A stretch of 35,711 nt of DNA from Bacteroidota bacterium (lineage in GTDB: Bacteria > Bacteroidota > Bacteroidia > Flavobacteriales_F > PHOS-HE28): positions 1 through 35,711 of the forward strand of contig JAFDZE010000012.1 in NCBI GenBank assembly GCA_018267155.1. The letters run 5' to 3'. The notes beneath the pieces are model-generated. The model saw nothing but the letters and a program-made list of their open reading frames with translations, made no database searches and had not been told where the DNA came from. Position numbers and translations under genes: made by a program. Every line of letters starts with the position of its first letter. The stretch's first letter is position 1. Below, one piece after another: positions 1-35,711 of the stretch.

Positions 1-143
1 ATGAACAAGGGCACGAAGGCCATGTAGAACCAACAGCTCGCCACCAGCAGCAGGAGCCAACGCCAGTTCTTGGGCAGCACGAAGTACAACCCCGTTACCA
101 GCGGGAAGAAGAGCAGGCAGAATTCGGCGCTGTTGAAAAGCAT
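1..143 (-). CDS. MBOAT family O-acyltransferase, N-terminal fragment (runs off the window)
   Basis: Only the first 47 codons lie in the window; the gene continues past position 1. The encoded start differs at only two of 47 positions from the N-terminus of the complete MBOAT protein at 25870-27369 (Val for Leu at residues 22 and 34). Both begin with a hydrophobic helix, then a PKNWRW loop and a second helix. The two nucleotide sequences differ mostly at synonymous sites, so these are diverged paralogues and not a recent copy. MBOAT proteins are polytopic inner-membrane enzymes that move acyl groups onto extracytoplasmic glycans. The start follows the GT4 stop at 198 by 54 bp. A near-match to the -7 promoter element (GACATTTG on the minus strand) lies at 162-169. 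Family assignment rests on the similarity to the full-length copy. Confidence 0.85.
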   Translation of the reverse strand, partial: MLFNSAEFCLLFFPLVTGLYFVLPKNWRWLLLLVASCWFYMAFVPLF

Positions 144-197
144 CCGCTGGGGCGAAGGGCGCAAATGTCGCACCCCGATGCTGCTCCGTTGTTCGGC

Positions 198-1448
198 TCA
201 GGTTCGGAGCAGGAACTCCAGCAGGCGGCCGTGCACCACCTCCGCCTCGAAGTGTGCCCGCCAGAACTCCCGGACCTGTTCGCGTGCTCGCTGTTGGTAC
301 CAGGTGCTATTGCGGAAATGGTACAGGTAGCTCTCCAGTTCGTCCACCGAAACCGCGTGGGGCAGCAATACACCGGTCCACGGGGTCACGATCTCGTTCA
401 CCCCGCCCGCATCGGCCGCCAGCAAGGGAATGCCGAAGCTGGCCGCCTCTTGCAGGGCCACGGGTGCGCCGCCTTCGGTACTGCTGGTGTGAACGAACAC
501 ATCCACCGGGTTGGCTTTGTACCACTGGATCACCTCGCTATTGGGCCGACTGCCCTTGAGTTCCACTTCGATGATCGGTGGCAGGTCCCGCACCAGTGCT
601 TCGATCCTGCTCCGTTCCTCCCCATCGCCGAAGTGGGTCCACTTTACGGGTATGGTCAACCGCGCCAGCGCTTCGACCAGCAGGCCCACGCGTTTCAGCG
701 GTATCAGGTTGGCACAGCTCGCGATGCGCAGGATGGGGGACGGTGCCCATGGGGCTGGGCCGTGGTCCACGGTGGCCAGCGGGCTCAGCATGAATTTTTC
801 CCTCGCGTGCGGGTGGCGTTCGCCCATGTACTTCTGTCCCGCCCGTGCGATGTTGAAGATGCGGTCCACTTGTTCCACATGGAAGGCCTGCAGCATCTGC
901 CAGTTCCCTTTCGCCCGGTGGTCGAACATGTCGAAGCCCATCATCCGGCTGACGAAACGCACGCGCGGGTCGCGCAACTTCCACAGGCCGAGTACCGTGG
1001 CCCAGTCGCTGGTCCAATACGAATACAGTACCACTCGCTCTGGATCGTATCGGTCCCCGAAACGGTCGAGCAGGATCCGTTCGCGGCGCATGGCCTGGCG
1101 AAGCCGGCTGTAGAGTTCGCGTCGGCGGGCCTTCCACACCGAGCGGTCCGTTACCGAGGCTTTGCTTGTCCGCACGACATGAAGCCATCGCCGCAGGTCC
1201 ATCAGCACACTGGGCAGGCTGGCCGGCCTGTACGCGTCGGCCCCCAGGATGTTCGTGACCTCCGCGTTGCCGGGGATCGGGCGTGCGGGACCGTCCGGCA
1301 TCAGCGGGAACAGGCGGATGCGCTCGAACCCGCGTGCCAGGATCGGCAGTTCGTTCTCGATGAAGGATTCGCCGTTGCCGAACGGGAATCGGATCGTGAA
1401 CAACCATAGTTCGCGGCCCGTACCAGAGGATGGATCCAGGGTCCCCAT
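198..1448 (-). CDS. GT4-family glycosyltransferase
   Basis: A 416-residue GT-B glycosyltransferase expected to act at the cytoplasmic face of the membrane, transferring a sugar from a nucleotide donor to a growing glycan. The C-terminal half has the GT4 donor-site signature: a glycine-rich block EGGAPVALQEA (about 325-335) followed by FGIPLLAADAGGVNEI (338-353). The N-terminal acceptor domain contains the FGNGESFIENE segment (23-33) seen in relatives of exopolysaccharide transferases. The open frame extends far upstream to 2054, but that part is antisense-like read-through over the next GT2 gene. The ATG at 1448 sits 2 bp after that gene's stop and is the natural start. It is last of the three-gene group that begins at 3453. 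Donor and linkage cannot be read from sequence. Confidence 0.9.
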   Translation of the reverse strand: MGTLDPSSGTGRELWLFTIRFPFGNGESFIENELPILARGFERIRLFPLMPDGPARPIPGNAEVTNILGADAYRPASLPSVLMDLRRWLHVVRTSKASVTDRSVWKARRRELYSRLRQAMRRERILLDRFGDRYDPERVVLYSYWTSDWATVLGLWKLRDPRVRFVSRMMGFDMFDHRAKGNWQMLQAFHVEQVDRIFNIARAGQKYMGERHPHAREKFMLSPLATVDHGPAPWAPSPILRIASCANLIPLKRVGLLVEALARLTIPVKWTHFGDGEERSRIEALVRDLPPIIEVELKGSRPNSEVIQWYKANPVDVFVHTSSTEGGAPVALQEAASFGIPLLAADAGGVNEIVTPWTGVLLPHAVSVDELESYLYHFRNSTWYQQRAREQVREFWRAHFEAEVVHGRLLEFLLRT

Positions 1449-1450
1449 GA

Positions 1451-2458
1451 TCAACCGTTGGTCACCCGCCCGAGCAGTGCGTTCACGCGGTATTTGGCCA
1501 GATACGCCAGTCGGTCGCCGGGCCAGGAACCGCTCAGGCGCATGTGCTCCAACGCGGCGGCGGAACCATACCTGGCCAGGTAGAAGAAGAGTCGTTCCCA
1601 CGAGCGCGTGACCCGCTCGGCGAAGGCCTTTCGTGGGAATAGCCCGCGCTCGGAGTTGATGGCGAGCAACCGGCCGTGCCAGGCACGCAGCCGACGCACA
1701 CTGGAGCGCGTGGGTGGATCCTTGAAGATGTACAAGCCCATCAGGTGCGCGGCGACCTCCGCCTCGTTGAATGGTATTTTGTAGGAACCGAGTGCCGCGC
1801 GCACGAGGAGGTCGTAGTCGGCTACGCGGTCCCGGCCATGCCCGATGTTGTGCTCGCCCCTGCGGTACAGCGCCACCGTGTCCGGTATGTTGGCGAAGCG
1901 GGTGACGCGGGCCATGCGTAACCAGAAGAGCCAGTCCTCGCCGAAGCGCGGCCACGTGGGGTCGTAGCGCAGACCGTGCTCTTCCAGCACACTGCGACGC
2001 AGGATGCTGGCACCCTGCGATACCGGCACACCGAACAGCAGTTGGGCCGCGCAATCATCGGGGTCCAACGGGAAGGCCCAGGTCTTGTTCGTGGCGCCGA
2101 ACAACTCCAGCTGCCCGCCGCTCGCACCGATGTCGGGATGCGTGTCCATGAAGGTCACCTGCCGGGCCACCCGGTCAGCCACAGCGATGTCGTCCGCATC
2201 CAGCCGCACGATGTACTCGCCGATGCACGCGTCGATGCCCGCATTGGCCGCCGCTGCGGGACCGCGATTCCCGGGCAGGGCGATGATGCGCAGGCGCGGG
2301 TCATGGATCGTGTGCAATACCTGAAGACTCGTATCGGTGCTCCCATCATCCACGCACACCACCTCGATGTCACGGAAGGTCCCGCTCAATACGCTCTCCA
2401 CGGCCTCCTTCACGAAGGGCGCCTTGTTGTACACGGGGATCAGCACGCTGGCCTTCAT
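1451..2458 (-). CDS. GT2-family glycosyltransferase
   Basis: A 335-residue GT-A glycosyltransferase. It opens with the GT2 beta strand SVLIPVYN (4-11), then VCVDDGSTD (34-42) for nucleotide binding and RLDADD (85-90), the metal-binding DXD site. An ED pair at 174-175 (GEDWLFWLRMA) is the likely catalytic base region, and SQGASILRRS at 147-156 is the usual acceptor loop. No transmembrane segment is obvious, so it should be a cytoplasmic or peripheral enzyme. The ATG at 2458 overlaps the stop of the upstream GT2 gene by four bases (ATGA), which suggests coupled translation. A longer frame to 3151 exists but overlaps the upstream gene almost entirely, so it was not used. Sugar specificity is unknown. 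Confidence 0.92.
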   Translation of the reverse strand: MKASVLIPVYNKAPFVKEAVESVLSGTFRDIEVVCVDDGSTDTSLQVLHTIHDPRLRIIALPGNRGPAAAANAGIDACIGEYIVRLDADDIAVADRVARQVTFMDTHPDIGASGGQLELFGATNKTWAFPLDPDDCAAQLLFGVPVSQGASILRRSVLEEHGLRYDPTWPRFGEDWLFWLRMARVTRFANIPDTVALYRRGEHNIGHGRDRVADYDLLVRAALGSYKIPFNEAEVAAHLMGLYIFKDPPTRSSVRRLRAWHGRLLAINSERGLFPRKAFAERVTRSWERLFFYLARYGSAAALEHMRLSGSWPGDRLAYLAKYRVNALLGRVTNG

Positions 2459-3453
2459 CGCAACAAGTGCTTGAGCTTGCGGCGGGCCCGGAAGAGGCTC
2501 CACGGGCGGGACAGGCCGGGCAGGATGGCCTGCCAACGTTGTTGCTGTTCCGGGGTGAGGGTATCCATGCCGATGCGCAGGTCTTTGAAGGTGCGCATCA
2601 TGTCGAACTGGTTCTCGCGGTGGATCTCCGCGTTCCACTTGAAGAGGAAATGCAGGGTCATGCGCCGCACGCGGTCGCGCTGTTCCTGACTCACGGGAAT
2701 GCCACGAAGCCCGGCCCGCATCGTGTGTCCTGTGCGCAGCACCTGGACCAGGTCGTTGTTGCCCGTGCGCTCGCACAGCCCGGCCAGCAATGTGGCGATC
2801 TCGTCCAGGAAACCGAGGATCGCGGTGCTGGTCTTGCTGGTCTCGTGAAGCCGGAAGCTGGCGAGTTCCACCGGCTCGAAGCACAGGTGCGCCGTGCCAT
2901 GGCGGAAGAGCAGCTGCCACCACAGCTCCAGGTCCATCACGTAGCGGAGCGCCGGGTCCACGCCACCGATCGCGCGTACCACGTCCATGCGCCAGAATGT
3001 CGCGGGCTGATTGATCACCGGATCGATGTACAGCCTGTCCGCGTCCCGCGTGTCGTTGAGTGCATTGCTCGACCGGGTTCCGCCCGGAACGAGGTGTCGC
3101 AGCGTACCGCCGTAGACGAGCAGTTCCGGATCCGCTTCGAACGCATCGCATGCTCGCTTCAACGCACCGGGCAGGAGCGCATCATCGCTGTTCAACCAAT
3201 TGAAGATGCCACCGGTGGCATGCGACAGTCCCTTGTTGATCGCATCGCTCTGCCCCTTGTCCTTTTCCGAACACCACCAGGCCAGTCGCGCACCGTTCCG
3301 CTCGATGATCCCCTTCGATCCGTCGGTGCTGCCGCCATCCACAACGATGTGCTCCACCGCTTCGCCCTGGTCGTGTACCGAATTGATGCACTCTTCCAGA
3401 TACGCGGCCTGCTGGTAGCTGGGGGTGATCAGAGAGACGCGGGAGCGGGCCAT
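2455..3453 (-). CDS. GT2-family glycosyltransferase
   Basis: A 332-residue GT2 enzyme of the subgroup that carries VVDGGSTDGS (37-46) and the block EKDKGQSDAINKG (63-75), followed by the DXD-like NSDD at 88-91. The acceptor-side block INQPATFWR (147-155) and the acidic MDLELW (173-178) are also typical. This subgroup is common in bacterial capsule and exopolysaccharide loci. The start at 3453 fits the N-terminal beta strand RVSLITPSYQQ. A strong -7 promoter octamer lies 15 bp upstream at 3469-3476, so this gene probably begins a small unit with the two genes after it. Its donor sugar is not known. Confidence 0.92.
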   Translation of the reverse strand: MARSRVSLITPSYQQAAYLEECINSVHDQGEAVEHIVVDGGSTDGSKGIIERNGARLAWWCSEKDKGQSDAINKGLSHATGGIFNWLNSDDALLPGALKRACDAFEADPELLVYGGTLRHLVPGGTRSSNALNDTRDADRLYIDPVINQPATFWRMDVVRAIGGVDPALRYVMDLELWWQLLFRHGTAHLCFEPVELASFRLHETSKTSTAILGFLDEIATLLAGLCERTGNNDLVQVLRTGHTMRAGLRGIPVSQEQRDRVRRMTLHFLFKWNAEIHRENQFDMMRTFKDLRIGMDTLTPEQQQRWQAILPGLSRPWSLFRARRKLKHLLR

Positions 3454-3468
3454 GGCGTGAAGGGGTCG

Positions 3469-3476
3469 CGAAAATA
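3469..3476 (-). promoter_or_regulatory. Bacteroidetes-type -7 promoter element
   Basis: On the minus strand this reads TATTTTCG, matching TAnnTTYG. It lies in the 54-bp gap between the gene ending at 3508 and the start at 3453, leaving about 15 bp to the start codon. No clear -33 TTG is visible at the usual distance. Confidence 0.5.
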
Positions 3477-3507
3477 GACCGTCCCCCGGGTCGGAATGCC
3501 CGTCGGA

Positions 3508-4686
3508 TCAGTGCTGGAGCGAGCGATAGACCTCCAGTACTTCAGTCGCGTAGCGTTCCACGTTGAAGCGTTCTGCTGCATCGCGCATGGCCGCTTCGCC
3601 GAGTGTTCGGGCACGCGACCGGTCGTTGACCAGCGCCAGCATGCGTTCGGCCAGCGCTTCCGCACCGCCGGGATAGAACAGCCCGGTGACTCCTTCCGTG
3701 ATCAGCTCGAGTGTGCCGCCGCTGGCATGACCGATCACCGGAAGACCACTGCTCATGCCCTCCACCGTTACACGACCCATGGCTTCGTTCCGGCTGCACA
3801 TCAAAAGGGCATGGCTGCTCAGCAGGAGCGGCTCCAGATCCTTCACAAAACCGGTGAGCACCACACCATCGCCCACACCGAGTTGTTGGATGAGCGCGTG
3901 CAGGCGATCCGCCTTGCCGTCGCCGGCGAGCACGAGGCGTACGTGCTGCACATGTTGGCGAAGCAGCGCGAAGGCGCGGATCGCCTCTTCCTGTCCTTTG
4001 GAGGCGTGGATCAGCCCCGCGAGCACGAAGGTGAACGGGCCAGTGGCGGTCCATCGGCCCATGGCTTTCGAGGCAAGCCGTTGCTGATCGGCGCTGCGGA
4101 GCACACCGTTGTAGATGAGGTCCGCATGAACGCCACTTCCCGCATATCGCCGGATGTCCTCCTGCACGGCCTTGGAGATCGCGATGAGCCGTGCGGCCTT
4201 GCGAAGTGCCTGGCCATACCGACGCCTGCCCGCATCGATCGTGAGCATGTACTGGTGCTCCGGTAGTTCGCGGATGTGCCACACCAAGGGTGTCGTGCAT
4301 TGCTCCAACAACAGTGCAGTGATCCCCACGGCCGCGCTGTTCACATGGATCAACCCGATCCGTTGCTCCTCGATCGTTCGAAGAACCGCCGGTAGCAAAG
4401 AGCGGTTGCGCATGGCCCGCTTCCGCGCCGCACGCTCGTATCCCAGGTGCTGCATGATCCGGTGATGGATGCGTCCCATGTACCGGCGATCGCTCATCCA
4501 GGGCTCCCATGGGATCACCTGGAACGGGATCTTTTCTGCCTGTAGCCGCTCGGTGATCGGACCTTCACGCGGCAGCAGCACGAAGGGTTCCACCTCTCCA
4601 CGCGAACGCAGTTCGAGCATCAGGTCCAACAGGCTGCGGTTGGCGCCGTACAGCTCCGCGTAGTGGGTGAGGTAGGCGATCCGCAT
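3508..4686 (-). CDS. GT4-family glycosyltransferase
   Basis: A 392-residue GT-B enzyme. The N-terminus MRIAYLTHYAELYGANRSL is a typical GT4 opening with a small-residue loop at 12-16. The linker region has IYNGV (191-195), then the C-terminal domain starts with FVLAGLIHASKGQEEAI (220-236). The catalytic E-x7-E pair is Glu301 and Glu309 in RNEAMGRVTVEGM, followed by GLPVIGHASGGTLELI. It would transfer a sugar with retention of configuration, as is usual for GT4. It follows the next GT4 gene by 9 bp and so belongs to the unit starting at 8293. No membrane segment is visible. Confidence 0.92.
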   Translation of the reverse strand: MRIAYLTHYAELYGANRSLLDLMLELRSRGEVEPFVLLPREGPITERLQAEKIPFQVIPWEPWMSDRRYMGRIHHRIMQHLGYERAARKRAMRNRSLLPAVLRTIEEQRIGLIHVNSAAVGITALLLEQCTTPLVWHIRELPEHQYMLTIDAGRRRYGQALRKAARLIAISKAVQEDIRRYAGSGVHADLIYNGVLRSADQQRLASKAMGRWTATGPFTFVLAGLIHASKGQEEAIRAFALLRQHVQHVRLVLAGDGKADRLHALIQQLGVGDGVVLTGFVKDLEPLLLSSHALLMCSRNEAMGRVTVEGMSSGLPVIGHASGGTLELITEGVTGLFYPGGAEALAERMLALVNDRSRARTLGEAAMRDAAERFNVERYATEVLEVYRSLQH

Positions 4687-4695
4687 GGCGGCAGC

Positions 4696-5796
4696 TCAGT
4701 GCCTGGCGGCGTTCTCCAAGATGGCGTGCAGGCGTCGCAGGCTGTCGCCGAGCTGGTGTTCGCGTACGACCCGCTCACGCCCTGCCGCGCCCAAGCGCCC
4801 GGCCAGTAGCGGTTCGCTCCCCAAACGCAGCATGTGTTCGGCCATGTCGCGCGTGTCACCTTCCGTACACAGGAGACCATGCACTTCGTGTTCCACCACG
4901 TCGGGTATACCGGCATGACGTGTGCTCACCACGGGCAAGCCGCTTGCCATGGCCTCCAGGATGCTCAGGGGCGTCCCCTCGTGGTCGTTGTCGCGCGTGA
5001 TCACGCTGTGTTGCACGAATGCCCGTGCGGTGCGCATGCGTTCGGCCACCTGGTCCTGGGTGATCACCCCGGGGAATTCCACCGCATCGGCCACCCCCAG
5101 CGCACCGGCCAGCGATCGCGTACTCTCCCACAAGGGACCATCCCCGGCCATCACCAGGCGCAGTTCCGGGTCGCGTGCTTGCGCCTGCGCGAAGGCGGTG
5201 AGGGTGAGGTGCGGTGCTTTCTTGTCCACGAACCGGCCCACGGCCAGGAAGGTCTTCGACGATCGCGCCACATCGGCCGGCGTGAAACGGTCCACTTCAA
5301 TACCGTAACAGTTGTAGTGCAGTTTTTCACGGGGGCAGCCCAGCCCTGATAACTGGCGCTCCATCTCGCGGCTCACCACCACCACGGCACTCGCTGCCCG
5401 GCACAGTTGCGCATAATCCGCGTTGTCCTTCAGGATCCGTGTGTGGAAGGCATCGATGCCGTGAAAGTGCGTCACCAGCGGGATCCCCGCACGTTCGCAC
5501 ACATCCACCATGGCCGTTCCCGTGGGCCCGTATTCGGCCAGTACCACGTCGATCCGGTGCTTCTTCAATCGCCGTGCGATGGTTGCGCGCAGCATATCCT
5601 GTGGATCGGCCCGGCGTACGCGCGCCACCACGCGCTTCACAAGTGTTGGTGCCAGCAGCGGTTCCCCGTCGATGTCGCGCTTGGGCAGATGACCGTCCAT
5701 GAGTACGAGCGCCACACCGGGCAGATGCGCGATGTGGTTCGCGATGAAGGTCTCGCTCCACGCGTTGCGGTTGGGGCTGATCAAGGCGATGCGCAT
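4696..5796 (-). CDS. GT4-family glycosyltransferase
   Basis: A 366-residue GT-B glycosyltransferase. It begins MRIALISPNRNAWSETFI, has the THFHGIDAF block (109-117) frequent in this subgroup, YNCYGIEVDRF (161-171) in the hinge, and the E-x7-E signature with Glu273 and Glu281 in HEGTPLSILEAMASGLPVV. The ATG at 5796 was chosen because the conserved beta strand starts there. A GTG at 5805 overlaps the stop of the preceding methyltransferase gene and would add three residues, so translational coupling from that codon is possible. The HEGTP form of the motif is known from amylovoran/colanic-acid-type transferases; the substrate here is not known. Confidence 0.92.
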   Translation of the reverse strand: MRIALISPNRNAWSETFIANHIAHLPGVALVLMDGHLPKRDIDGEPLLAPTLVKRVVARVRRADPQDMLRATIARRLKKHRIDVVLAEYGPTGTAMVDVCERAGIPLVTHFHGIDAFHTRILKDNADYAQLCRAASAVVVVSREMERQLSGLGCPREKLHYNCYGIEVDRFTPADVARSSKTFLAVGRFVDKKAPHLTLTAFAQAQARDPELRLVMAGDGPLWESTRSLAGALGVADAVEFPGVITQDQVAERMRTARAFVQHSVITRDNDHEGTPLSILEAMASGLPVVSTRHAGIPDVVEHEVHGLLCTEGDTRDMAEHMLRLGSEPLLAGRLGAAGRERVVREHQLGDSLRRLHAILENAARH

Positions 5797-5801
5797 GGGC
5801 C

Positions 5802-6503
5802 TCACTTGATGGCGATGGCCCAGAGCCCCGTGATCATGGGCGAAGAGCGCGGGTCCGGTACCACATCATGCCGGAGCAGGTACTTGATCACCGGCAGGGT
5901 GATCCGTTTCATCACCTTGCGTTTCCAGGCGGGCATGGGCCTGCGCACCGCCCACAGGCCAAGCATCTGGGCCAGGCTGGCATCCCAGCCGCCGAGTGCT
6001 TTCACCGTGACCTCCTTGAAGCCCGCGTCGTTGAGCAACCGTTGGAGTGCGAAGGGCGTATATCGATACTCGTCGTATGGGATATCATGCAACGGCCACA
6101 GGAAGGGCACGGTCATGAAGAAGCTGCCGCCGGGCCGCAATACGCGGTTCGCCTCGCGGAGCACGGCCCCGGGATCCGGGCAATGCTCCAACACCTCGGT
6201 GGCCATCGCACTGTCGAAACTGTGATCCGGCAGGGGGATACGCCTGCCGTCCCATTCCACATCGGGCCGCACCGCCCGGTAGGTGCCCACCAGATTGTCC
6301 GCCAGGTCCATGCCCACATAACGCTTCACGCGTGAAGGTGCGTTGGTGATCAGTGGTCGGTAGGGCTGAAGCCCGCAACCGATGTCCAGGAATTCACCTT
6401 CGAACCGGCCGAGTTGTGCGCGGAGCGCCTGCCGGATCGAGGTGCGCGTCCAATAGCGGTCCTGGGTGTCCGGCGTGAGCGGAAGATCCAGGTACTGGTC
6501 CAT
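5802..6503 (-). CDS. Class I SAM-dependent methyltransferase
   Basis: A 233-residue Rossmann-fold methyltransferase of the Methyltransf_11 type. Motif I is LDIGCGLQPY (39-48), followed by YVGMDLADN (62-70), which holds the acidic residue for the SAM ribose, and ATEVLEH with LREANRVLRPGGSFFMTVP, the post-I and strand-4/5 region. It lacks any membrane segment. Its place among glycosyltransferases suggests that it methylates a sugar or a lipid-linked glycan intermediate, but the acceptor is inferred only. The ATG at 6503 gives a standard length; the frame remains open upstream to 6734 and overlaps the next gene. A near-match promoter octamer (GACCTTTG) sits at 6510-6517. Confidence 0.9.
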   Translation of the reverse strand: MDQYLDLPLTPDTQDRYWTRTSIRQALRAQLGRFEGEFLDIGCGLQPYRPLITNAPSRVKRYVGMDLADNLVGTYRAVRPDVEWDGRRIPLPDHSFDSAMATEVLEHCPDPGAVLREANRVLRPGGSFFMTVPFLWPLHDIPYDEYRYTPFALQRLLNDAGFKEVTVKALGGWDASLAQMLGLWAVRRPMPAWKRKVMKRITLPVIKYLLRHDVVPDPRSSPMITGLWAIAIK

Positions 6504-6550
6504 GGGCGACAAAGGTCGGGGTGATGTTGGCGTGGATGTCCGGGGGCGGT

Positions 6551-7516
6551 TCAACTTCGGAATCGATGGATCCAACGGGCCAGCCCCGGACTGTTCAACT
6601 GGATCCACCAACGCATCATGGTGCGCTTGCTCGTGGTTCGCCGCAGTGCGGGTGTCCGCCGGATACGGTCGAGGTAGGGCAGGCCCTGCCGGGGTGTCCC
6701 GCGGTCGATGGTGTGCTGGATCGCGGTCGCACACAACTCCGTTCTGCGGGCATCGGTGAGGTCCGCACAGTGGCGATCGCTGATCAGATCCACCTGGTCG
6801 AGCAGATGGAGATTCACATCGATCTTCTCCAAGAAGGGCTTCATACTGATGGATCCGCCCTCATGCACGCGCCGGACGCACGTGATGCCGTCCACATGGC
6901 CCAACGGTCCCCGTGTGGCCATCGCCGTGAGCAACAGCCAGTCGAAGGCCGTGAGGCGTTGCACCTCATCGGAAAAGGTGTTGAGCACCGTTCGGCGGAA
7001 CATGATGCTTGCCGTGGGTATGAAGTTCCGCGTTACGATGTCGCGCAACCCAACGACCTCACCCGGCACCTGACCGTCCAACCAGGACCGCAGGTAGTCC
7101 TGCCGGGTGCCGTCCGGATACGCGTTGTACCCGTTGGTGAAGCAGAGCGGTTGTTCCGGATGGGCCCGGAGGTGATCCACCTGGCGCTGCAGCTTGCCCG
7201 GGTCGATCCACTGGTCGTCGCCCTCGCACAGGGCGATGAATTCGCCACGTGCCGCCGCGCGCATGATCCGGGTGACCCGACCGCGCTCCTGGCTGTATTG
7301 ATTCTCCGTTTGAAGTATGGGCCGGATGATGTCGGGATGCTGCGCCGCCACCTCGCGGATGATGTCCGCCGTACGGTCCTTGGACGCATCGTCATGCACC
7401 ACCACCTCGAACGGGAACGAGGTGCGCTGGGCCAGGAAGCCCTCGAGCGCTTCACGGATGAACGCCTCGTGGTTGTATGTGGTGCACAAGATGCTCACCA
7501 CGGGCGCGGCTGCCAT
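6551..7516 (-). CDS. GT2-family glycosyltransferase
   Basis: A 321-residue GT-A enzyme. It starts with VVSILCTTYNHEAFI (6-20), then VVHDDASKDRT (39-49) and the metal site CEGDDQW (97-103). The TYNHEAFI and EGDDQW combination is characteristic of a GT2 subgroup abundant in Bacteroidota and cyanobacterial glycan clusters. The segment around RNFIPTASIMFRR is the acceptor loop, and LTAFDWLL holds the later acidic residue. It follows the methyltransferase gene (stop at 7520) by three bases, which supports one transcript. Substrates are unknown. Confidence 0.92.
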   Translation of the reverse strand: MAAAPVVSILCTTYNHEAFIREALEGFLAQRTSFPFEVVVHDDASKDRTADIIREVAAQHPDIIRPILQTENQYSQERGRVTRIMRAAARGEFIALCEGDDQWIDPGKLQRQVDHLRAHPEQPLCFTNGYNAYPDGTRQDYLRSWLDGQVPGEVVGLRDIVTRNFIPTASIMFRRTVLNTFSDEVQRLTAFDWLLLTAMATRGPLGHVDGITCVRRVHEGGSISMKPFLEKIDVNLHLLDQVDLISDRHCADLTDARRTELCATAIQHTIDRGTPRQGLPYLDRIRRTPALRRTTSKRTMMRWWIQLNSPGLARWIHRFRS

Positions 7517-7519
7517 GGC

Positions 7520-8293
7520 TCAGTGCTGTCGGCTGCGCAGGATGAAGAGCGGGCGGTTGCGGAATTCGCCCAGATGGTCCTCCCGCGCGATGTTCGTGGG
7601 CGAGAGATCCTCGTACACCGTGATCCCTTCGTTCGCCCGTGCGATGCCGATGCCGACCTCATCCCAGTGGCCGGCGATGCCCGCCCGCACCATGTCGATC
7701 ATCTCGCCCTTGGTACCGTTGGGAAAGAGCGGGTGGTTGTAGTCCGTCATCCAACTGAAGCCGATCTGGAACACCATGTACGTGGTCTTGTCGGCGAACC
7801 AGTTCAGGTTCTTGATGATGTAGCGCTTGGCCTCCTCGATGTCGATGCCCTTGTCGCCGAAATCGAACCCCACGTGATGCAGAACGTTCAGTACGATGCT
7901 CACATCAAAACGGCCTTCTTCCAACTGCGCGTCGAAGGTCATGTAGGCGTTCTTCACGGAAAGCCGCTTGTTGAATGCCCGTGCCGCCACCCGCATGAAC
8001 TCGCAATGCTCCGGGTTGCCCTCGTAGCAGACCGCCTCACGTGCCCCGTGGGTCAGTGCCTCGAACGAGAAGTAGCCGGTGTTGCCGCCCACGTCCAGCA
8101 CCTTGGTGCCCCGCAGATCGATCTTTTTCGCGATGTAGTCCATCCGCTCCTTCTCGTAGCGGTTCCACTTCTTGTCCAGCGCATCGGGGTCCACCACCGC
8201 AGCCAGGAAATCCGGCATGATCTGGTATTGGGAGTGGCGCGATGCGTTCCGGTACAAGGCCCGGAGCTGCTCGGCATCGGTGGAGGCGATCAT
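7520..8293 (-). CDS. Class I SAM-dependent methyltransferase
   Basis: A 257-residue protein with a clear SAM-binding motif I, VLDVGGNTGYFSFEA (65-79), an acidic strand-2 end (CYEGNPEHCEF), and SIVLNVLHHVGFDFG as motif II/post-II. The helical N-terminus (residues 1-60) probably forms a cap that helps bind the acceptor. It resembles methyltransferases that act on sugars or small molecules, but no acceptor can be named. The ATG at 8293 was chosen because it yields a compact protein; the frame upstream runs into the divergent gene's leader. A -7 promoter octamer at 8341-8348 makes it the first gene of the minus-strand unit that continues to 3508. Confidence 0.88.
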   Translation of the reverse strand: MIASTDAEQLRALYRNASRHSQYQIMPDFLAAVVDPDALDKKWNRYEKERMDYIAKKIDLRGTKVLDVGGNTGYFSFEALTHGAREAVCYEGNPEHCEFMRVAARAFNKRLSVKNAYMTFDAQLEEGRFDVSIVLNVLHHVGFDFGDKGIDIEEAKRYIIKNLNWFADKTTYMVFQIGFSWMTDYNHPLFPNGTKGEMIDMVRAGIAGHWDEVGIGIARANEGITVYEDLSPTNIAREDHLGEFRNRPLFILRSRQH

Positions 8294-8340
8294 GGCATCA
8301 TGGTGCGGATACGGCCTTGGTGGCCCCGCTGAACGGAGGG

Positions 8341-8348
8341 CGAAAATA
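8341..8348 (-). promoter_or_regulatory. Bacteroidetes-type -7 promoter element
   Basis: The minus-strand reading TATTTTCG matches TAnnTTYG and leaves 47 bp to the methyltransferase start at 8293. It lies in the 157-bp divergent gap shared with the kinase-like gene at 8451. Confidence 0.5.
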
Positions 8349-8413
8349 GCGCAGGTGACCGGCCACCCATCGCATGCCTTCACATCGCCCGGCACCTTGC
8401 GGGAACGACAGCG

Positions 8414-8443
8414 TTGCACCTTGGCCCCGACCCCGTTCCTTCG
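8414..8443 (+). promoter_or_regulatory. Possible promoter of the kinase-like gene
   Basis: A TTG at 8414-8416 is followed after 19 bp by TTCCTTCG at 8436-8443, one base from TAnnTTYG, seven bases before the ATG. The spacing fits the -33/-7 arrangement, but the -7 mismatch makes this weak. Confidence 0.25.
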
Positions 8444-8450
8444 CGGCGCC

Positions 8451-9668
8451 ATGAAAGAGGAAGTGACCACCTATGAGCGGATGCTCTCCGGGCGCGGAAG
8501 CACCACTACGGCCTTGGCCATTTCCATCTTCTTGCGCGGAACGACCGACCGGTCCGGCATGATCGACCATTTGCGTGAGCAACGGCACAAGGCCGGGTCT
8601 GACCTGTACCACAGTGTTTTCCTCGTGCAAGCCTTGTGTTGGGAAGGTCGCATCCCCGAAGCTGAGGAGGTGGTCCGGGACACGTTGCTGCGTTACGCGG
8701 ATCTGAGTATCGAAGGGTTGCGCGATCGGATCACCATCCGGTCCTCCGGTGCGCGCATCATCGATTCACACTTCGAGACCTACTCCGGTTCTCCCATGCA
8801 GAATCTCGGCTTCTTCGAGCACGCTCTGGAGGAGCCGACCACGGGTCGTACATATTCGCTGGTGACCAAACTGGCCACTCGCGAGTATGCCGGACGGGAA
8901 CCGCTGTTCTTTTCCGAAGTGTATGCGCCGGGAACAGCGCTCGCCGCGATCGTCCCACGCCCTGTTGATATGTTCACACCTGCCGGATCGGAACTCTCCA
9001 TCATGACCATGGAGAAAGTGCCGGGCACGGAACTCGTGGTGCAAGCAATGACCGGGAGCGAAGTGGACCGGTTCATAGGTGTTTATCGGGCGGTACACGA
9101 TATCGGTCACGAGCAGGTGGAACATCTGTTCCAGAACGTGCCGTTCGAGATCGCGCACAGTCATGCCTATCTGGCTTCGGCCATGCACATGAGCCATGAT
9201 CCCGGGCATTTTGCCGCGATGAACGCCTGGTTGCTCGCCAGTGTGCGGGATCGGGGCTACTCCACCTGGGTGCAGCAACTGGTGGAGCGGATGGTCCAGG
9301 CACTGGAGAGAGCGGCGTTCCACCGGCGGATCGTGCCCGCACGGCATTACGGGTTGTTGCATGGTGACATGCACCGCTTCAATGTGCTGCGCGATGGTGA
9401 TGCGTTCAGGATCATCGATTGGGGCCGTTGCACCACCGGACCCAAGGGGATCGACCTGGCCGTGCTGTTCCGTCGGTTCCCGTACGAGCGTACCGTGGCG
9501 GCGCTGGAACGGGCCGGTTGGTGGTCGGGTTGGCCTGTGGAGAACAGGATCCTGTTCGCCTACTCACTGGTGCTGGTGAGCGTGATGATCGACCTGCAGG
9601 GGATCAAGGACGAACAACCTGCGCAACTTTTCGCTCCTGCAACGCGGGCCGTGATCGACCAGTTGTGA
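8451..9668 (+). CDS. APH/choline-kinase-like phosphotransferase
   Basis: A 405-residue protein whose C-terminal two thirds has the aminoglycoside/choline kinase fold. The catalytic loop HGDMHRFNVL (304-313) supplies the base Asp306 and the metal ligand Asn311, and IIDWG (321-325) carries the metal-binding Asp323. Residues 1-100 look helical (HSVFLVQALCWEGRIPEAEEVV) and resemble a single tetratricopeptide-like hairpin. The family phosphorylates sugars, choline, ethanolamine or antibiotics. Among glycan genes a sugar or amino-alcohol substrate is more likely than drug resistance, which is inference. It is the only plus-strand gene between 1 and 21877. Start chosen at the ATG just after the weak promoter; an upstream frame to 8172 overlaps the divergent methyltransferase gene. 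Confidence 0.85.
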   Translation: MKEEVTTYERMLSGRGSTTTALAISIFLRGTTDRSGMIDHLREQRHKAGSDLYHSVFLVQALCWEGRIPEAEEVVRDTLLRYADLSIEGLRDRITIRSSGARIIDSHFETYSGSPMQNLGFFEHALEEPTTGRTYSLVTKLATREYAGREPLFFSEVYAPGTALAAIVPRPVDMFTPAGSELSIMTMEKVPGTELVVQAMTGSEVDRFIGVYRAVHDIGHEQVEHLFQNVPFEIAHSHAYLASAMHMSHDPGHFAAMNAWLLASVRDRGYSTWVQQLVERMVQALERAAFHRRIVPARHYGLLHGDMHRFNVLRDGDAFRIIDWGRCTTGPKGIDLAVLFRRFPYERTVAALERAGWWSGWPVENRILFAYSLVLVSVMIDLQGIKDEQPAQLFAPATRAVIDQL

Positions 9669-9671
9669 TCG

Positions 9672-9694
9672 ATCCCGGTGGCGATCGGCGGGAT
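9672..9694. terminator. Candidate bidirectional terminator hairpin
   Basis: ATCCCG (9672-9677) pairs perfectly with CGGGAT (9689-9694) across an 11-base loop, in the 34-bp gap between two convergent genes. There is no U-tract, so termination activity is inferred from position only. Confidence 0.35.
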
Positions 9695-9702
9695 GTTCCC
9701 GG

Positions 9703-10785
9703 TCAGGGCTTCACGAAGAACATCACCGTTTCGAAGACGCCCTGCGTGTAGTGCCGCAGGTACACGTGGTATCCCGGCTTGATGGCCAGCACATACCCAG
9801 GGATACGTAAAAAATCACGTTGGTCATGATAGACGCATACCGCGAGGTCCGGCATGTGCTGGCGGATCGATCGTTCAGCGCCCTTCAACGCGCGCTGTTC
9901 GGCACCTTCCACATCGAGTTTGATCAGGTGGACCGGTCCTTTCACCACGTCGTCCAACGCGACGCACGCTATGGTCGTGCTTCCCGAATCGCTCAGCTTG
10001 CTGGCCGAACCCATCGAGTTGTCGAAGTGCAAGGTCTCCGCTTTGTCCCATAAACCTTTGCGCACCAGTTCAACATCGCGCAGGCCGAGCAATTCCTGCT
10101 CCGCCAGCTGGCTCGTGCCCTCATTGGGTTCGAAACAATAGATGTGCCCATGGTCCGGGTACCGCCGGGCGAATTCCTTCGCCGTGGCCCCGTCGAAGGC
10201 GCCACCGTCAACGAACACGGCCCCGGCCGGCAGGTTGATGAATGGTTCCCAATACTGTTCGGCCAGTCGTAGGGTGAAGCCTTCCATGAAGCTGATGTCG
10301 CGGTTGAAACGGAAGTTGATCAGGGCTTGCAGCGTCCTTCGCGAGGTGTCGTCGCACAGCCTGTCGTACAGCGCGCGGTAGCGGTCCAGGTCTTCCAGGA
10401 CGGTGCCGGTGGTCGCCATGAAGTCGATCTCCGGCAACTCCTCGGGAAACGCGGCCTGCAGGGCGAAGTAGTCCACCGATGGCCCTCGACCCCAGCGTTC
10501 TATGTTCCGCCTGGCATCGATGGGACGGCCTTCCACGATGCAGTTGACCACGGCGGTGCTCGCGGGCAGGTCCGCCGAGCGCACAACCGGCTTGTCGCTG
10601 AACCGGCCACCGCTGGCGTCGTTGATGAAGCCCTTCACCCCGGCGCCGTGCCGCTGGAGCATGGTCGCCACGGCTGCACCGTACTTGTTGGTGCCCAGCA
10701 CGTGTACCGATCCGTGCTTCGCCGCCACGAACGCACGACCGCGTGCTTTCACCTCTTCTCTGGTATCGTTCAGTTCCAAGGTCAT
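9703..10785 (-). CDS. FkbM-family methyltransferase with N-terminal Rossmann-like domain
   Basis: A 360-residue two-part protein. The C-terminal part (about 185-360) is an FkbM methyltransferase: motif I FVDGGAFDGAT (191-201), YCFEPNE (216-222) and the family block HLIKLDVEGAEQRALKGAE (286-304). The N-terminal part (about 25-90) has a GTNKYGAAVA nucleotide-binding-like turn, then GFINDASGGRFSDKPVV, reminiscent of the small Rossmann domain in PglD-type sugar acyltransferases. A linker with FMEGF precedes the catalytic part. FkbM enzymes methylate hydroxyls of sugars and polyketides. The ATG overlaps the stop of the ATP-grasp/HAD gene by four bases, so the two products are probably made together. 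The exact acceptor is unknown. Confidence 0.88.
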   Translation of the reverse strand: MTLELNDTREEVKARGRAFVAAKHGSVHVLGTNKYGAAVATMLQRHGAGVKGFINDASGGRFSDKPVVRSADLPASTAVVNCIVEGRPIDARRNIERWGRGPSVDYFALQAAFPEELPEIDFMATTGTVLEDLDRYRALYDRLCDDTSRRTLQALINFRFNRDISFMEGFTLRLAEQYWEPFINLPAGAVFVDGGAFDGATAKEFARRYPDHGHIYCFEPNEGTSQLAEQELLGLRDVELVRKGLWDKAETLHFDNSMGSASKLSDSGSTTIACVALDDVVKGPVHLIKLDVEGAEQRALKGAERSIRQHMPDLAVCVYHDQRDFLRIPGYVLAIKPGYHVYLRHYTQGVFETVMFFVKP

Positions 10786-12059
10786 TCCCGCCAGTCGATC
10801 AGGGCCGGTATCGCGTCCACGTCGAAGACCGGCATACGGTGCACACGTTGCACCTCCGCGCGCTCCTTGAACGCGTTGTCGATGAAGATGGCCCGATCGG
10901 TGTCGCGTATGTGCGCGCTCTTGCGTTCGTCGGGCCGCAGGTGGATGATCTCCTCGAAGAGCCCTTCGTGGATGGCGTGCTCGCGCAGGCTTTCCGCAAG
11001 GTCCCCATCGTGCTTGGTGATCAGCCGGAGCCGTTTGCCGTGTGCCCGGGCGTTGTACACGTACAGCATCGCGTTCCAGTTCACATGGCCATCCTTGATC
11101 AGCGTCTCGTCGTAGTCCACGTAGGCCACGTCGTACGAGAGGCCGCTGCGGAACCGGTTGGTCAGCGCCCGGTCCATTTCCATGCCGCCCGTGTTGCACG
11201 TGATGCTCACGTCGAGGTCGAGCAGGTCGTACACGGTGAGCAGAGGGAAATTGATGCCCAACGCCCGGTACAGCCCCATGCTTCCGGCGGTGCGCACCGA
11301 AACCTCGAGCAGTTTCCACGCGCCTTCGGCGCTGCGCTTCAACTGGAAGTACCACAGGCCGCGCAGGTGCATGCGATCATGGATGGTGCGGGCGATGTGC
11401 TCCATCTCCGGGGTCATTCCTGCCGTAGCGGTGCGCACGCTGATGCCGCCGAAGATGCGGGACCGGGTGCGCGGCCCGATGAAGCGCAGCTCCCCGTGCC
11501 GGTCCGAGAAGCAATCCACGGTGAGTTCCTCGCCGGGCAGCAGCTCGGTGAGGACCATGCCGCTGAGGTCGCCGAGTTCGTTCGCGTCCCTCACCGTGCG
11601 GGAGCCCTTGCCGCCCTGTCCCTCGTCCGGCTTCATGAAGACCGGGTATTTTTCAACCGCGTCGGCATCCGCGTACACCTTCGGGGTGAAACCGGTATCG
11701 GCGAACAACGCGTATGTGGCCCGTTTGCTGCGGGCGATCCGGGCCTGCTCTTCGCCCGGTACCGCCACACGTGCCTTGAACCGGGGCTGGTGCCTGGCCA
11801 GGAACAGCGCGAGGTCGTCGTGCGTGGGCATGATCACGTCGATCGCATCGCGTTCCAGCATCCCGGTGAAGCGCGGCAGGAAGTCGGGATCGCGGAAGTC
11901 GGGCAGGCTGGTGTCGCAACGCTTGAACACGTAGGTGCCGTGGTCGTCGCGACTTGAGGCGCCGTACAATTCGATGTTCATCACGTCCTTCAATGCGGTG
12001 TGGATCTCCAATGCGTTCTCCGCACCGCAGGGGAAGACGAGCACGCGGATCCGCTCCAT
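10782..12059 (-). CDS. ATP-grasp / HAD-like fusion protein
   Basis: A 425-residue fusion. Residues 1-290 form an ATP-grasp unit: a preATP-grasp Rossmann part with VIMPTHDD (75-82), the nucleotide-binding loop FMKPDEGQGGKG (141-152), and the metal-binding strand LLEVSVRTAGSMG (250-262). Residues 310-425 look like a HAD-superfamily phosphatase: DYDETL (315-320) as motif I, LITKHDG (346-352) as motif II and IFIDNAF (391-397) as motif IV. ATP-grasp enzymes make an acyl phosphate and join it to an amine or similar group. Joined to a phosphatase, it may ligate an amino acid or acid to a sugar intermediate; that is inference. The ATG at 12059 was preferred over a TTG two codons upstream. A -7 promoter octamer lies at 12103-12110. 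Confidence 0.85.
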   Translation of the reverse strand: MERIRVLVFPCGAENALEIHTALKDVMNIELYGASSRDDHGTYVFKRCDTSLPDFRDPDFLPRFTGMLERDAIDVIMPTHDDLALFLARHQPRFKARVAVPGEEQARIARSKRATYALFADTGFTPKVYADADAVEKYPVFMKPDEGQGGKGSRTVRDANELGDLSGMVLTELLPGEELTVDCFSDRHGELRFIGPRTRSRIFGGISVRTATAGMTPEMEHIARTIHDRMHLRGLWYFQLKRSAEGAWKLLEVSVRTAGSMGLYRALGINFPLLTVYDLLDLDVSITCNTGGMEMDRALTNRFRSGLSYDVAYVDYDETLIKDGHVNWNAMLYVYNARAHGKRLRLITKHDGDLAESLREHAIHEGLFEEIIHLRPDERKSAHIRDTDRAIFIDNAFKERAEVQRVHRMPVFDVDAIPALIDWRE

Positions 12060-12102
12060 GATCAACGTGCCGAAAGGGGGGGGAATGTGCTCATGCCCGG
12101 TA

Positions 12103-12110
12103 CGAACCTA
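12103..12110 (-). promoter_or_regulatory. Bacteroidetes-type -7 promoter element
   Basis: The minus-strand sequence is TAGGTTCG, matching TAnnTTYG, 43 bp before the ATP-grasp/HAD start, within the 79-bp gap after the mini-DegT gene. It suggests an internal promoter for the last two genes of the long unit. Confidence 0.4.
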
Positions 12111-12138
12111 CGGTGGTGAGCGGGAACACGTGTGCGGT

Positions 12139-13086
12139 TCATCCGAGGATCACGCGCAGTATGCGGTCCATGTGCGTGGCATCGTAGCGTTGGTCCACCG
12201 GCAGGTACACCACGTCGTTCGCGAAGCGTTGCGCACCGTCTGAGGGCGCGAGGGGAGCCAGGAGGCCCGGCCAGTAACGAGCGGTGTAGATCCGGGCGGC
12301 CTGCAAGCGGTTCCGCAGTTCCGGGTCCTCGTTCAAGAACGGATACACCATGGGTACTTGCGCTGCTGTGGGATCGATCGGCAGCCGGTTCAGGCGGTGA
12401 AGTGCGGCATGCAGGTGATCGCGGTTGCCTTGCCGTACGGCTTTGATCCGCTCGTGGTCAATACCGGCGAGCATGTTGGCGGTGAGTCGTGACATCGCAC
12501 GCAAGGGTGCATCGATCAGGCTGCGCTCGTGCTCCTGGTACCGTGCGAATCCCGCTTCGGTGCCTCGCTCGGCGGCTATCCGCAAGTGCTCCCAGCGGCC
12601 GGTGATCTCCGGTTGTTCGAATGTCAGGTCCCGTGCCACATCGCAGTGGAGAAAGGCCCCATCGGCCACACCAAAGAACTTGCGGCACGAGGTGAACCCA
12701 TCGGCGCCGTTCGGCACAGGCGCGTAGTACGCTTGCGCGTTGTCGATGATCAGGTTCGGGACCGTTGCGGCCAATCGCTCCACGGTGGACTGCTTCAGAC
12801 CGAAGTAGTTCGTGTACAACAACGCCTCTCCTTGTGCGGGCCGCCCGGCGGGCAGCACGGGATCCAGTTGCCCGTCGAGGTCGTACAGGGCGAGTTCCAC
12901 ACCGGCTCGGCGGATCGCGGGCGCCAGCACGTCACAGGTGTACCGTGGTGCCAGCAGTCGCTGATGCCCCCGGGCGCGCAGGATCACTTCCAACGCGTGC
13001 CGGCCCAGGTCGAGGGCGATATGGTCTGCCGGACCGGAAGGTCTTGTGACCGGCTCGAGACCGATGAATCCGCCTATGCTGTCCAT
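12139..13086 (-). CDS. Short DegT/DnrJ-like PLP-fold protein
   Basis: A 315-residue protein that looks like a compact sugar-aminotransferase (fold type I PLP) relative. It contains ALDLGRHALEVIL near the position of the phosphate-binding loop, LLAPRYTCDVLAPAI (44-58), the strand IIDNAQAYY (113-121) whose Asp115 would contact the PLP nitrogen, and SCRKFFGVADGA (133-144) whose Lys136 is the candidate Schiff-base lysine. It is shorter than the usual 370-400 residues and the surrounding motif differs from SFHATK in its neighbour. It abuts the WbqC-family gene with no gap (start at 13086, stop at 13087-13089). The pairing suggests a shared step in making an unusual amino sugar. Activity as an aminotransferase is not certain. 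Confidence 0.75.
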   Translation of the reverse strand: MDSIGGFIGLEPVTRPSGPADHIALDLGRHALEVILRARGHQRLLAPRYTCDVLAPAIRRAGVELALYDLDGQLDPVLPAGRPAQGEALLYTNYFGLKQSTVERLAATVPNLIIDNAQAYYAPVPNGADGFTSCRKFFGVADGAFLHCDVARDLTFEQPEITGRWEHLRIAAERGTEAGFARYQEHERSLIDAPLRAMSRLTANMLAGIDHERIKAVRQGNRDHLHAALHRLNRLPIDPTAAQVPMVYPFLNEDPELRNRLQAARIYTARYWPGLLAPLAPSDGAQRFANDVVYLPVDQRYDATHMDRILRVILG

Positions 13087-13815
13087 CTATTCCAGGTCAT
13101 ACGCGTTCATCATACCGGGCAGTTCTTCCTGCGGTACGTACAGCAGGATGTCCAGGATCGAGAGACCGGGCACCCAGGCGTGCCTGCCCTGCTGGTATGG
13201 CGGCAACCGGCTGCGCAGGAAGGAGAGCGTGATACCGCGTTCAGCGAACGCTGCCGCGTTGTAGAGTTCCTTGCCCCCGATCGCGTTCACGTACCGATCG
13301 GCACCTTCCCGCCCACAGATGTCCAGGATGCGCGCCTGTCCGGACAGGTGCTGGTTCGCATGAACGGAGGATGAGGGAACGAGTTCCGTGCGCGAGCCGA
13401 TGTACGCCATCACCTCACGGATCCCGTTCACCAGCAGATCGACCAGTCGTTCGTGCGGGCCATGCAGCACACGTTCCAACATGTCCTGCACGGGCCGAAG
13501 GTTCGGGGCGCGGCTGTACGCCTGGGACACGGTGCGCAGGAATTTCCCTCTCCAGGCGTCGTACCGCCGAGGATCGGTCCCAATAGCATTGATGGCCGTG
13601 AACGATCCCGCATCACTCAGCGGCAGGGTGAACATGTGCGGCGCGCCGTTCACCAGGATGCGATTGCGGTTCACCCAGCCCTGCTTCATGAAGCTGACAT
13701 CATCGTACACCACGAAGCGGTCCACGGCGGCGATCAGTTGAAAATACCCGAGATAGGGGAAGAGGTAGGGCTGCATCACCCCCAGGGTAAGGGTCCGGTC
13801 CGCTGCCAATTCCAT
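13087..13815 (-). CDS. WbqC family protein
   Basis: A 242-residue cytoplasmic protein with the WbqC signature at its start: MQPYLFPYLGYFQL (14-27) followed by VYDDVSFMKQGWVNRNRI (36-53). Later blocks RILDICGREGADRYVNAIGG and the C-terminal ILDILL are also family-like. WbqC proteins occur in O-antigen and capsule loci and have been proposed to help modify amino sugars, but the reaction is not well established. Here the gene sits directly between a full DegT aminotransferase (18-bp gap) and a short DegT-like protein (no gap), an arrangement that supports a joint role. The start at 13815 gives the expected N-terminus close to the first conserved strand. Confidence 0.9.
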   Translation of the reverse strand: MELAADRTLTLGVMQPYLFPYLGYFQLIAAVDRFVVYDDVSFMKQGWVNRNRILVNGAPHMFTLPLSDAGSFTAINAIGTDPRRYDAWRGKFLRTVSQAYSRAPNLRPVQDMLERVLHGPHERLVDLLVNGIREVMAYIGSRTELVPSSSVHANQHLSGQARILDICGREGADRYVNAIGGKELYNAAAFAERGITLSFLRSRLPPYQQGRHAWVPGLSILDILLYVPQEELPGMMNAYDLE

Positions 13816-13833
13816 ACGCCCGGCCGGAATGGA

Positions 13834-14973
13834 TCAACGATACTCGTCCAGCGCGGCCAGCAGCGCTCGCGTTATGCGGTCCGTGTCCTGCGGGGTCAGG
13901 TCGGGGTACAGCGGCAGGCACAACGTGCGCAACGCGGCATCACGGCTGTGCGGGCAGGTTCGGCCCACCACGTACGGCAGCTCGTCCAACGACGGATAAA
14001 AATACCTTCGGCAATGGATTCCTTGCGATGCGAGCGCGGCCAGTACGTGCTCCCGCTCGGCCTCGTCCCGGAACTGCACGGGGTGATACGCGTAGTTGTA
14101 CGAGACCCCCGCTGGCAACCCCGGCTTGACCACCACATCCGCCAATGCCTGATCGTACGCATCGCAGATCCGCGCACGTTGCTCGATGATGCGCTCCACG
14201 TGGGGCAGCACGGCCATGCCCATCGCAGCGTGCAACTCGCTCATTTTGGCGTTCATGCCCAAGGAGATGTGGTCGTCGTTCCGGTGGCCGAAACTCCGCA
14301 ACAGGCGCAGGCGCTCATCGGCGGCCGCATCGTGCAGCACCACCGCGCCACCTTCCACCGTGTGGAACAATTTGGTGGCATGGAAGCTCAGGGTGCTGGC
14401 ATCACCCCATTGCAGGATGCTCTGCCCCTTGTAGGTCACATCGAACGCATGGGCCGCGTCATAGATGACCTTCAGGCCGTGTCTCTTCGCTATGGCATCG
14501 ATCGCCTCCACATCGCAGGGTATGCCGTACACATGCGTGGCGAGGATGGCGGTGACGCCGGGTGTGATGGCCGCCTCGATGGCCGCCGGATCGATGCAAC
14601 AGGTGCCCGGGTCGATGTCCGCGAACACCGGTTCGCAGCCCTCCCAGAGGATGGCACTGGTGGTGGCCACGTAGCTGAACGGTGTGGTGATCACTTTGCC
14701 CTGGACGCCCAAGGCGCGAATGGCCAGTTGCAGCGCGAGGGTACCGTTGGCCATCAGGCGCAGGTAGGGTACATCCGAACGGACGCGCAAGGTCTCTTCC
14801 AGTTCCTGGTGGATGGGGCCCTGATTGGTGAGGTGGTGCGAGGCATAGGCCTTTCGCAGCCAATGCAGATACTCCTCTTGCGGGGGTAGGAAGGTGCGCG
14901 TTACATGGATCGGGGGCCGGGATCCGGTGGGCTCCATCGCGGGCGTCATCGTGGCGGGGGCGGGGATCTCCAT
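13834..14973 (-). CDS. DegT/DnrJ/EryC1/StrS sugar aminotransferase
   Basis: A 379-residue PLP-dependent aminotransferase of the sugar-modifying family. Key features are ANGTLALQLA (75-84) for phosphate binding, TTPFSYVATTSAI (96-108), Asp172 in YDAAHAF, and the Schiff-base Lys201 in SFHATKLFHTVEGGA. The C-terminal YNYAYHPVQF and CLPLYPDL blocks complete the family pattern and the length is normal. It should transfer an amino group, usually from glutamate, to a keto-nucleotide sugar in the cytoplasm. The start at 14973 follows a strong promoter octamer by 16 bp. ATG codons at residues 9 and 13 are possible alternatives, since the first conserved segment begins near residue 20. Confidence 0.93.
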   Translation of the reverse strand: MEIPAPATMTPAMEPTGSRPPIHVTRTFLPPQEEYLHWLRKAYASHHLTNQGPIHQELEETLRVRSDVPYLRLMANGTLALQLAIRALGVQGKVITTPFSYVATTSAILWEGCEPVFADIDPGTCCIDPAAIEAAITPGVTAILATHVYGIPCDVEAIDAIAKRHGLKVIYDAAHAFDVTYKGQSILQWGDASTLSFHATKLFHTVEGGAVVLHDAAADERLRLLRSFGHRNDDHISLGMNAKMSELHAAMGMAVLPHVERIIEQRARICDAYDQALADVVVKPGLPAGVSYNYAYHPVQFRDEAEREHVLAALASQGIHCRRYFYPSLDELPYVVGRTCPHSRDAALRTLCLPLYPDLTPQDTDRITRALLAALDEYR

Positions 14974-14988
14974 CAGGGTTGCGCTTCG

Positions 14989-16191
14989 TCAAATATAGCG
15001 GGCTGTTCCGCCTCCATGGGTCGCGTTGGCGGGAGGTGTCCCCAGGATCTCCAGCAGGCGTTCCGCGGCCACGGGTGCACACCGGCCGTAGTTGAACAGG
15101 ATCTCTTCACGGGCCTTCCTTCCCTTCTGCTCCGCGCTCCCCGGATCGGCGAGCAGGGACCGGATCGTGTTTTCCGCTTCGTCCAGGTCCTTCACCACCG
15201 TTCCGATCCGCGTGCGACCGATCACTTCGATGCCCTCCTCGTCCAGCACTTCACGCCAGTTGATGTGTGCGTTCTTGCGCGGACCGTCGATGAACACCAC
15301 CGGACGCAGGCACCCGAGGGCGAACTCGAAGGCCGCACCCGAATGGTCCGAGATCATCAGGTCGGCGGCCTCCATCGAGGGTTTGGGGTCCGCGTCCAGA
15401 TCGATGGCGAAGCCTTGGTTCCCAGTGTGGTCCCTGCGCAGATCGTCCAGCATGCCCGCGATCTCCTCCATCTTCCATTTGTGGGGCCGCAGGATCACAT
15501 CGTAGTGCGGGGTGAGCCGGTCCACCAGATCCCGCCCGAAACGGTACAGCAGGCTGCTGGGTCCCCACGTGGGGGCGATCAGGATGCATGGGCGGCGATG
15601 TCCGGACCTGCCGCCCACCTCGCGCCCCAAGCGGTCGATCACTTCATAGCCCGTTTCCCAGGCCTGTCCCCTCTGGCCGCTGTGCTTGAAGATGGCCGTG
15701 ATCTCCCGCACATGATGCGGCCCGCAACAGAGCACGTGGTCGAAACCCAGGAAGGTGTCCGCCGGGAAGATCGTGTGCAGGCTCACCATCGAATGCGGAA
15801 GATGCACCACGACGCTACCCGGGTTTTTGTACTTCTTGAACGGGATGTGTGTGGCCGGGGTGAGGATGACCCGGTAGCGAAGGCGGGGGCACAACCGGTA
15901 CGGGTACACATGATCGGTGCCGAGCGAGCGCCGCAGCTCGAGAATGAAGGCCTCGTCCGTGAAACAGTGCAGCGTTACGCCCTTGGCCCGCACTTCGGCC
16001 AACGTGTCGGCCACGAACTTCAGGTGGCCCGGGAAGGGCAGGAGCACGGCCAGGGTGCGGGCGGGCATCGTGCGCAGGTCCGCTTCACAGCGCTGAACGA
16101 TGCGTTCCTCCCGCAGGCGATCGATGCGACCTTTCACCCGGTCGCGCAGGCCGGCCAGGCGCTTCCGCACCGCACCGGGGAATGACCTCAT
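14989..16191 (-). CDS. CDP-glycerol glycerophosphotransferase-like protein
   Basis: A 400-residue protein with the GT-B fold of teichoic-acid polymerases (Glyphos_transf). Family marks are LPHSM (131-135), IAPTWGPSSLL (205-215) where the first active-site loop lies, ILRPHK (233-238) with a conserved His, and LMISDHSGAAFEFAL (278-292), the donor-binding SDxSG block. The N-terminal 35 residues are strongly basic and may associate with membrane. In Gram-positives these enzymes move glycerol- or ribitol-phosphate from CDP-activated donors; Gram-negative capsule loci use relatives to add polyol-phosphate or sugar-phosphate units. Here it may put a phosphodiester into the glycan, which is inference. 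It overlaps the methyltransferase gene by four bases. Confidence 0.85.
   Translation of the reverse strand: MRSFPGAVRKRLAGLRDRVKGRIDRLREERIVQRCEADLRTMPARTLAVLLPFPGHLKFVADTLAEVRAKGVTLHCFTDEAFILELRRSLGTDHVYPYRLCPRLRYRVILTPATHIPFKKYKNPGSVVVHLPHSMVSLHTIFPADTFLGFDHVLCCGPHHVREITAIFKHSGQRGQAWETGYEVIDRLGREVGGRSGHRRPCILIAPTWGPSSLLYRFGRDLVDRLTPHYDVILRPHKWKMEEIAGMLDDLRRDHTGNQGFAIDLDADPKPSMEAADLMISDHSGAAFEFALGCLRPVVFIDGPRKNAHINWREVLDEEGIEVIGRTRIGTVVKDLDEAENTIRSLLADPGSAEQKGRKAREEILFNYGRCAPVAAERLLEILGTPPANATHGGGTARYI
14990..14997 (-). promoter_or_regulatory. Bacteroidetes-type -7 promoter element
   Basis: The minus strand reads TATATTTG, an exact TAnnTTTG. It overlaps the last codons of the upstream glycerophosphotransferase-like gene and leaves 16 bp to the aminotransferase start, indicating an internal promoter. 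Confidence 0.5.
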
Positions 16192-16841
16192 GGTTTGCGG
16201 GCCAGCACGCGCACGATCATCGGGTCGTCCTGCTTGTGTACCGCGAGCCCGCGCGATTCCACCAATGAGATGATCTCCAATCCCCTGTTCCGCAGCTTCT
16301 GTGCGAAACGTTCGGGGTCCATGAACCGCCGATAGTGGTCCGTGAAGAACGCATGCCCGCCCAGCGACTCTCCCTTGCCGTACAGGTCGTCGCGGATGCT
16401 GCGCGCCTCCACCATGAACTCGCCGCCCGGCACCAATGCCGCTGCGACCCAGTCCAGGGTGCGGTCCTCGGTCACCTCATCCACAGCATGCATGGTCCAG
16501 CGCGAGTAGATGTAGCGCGGGGCCGTGGTGGGCGTGTACCGCGAGAAGTCGCCTGCCACGAATTGCAGGTTCTTGTTGCCGTGTTCGGCGTTGAGTCGGC
16601 GGGTCTCTTCTTCGCATTGGTCGATGGCGACCACCGGGCCTTTGGACTGCGCACCCAGGAATACCGCATCGCGACCGTTGCCGCACCCCAGTTCGATCAC
16701 TGGACCGGCTGTTCCCATCCGCTTGGCCATTTCCATGGCGAAGGCACTGGGGTTGAACGGATGCGGATTCGCGCGGTAATACTCTTCCCAGTAAGTGATG
16801 CTCTCGGGGTCCTTCACGTGTTCGATCGGTTCGTGTTCCAT
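16188..16841 (-). CDS. Class I SAM-dependent methyltransferase
   Basis: A 217-residue methyltransferase. The opening EPIEHVKDPESITYWEEYYRA is followed by motif I VIELGCGNGRDAVFLG (48-63), AIDQCEEE (72-79) for the SAM ribose, and the later LVPGGEFMVEARS strand. The DAVFLG after motif I is like small-molecule methyltransferases often found in O-antigen loci. Its stop overlaps the next gene's start by four bases, which implies co-translation with the glycerophosphotransferase-like protein and perhaps a terminal cap or phosphate-linked methyl group (inference). The ATG at 16841 was chosen over longer in-frame starts because the upstream residues look noncoding and a promoter octamer lies at 16907-16914. 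Confidence 0.88.
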   Translation of the reverse strand: MEHEPIEHVKDPESITYWEEYYRANPHPFNPSAFAMEMAKRMGTAGPVIELGCGNGRDAVFLGAQSKGPVVAIDQCEEETRRLNAEHGNKNLQFVAGDFSRYTPTTAPRYIYSRWTMHAVDEVTEDRTLDWVAAALVPGGEFMVEARSIRDDLYGKGESLGGHAFFTDHYRRFMDPERFAQKLRNRGLEIISLVESRGLAVHKQDDPMIVRVLARKP

Positions 16842-16906
16842 GTGCTCTTGCGCCCGTGTTCCGTTCGTATGGATGATCCGCCCGCGGCCGGGACGGCCGG
16901 AGCCCG

Positions 16907-16914
16907 CGAAAGTA
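16907..16914 (-). promoter_or_regulatory. Bacteroidetes-type -7 promoter element
   Basis: Minus-strand TACTTTCG matches TAnnTTYG. It lies in the 94-bp gap after the ABC ATPase gene and 65 bp before the methyltransferase start, so it could drive the biosynthetic genes separately from the transporter. Confidence 0.45.
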
Positions 16915-16935
16915 CGGACCGGGGGCGCTCCCACC

Positions 16936-18219
16936 TCAGTTCGTGCCCCACTGCAACCGGGGCCGCACGACGCCCTGGAGGCGGCCGTACCAGGAGCCGG
17001 TCCGCTCCCCTTCATGCACCTCGAATCCGATCGTCTCTTCCACTTGGAACATCATCTTCCCGTTCCGGAAGAAATTCACCACGATGCGGTGGTTTCCCGT
17101 ATTCAGGAGTTGGGCAGGGATGGCGCACCACACGCTGCCCGCTCCCGAGGCCACCCGCCCCGTGTGCGGACCGAATTGCCGCCAGCCGCTGGTGAAGACC
17201 ATTATGTCCTCCGCGTTGTACAGCTGGATCGTCACGTTCATGTCGTCGTCCGTGATCCCGCTATTGTGGTAATGAATACGGATCTTGAACGATGTGTTCA
17301 CGTCGAGCAGTTCTTCCCCATCGGTGGTCGCGTCCGGTTCGATGCTCACGCCGGTGAGCCGGACCAGGTCGTTGCCGGGTGCGTCCTGTCCCACCACCCA
17401 ACGGCGCTCGTTGCTGTGGCTGGCGTACGTTCCCAGGTAGGCCCGCACCACATCGCTTGTGGGGCCGTCCATGCGCACACGGCCGTCGTGCAGCCAGATC
17501 ACGCGCGAGCACAACGAAGCGATGGCCGTCATGTTGTGGCTGACGAATAGGATGGTGCGGCCATGATGGGCGACATCCTTCATCTTGCCCAGGCACTTGC
17601 GTTGGAATTCGGCGTCGCCCACGGCAAGCACCTCATCGATCACCAGGATCTCGGGTTCCAGGTGGGCGGCCACGGAGAAGCCGAGCCGTACCTTCATGCC
17701 GCTGCTGTACCGCTTCACCGGGCTGTCGATGTGGTGGCGTACCCCGCTGAAGGCGATGATCTCGTCGAGCTTGCGGTCGATCTCGGCCTTGCGCATGCCG
17801 AGGATGGTGCCGTTGAGGAAGATGTTCTCGCGGCCCGTGAGTTCGGGGTTGAAGCCGGTGCCCACCTCGAGCAGGCTGCTCATACGGCCACGCATCCGGA
17901 TCTCCCCTTCGGTGGGCAGGGTGATGCGGCTGAGCAGTTTGAGCAAGGTGCTTTTTCCCGCACCGTTCCGACCGATGATGCCGAGCGTCTCGCCACGGTG
18001 TACTTCGAAACCCACATCACGCAGTGCCCAGAAATCGCGACCGGCCACCTGGCTGTCCACCTCTTTGCCGATGGGTATGCGCGGATCGGGTTTGCCACGC
18101 AGCCGTGCCAGCCAGGCGCCCAGGTCCTCGCTCAGGGTGGCACCTCCCGCTTCGCCCAGTCGGTAGCGCTTGGATACACCGGCACAGTGGATCACCACGG
18201 GCTGCTCCTGCACGCTCAT
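16936..18219 (-). CDS. wzt: Polysaccharide ABC transporter ATPase with C-terminal glycan-binding domain
   Basis: A 427-residue ATPase of the O-antigen/teichoic-acid export type. Walker A is GRNGAGKST (83-91), the signature YSSGMKVRLGF (171-181), Walker B ILVIDEVLAVGD (191-202) and the H-loop His228 in VSHN. Residues after about 270 form an extra beta-rich domain (FKIRIHYHNSGITDDDMNV, VWCAIPAQLLNTGNHRIVV) like the Wzt C-terminal domain that recognises the finished glycan chain end. It pairs with the permease gene upstream, which it overlaps by four bases (18216-18219). Export of a lipid-linked polymer across the inner membrane is the expected role. A carbohydrate-binding tail usually goes with chain-terminating modifications such as methylation, which fits the adjacent methyltransferase. 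Confidence 0.93.
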   Translation of the reverse strand: MSVQEQPVVIHCAGVSKRYRLGEAGGATLSEDLGAWLARLRGKPDPRIPIGKEVDSQVAGRDFWALRDVGFEVHRGETLGIIGRNGAGKSTLLKLLSRITLPTEGEIRMRGRMSSLLEVGTGFNPELTGRENIFLNGTILGMRKAEIDRKLDEIIAFSGVRHHIDSPVKRYSSGMKVRLGFSVAAHLEPEILVIDEVLAVGDAEFQRKCLGKMKDVAHHGRTILFVSHNMTAIASLCSRVIWLHDGRVRMDGPTSDVVRAYLGTYASHSNERRWVVGQDAPGNDLVRLTGVSIEPDATTDGEELLDVNTSFKIRIHYHNSGITDDDMNVTIQLYNAEDIMVFTSGWRQFGPHTGRVASGAGSVWCAIPAQLLNTGNHRIVVNFFRNGKMMFQVEETIGFEVHEGERTGSWYGRLQGVVRPRLQWGTN

Positions 18220-19082
18220 ACCACGTCGGCGAATGATCGTTCAACCCGCTGGAACAGGGCGAGCCCGACCAGGACAAGTCCCACCGCGAAGGCCGCGGAA
18301 TACCCCAGGCCGCCCCAGTCCACCACACCTCCGAAGAGCAGGGTGCGGAAGGCGACGATCACCCCGGTCATCGGGTTCAACTGGAGAACGGCCAGCATGG
18401 TGGCGTTCTTGGCCACGATCTCCATGGGGAAGATCACCGGGCTGGCGAACATGAGCAACTGGACGCCAAAAGCGACCAGAAAACCGAGATCACGGTATTT
18501 GGTGGTCATTGCCGAGATCAGGATGCCGGCTCCCAGGCCCAGCAAGGACATCACAAGGATGACGACGGGGAGCAGGACCAGCAGGGGCGATGGCGACCAC
18601 TGGAAGCCCATGAACAGGGCGTAGATGGCGATGATCAGGAAGAGGAGCCCGAGTTGGACCAGGAAGGAGAAGAGCGTGGACAGCGTGGTGCTCACCGGCA
18701 TGATGAGCCGGGGGAAGTACACCTTGGTGAGCACCGCTGAGTTGGTCACGAAGGTGCGCGAGGTCTTGTTCACCACCCCACTGAAGCAGGTCCAGGGTAC
18801 GATGCCGCTGAGATAGAACAGCATGGCGGGTATGCCCGCCGGGGCCAATCGTGCCACCAGACCGAACATCACGGTGTAGGTGATGGTGGTGAGCAACGGC
18901 TGGGCCACCAACCAGGCCGGTCCCAGGATGGTCTGTTTGTACTGCGCCGTGAGGTCGCGCCGCACCAGCAGCATGAGCAGGTCGCGGTAGTGCCAGAATT
19001 CCTTCAGGTCGGGTCGCCACCAGGCCTGCTGCGGCTTGATCGTGACATCCCACGCACTGGTTCCAGGTCCGTTCATGTCCAT
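18216..19082 (-). CDS. wzm: Polysaccharide ABC transporter permease (ABC-2 type)
   Basis: A 288-residue inner-membrane protein. A cytoplasmic N-terminus with KEFWHYRDLLMLLVRRDLTAQYKQT (27-51 region) precedes about six membrane helices, including TILGPAWLVAQPLLTTITYTVMFGLV and GAGILISAMTTKYRDLGFLVAF. The motif RDLTAQYKQTILGPAW is characteristic of Wzm/TagG permeases and contacts the ATPase. It forms a pair with the Wzt-like protein. The start at 19082 lies 29 bp after the wzc-like gene; an ATG at 19076 two codons in is an alternative. The glycan substrate is undefined. Confidence 0.93.
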   Translation of the reverse strand: MDMNGPGTSAWDVTIKPQQAWWRPDLKEFWHYRDLLMLLVRRDLTAQYKQTILGPAWLVAQPLLTTITYTVMFGLVARLAPAGIPAMLFYLSGIVPWTCFSGVVNKTSRTFVTNSAVLTKVYFPRLIMPVSTTLSTLFSFLVQLGLLFLIIAIYALFMGFQWSPSPLLVLLPVVILVMSLLGLGAGILISAMTTKYRDLGFLVAFGVQLLMFASPVIFPMEIVAKNATMLAVLQLNPMTGVIVAFRTLLFGGVVDWGGLGYSAAFAVGLVLVGLALFQRVERSFADVV

Positions 19083-19111
19083 GGCCGGCCCCGTGGCCGC
19101 TCCGTTCCGTC

Positions 19112-21550
19112 TCAGGTGTTCTGGTTCTTCGCCTTGCCACCGCCCTCCGCGTCGCCCTTCTTCTTGCGGCGGCCTTGTCCGTAGCCGTAGCCGTACCCGT
19201 ACCCGCTACCGTACCCGTATGCGTAGCGGTAGCCGTATCCGTAGTTGGTGTTGTAGTAATAGCGGCTCTTCTTCATCCGGACACCGTTCAGGATGAAGCC
19301 GAAGTTCTTGGTGGTGCTGGCGTGGGCCGTTTCCACCGCGTTGCGGATGTGGTCCTTGTTGGCGAATCGGGTGTTGATCACGAACAAGGTGGCGTCCACA
19401 TGGCGCATCATCAGCAGCGCATCGGTGATCAGCCCCACCGGCGGGGTGTCCACGATCACGTAATCGAATCGTGTACGGCCCCATTCAAAGAGCTCGGCCA
19501 AGTGCTTGCTGAGGACCAGTTCCGAGGCGTTCGGCGGGGTGGGGCCGCTCAGGATCACGTTGAAGTTCTCGATCTGTGTGGGCTGCACGCACTCGCCCAC
19601 GGGGATCTTGCCCACCAGGATGTTCGTAAGGCCTTGCTGGGCGGTCATGCCCATGTTCGCCCCCACCTTGGGCTTGTGCAGGTCCAACTCCAGCAGCAGC
19701 ACTTTTTTGCCCGCTTTGGCCAGGATCGCGCTCAAGTTCACGCTGCAGAAGGTCTTGCCCTCGTTTGGACGGTAGCTCGTCACCATCACCACCTTGCCCT
19801 GCGAGCTGGCCGGCAGGTACTCCAGGTTGGTCCGCACCGTGCGGAAGCTCTCGGTGATCGCGCTCTTCGGGTCGCTGTCCACCACCACGTAGTTCTCCTC
19901 GGCCTTCTCGCTGGCGATGATCTCCCCGAATACCGGCAGACTGGTGGCCGCGCGCAATTGGTCGGCGTTCTCCACCCGGTCGTAGAACAGTACCCGGATG
20001 AAGACCACCACCATGCTCAGCAAAAGCCCGCCCACCAGGAAAGTGTACAGGATCTTCATCCGGTCCGGCCGAACCACGCCCAGCGATCGCGCGCGCTCGA
20101 TCACCTTGGTGGTGGGAATGATGCCCGCCTTGGCGATCATGGTGTTGGCCCGTTTTTCCAGCAGGAACTCGTAGAGCTTTTCGTTCACGTTCAACTTGCG
20201 CCGGATGTTGAGCAGGCCCCGTTGGGTGGAGGGCACTCCTTTGATCAAACGGGTGTAATCATCGATCTGGCCCTGCACCTCATCGATCTTTTCGTTCAGG
20301 GCTTTGCGTGTATTGGTCAGGTACACCATCAGGTTGGCCCGGTTGAGGGCCAGCGTGGTATCTCCCCGGCTGATCGAGGGGTTGCCCATTGTGGCATCGA
20401 AGAGCTTGTTGTTCTTCGCCATCTGCATGTTGTACAGCTCGCTCAGGGTCTGCTTCAGGAAGATGTCGTCCTCCAGGATGTACAGGCTCGGTGGCAGCAA
20501 CTTCTCTTCGCCAAGGTCCAGCACGTACTTCTCCAGCGAGTTCACGCTCTCGATCATCATCTCGTACTGCCGTTTCTTGGCGTCGTAACTCACGAGCTGA
20601 TCGAAATACTGGTCCTCCTGTTTGTTCAGATCCAGGATGTTCTTGCTGTTCACGAACTGTTCCAGATCGTCCTCGTACATCGAGATGATGGAACTCACCT
20701 CGTCGATCTGCTTGTCGATGTAGCTGAGCGTGCGTTCGTTGATGTCGAACTCGCTCTGCAACGTGTAGTTGATGTACTCCCGGCTCAACGTGTCCAGCAA
20801 CATCCGGGCACGCGCGGGGATCTCGTCCTCCACACGCACTTCCAGGATGGAGGTGTACTCCAGGTTCTCCACCTGCATGCCGTAACTGTACTTGCCAACC
20901 AACCAGCCCCGGCTGTGTACCACGAACTGGTAATCGCCGCTGGTGTAGCGTTCCAGATTCGATGCCGTTACCTCCTGCACCTTGTCCACGCGCAATGTGA
21001 AGTCATCGTCCGCCAGGTCGGCCACATCGGTGTTGAACGGGAAGGTCTTTTTGATGATGCCGCCGCCCCGGTCGTAGCTCAACTCGAAATGTTCCGGGTC
21101 GACGATGTGCAGGTCGAAGGGCTTTTCGAAAAGCTTGGGGTTCAACAACTGCATCTTCACCGTGAAGGGCAGCGTGCCGTATTCCTCTTTGCGCTTGAAG
21201 CGACCGATGATGTAGTATGATACGTCGAAGTCCAGCTTGTCCAGCGTGCGGTTGAGCATGTCGTAGCTCGTTAGCACCCGCTTCTGGTTCACGATGTCAC
21301 CGTAGGCCGCGATGTACCCGATGTTCTGGTACACCTGGGTCTGGTAGTTGTACGTTTCGCGGTCCTTCAGCAGGATCTGCGTGCTGGCGCCGTACACCTC
21401 GGGTATCTTGTAGCTGTACAGGTAGGAGAGGACGGCCGAGAGGATGAGGGCGACAACAACGAAGTACCAGTTCTTCGAGAAGATCCGAAGGAAGGAGCGC
21501 AGGTCGTTTACGTCGATGATGCCCGCCTTGGGGCCTGCCGCTGCTGCCAT
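19112..21550 (-). CDS. Wzc-like polysaccharide co-polymerase and BY-type tyrosine kinase
   Basis: An 812-residue inner-membrane protein. Residues 28-46 and 502-521 are membrane helices that flank a long periplasmic Wzz/GumC-type region containing coiled-coil stretches (about 270-340, 370-470). The cytoplasmic part is a bacterial tyrosine kinase: Walker A SYRPNEGKTF (592-601), Walker A-prime LLLELDLHKP (618-627) and Walker B DYVIVDTPPVG (696-706). The tail at 764-790 has 13 tyrosines in 27 residues, mostly alternating with glycine, then a Lys/Arg patch; this is the expected autophosphorylation cluster. Such proteins control polymer length and secretion. The ATG at 21550 was chosen; the frame is open to 21829 but a promoter octamer lies at 21608-21615. 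It leads the long minus-strand unit. Confidence 0.93.
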   Translation of the reverse strand: MAAAAGPKAGIIDVNDLRSFLRIFSKNWYFVVVALILSAVLSYLYSYKIPEVYGASTQILLKDRETYNYQTQVYQNIGYIAAYGDIVNQKRVLTSYDMLNRTLDKLDFDVSYYIIGRFKRKEEYGTLPFTVKMQLLNPKLFEKPFDLHIVDPEHFELSYDRGGGIIKKTFPFNTDVADLADDDFTLRVDKVQEVTASNLERYTSGDYQFVVHSRGWLVGKYSYGMQVENLEYTSILEVRVEDEIPARARMLLDTLSREYINYTLQSEFDINERTLSYIDKQIDEVSSIISMYEDDLEQFVNSKNILDLNKQEDQYFDQLVSYDAKKRQYEMMIESVNSLEKYVLDLGEEKLLPPSLYILEDDIFLKQTLSELYNMQMAKNNKLFDATMGNPSISRGDTTLALNRANLMVYLTNTRKALNEKIDEVQGQIDDYTRLIKGVPSTQRGLLNIRRKLNVNEKLYEFLLEKRANTMIAKAGIIPTTKVIERARSLGVVRPDRMKILYTFLVGGLLLSMVVVFIRVLFYDRVENADQLRAATSLPVFGEIIASEKAEENYVVVDSDPKSAITESFRTVRTNLEYLPASSQGKVVMVTSYRPNEGKTFCSVNLSAILAKAGKKVLLLELDLHKPKVGANMGMTAQQGLTNILVGKIPVGECVQPTQIENFNVILSGPTPPNASELVLSKHLAELFEWGRTRFDYVIVDTPPVGLITDALLMMRHVDATLFVINTRFANKDHIRNAVETAHASTTKNFGFILNGVRMKKSRYYYNTNYGYGYRYAYGYGSGYGYGYGYGQGRRKKKGDAEGGGKAKNQNT
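19181..19246 (-). repeat. Hexanucleotide-like tandem repeat coding for the Tyr-Gly tail
   Basis: Eleven six-base units of the GTANCC type run in phase with the wzc-like gene and encode alternating Tyr and Gly (with Arg, Ala and Ser variants). The variation among units argues against very recent slippage, although length change by slipped pairing is possible. Confidence 0.7.
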
Positions 21551-21607
21551 GGTCTCCGTGCGGGTGATGGCCGGACCGGCCCTCGGACCCCTGTTTTGAA
21601 AGGGCTG

Positions 21608-21615
21608 CGAATATA
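21608..21615 (-). promoter_or_regulatory. -7 promoter element of the wzc-like gene
   Basis: Minus-strand TATATTCG matches TAnnTTYG and leaves 57 bp to the wzc-like start at 21550. No clear -33 TTG was found upstream of it. Confidence 0.5.
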
Positions 21616-21662
21616 GGCCGCGCATTCGGGCTCCTGGCCGGCGCCACTTCGGCGAGAGCTTC

Positions 21663-21716
21663 CCATACGTGCTGGGCTGCGCGGGTTCGTGGGGAGCCGA
21701 ACAGGCTCCCGTATGG
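21663..21716. repeat. Nested inverted repeat in the divergent promoter region
   Basis: GGGAGCC (21692-21698) pairs perfectly with GGCTCCC (21704-21710) around a GAACA loop. Outside it, CCATACG (21663-21669) pairs with CGTATGG (21710-21716); the shared base at 21710 means one arm loses a pair. It sits between the two promoters, so it could be an operator or, if transcribed, an RNA structure. Confidence 0.5.
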
Positions 21717-21844
21717 AGGATCGCGGTACGCATCCGGACCTGCTGTGCTGATGGATCGCGTCGGGATCGCCTCCTTTTCGCTGAGCGAATGGATCGTTGA
21801 AAACAATGGTTCGTGCCCCGTAGAAGCACATCCGACGATCTTTC

Positions 21845-21852
21845 TACATTTG
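21845..21852 (+). promoter_or_regulatory. -7 promoter element of the exosortase cassette
   Basis: TACATTTG is an exact TAnnTTTG match, 25 bp before the PID-CTERM start at 21878. The -33 region is not recognisable. Confidence 0.55.
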
Positions 21853-21877
21853 GCCCCGTTCTGAGCGCTCCGAAAGC

Positions 21878-22102
21878 ATGAAGTCAGTCCTACGCTTGGT
21901 GGTACTCGCAGGCTCGCTGGCCCTCCCCTTGATCGGTGGGCTTTGGGCACAGGGTGGCCCGCCCGTGGGTGGCCCTCCTCCCTGCTGGCCCCCTCCCTGC
22001 ATCCCCGTTGACGGGGGGATCTCTCTGCTCATTGGAGCTGGTGTGCTCCTCGGCGCCAAGCGCGCCCTTGATCTGCGCCAGGCGTCCAAGCGCACGGCCT
22101 GA
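21878..22102 (+). CDS. PID-CTERM-type short exosortase substrate
   Basis: A 74-residue secreted protein. Residues 1-24 are a signal peptide (basic start, hydrophobic core, ending near LWA). Then comes a short Gly/Pro/Cys stretch with the paired PPPCWPPPC motif, followed by PVDGG, a hydrophobic helix (ISLLIGAGVLLGA) and a basic tail (KRALDLRQASKR). That tripartite C-terminus is the plan of an exosortase sorting signal, and PVDGG closely resembles the PID-CTERM motif of Bacteroidota. After both cleavages only about 20 residues would be left, so this is an almost minimal substrate. Its stop overlaps the exosortase start by one base (TGATG), which ties the two together. The function of the mature peptide is unknown; the two cysteines may form crosslinks or receive a modification. 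Confidence 0.8.
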   Translation: MKSVLRLVVLAGSLALPLIGGLWAQGGPPVGGPPPCWPPPCIPVDGGISLLIGAGVLLGAKRALDLRQASKRTA

Positions 22103-22668
22103 TGGCCGCTGGTGCCCAGTCTTCCGCCCGGTTCTTCCGGATCCCGGTCGGCTCCGATCCGCTTCTCCGCTTCCTCCTCATCGCTGCGGCCCTCTTTGTG
22201 GGGTGGCAATTGCTGTACGCCTTGGTCATCCACCCGTGGGGCGTGCCCGATCGCTGGCTCATCGGGCAACTCACCGATCATGCGGGCGGTTTGTTGCGTG
22301 TACTGGGCTATGAACTCTTGCCTGAACCGGCCGGGGACACGAATCGCTATATCGGCGTGCAGGGTGGCAGCTTCCTCTGGATCGGCGACCGCTGCGACGG
22401 ACTGTCCGTCATGGTGGTTTTCGCCCTGTTCATCCTGGCCTTTCCCGGGCCATGGAAGCATAAGTCCTGGTTCATCCTTCTGGGCACGGCCGTCATCCAC
22501 GCCATCAACGTGCTGCGCGTGGTCGCCCTTTGTATCGTGGTCACGATCGATTACGAACTGCTCAACTTCCAGCACGATTACACCTTCCAAGTGGTGGTGT
22601 ACGGTGTGGTGCTGTTGCTCTGGTACTTATGGGTGAAGCGCATCGCGCCGATCCCCGGATCCACCTGA
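22102..22668 (+). CDS. xrtX: Exosortase (XrtX-like)
   Basis: A 188-residue polytopic inner-membrane transpeptidase-like enzyme. The three active-site residues of the exosortase/archaeosortase family are visible: Cys98 in GDRCDGL, Arg139 in HAINVLRVVAL, and His158 in NFQHDYTFQ. Several membrane helices (about 22-44, 99-115, 122-150, 162-178) surround them. Exosortases cut a short C-terminal signal from secreted proteins, probably handing the protein to another acceptor. The neighbours, a PID-CTERM-like substrate before it and a small membrane protein after it, match the XrtX subtype, which is why that symbol is used; the subtype call is from context and memory of the family, not a profile search. 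Confidence 0.85.
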   Translation: MAAGAQSSARFFRIPVGSDPLLRFLLIAAALFVGWQLLYALVIHPWGVPDRWLIGQLTDHAGGLLRVLGYELLPEPAGDTNRYIGVQGGSFLWIGDRCDGLSVMVVFALFILAFPGPWKHKSWFILLGTAVIHAINVLRVVALCIVVTIDYELLNFQHDYTFQVVVYGVVLLLWYLWVKRIAPIPGST

Positions 22669-22671
22669 GTC

Positions 22672-23136
22672 ATGGGGCGGCCGTTGCGCGCTGTGCTCAT
22701 CCTGGCCATCGGCATCGCCCTGGGCGCAGTGCACGACCTGCTCTTCATCAACCTCAACTACCAGATCGATCACGTGCGGCGCAGCACGCCATGGTCGTTC
22801 GCGCATTCGGAATTCCAGAGACTGGTCCGCGGTTGGGACCTGGTCATGCTCACACGTACCAAATGGGTCCTGGCCGCGCTCTTCGTCCTGGCGATGTGGT
22901 GCCTGTGCCTCCTGCTGTTGCGCAACGCGGGGGTGTTCCGCCGTCTTGCCCGCCCGGTCACCATGGGTTTTGCCGCCATCGCGCTGCTCGCCCTCCTGCT
23001 CCACCTTGCTGCTCGCTGGCTGCCCGTTGAGGAAGCATCGGTGAACCTGCTCCACGCCATTCAATACCCCGTGCTGCTGCTGATCCTGCAGGCTGCGCTC
23101 CAGGTCTTTCCGGACCTCGGCAAGAAAAGCGGTTGA
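22672..23136 (+). CDS. XrtX-associated membrane protein
   Basis: A 154-residue protein with about four hydrophobic helices (5-22, 64-83, 95-115, 130-146) and a hydrophilic loop rich in Arg (NYQIDHVRRSTPWSFAHSEFQRLVRGWD, roughly 30-57). No catalytic motif was recognised. It starts three bases after the exosortase stop. Small membrane proteins in this position are known beside XrtX-type exosortases, so it probably works in the same step, for example as a chaperone for the enzyme or its acceptor; this is inference from place and topology. Confidence 0.75.
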   Translation: MGRPLRAVLILAIGIALGAVHDLLFINLNYQIDHVRRSTPWSFAHSEFQRLVRGWDLVMLTRTKWVLAALFVLAMWCLCLLLLRNAGVFRRLARPVTMGFAAIALLALLLHLAARWLPVEEASVNLLHAIQYPVLLLILQAALQVFPDLGKKSG

Positions 23137-23182
23137 GACAAGGCGACGCGTTCCCGCTACGGTTCCCGTTGCGAAGCAGAAC

Positions 23183-23190
23183 TACCTTCG
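23183..23190 (+). promoter_or_regulatory. Bacteroidetes-type -7 promoter element
   Basis: TACCTTCG matches TAnnTTYG, 24 bp before the GT2 start at 23215 and in the 78-bp gap after the exosortase cassette. Confidence 0.45.
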
Positions 23191-23214
23191 CGATCCTTCA
23201 TCCGGACCGTTGCC

Positions 23215-24162
23215 ATGCGTGTTTCCATCGTTATCCCATGCCACAACGTGCAGGAGCACCTGCCCAAGGCCTTGGATTCAGCGCTGGCCCAGCAATACCC
23301 GGATATGGAGATCATCTGCGTGGACGATGGCAGCACCGATGGCACCGGCGCGGTGATCGCGGACTTCGTCGCCCGTTTCCCCGATCGCATCCGGGCCATC
23401 ACCCAGGTCAACCAAGGTGCATCGTCCGCACGTAACGCGGGCATGGCGGCTTCCACTGGAACCTACCTCCAGTTCCTCGATGCGGATGACTCCATCCTTC
23501 CGCACAAGCTCGCCGCGCAAATGGACCTGGCCGTGAAGGCGGGCCTGCCGGATCTGATCGTGGGCGATTTTGAACAGGTGATGCCCGATGGCCTGCTGTT
23601 GCCCGCCCTGGCCTTGTACCACCAACCGTGGATGGCCCTGATCCGCACGCGTATGGGCACCACCAGCGCCAACTTGTGGAAACGCGAGGCCGTGGAGCGG
23701 GTCGGCGGATGGAACGAGGAGCTGGCCAGCAGCCAGGATTACGAACTGATGTTCCGCCTCCTCAAGGCCGATGCCACCGTGGCCTGGGATCCACACATCC
23801 GCACGCATGTGCTCAAGCGGCCCACCGGGTCCATCTCGCGCACGGGCATGCGGGCCAACTGGGATCGTTACATCACCCTGCGGCACGCCATGCTGGAGCA
23901 CCTCAAGGCAACGGATGCCGTCGGCCGCGCAGCGGAGATCGAAACGTTGCGCCAGTATATTTTCATGGCCCTGCGCATCGTGGCGGCCGAGGATCTCCCA
24001 TCGGCCATCGCCTCCTACCGACGCAGCATCGGCAGGGGCTTCCGCCCGCAGGTGGGCAAGGCCATCACCGAGCGCTACGCCGCGCTCCATAACTTGCTCG
24101 GCTTCCCGCTCACCGAACGCCTGATGCGACTGGTGAAGGGGCGCCGTCCACAACCCGCATGA
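23215..24162 (+). CDS. GT2-family glycosyltransferase
   Basis: A 315-residue GT-A enzyme. Standard GT2 features appear in order: VSIVIPCHN (3-11), CVDDGSTDGT (35-44), NQGASSARNAG (66-76) and the metal site FLDADD (87-92). The block GGWNEELASSQDYELMFRLL carries the later acidic residues. It lacks membrane helices. The gene has its own -7 promoter element and a four-base overlap with the next gene (24159-24162), so this and the hexapeptide transferase are likely co-expressed. Substrates are unknown. Confidence 0.92.
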   Translation: MRVSIVIPCHNVQEHLPKALDSALAQQYPDMEIICVDDGSTDGTGAVIADFVARFPDRIRAITQVNQGASSARNAGMAASTGTYLQFLDADDSILPHKLAAQMDLAVKAGLPDLIVGDFEQVMPDGLLLPALALYHQPWMALIRTRMGTTSANLWKREAVERVGGWNEELASSQDYELMFRLLKADATVAWDPHIRTHVLKRPTGSISRTGMRANWDRYITLRHAMLEHLKATDAVGRAAEIETLRQYIFMALRIVAAEDLPSAIASYRRSIGRGFRPQVGKAITERYAALHNLLGFPLTERLMRLVKGRRPQPA

Positions 24163-24752
24163 TCCGCTCGCACCAGGACTTCCTCGCCTTTCGTGAAGCG
24201 GACCGCATCGCCCTGCGGCGCGAATTCTCCTCGCAGATGATGTTCGACGAGGTGTGGAAGTTCCAGCGCCTGCTCCGCCGGGTGGAGTACCACCTCAATT
24301 GCCACAAGAACACCGGGCTTTTCGGCAAGTTGCGCTACAAGTACTGGTCCATCCGCTTCCACAAGCAGAGCCTGCGCTGTGGCTTCGACATACCGCCCAA
24401 CGTGTTCGGACCGGGCCTCAGCATCGCCCACCGCGGCACCATCGTGGTCCACCCTGATGCGCGTATCGGTGCGAATTGCCGGATCCATGTGGACGTGGTC
24501 ATCGGAACGCGGCCCGGCCCTCACGATCTGGTGCCTGCACTCGGCGACAACTGCTATATCGGTCCGGGGGCCAAGCTCTTCGGCGATATCGTCATCGGTC
24601 CCAATACCGCCATCGGTGCCAATAGCGTGGTGAACCATTCCTTCCCCGAGGGCAACATGACCATTGCCGGTGCTCCGGCCCGCAAGGTGAGCGATACCGA
24701 CAGCCGCGAGTTCATCATCGCCACGCGGAGCCATAAGAAGACGCTGGGCTGA
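24159..24752 (+). CDS. Hexapeptide-repeat acyltransferase (serine acetyltransferase-like)
   Basis: A 197-residue protein with a helical N-terminal half and a left-handed beta-helix from about 80 to 175. The fold shows as repeated V/I-x-x-x-x-x turns (ARIGANCRI, NCYIGPGAKL, IVIGPNTAIGANSVV) ending in AGAPARKV, the usual end of the helix. His91 in IAHRGTIVVHP is at the place of the catalytic His of CysE-type enzymes, and the loop TRPGPHDLVPALG is the expected acceptor-site insert. It probably acetylates a sugar or glycolipid in the cytoplasm. True serine acetyltransferase activity is unlikely in this setting, because the flanking genes are for glycan assembly. Confidence 0.85.
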   Translation: MIRSHQDFLAFREADRIALRREFSSQMMFDEVWKFQRLLRRVEYHLNCHKNTGLFGKLRYKYWSIRFHKQSLRCGFDIPPNVFGPGLSIAHRGTIVVHPDARIGANCRIHVDVVIGTRPGPHDLVPALGDNCYIGPGAKLFGDIVIGPNTAIGANSVVNHSFPEGNMTIAGAPARKVSDTDSREFIIATRSHKKTLG

Positions 24753-24774
24753 GCATCTTGCGGTCCCCCGATCC

Positions 24775-25866
24775 GTGAACCAGCGAGGACCCATACCGAA
24801 TGCCACCACGCCCAGGAGTTGGCCGAGACGCCCGTGGAGCGCTGTTCTCGTCTCTCTCCTGGTGTGTGCGGCCACGCTGTGCATCGTTCACAGTACCCTT
24901 CCGCCTTTCTGGGGTGTGCCCAACCTGGCCATCAAATGGGATGCGCTGCACCGGGATCCGATCCCTCAACGGGCGCTCATCGGTTCGAGCCGCATCTATC
25001 GACAGGCGATCCCTTCCATCATCGATAGCGTGATCGGACAGGGCCGGACGTTCAATGCCGGTTACGCCGCCACTTTCCCTCCGGCCACGTACGAATTCTT
25101 GGAACAACTGCTCCGTGAAGAACGCCAGCTTCCTGAGGAGATCCTGGTCGAACTCTCCAACTACATGCTCTTCGAGGAGGCGAACCTTGAAGATCATCGC
25201 TATTGGTACTATCTGGGACCACGGGAAGGTTGGGGCCTGGTGCGCCACGCCTTGTTCCTCCCGAACCAGCCTCGTACGGAACGACTGGGTTTCGCCGCGC
25301 GCGCCGTGCGTGCCACCACGTGCTCCTTGCTGGGCCTCGGTCTGGCCGATCACCTGCTGGCGGCCACTGCCGACACCGATACGCTGCTCGCGCTGGGACC
25401 CGCTGGCGATGGGGGGCTCACACTGGAGACCTTGCTGCGGTACAGGCCCGATGATGAGGGCCAACTGGCCCGCCGCGCAACATTCCGGGCGGACACGCTC
25501 GCAGCGCAGCGCCGCGCGGTCGGTCTGCGCCACCTCTACGAACGCCCTTCGACCGGAGGTGTGAGCCTCGTCCATCTGAGCCGCTTGACCGCATTGCTCG
25601 ACATGGCTCACAGTCGGGGCGTCCGATTGCGATTCGTGCTGCCTCCGCTCTGGATAGACCGGGGAGAGGACCTGCTTGCCCTCGTGCATGCGCTGCCGGA
25701 CGGTGCCGTCATCGATCTGTGCCATCCGGACTCGTTCCCTCAATTCTACCGCCCCGAGAACATGTTCGACGCTGGGCATCTCAACGACCGCGGAGCAAGG
25801 CTCTTCAGCATGGAACTGGCCCGCGCCCTGCACGCACCCGGCCACAACCCGGAATTCGCGCGATAG
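24775..25866 (+). CDS. Membrane-anchored SGNH-like protein, partner of MBOAT
   Basis: A 363-residue protein with one N-terminal membrane helix (about 22-40), probably leaving the rest outside the cytoplasm. Traces of the SGNH hydrolase fold are LIGSSRIY (68-75) with the nucleophile serine, NAGYAA (94-99) as the next block, and FDAGHLNDRGA (331-341) with Asp332 and His335 as the DxxH catalytic pair. It is three bases from the MBOAT gene, as in alginate, DltD-like and other O-acetylation systems where the SGNH protein takes the acyl group from the MBOAT protein and places it on a glycan. The start is a GTG at 24775 because no in-frame ATG lies near the membrane helix. Confidence 0.75.
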   Translation: MNQRGPIPNATTPRSWPRRPWSAVLVSLLVCAATLCIVHSTLPPFWGVPNLAIKWDALHRDPIPQRALIGSSRIYRQAIPSIIDSVIGQGRTFNAGYAATFPPATYEFLEQLLREERQLPEEILVELSNYMLFEEANLEDHRYWYYLGPREGWGLVRHALFLPNQPRTERLGFAARAVRATTCSLLGLGLADHLLAATADTDTLLALGPAGDGGLTLETLLRYRPDDEGQLARRATFRADTLAAQRRAVGLRHLYERPSTGGVSLVHLSRLTALLDMAHSRGVRLRFVLPPLWIDRGEDLLALVHALPDGAVIDLCHPDSFPQFYRPENMFDAGHLNDRGARLFSMELARALHAPGHNPEFAR

Positions 25867-25869
25867 ACC

Positions 25870-27369
25870 ATGCTCTTCAACAGCGCTGAGTTCTGCCTGC
25901 TCTTCTTCCCCCTGGTCACCGGGCTGTACTTCCTGCTGCCCAAGAACTGGCGCTGGCTCCTGTTGCTGCTGGCCAGCTGCTGGTTCTATATGGCCTTCGT
26001 CCCGCTCTTCATCCTGATCCTCGCCTTCACCATCGGGGTGGACTTCGTGGCCGGCATCGCCATAGCGCGCAGCGAGGGGCCGCGGCGAAAGGCATACCTC
26101 GTTGCCAGTATCATCGCCAATGTGGGGGTGCTGGCGGTGTTCAAGTACTGGGACTTCCTCAACGGCAACCTCACGGCCCTGTTCGCCGGGATGGGACTGG
26201 AATACCATGTGCCCAAGTTGCACGAGTGGACCTTCTTCGGCTTTCTCCCGGCCGGCATGGTGCTGCCCATCGGTCTGTCGTTCCACACCTTTCAGAGCTT
26301 GAGCTACACCATCGAGGTCTACCGCAAACACCAACAGGCCGAGCGCCGCTTCGGGGTGTTCGCACTGTACGTGATGTTCTACCCGCAACTGGTGGCCGGC
26401 CCCATCGAGCGACCGGGCAATCTGCTCAACCAGTTGAACGCGACGGATGGGCACGGTATCCGGTCCGACTTCGACCACCACCGGGTGGTCCAGGGCCTCA
26501 AGCAGATGCTCTGGGGCTTCTTCAAGAAACTCGTGATCGCGGATCGCTGTGCCGCGCTCGTGGACATCGGATACACCCATCCGGCGGCACAGGATGGGGG
26601 TTCGCTGCTGCTGGCCACGCTCTTCTTCGCGTTCCAGATCTATTGCGACTTCAGCGGCTATACCGACATCGCGCTTGGCGCCGCCCGGGTGATGGGCTTC
26701 AACCTGATGGTGAACTTCCGCACTCCGTACCGGAGTGCGAGTATCAGCGAGTTCTGGGGCCGCTGGCACATCAGCCTCAGCTCCTGGTTCCGCGACTACC
26801 TCTACATCCCGCTCGGGGGCAACCGCGTGGCCAAATGGCGCTGGTACACCAACCTGTTCATCGTATTCCTGGTGAGCGGCCTGTGGCACGGCGCCAACTG
26901 GACCTACGTGACCTGGGGCGGGCTGCACGGCTCCTACCTGGTGCTCGCACTGATGTTCGCTCCACTCTGGAAGCGCACCTCAGGAGCCTCCGGACGGGCC
27001 GAACAGCACGGCTTCGGGCGTGCCTTGAACGTGCTCGCGACCTTCCTGCTCGTGGCTTTCGCTTGGATCTTCTTCCGCGCATCTCATGTGGCAGATGCCT
27101 TCACCGTGATCCACCGCATCTTCGATCCTTCCACATGGACGGATGGATCTTGGGGCATCGTGCATGCCGATCCGCCGGGTTCCTTCTTCCTCACCGTGTT
27201 CGTGGTCCTCGTGTTCGTGATCATCGACCCGCTGTGCGATGCCCTGGTGAAAGGAGAGCGACACCTCACCGCTTTCAGTGCTGAAGTGGCTTGGATCAGC
27301 GGTCTCCTGCTGGCCTGCCTGTTCATCGGGCGCCATGGGGCCACCACCTTCATCTACTTCCAATTCTGA
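25870..27369 (+). CDS. MBOAT family O-acyltransferase
   Basis: A 499-residue polytopic inner-membrane acyltransferase. The conserved core is FWGRWHISLSSWFRDYLYIP (295-314) with His300, and LWHGANWTYVTWG (338-350) with the catalytic His340. The earlier block FYPQLVAGPIERPGNLL (170-186) is typical of the AlgI/PatA group. It brings an acyl group from a cytoplasmic donor across the membrane to a glycan, here presumably with the SGNH-like protein encoded just before. A paralogue with an almost identical N-terminus begins at 143 on the other strand. Which glycan it modifies is not known. Confidence 0.95.
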   Translation: MLFNSAEFCLLFFPLVTGLYFLLPKNWRWLLLLLASCWFYMAFVPLFILILAFTIGVDFVAGIAIARSEGPRRKAYLVASIIANVGVLAVFKYWDFLNGNLTALFAGMGLEYHVPKLHEWTFFGFLPAGMVLPIGLSFHTFQSLSYTIEVYRKHQQAERRFGVFALYVMFYPQLVAGPIERPGNLLNQLNATDGHGIRSDFDHHRVVQGLKQMLWGFFKKLVIADRCAALVDIGYTHPAAQDGGSLLLATLFFAFQIYCDFSGYTDIALGAARVMGFNLMVNFRTPYRSASISEFWGRWHISLSSWFRDYLYIPLGGNRVAKWRWYTNLFIVFLVSGLWHGANWTYVTWGGLHGSYLVLALMFAPLWKRTSGASGRAEQHGFGRALNVLATFLLVAFAWIFFRASHVADAFTVIHRIFDPSTWTDGSWGIVHADPPGSFFLTVFVVLVFVIIDPLCDALVKGERHLTAFSAEVAWISGLLLACLFIGRHGATTFIYFQF

Positions 27370-27387
27370 TGCGCCCCGCGCCCGGGC

Positions 27388-27395
27388 TACTTTCG
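27388..27395 (+). promoter_or_regulatory. Bacteroidetes-type -7 promoter element
   Basis: TACTTTCG matches TAnnTTYG and ends 18 bp before the epimerase start at 27414, in the 44-bp gap after the MBOAT gene. Confidence 0.45.
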
Positions 27396-27413
27396 CCGAC
27401 CACGTCGTTCGGT

Positions 27414-28505
27414 ATGAAAAAGCTCCTCATCGTGGTGGGCACACGCCCCAACTTCATCAAGGTCACCCGCTTCAAGGAGGTGGCCGTCCGGCGCGGCACC
27501 ATCGATGTGCGCATCGTGCATACCGGCCAGCACTTCAGCGCCAACATGGCCGATGTGTTCTTCGAGCAGTTCGGTCTGGAACCCGATAGCTGGCTGGAGA
27601 TCGGGCAGGGGAGCCCCAACACCCAGATGGCCGCCGTGATGCGCGAGTTGGAGCCGGTGATCGCACGCGAACAGCCGGACATGCTCATGGTGGTGGGCGA
27701 TGTGAACAGCACCATGGCCGCGGCCATCACCGCCAACAAGATGGGCGTGCGCATCGGTCACCTGGAAAGCGGCCTGCGCAGCTTCGATCGCACCATGCCC
27801 GAAGAGTTCAACCGCATCGTGGCCGATGAGCTCAGCGATCACTACTTCATCACCGAGCAGAGCGGGCTGGACAACCTTCGCCGCGAGAGCAGGAGGGAGG
27901 AGGCCCTGCACTTCGTGGGCAACACCATGATCGATACGCTCGTGGCCTTCGAACCGCAGGTGCAGGCGAGCGATGTGCTCCAACGCCTTGACCTGGGCGC
28001 GGGCGGCCACGTTCTGATGACCATTCACCGGCCCGCCACCGTGGACGTTCCCGAACGGCTCGCCGAATTGCTCGACCTGATCGCCGAGGTCACCACCAAA
28101 CGAAAGGTCGTTTTCCCCATCCACCCACGCACGGTGAAGAACATCGAGGCCTTCGGCCTGAAGGCGAAGTGCGACGCCATAAAGGGGCTGGTGCTCACCG
28201 AGCCGTTGGACTACTTCGCGTTCCAGAAGCTCATCGCCACCTGCGCCTTCATCCTCACCGACAGTGGCGGCATCCAGGAGGAGAGCACGTTCAGGCAGGT
28301 GCCCTGCCTCACGCTGCGCCCCAATACCGAACGTCCGGTGACCATCACCCTGGGCAGCAACGAGCTCGTTCCACTGGAAATGGACGCTGTGCATGCTGCC
28401 ATCACCCGGATCGAACAAGGCACTTTCAAGAAGGGAAAGATCCCGCCCCTGTGGGACGGGCACGCCACGGAGCGCATCATTGAAGTGCTGGAGCGCGTGC
28501 TGTGA
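27414..28505 (+). CDS. wecB: UDP-N-acetylglucosamine 2-epimerase (non-hydrolysing)
   Basis: A 363-residue cytoplasmic enzyme that interconverts UDP-GlcNAc and UDP-ManNAc. It has the family blocks GTRPNFIKV (9-17), HTGQHFSANM (36-45), GDVNST (95-100), HLESGLRSFDRTMPEEFNR (116-134) and the UDP-binding TDSGGIQEES near residue 280. It is a close fit to WecB-type enzymes in length and motif order. The ATG at 27414 was taken because residues upstream of it do not look like protein and a -7 element precedes it. No UDP-ManNAc dehydrogenase gene is in the window, so the product may be used as ManNAc or be oxidised by an enzyme encoded elsewhere. Confidence 0.95.
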   Translation: MKKLLIVVGTRPNFIKVTRFKEVAVRRGTIDVRIVHTGQHFSANMADVFFEQFGLEPDSWLEIGQGSPNTQMAAVMRELEPVIAREQPDMLMVVGDVNSTMAAAITANKMGVRIGHLESGLRSFDRTMPEEFNRIVADELSDHYFITEQSGLDNLRRESRREEALHFVGNTMIDTLVAFEPQVQASDVLQRLDLGAGGHVLMTIHRPATVDVPERLAELLDLIAEVTTKRKVVFPIHPRTVKNIEAFGLKAKCDAIKGLVLTEPLDYFAFQKLIATCAFILTDSGGIQEESTFRQVPCLTLRPNTERPVTITLGSNELVPLEMDAVHAAITRIEQGTFKKGKIPPLWDGHATERIIEVLERVL

Positions 28506-28571
28506 TCCGGCTGGGAAGATCCATCTGATCTCCACCTTGACCTGGCCGAAGTTCGGGGAAGCTTGCAGTCC

Positions 28572-28599
28572 GGTCCGCGTCTTCAAGCTGCGCGGATCC
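28572..28599. terminator. Candidate bidirectional terminator hairpin
   Basis: TCCGCG (28574-28579) pairs with CGCGGA (28591-28596) across an 11-base loop, between the converging epimerase and acyltransferase-3 genes. There is no U-tract, so function is inferred from location. Confidence 0.35.
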
Positions 28600-28607
28600 A
28601 TGCATGG

Positions 28608-29723
28608 TCATCCTTGATCCTTCCGGACGCCGATGAGCCGGGTCTTCAGCCAATTGTTCACGGGCATGTCCACCGTCCTGGTATACACAATACTGAGCCA
28701 CGAAAGGGATGCGATCACGATCGCCGGCATGAGGAAGGAGTCGGGCCAGATGTGGCGGCCCAGTGCATAGATCATGAAAACACCCAGGTTCTCATGTATC
28801 AAGTACAGGAAATAGGACGACTCCCCGACCTCGCTCATCGGTGTTCGCCCAAGAGGACCGAGGTACCGTGGAAAATAAATGAATACCAGGAACGTACATA
28901 TTATAACGGAATAGATCATCCTGACCGCGAACACGTCGCCGGAGAGTACGACATGGAGCGCGAGCACGGAGCAACACACGGCTATGAACGGGGAGGTCCT
29001 GGTGCCCCTGATCCTGTCCGATGATATCCGGTAGAAGAGGATGCCCAGGCAGAAGAATGGCAGATACGTGATCAGGTTGAACCCGTTGGAGATGAACTCC
29101 GTGTAAAAGCCCGGTGGCCCCATGGATGACCCCAAGGCGCCCCCTGCGTTGAGGATGAAGCGGTCCAATGCGATCAGGACGATGGAGATGATCATGAAAT
29201 TCATCAGGAACCGCTTCTTGTTGAGAAAAAAAATGACACTGGAGAGCATGTAGAACTGGATCTCTGGCCAGAGACTCCAGTACGAGCCCGTGATGTACGT
29301 GAGATCGAGGTTGAACAAGTGGTTGAATATCCCCGGATGCACGAACGACACGCTGGGTATGAGGTTCTTCGGGTCATGGCTGGCGGGGAACAGGCCGCTC
29401 CTGTCGAACAGCGAGAAGAAGGCCAGCGTCAAAAACGATGCGATCACCATGGATGGGAGCAATCGGATCATCCGCTTCTGCCAGAACACGGACCAGGTCT
29501 TCGTTCGCTCGAGCGTGAAGAAGATGACGAAGCCACTGATGACGAAGAAGAACTCCACGCCGAGGTAACCATACTTGAAATAGTCGTATCTGGTCCCGTA
29601 GGGATATAAGGATACATCAACATTGGGCGGTATCCATCTGGAGAAGTAATGGTACAACATCACCGAGATGATCGCCACCGCCCTGAACCCGTCCAGAATG
29701 GAGATCCTTGCTTTACCGGACAT
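28608..29723 (-). CDS. Acyltransferase-3 family membrane protein
   Basis: A 371-residue polytopic membrane acyltransferase related to OafA and NodX. The start MSGKARISILDGFRAVAIISVMLYHYFSRW carries the family motif with the likely catalytic His25, followed by GVEFFFVISGF (55-65) and RMIRLLP (84-90). About ten membrane helices follow. These enzymes O-acetylate sugars of LPS, capsule or exopolysaccharide. Its sequence is visibly richer in A and T than the genes around it (runs such as those near 28870-28920 and 29220-29240), and it lies alone on the minus strand between plus-strand units, so it may have been acquired separately. Confidence 0.92.
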   Translation of the reverse strand: MSGKARISILDGFRAVAIISVMLYHYFSRWIPPNVDVSLYPYGTRYDYFKYGYLGVEFFFVISGFVIFFTLERTKTWSVFWQKRMIRLLPSMVIASFLTLAFFSLFDRSGLFPASHDPKNLIPSVSFVHPGIFNHLFNLDLTYITGSYWSLWPEIQFYMLSSVIFFLNKKRFLMNFMIISIVLIALDRFILNAGGALGSSMGPPGFYTEFISNGFNLITYLPFFCLGILFYRISSDRIRGTRTSPFIAVCCSVLALHVVLSGDVFAVRMIYSVIICTFLVFIYFPRYLGPLGRTPMSEVGESSYFLYLIHENLGVFMIYALGRHIWPDSFLMPAIVIASLSWLSIVYTRTVDMPVNNWLKTRLIGVRKDQG

Positions 29724-30244
29724 CGGTTCGTTCGCTCAGGTCGGCCACGAGGAAGGGTTGTCGTACAGCGATGGTTCGCACGACTGGCCGAGGTGGGTCT
29801 GGATCGGTTGGCCAGGTTGCCGGGACCGCATCGCGGATCAGGGCCCCTTGGGTCAACGAATGGGATGCGGGGCTTGCCACGGCTTTGGTTCTTGCAAGGG
29901 TGCGATCCGCCGTGACCTCGTCACACAGGGTCTCGTTGTGGGCCTCAATTTTACGTGGTTCGCTCATTTTCACCAAACAGTACCTCGCTGGGGAGATCCC
30001 TGCTGCGGGCATGGTGGCCATGGCAAGCCTCGTGTTCATGGTCGTTGTGCTGTGGTCGTTCTTGCCCGGCCTGCGGCCGTGGATCAACCCGTCACCGGTG
30101 CTCTTTGTAGCTGTGCGTCGTGTCGTTCCGCGCGGATCGTGGGAGACCTGGGATGTGCGCGCCGCACGTGCGATCACCGCCCGACCCCTCATGACGGCCA
30201 GCCGATGACCAACGTGTTCCGGAGGTCGCCAAGTCGATCCCTGC
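29724..30244. other. 521-bp gap without a confident gene
   Basis: Both strands hold open frames here but none looks like a known protein. The best is an 84-codon minus-strand frame at 29713-29967 (start MSEPRKIEAHNETL) that overlaps the acyltransferase-3 start; its codon choice is not clearly coding. A 166-codon plus-strand frame (29708-30208) has one hydrophobic stretch but a noncoding-like composition. No good promoter octamer or strong hairpin was found. The segment may be a gene remnant or carry regulatory sequence. Confidence 0.4.
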
Positions 30245-31384
30245 ATGTTCCCCCGTGCTGCATTCCTTTGCCCAGTGATCCTCTATCTCACGTACAACGA
30301 CCAGCCCAGCGGCGTCTATTGGAGCCAGGTGACCGATGTGGTGGAGCACATGAATTCGCTGGGTGGCCCCGAGGTGCGACTGGTGGCCCTGGTGAGTGGG
30401 CGGAATTTTTTGAGGACACGTCAGGCGATCAAGGCCCACAGCCCATCGTCCCTGGTACTGCCCATGGTGCCTGCCATGCGGCGTTGGCGGATGAATACGA
30501 CCCTGCTCGCGTGGGTGTGCCGAGTGCTGCGGCCCTCCGGGATCATCTGCCGCGGTCCTTTCGCCACGTGGATGGCTTTGCGCATGCGCGATCGTGGGTT
30601 AACGGAACGCGTGTGCTTCGATGGCCGCGGAGCCTATGCGGCGGAGTGGGAGGAGTACCGCATCATTGACAACGATGCGCTGATCGCCCAGGTCCGGCCG
30701 TTGGAACAGGAGGCGGTGGGTGCGAGCGACTTCCGGCTTTCCGTCAGCAATGCGCTGGTGGCCCACTGGCGGGAGCGCTATGGATACGCGGGTGATGCCC
30801 ACGTGGTGATCCCCTGCACCTTGGGAATGGATGTGCGATCCGCTCCGATACCGAACGATCGGGATGCCCCCGTGCGACTGGTGTACAGCGGCAGCACCGC
30901 CGGTTGGCAGTCGTTCGATCTGTTGAAGGGGACGCTCACCCGGGTCCTGGATGCCCAGCCTGATGTACAGGTGCTGTTCCTGAGCAAGCGGGACGTGAAC
31001 AACAGCACGCTGGAAGCCGCCTACCCGGGTCGTGTGCAGGTGAAGTGGCTGGATCACGCACAGGTTTCCGCAGCGCTCGCGGAGTGCGATCTCGGCATCA
31101 TGGTACGCGAACGGACGATCACCAATCAGGTGGCCAGTCCTACGAAGTTCGCCGAGTACCTGGCCAGTGGTCTGCGCATCATCACCAACGCGGGCCTCGG
31201 GGACTTCAGCGAGCTGGTGGCCAGGGAGGATCTCGGCCTTGTGGTGGCGCCCGATGGGCCGATGCCCCCGCTTCGGGCCACCAGCGGAGCCGAGCGGGAA
31301 CGGCTGCACCGGTACGCCTTGACGCATTTCACCAAAGAGGCGCACGATGCCAGCTACCGAACGGTGTTGAACGCCCTGGCCTGA
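30245..31384 (+). CDS. GT4-like glycosyltransferase
   Basis: A GT-B glycosyltransferase of up to 379 residues. After the first beta strand ILYLTYNDQPSGVYWSQV (12-29) come CRGPFATWMAL (102-112), FDGRGAYAAEW (125-135), the second-domain start VYSGSTAGWQ (213-222) and the donor-site block SPTKFAEYLASGL (298-310), in which Glu304 takes the place of the second catalytic glutamate. This TK-x-x-EYLA form is common in bacterial glycan loci. The ATG at 30245 is given, but a GTG at 30275 would begin right at the conserved strand and is a good alternative. No clear promoter was seen before it. Sugar specificity is unknown. Confidence 0.85.
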   Translation: MFPRAAFLCPVILYLTYNDQPSGVYWSQVTDVVEHMNSLGGPEVRLVALVSGRNFLRTRQAIKAHSPSSLVLPMVPAMRRWRMNTTLLAWVCRVLRPSGIICRGPFATWMALRMRDRGLTERVCFDGRGAYAAEWEEYRIIDNDALIAQVRPLEQEAVGASDFRLSVSNALVAHWRERYGYAGDAHVVIPCTLGMDVRSAPIPNDRDAPVRLVYSGSTAGWQSFDLLKGTLTRVLDAQPDVQVLFLSKRDVNNSTLEAAYPGRVQVKWLDHAQVSAALAECDLGIMVRERTITNQVASPTKFAEYLASGLRIITNAGLGDFSELVAREDLGLVVAPDGPMPPLRATSGAERERLHRYALTHFTKEAHDASYRTVLNALA

Positions 31385-31514
31385 GCCGTCCTTGTTCCCC
31401 ATGGCCTCGTCAAGAACTCCGGCCCGCAGTAACCCTGGTCGCATGACCGGTGTCGTCGCGGTGAGCCGGGTTCTCCCGATCCGGCAGGCGTACGGATCGG
31501 TCGGCCTTCACCAC

Positions 31515-31522
31515 TACCTTCG
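31515..31522 (+). promoter_or_regulatory. Bacteroidetes-type -7 promoter element
   Basis: TACCTTCG matches TAnnTTYG and ends 21 bp before the start at 31544, in the 159-bp gap between the GT4 and outer-membrane protein genes. Confidence 0.45.
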
Positions 31523-31543
31523 TTCCTTCCAAGATCCAAAGCC

Positions 31544-32236
31544 ATGAACAAGCACATCCTTTCCCTGACCGCTGGCGTGTTGTTCACCACCGGTGCGTTC
31601 ACGCAGGAGATCGCGCATACAGCATCGCTCACCGTGCCCATGCCGCTGAATTTCGCGCATGCGGGCGATGCCATCCAGAACTACGCGGCAAGTGCAGGCA
31701 TGCGGTACACGTTCAGGAGCGCGGGGGATCTCTCGATGGCCCTTGCCGCTGCGCACGAATGGCGGAACACGCGCTTGTACCGTGGTGTTCAGGACGGAAC
31801 CGAAATGTACACCGACCTGAGCGGTCGAGCGTTCCAGTTCCAGGTGCTGGGCCTCTACAAGATCGGCACGTGTACGCACACCTGTGGGGGCGAATTCAGC
31901 GCGTTACTGGGCGCCGATCTTTCCTTGCCCTACGGGAAACGATCACAGCCGGTCCTGAACAACGAGAGCGGGGTTTCCCGTTCGGTGGGACTCGGCAACC
32001 GCACCGGTTTCGGCCTGCACGCCGGTCTGATGATGCGCAAGGCGTTGTGCTCGCATCTCGGTTTCTTCGTCCAACCCGAGGTCGGCTACCGCGTGGTGCT
32101 GGACCATCCTGACTATGTCGAACTGCTGGGGCTTCCCGAACAGAAGAACGACCTCAGCGGCCGTTTCACGCTGGGGCTTCAGATGGGCATCTACCTGAAG
32201 TTGGATAAGAGAATGTGCCCGGCCCGGAAGGGCTGA
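31544..32236 (+). CDS. Small outer-membrane beta-barrel-like protein
   Basis: A 230-residue exported protein of unknown function. The first 20 residues are a signal peptide (KH start, hydrophobic LSLTAGVLFTTGAF). The rest has alternating polar/hydrophobic strands and ends in GLQMGIYLKL, as in small outer-membrane barrels of Bacteroidota such as the PorT/OMP_b-brl group. Cysteines cluster in TCTHTCGG and KALCSH, plus one close to the end. It has its own promoter octamer and lies between two glycan genes. It may be a channel or anchor for the surface polymer, but that is only a guess from location. Confidence 0.7.
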   Translation: MNKHILSLTAGVLFTTGAFTQEIAHTASLTVPMPLNFAHAGDAIQNYAASAGMRYTFRSAGDLSMALAAAHEWRNTRLYRGVQDGTEMYTDLSGRAFQFQVLGLYKIGTCTHTCGGEFSALLGADLSLPYGKRSQPVLNNESGVSRSVGLGNRTGFGLHAGLMMRKALCSHLGFFVQPEVGYRVVLDHPDYVELLGLPEQKNDLSGRFTLGLQMGIYLKLDKRMCPARKG

Positions 32237-32258
32237 TCGGGACTTCCGACCCTCTGGT

Positions 32259-32296
32259 CCTCGGAGCTGTCAACGGCCGGTCAGCTCTCCGCGAGG
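32259..32296 (+). terminator. Candidate hairpin after the outer-membrane protein gene
   Basis: GAGCTG (32264-32269) pairs with CAGCTC (32282-32287) and an outer CCTCG (32259-32263) with CGAGG (32292-32296), with a four-base bulge. It follows the stop by about 20 bp but has no U-tract. Confidence 0.25.
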
Positions 32297-32337
32297 ATCG
32301 GACCGTTGGCGAACCACCTTGCGGTGAGCTTGCCCTG

Positions 32338-32345
32338 TATTTTCG
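32338..32345 (+). promoter_or_regulatory. Bacteroidetes-type -7 promoter element
   Basis: TATTTTCG matches TAnnTTYG and ends only six bases before the epimerase ATG at 32352, so the transcript would have almost no leader. A TTG at 32319-32321 lies 16 bp upstream. Confidence 0.45.
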
Positions 32346-32351
32346 CGCGCC

Positions 32352-33281
32352 ATGGGCAAGAACGTCCTCATCACCGGCGGTGCCGGTTTCATCGGCTCAG
32401 CGCTCAGCAAGCAATTGCAGGAGGATGGCCATGCGGTTGCCGTGCTCGACAACCTGAGCTTCGGCCGCAGGCATCTGGCCGGAGTGTTCGACGATCGCTT
32501 CTTCGAAGTGGACATCCGGGCGCGCGAGGCGACCCGAAAAGTGCTGGCCGATACGCGTCCGGAGATCGTGCTCCACCTGGCCGCTGTCCACTTCATCCCA
32601 TACTGCAACCAGCACCCCGTGGAAGCGGCTGACATCAACATCAACGGTACGATCAATGTGCTGGACGCCGCGCAGGCCATCGAGAGCGTGGAGCAGGTCT
32701 TCGTGGCGAGCACTGCGGCCGTGTACCCCATTGCCGATGGCGCCATGGACGAGCAGCATGTGCTGGGGCCCATGGACATTTACGGGACCACCAAGCTGGC
32801 CACCGAGAAGCTCGCCAGTGAATTCCACCTGCGCACGGGGATCCCCACCATCGTGGGTCGCTTCTTCAACGCCTTCGGACCGAACGAAACTAATCCGCAT
32901 CTCTTTCCGGAGATCCAACGCCAGGTGCTCAGTGGAGCGCGTACGTTGAAGCTGGGCAACCTCGATCCCAAGCGGGATTACATCCACACCGAGGACATGA
33001 GCCGCGCCATGAGCGCCCTGCTCAGTAAAGGCGTATCGGGATACGATGTGTTCAATATCGGGCGGGGCATCGAGTACAGCGTGCGCGAGATCGTGGCCGC
33101 ATTCGAACGTCAACTCGGCGAGCCGCTCACCATCGAGGTGGACCCGGCGCGCGTGCGCAAGGTGGAGCGTCAGCACCTGCTGGCCGATGTGCGCAAGTTG
33201 AAGGCCGCAACAGGCTGGGAGCCGAAGTGGGATATCGACCAGGGGGTAGCGACCCTGCTCACGGAGCATGTCGAACAGTAA
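32352..33281 (+). CDS. NAD-dependent nucleotide-sugar epimerase/dehydratase
   Basis: A 309-residue extended short-chain dehydrogenase. The NAD-binding GGAGFIG (9-15), VLDNLSFGRR (31-40), the active-site STAAVYP (120-126) and Tyr144/Lys148 of the catalytic YxxxK (MDIYGTTK) are all present. The later GRFFNAFGP and RDYIHTEDMSRA blocks fit UDP-glucose/UDP-GlcNAc 4-epimerases and GDP-sugar relatives. It would supply an activated sugar for the cluster. The start is fixed by the NAD-binding strand. The following GT4 gene begins inside its last codons (14-bp overlap), so the two are probably co-expressed. Confidence 0.92.
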   Translation: MGKNVLITGGAGFIGSALSKQLQEDGHAVAVLDNLSFGRRHLAGVFDDRFFEVDIRAREATRKVLADTRPEIVLHLAAVHFIPYCNQHPVEAADININGTINVLDAAQAIESVEQVFVASTAAVYPIADGAMDEQHVLGPMDIYGTTKLATEKLASEFHLRTGIPTIVGRFFNAFGPNETNPHLFPEIQRQVLSGARTLKLGNLDPKRDYIHTEDMSRAMSALLSKGVSGYDVFNIGRGIEYSVREIVAAFERQLGEPLTIEVDPARVRKVERQHLLADVRKLKAATGWEPKWDIDQGVATLLTEHVEQ

Positions 33282-34395
33282 GCTCCGCATCGCGCTCTGC
33301 ACGGACGGCGTCCATCCACATGCAATGGGTGGAATGCAACGTCATTCGCGGCTGCTGGCCGAGCATCTGGCACGTTCGGGCCGGGTGGAACTCACCGTGC
33401 TGCACCCGCATCCGGTCGGGATCTTCGATCCGGCCCTGGGCATACGTGAGGTGCACGTGCCCGACATCGACAGGACCAAATTCTACCTGCGCGAACTGTG
33501 GCGGTACAGCGACCGGACAGGGAAGGAACTCGAGACCTTGGGGGCCGATGTGATCCTTTCGCAGGGTTTCTGCGTGTGGAAAGGTATCGACCGCTTCAGC
33601 CATCGGCTGATCGTTCACCCCCATGGACTGGAGATGTTCCAGATGCTCACCCGCAAAGAGCGCGTGCTGGGCTGGCCCTTCCGGGCGGCCTTGAAACACA
33701 TCGTTCGACGCGGTGCGGTGGTGATCAGCCTCGGGGGCAAACTCACAGGCATATTGCACGATCTGGCGGCTGGGAGCAAGTGCCGGGTGGTCGTCCTGCC
33801 CAACGCGACCGATGTCCCTGCCGCGCCGCCCGCTCCACCGCCCCCGACCGGGCCGCTCAAGCTGCTCTTCGTGGGCCGCTTCGCCTTCAACAAGGGGCTG
33901 GATGTCCTGATGGCCGTTGCCGAACGACTGGTGAAGGAAGGGTTGCAGGACCGCGTACGCTTCCAACTCGCTGGCGATGGTCCCCTGCTGGAAATATACC
34001 AGCGCACAGGTCTTCCGGTCAACGTTGAGTTGCTGGGAAGGGTGGATGATGCGCGGCTCAGCGAACTGTATGCGACATGCGCCGCGCTGGTCCTGCCCAC
34101 CCGGTTCGAGGGCATGCCCACCGTGGTGCTCGAGGCCATGGCGCGGGCCAGACCGGTCATCGTGAGCGACGTGGGCGCCAGCGGTGAACTCGTTTCGCCG
34201 CACAACGGGTACCTGCTCCCGCCGGGGGATGCCGAGCAGTTGTACAACGCGGTGCTGGCTTTCGCCCACCGGTCGCCGGAGGTCCGCACCAGAATGGGGG
34301 CTTTCAGCTTTGACCGTGTGAAGGAGATCTTCAGCTGGCCGGTGGTGACGGAGCGCTTCGTGAAGTTGTTCGAGGACGTGGCCCTGCCGCGTTGA
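33268..34395 (+). CDS. GT4-family glycosyltransferase
   Basis: A 375-residue GT-B enzyme. It starts with LRIALCTDGVHPHAMGGMQRH (6-26), where the GG loop binds the donor phosphates, has VLPNATDV (176-183) in the hinge, LLFVGRFAFNKGLD (199-212) at the start of the second domain, and the E-x7-E pair Glu281 and Glu289 in FEGMPTVVLEAMARARPVI. A run of prolines (186-193) forms the linker between domains. The gene overlaps the epimerase gene by 14 bp and converges on the next gene with only four bases between the stops. Confidence 0.93.
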   Translation: MSNSKLRIALCTDGVHPHAMGGMQRHSRLLAEHLARSGRVELTVLHPHPVGIFDPALGIREVHVPDIDRTKFYLRELWRYSDRTGKELETLGADVILSQGFCVWKGIDRFSHRLIVHPHGLEMFQMLTRKERVLGWPFRAALKHIVRRGAVVISLGGKLTGILHDLAAGSKCRVVVLPNATDVPAAPPAPPPPTGPLKLLFVGRFAFNKGLDVLMAVAERLVKEGLQDRVRFQLAGDGPLLEIYQRTGLPVNVELLGRVDDARLSELYATCAALVLPTRFEGMPTVVLEAMARARPVIVSDVGASGELVSPHNGYLLPPGDAEQLYNAVLAFAHRSPEVRTRMGAFSFDRVKEIFSWPVVTERFVKLFEDVALPR

Positions 34396-34399
34396 TCGT

Positions 34400-35677
34400 T
34401 CAGGCCAGCACCTCGCGTACGAGCCTATCGGTGATGTGGCTGAGCAGATGCCCGCTCAGATCCGCATCCGGGTCGATCGCGATGGTCCGCTCCCCCCGGA
34501 TGATGCGCGGGAGTTCGTACGCCACCTCGTCCACACGGATGGATGCGCCCAGTCCTCGCTCTGTGATCGTGCGTCCCACACGGCCCTCGGCACCCACGTG
34601 CAGCACAGGTTTCCGCAAGTAGAATATCTCGTTGAATTTGGTGCCCAGGAAGTCCTTGTTGGGCCTGGGGATGAAGATGACCACCAGGTCGGCCGCGGCG
34701 ATGAGCGGGAAGATCGCCTTCGGGGGCAGCGGCGCATGGAAGCGGATGTGAGCACCCAGCCCCCGCGCCTCGGCCTTCGCCCGGTACGCCTCCGTGCCGT
34801 GGCCGGTGATGTACAGATCGAAGAATGTTCGTGCTGATCGTTCGGGATCTTTATCGCGCAGCCGCTCGAAGGCCCGCAACACCTCCTCGAAGTACGCTTC
34901 GGCCTCTTCGGCCCCGTACAGGCTGCCCGCATAGATCATGCGGTATTCGTTGTCGTTCCGTGCGATGGGACCGGTCCCCATCTCCTCCGGATCGATCGCA
35001 TGGGGGAGCAGGATATAACGCGCGGGATCCCCTCCGTACGTATGCCGCAGGTGCTCAACGATGTCCGGCGCGGGGGAGATGAGTTTGTTGAAGACCCGGG
35101 CCACTTCCGCCTCGCGCCGTTGTTCCTCGGCTTTCCGACGCGGGCTCAGCACGCCTTGGCCATAGTAGTGCCCCCAGGTCCAGGGGTCGCGGAAGTCCGC
35201 CACCAGCTTCAGGTCCGGGAACACCCCACGCAAGGCACAGGTATGGGCCATAAGCCCGAATGGTGCGCCGGTGACCACCACGTGGTGGATGTTGTGTCCT
35301 CGGATGAGCGCCGTACAGGTATCCACCAACTGCTTGCGCCACAGTACCGACTTGTCCAGCCAGTTGCCCCGGGTGATCAGTGGCAGCAATCGCGACCACA
35401 CGCGGTACATCACCTTCGCGCCGATGGTGGTGAGCGGCCTCTTGAAAAGTACGGTGGGATACCGCTGCGGCAGCGGGTGTGCCGTGATGCCGGGGCGGTC
35501 GGCATCATCCGTCCAGAGCGAGCCCATGAGGTCTTCACTGCCGGCGCTGTGCACCACATGCACCGGGTGCCCACGCCGGGCCAGCTCTTTGGCGAACTTG
35601 GCCCAGCGCCGCCCGCCGATGCCCTTGTAGGGCGGAAAGGTGTGGCTGATGATGAGGATCGGTTCGCCGGGTATCAT
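34400..35677 (-). CDS. GT4-like glycosyltransferase
   Basis: A 425-residue GT-B glycosyltransferase. It has SHTFPPYKGIGGRRWAKFAK (11-30) with the donor-loop GG, VTGAPFG (135-141), ADFRDPWTWG (160-169), the second-domain start MIYAGSLYG (247-255) and LGTKFNEIFYLRKPVL (344-359), in which a Glu takes the place of the second E of GT4 enzymes. The blocks ADFRDPW and TGAPF are recurrent in GT4-like enzymes of surface-glycan clusters. The start at 35677 lies seven bases after a -7 octamer, so the mRNA is likely nearly leaderless. It is complete within the window. Confidence 0.9.
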   Translation of the reverse strand: MIPGEPILIISHTFPPYKGIGGRRWAKFAKELARRGHPVHVVHSAGSEDLMGSLWTDDADRPGITAHPLPQRYPTVLFKRPLTTIGAKVMYRVWSRLLPLITRGNWLDKSVLWRKQLVDTCTALIRGHNIHHVVVTGAPFGLMAHTCALRGVFPDLKLVADFRDPWTWGHYYGQGVLSPRRKAEEQRREAEVARVFNKLISPAPDIVEHLRHTYGGDPARYILLPHAIDPEEMGTGPIARNDNEYRMIYAGSLYGAEEAEAYFEEVLRAFERLRDKDPERSARTFFDLYITGHGTEAYRAKAEARGLGAHIRFHAPLPPKAIFPLIAAADLVVIFIPRPNKDFLGTKFNEIFYLRKPVLHVGAEGRVGRTITERGLGASIRVDEVAYELPRIIRGERTIAIDPDADLSGHLLSHITDRLVREVLA

Positions 35678-35684
35678 GGGCGGG

Positions 35685-35692
35685 CGAAAGTA
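35685..35692 (-). promoter_or_regulatory. Bacteroidetes-type -7 promoter element
   Basis: Minus-strand TACTTTCG matches TAnnTTYG and ends seven bases before the GT4-like start at 35677, which predicts a very short or absent leader. Confidence 0.45.
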
Positions 35693-35711
35693 TCCCGAGC
35701 GGGGCCGAGGG

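Follow-up and report, generated by a model that had tools for sequence, protein, structure and literature searches.

The 35,711-nucleotide stretch of DNA analysed here (the window; contig 33 of a 3.33-Mb genome that is 82% complete) is as a whole a long polysaccharide locus, encoding glycosyltransferases, methyltransferases, WbqC, a DegT aminotransferase, an ABC exporter, Wzc, an MBOAT protein and an epimerase. Within it, on the forward strand, lies a cassette of three genes, which an earlier note on this DNA had read as an exosortase flanked by its substrate and a membrane partner: a mini-protein of 74 residues (21878–22102), the exosortase XrtX of 188 residues (22102–22668) and a membrane protein of 154 residues (22672–23136). 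The three open reading frames were recovered as described, including the TGATG overlap that joins the mini-gene and the XrtX gene. Elsewhere in the window, a WbqC-like protein adjoins the DegT-family aminotransferase (13087–14973), which points to a polymer containing an acylated amino sugar, and a 363-residue protein that has no family match is followed by the MBOAT O-acyltransferase (24775–27369), an arrangement resembling a sugar O-acylation pair.

The mini-protein consists of an N-terminal signal peptide (residues 1–24), a Pro/Gly/Cys core and a PID-CTERM tail composed of a transmembrane segment and a basic end. An NCBIfam profile search matched the PID-CTERM model NF046080 to residues 43–63 of the 74, at the C-terminus, with a score of 26.9 bits against a cut-off of 26; it is the one match above the cut-off in its own genome. 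By eye, the signal peptide, the motif, the hydrophobic helix and the basic tail were recognised in the mini-protein and in 38 orthologues, and the signal peptide is predicted to end after Ala24. Removal of both ends leaves Gln25–Pro43, about 19 residues or 23 with VDGG, close to the 20 or so estimated earlier. The predicted mature core, QGGPPVGGPPPCWPPPCIP-VDGG (residues 25–47; 21950–22018, forward strand), supported by the conserved sequence PCWPPPCIP[IV]DGG, contains a CX4C loop between Cys36 and Cys41. In Pfam, no entry matched the mini-protein or the membrane partner, and the enzyme alone was matched, below the cut-off.

The enzyme matches the XrtX model NF046081 over residues 19–182 with 173.6 bits (cut-off 170), so that both profile assignments anticipated in the earlier note hold. 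Its Cys98, Arg139 and His158, which the note had numbered correctly, are invariant in all 37 complete sequences among the 39 homologues. The XrtF model TIGR04128 scored 87.1 bits, below its cut-off of 90, which places the enzyme outside XrtF. An AlphaFold model of XrtX built from six sequences was rejected as too poor (pLDDT 51).

The third gene product is matched over its full length by NF046082, the model of the XrtX-associated membrane protein, with 22.3 bits (E = 8.7e-5) against a cut-off of 75. It occupies the same place in 38 of 38 loci of the genus; from position and weak homology, it is a putative diverged relative of the XrtX-associated membrane protein. The AlphaFold model of this protein is all-helical and of fair quality (pLDDT 83.7), and a fold search of the PDB with it gave no match. 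In the membrane helical bundle, the homologues keep a set of polar residues with little or no variation (N27, N29, S46, K64, H128, Q131 and Y132).

Divergent from the cassette, and separated from it by a shared intergenic region, is a gene on the reverse strand for a Wzc-type polysaccharide co-polymerase and tyrosine autokinase (19112–21550), which scores 170 bits with TIGR01007, over the cut-off, and contains Wzz, GNVR and AAA_31 domains. Its C-terminal tail (19112–19300) is a Tyr/Gly-rich repeat, as expected of an autophosphorylating tyrosine kinase. Also on the reverse strand are the ABC-2 type permease (18216–19082; PF01061) and the ABC ATPase (16936–18219; PF00005) of polysaccharide export, the latter of 427 residues with a long C-terminal extension. 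On the cassette side, 33 nt upstream of the mini-gene ATG, we found TACATTTG (21845–21852, forward strand), which fits TAnnTTTG, a sequence that we take to be the Bacteroidota-type −7 promoter consensus. In 34 of 38 homologous loci, such a box precedes the ATG of the mini-gene by 22–46 nt, so that the mini-gene appears to be the first gene of a unit with its own promoter.

When 45 genomes from the order were searched with a back-translated pattern for PCWPPPC, 39 of them, all belonging to one genus, gave a match, among them 29 of the 30 with at least 90% completeness and at most 5% contamination, compared to none for the reversed control. Although the pattern search had itself picked out this motif of exactly seven residues, the PID-CTERM model, which does not require CWPPPC, recovered the same 39 genomes without that selection, with essentially one gene each. 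Ten second matches to the motif in the genus lie in other open reading frames lacking PID-CTERM and were discarded as chance. All PID-CTERM genes of the genus (38 orthologues fetched) carry PCWPPPCIP[IV]DGG, and the 39-nt core exists in 38 DNA versions over 39 genes with a single amino-acid change, Ile/Val, in agreement with the core conservation that the earlier note had called for. Within the genus, the mean pairwise identity is 99% for the core, 64% for XrtX, 60% for the tail, 46% for the membrane partner and 26% for the signal peptide; by this measure, no part of the cassette is under tighter constraint than the peptide predicted to be left over.

Such constancy bears on two alternatives. 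As the 74-residue protein has no folded cargo, it might be a degenerate exosortase substrate that has lost its body, with the enzyme serving something else. This we find barely credible, given that the core is conserved above everything else in the cassette, that one copy is kept per genome, and that the mini-gene and XrtX are absent together from the sole genome over 90% complete that lacks the mini-gene. The proposed dedicated pairing of substrate and enzyme is upheld by the same single copy and joint absence; in the incomplete genome G306, XrtX is cut by a contig end. Alternatively, the size, the two cysteines and the own promoter are typical of small peptides and might suit a secreted bioactive peptide, either a bacteriocin or a signal, matured by XrtX. 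However, a toxin would be expected to vary and no diversification is seen in the genus, on which ground the bacteriocin reading was rejected; moreover, the cassette has no immunity gene or peptide exporter and is constantly tied to envelope genes, which makes a bioactive peptide very improbable.

Comparison of the loci showed that the order mini-gene, XrtX, membrane partner is preserved in all 38 fetched from the genus, and 28 of 39 mini-genes end in a stop-start overlap of the TGATG or TAATG type. The divergent Wzc gene lies upstream in 36 of the 38, the other two contigs ending at the mini-gene, and the ABC-2 permease and ABC ATPase are present in 29 and 25, respectively, with contig ends explaining some absences; these counts follow phylogeny and several genomes are incomplete. 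The tie to polysaccharide machinery is thereby supported. By contrast to the peptide, the downstream genes are variable among the 38 loci: GT2 in 2, an acetyltransferase in 5, MBOAT in 5, a protein of the type encoded at 24775 in 5 and an epimerase in 10. In sum, the cassette pairs a dedicated XrtX with just one PID-CTERM substrate, which has no cargo, and adds a membrane partner, with Wzc on the opposite side.

The earlier note had gone further and inferred that the peptide is a carrier, anchor or primer joined to the glycan; on this view it would be bound covalently, as carrier or primer, to the glycan of the locus and be exported within that polymer. The fixed tie to Wzc and the ABC polysaccharide exporter is consistent with that, as is the link of exosortases in general to exopolysaccharide (PMC1569441). 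Nevertheless, the peptide is invariant while the glycosyltransferases, acyltransferases and epimerase vary from genome to genome. This speaks against a primer dedicated to the locus glycan, and on this point the earlier note is not supported. In addition, the cores have no conserved Ser, Thr or Asn as an acceptor (Thr in 5, Ser in 2 and Asn in 1 of 38), so that any link would run via the new C-terminus or a Cys, and ordinary O- or N-linked attachment of a glycan to the mature core is unlikely. Furthermore, similar mini-proteins adjoin type IX cargo genes in other families instead of glycan genes, as described below, and a glycan need not be the direct partner. A carrier or primer in this sense is unlikely, and the earlier interpretation as a whole is partly supported.

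Beyond the genus, the XrtX cut-off was passed by 37 of 296 genomes drawn from the phylum, and 45 of 48 XrtX-bearing genomes have PID-CTERM genes, one to nine each and nearly all tiny; in a second order, a PID-CTERM gene is present in 78 of 199 genomes, almost always as one copy. The tiny proteins elsewhere consist of a signal peptide, about 8–20 Pro-rich residues (for example QPGLPSAPSQ) and APIDGG. The pool of 105 distinct mini-proteins that do not belong to the genus includes 63 in which two cysteines enclose a short loop, such as WPPP, FPPP, WEPP, GGPFGPA or DGPFGPV, and 59 of these 63 adjoin XrtX. The loops are mostly 4 or 7 residues long, ranging up to 10, and contain an aromatic residue in 61 and Pro in 62 of the 63 cases. 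Retention of the Cys pair while the loop length changes suits an intramolecular disulfide. Two loci (L240 and L260) have, by eye, extra two-Cys mini-PID genes away from XrtX, behind a DegT-type aminotransferase and an initiating sugar transferase-like gene.

Two kinds of gene adjoin these 105 mini-genes. A divergent Wzc gene adjoins 50, and 42 others come immediately after a gene for type IX secretion cargo, as identified by a home-made HMM for the C-terminal domain; in the slot directly upstream, Wzc and type IX cargo never stand both at once. The split between Cys and non-Cys proteins, and between Wzc and type IX contexts, largely follows lineage, hence the neighbourhoods are not independent events. 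A first tally in which two-Cys and type IX-linked mini-proteins never overlapped was dropped, as a better cargo HMM revealed eight overlaps. In the complete genome G191, which has 95 cargo genes, all six PID-CTERM genes are located 140–520 nt behind a same-strand cargo domain (TIGR04183), at positions 830741, 832955, 1553427, 2752105, 2755413 and 3426300 of contig C1. There and in family f24 (L177–L183 and L188), tiny Cys-less PID-CTERM genes directly follow cargo genes and are unlinked to XrtX, the cargo and mini-genes sometimes forming tandem pairs. By eye, the type IX-linked PID-CTERM genes of f24 are generally not close to Poly_export or Bac_transf genes. In at least eight f24 genomes (G026, G065, G069, G139, G143, G159, G175 and G250), XrtX itself is 0.5–1 kb from a divergent Poly_export (Wza-like) gene of about 800 codons.

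Combined loci also occur. L252 (positions 1–4666) and L241 contain a divergent Wzc, a putative cargo, a two-Cys mini-gene and XrtX together, in L252 with the membrane partner as well. The cargo genes of L253 and L260 were confirmed by TIGR04183, and that of L252, flagged by the home-made HMM, had no match to it. It is possible that the combined locus of L252 and L241 represents the ancestral arrangement, and a general partnership of the type IX and PID-CTERM sorting systems is likewise possible. Across the genus loci, no type IX cargo gene was found within 8 kb of the mini-gene; such genes are plentiful in the genus genomes, with 76 matches in the own genome of the window. The Wzc and type IX contexts may therefore reflect two functions.

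The constancy of Wzc as a neighbour suits another alternative, in which the processed peptide stays unattached and, in the periplasm or once secreted, works as a regulator or structural cofactor; it might, for instance, bind to a surface protein or to Wzc through the periplasmic domain of the latter. No other neighbour is as constant across families as Wzc, and near-absolute constancy of sequence is easier to reconcile with a ligand that binds a partner than with an anchor in a passive role. However, exosortase-type substrates are thought to be left anchored with a new C-terminal moiety (PMC11980579), and the type IX-linked copies have no Wzc neighbour. We regard an unattached regulator as rather unlikely.

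Altogether, we tentatively favour a reading, held somewhat short of probable, in which XrtX makes a constant looped peptide that tags or anchors surface material exported under Wzc. From what is known of the families, the mini-protein would be exported by Sec and signal peptidase would take off residues 1–24; XrtX, by means of Cys98, would cut near P-V-D-G-G, and the membrane tail would be discarded. The product would be about 20 residues long, rigid and rich in Pro, its loop closed by a Cys36–Cys41 disulfide with an aromatic residue inside. By analogy to what is thought of other exosortases and archaeosortases, XrtX would serve as a transpeptidase handing the new C-terminus to a membrane carrier or a glycan carrier. 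The associated membrane protein perhaps presents this carrier; it may be more than a scaffold, acting as an enzyme or as the subunit that does the presenting. A lipid could also fill the carrier role, in which case glycan would play no part. As the peptide is constant beside variable sugar genes, machinery that is itself constant (Wzc) would read it as an adaptor or anchor; it would be the tag of surface material whose export Wzc organises, and not the primer of one glycan. In many Bacteroidota, the cassette adjoins genes of polysaccharide export or of secreted surface proteins, which makes a small adaptor at the surface the probable role of the peptide.

In families where the mini-gene follows type IX cargo, the tag would be a docking or anchoring partner of that cargo, and the linkage there suggests, more weakly, that it connects surface proteins with a surface polymer. 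An extended version, in which the XrtX peptide is moved by its C-terminus to a surface polysaccharide or lipid carrier and is the docking tag for type IX-secreted proteins, seems doubtful. If true, two surface systems would be joined by a peptide adaptor that is genetically encoded.

The cassette type is already known from NCBIfam, whose XrtX/PID-CTERM models (NF046081, NF046080 and NF046082) describe the same three-gene set, and both the enzyme and the substrate exceed their cut-offs. Compared to that set, the locus differs in a membrane partner below the cut-off, an invariant two-Cys loop and a fixed Wzc partner. We found no paper on the XrtX/PID-CTERM family in the open-access literature, although work elsewhere may exist; within the literature searched, neither the two-Cys, cargo-less, Wzc-linked variant nor the two gene partners were found described. 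A related enzyme with a neighbouring associated protein is XrtF (Fjoh_1448) of Flavobacterium johnsoniae, together with the exosortase F system-associated protein (Fjoh_1449). Deletion of xrtF or of its neighbour abolished the biofilm-type “zorbs” and reduced biofilm and surface colonisation (PMC10936215). The enzyme here falls below the XrtF cut-off, and it has a predicted substrate, compared to none in that study.

The PEP-CTERM/EpsH system (XrtA) shares the C-terminal signal of motif, helix and basic end as well as the linkage to polysaccharide loci. In that system one enzyme serves many full-size proteins, whereas here one enzyme has one cargo-less substrate. The compound attached in PEP-CTERM systems has been described as unidentified (PMC7468200), and for no exosortase system was a substrate acceptor found identified in the open-access literature searched. 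Exosortases, archaeosortases and rhombosortases appear to leave their substrates membrane-anchored, which suggests transpeptidation (PMC11980579). Myxosortase and MYXO-CTERM resemble the present pair in a tripartite C-terminal tag with an invariant Cys at the processing site (PMC11980579). However, myxosortase is a CPBP-family enzyme with dozens of substrates, whose Cys is proposed to be lipidated. The enzyme here belongs to the exosortases instead, and in other families PID-CTERM proteins with a type IX link lack Cys apart from the eight two-Cys overlaps given by the better HMM. PorU/A-LPS anchoring of the type IX system transpeptidates surface proteins onto a glycolipid in Bacteroidota, and mini-PID genes elsewhere follow type IX cargo; enzyme and signal nevertheless differ, and in the genus the cassette has no adjoining type IX cargo.

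Set beside these systems, the cassette is a minimal case, in which one enzyme and one substrate reduced to a peptide of about 20 residues would allow the product and its attachment to be read in a single mass spectrum. Moreover, two genetic partners of XrtX substrates recur, type IX secretion cargo and the Wzc-type polysaccharide machinery. With them, what was an orphan family name becomes a link of surface proteins to surface glycans that can be tested.
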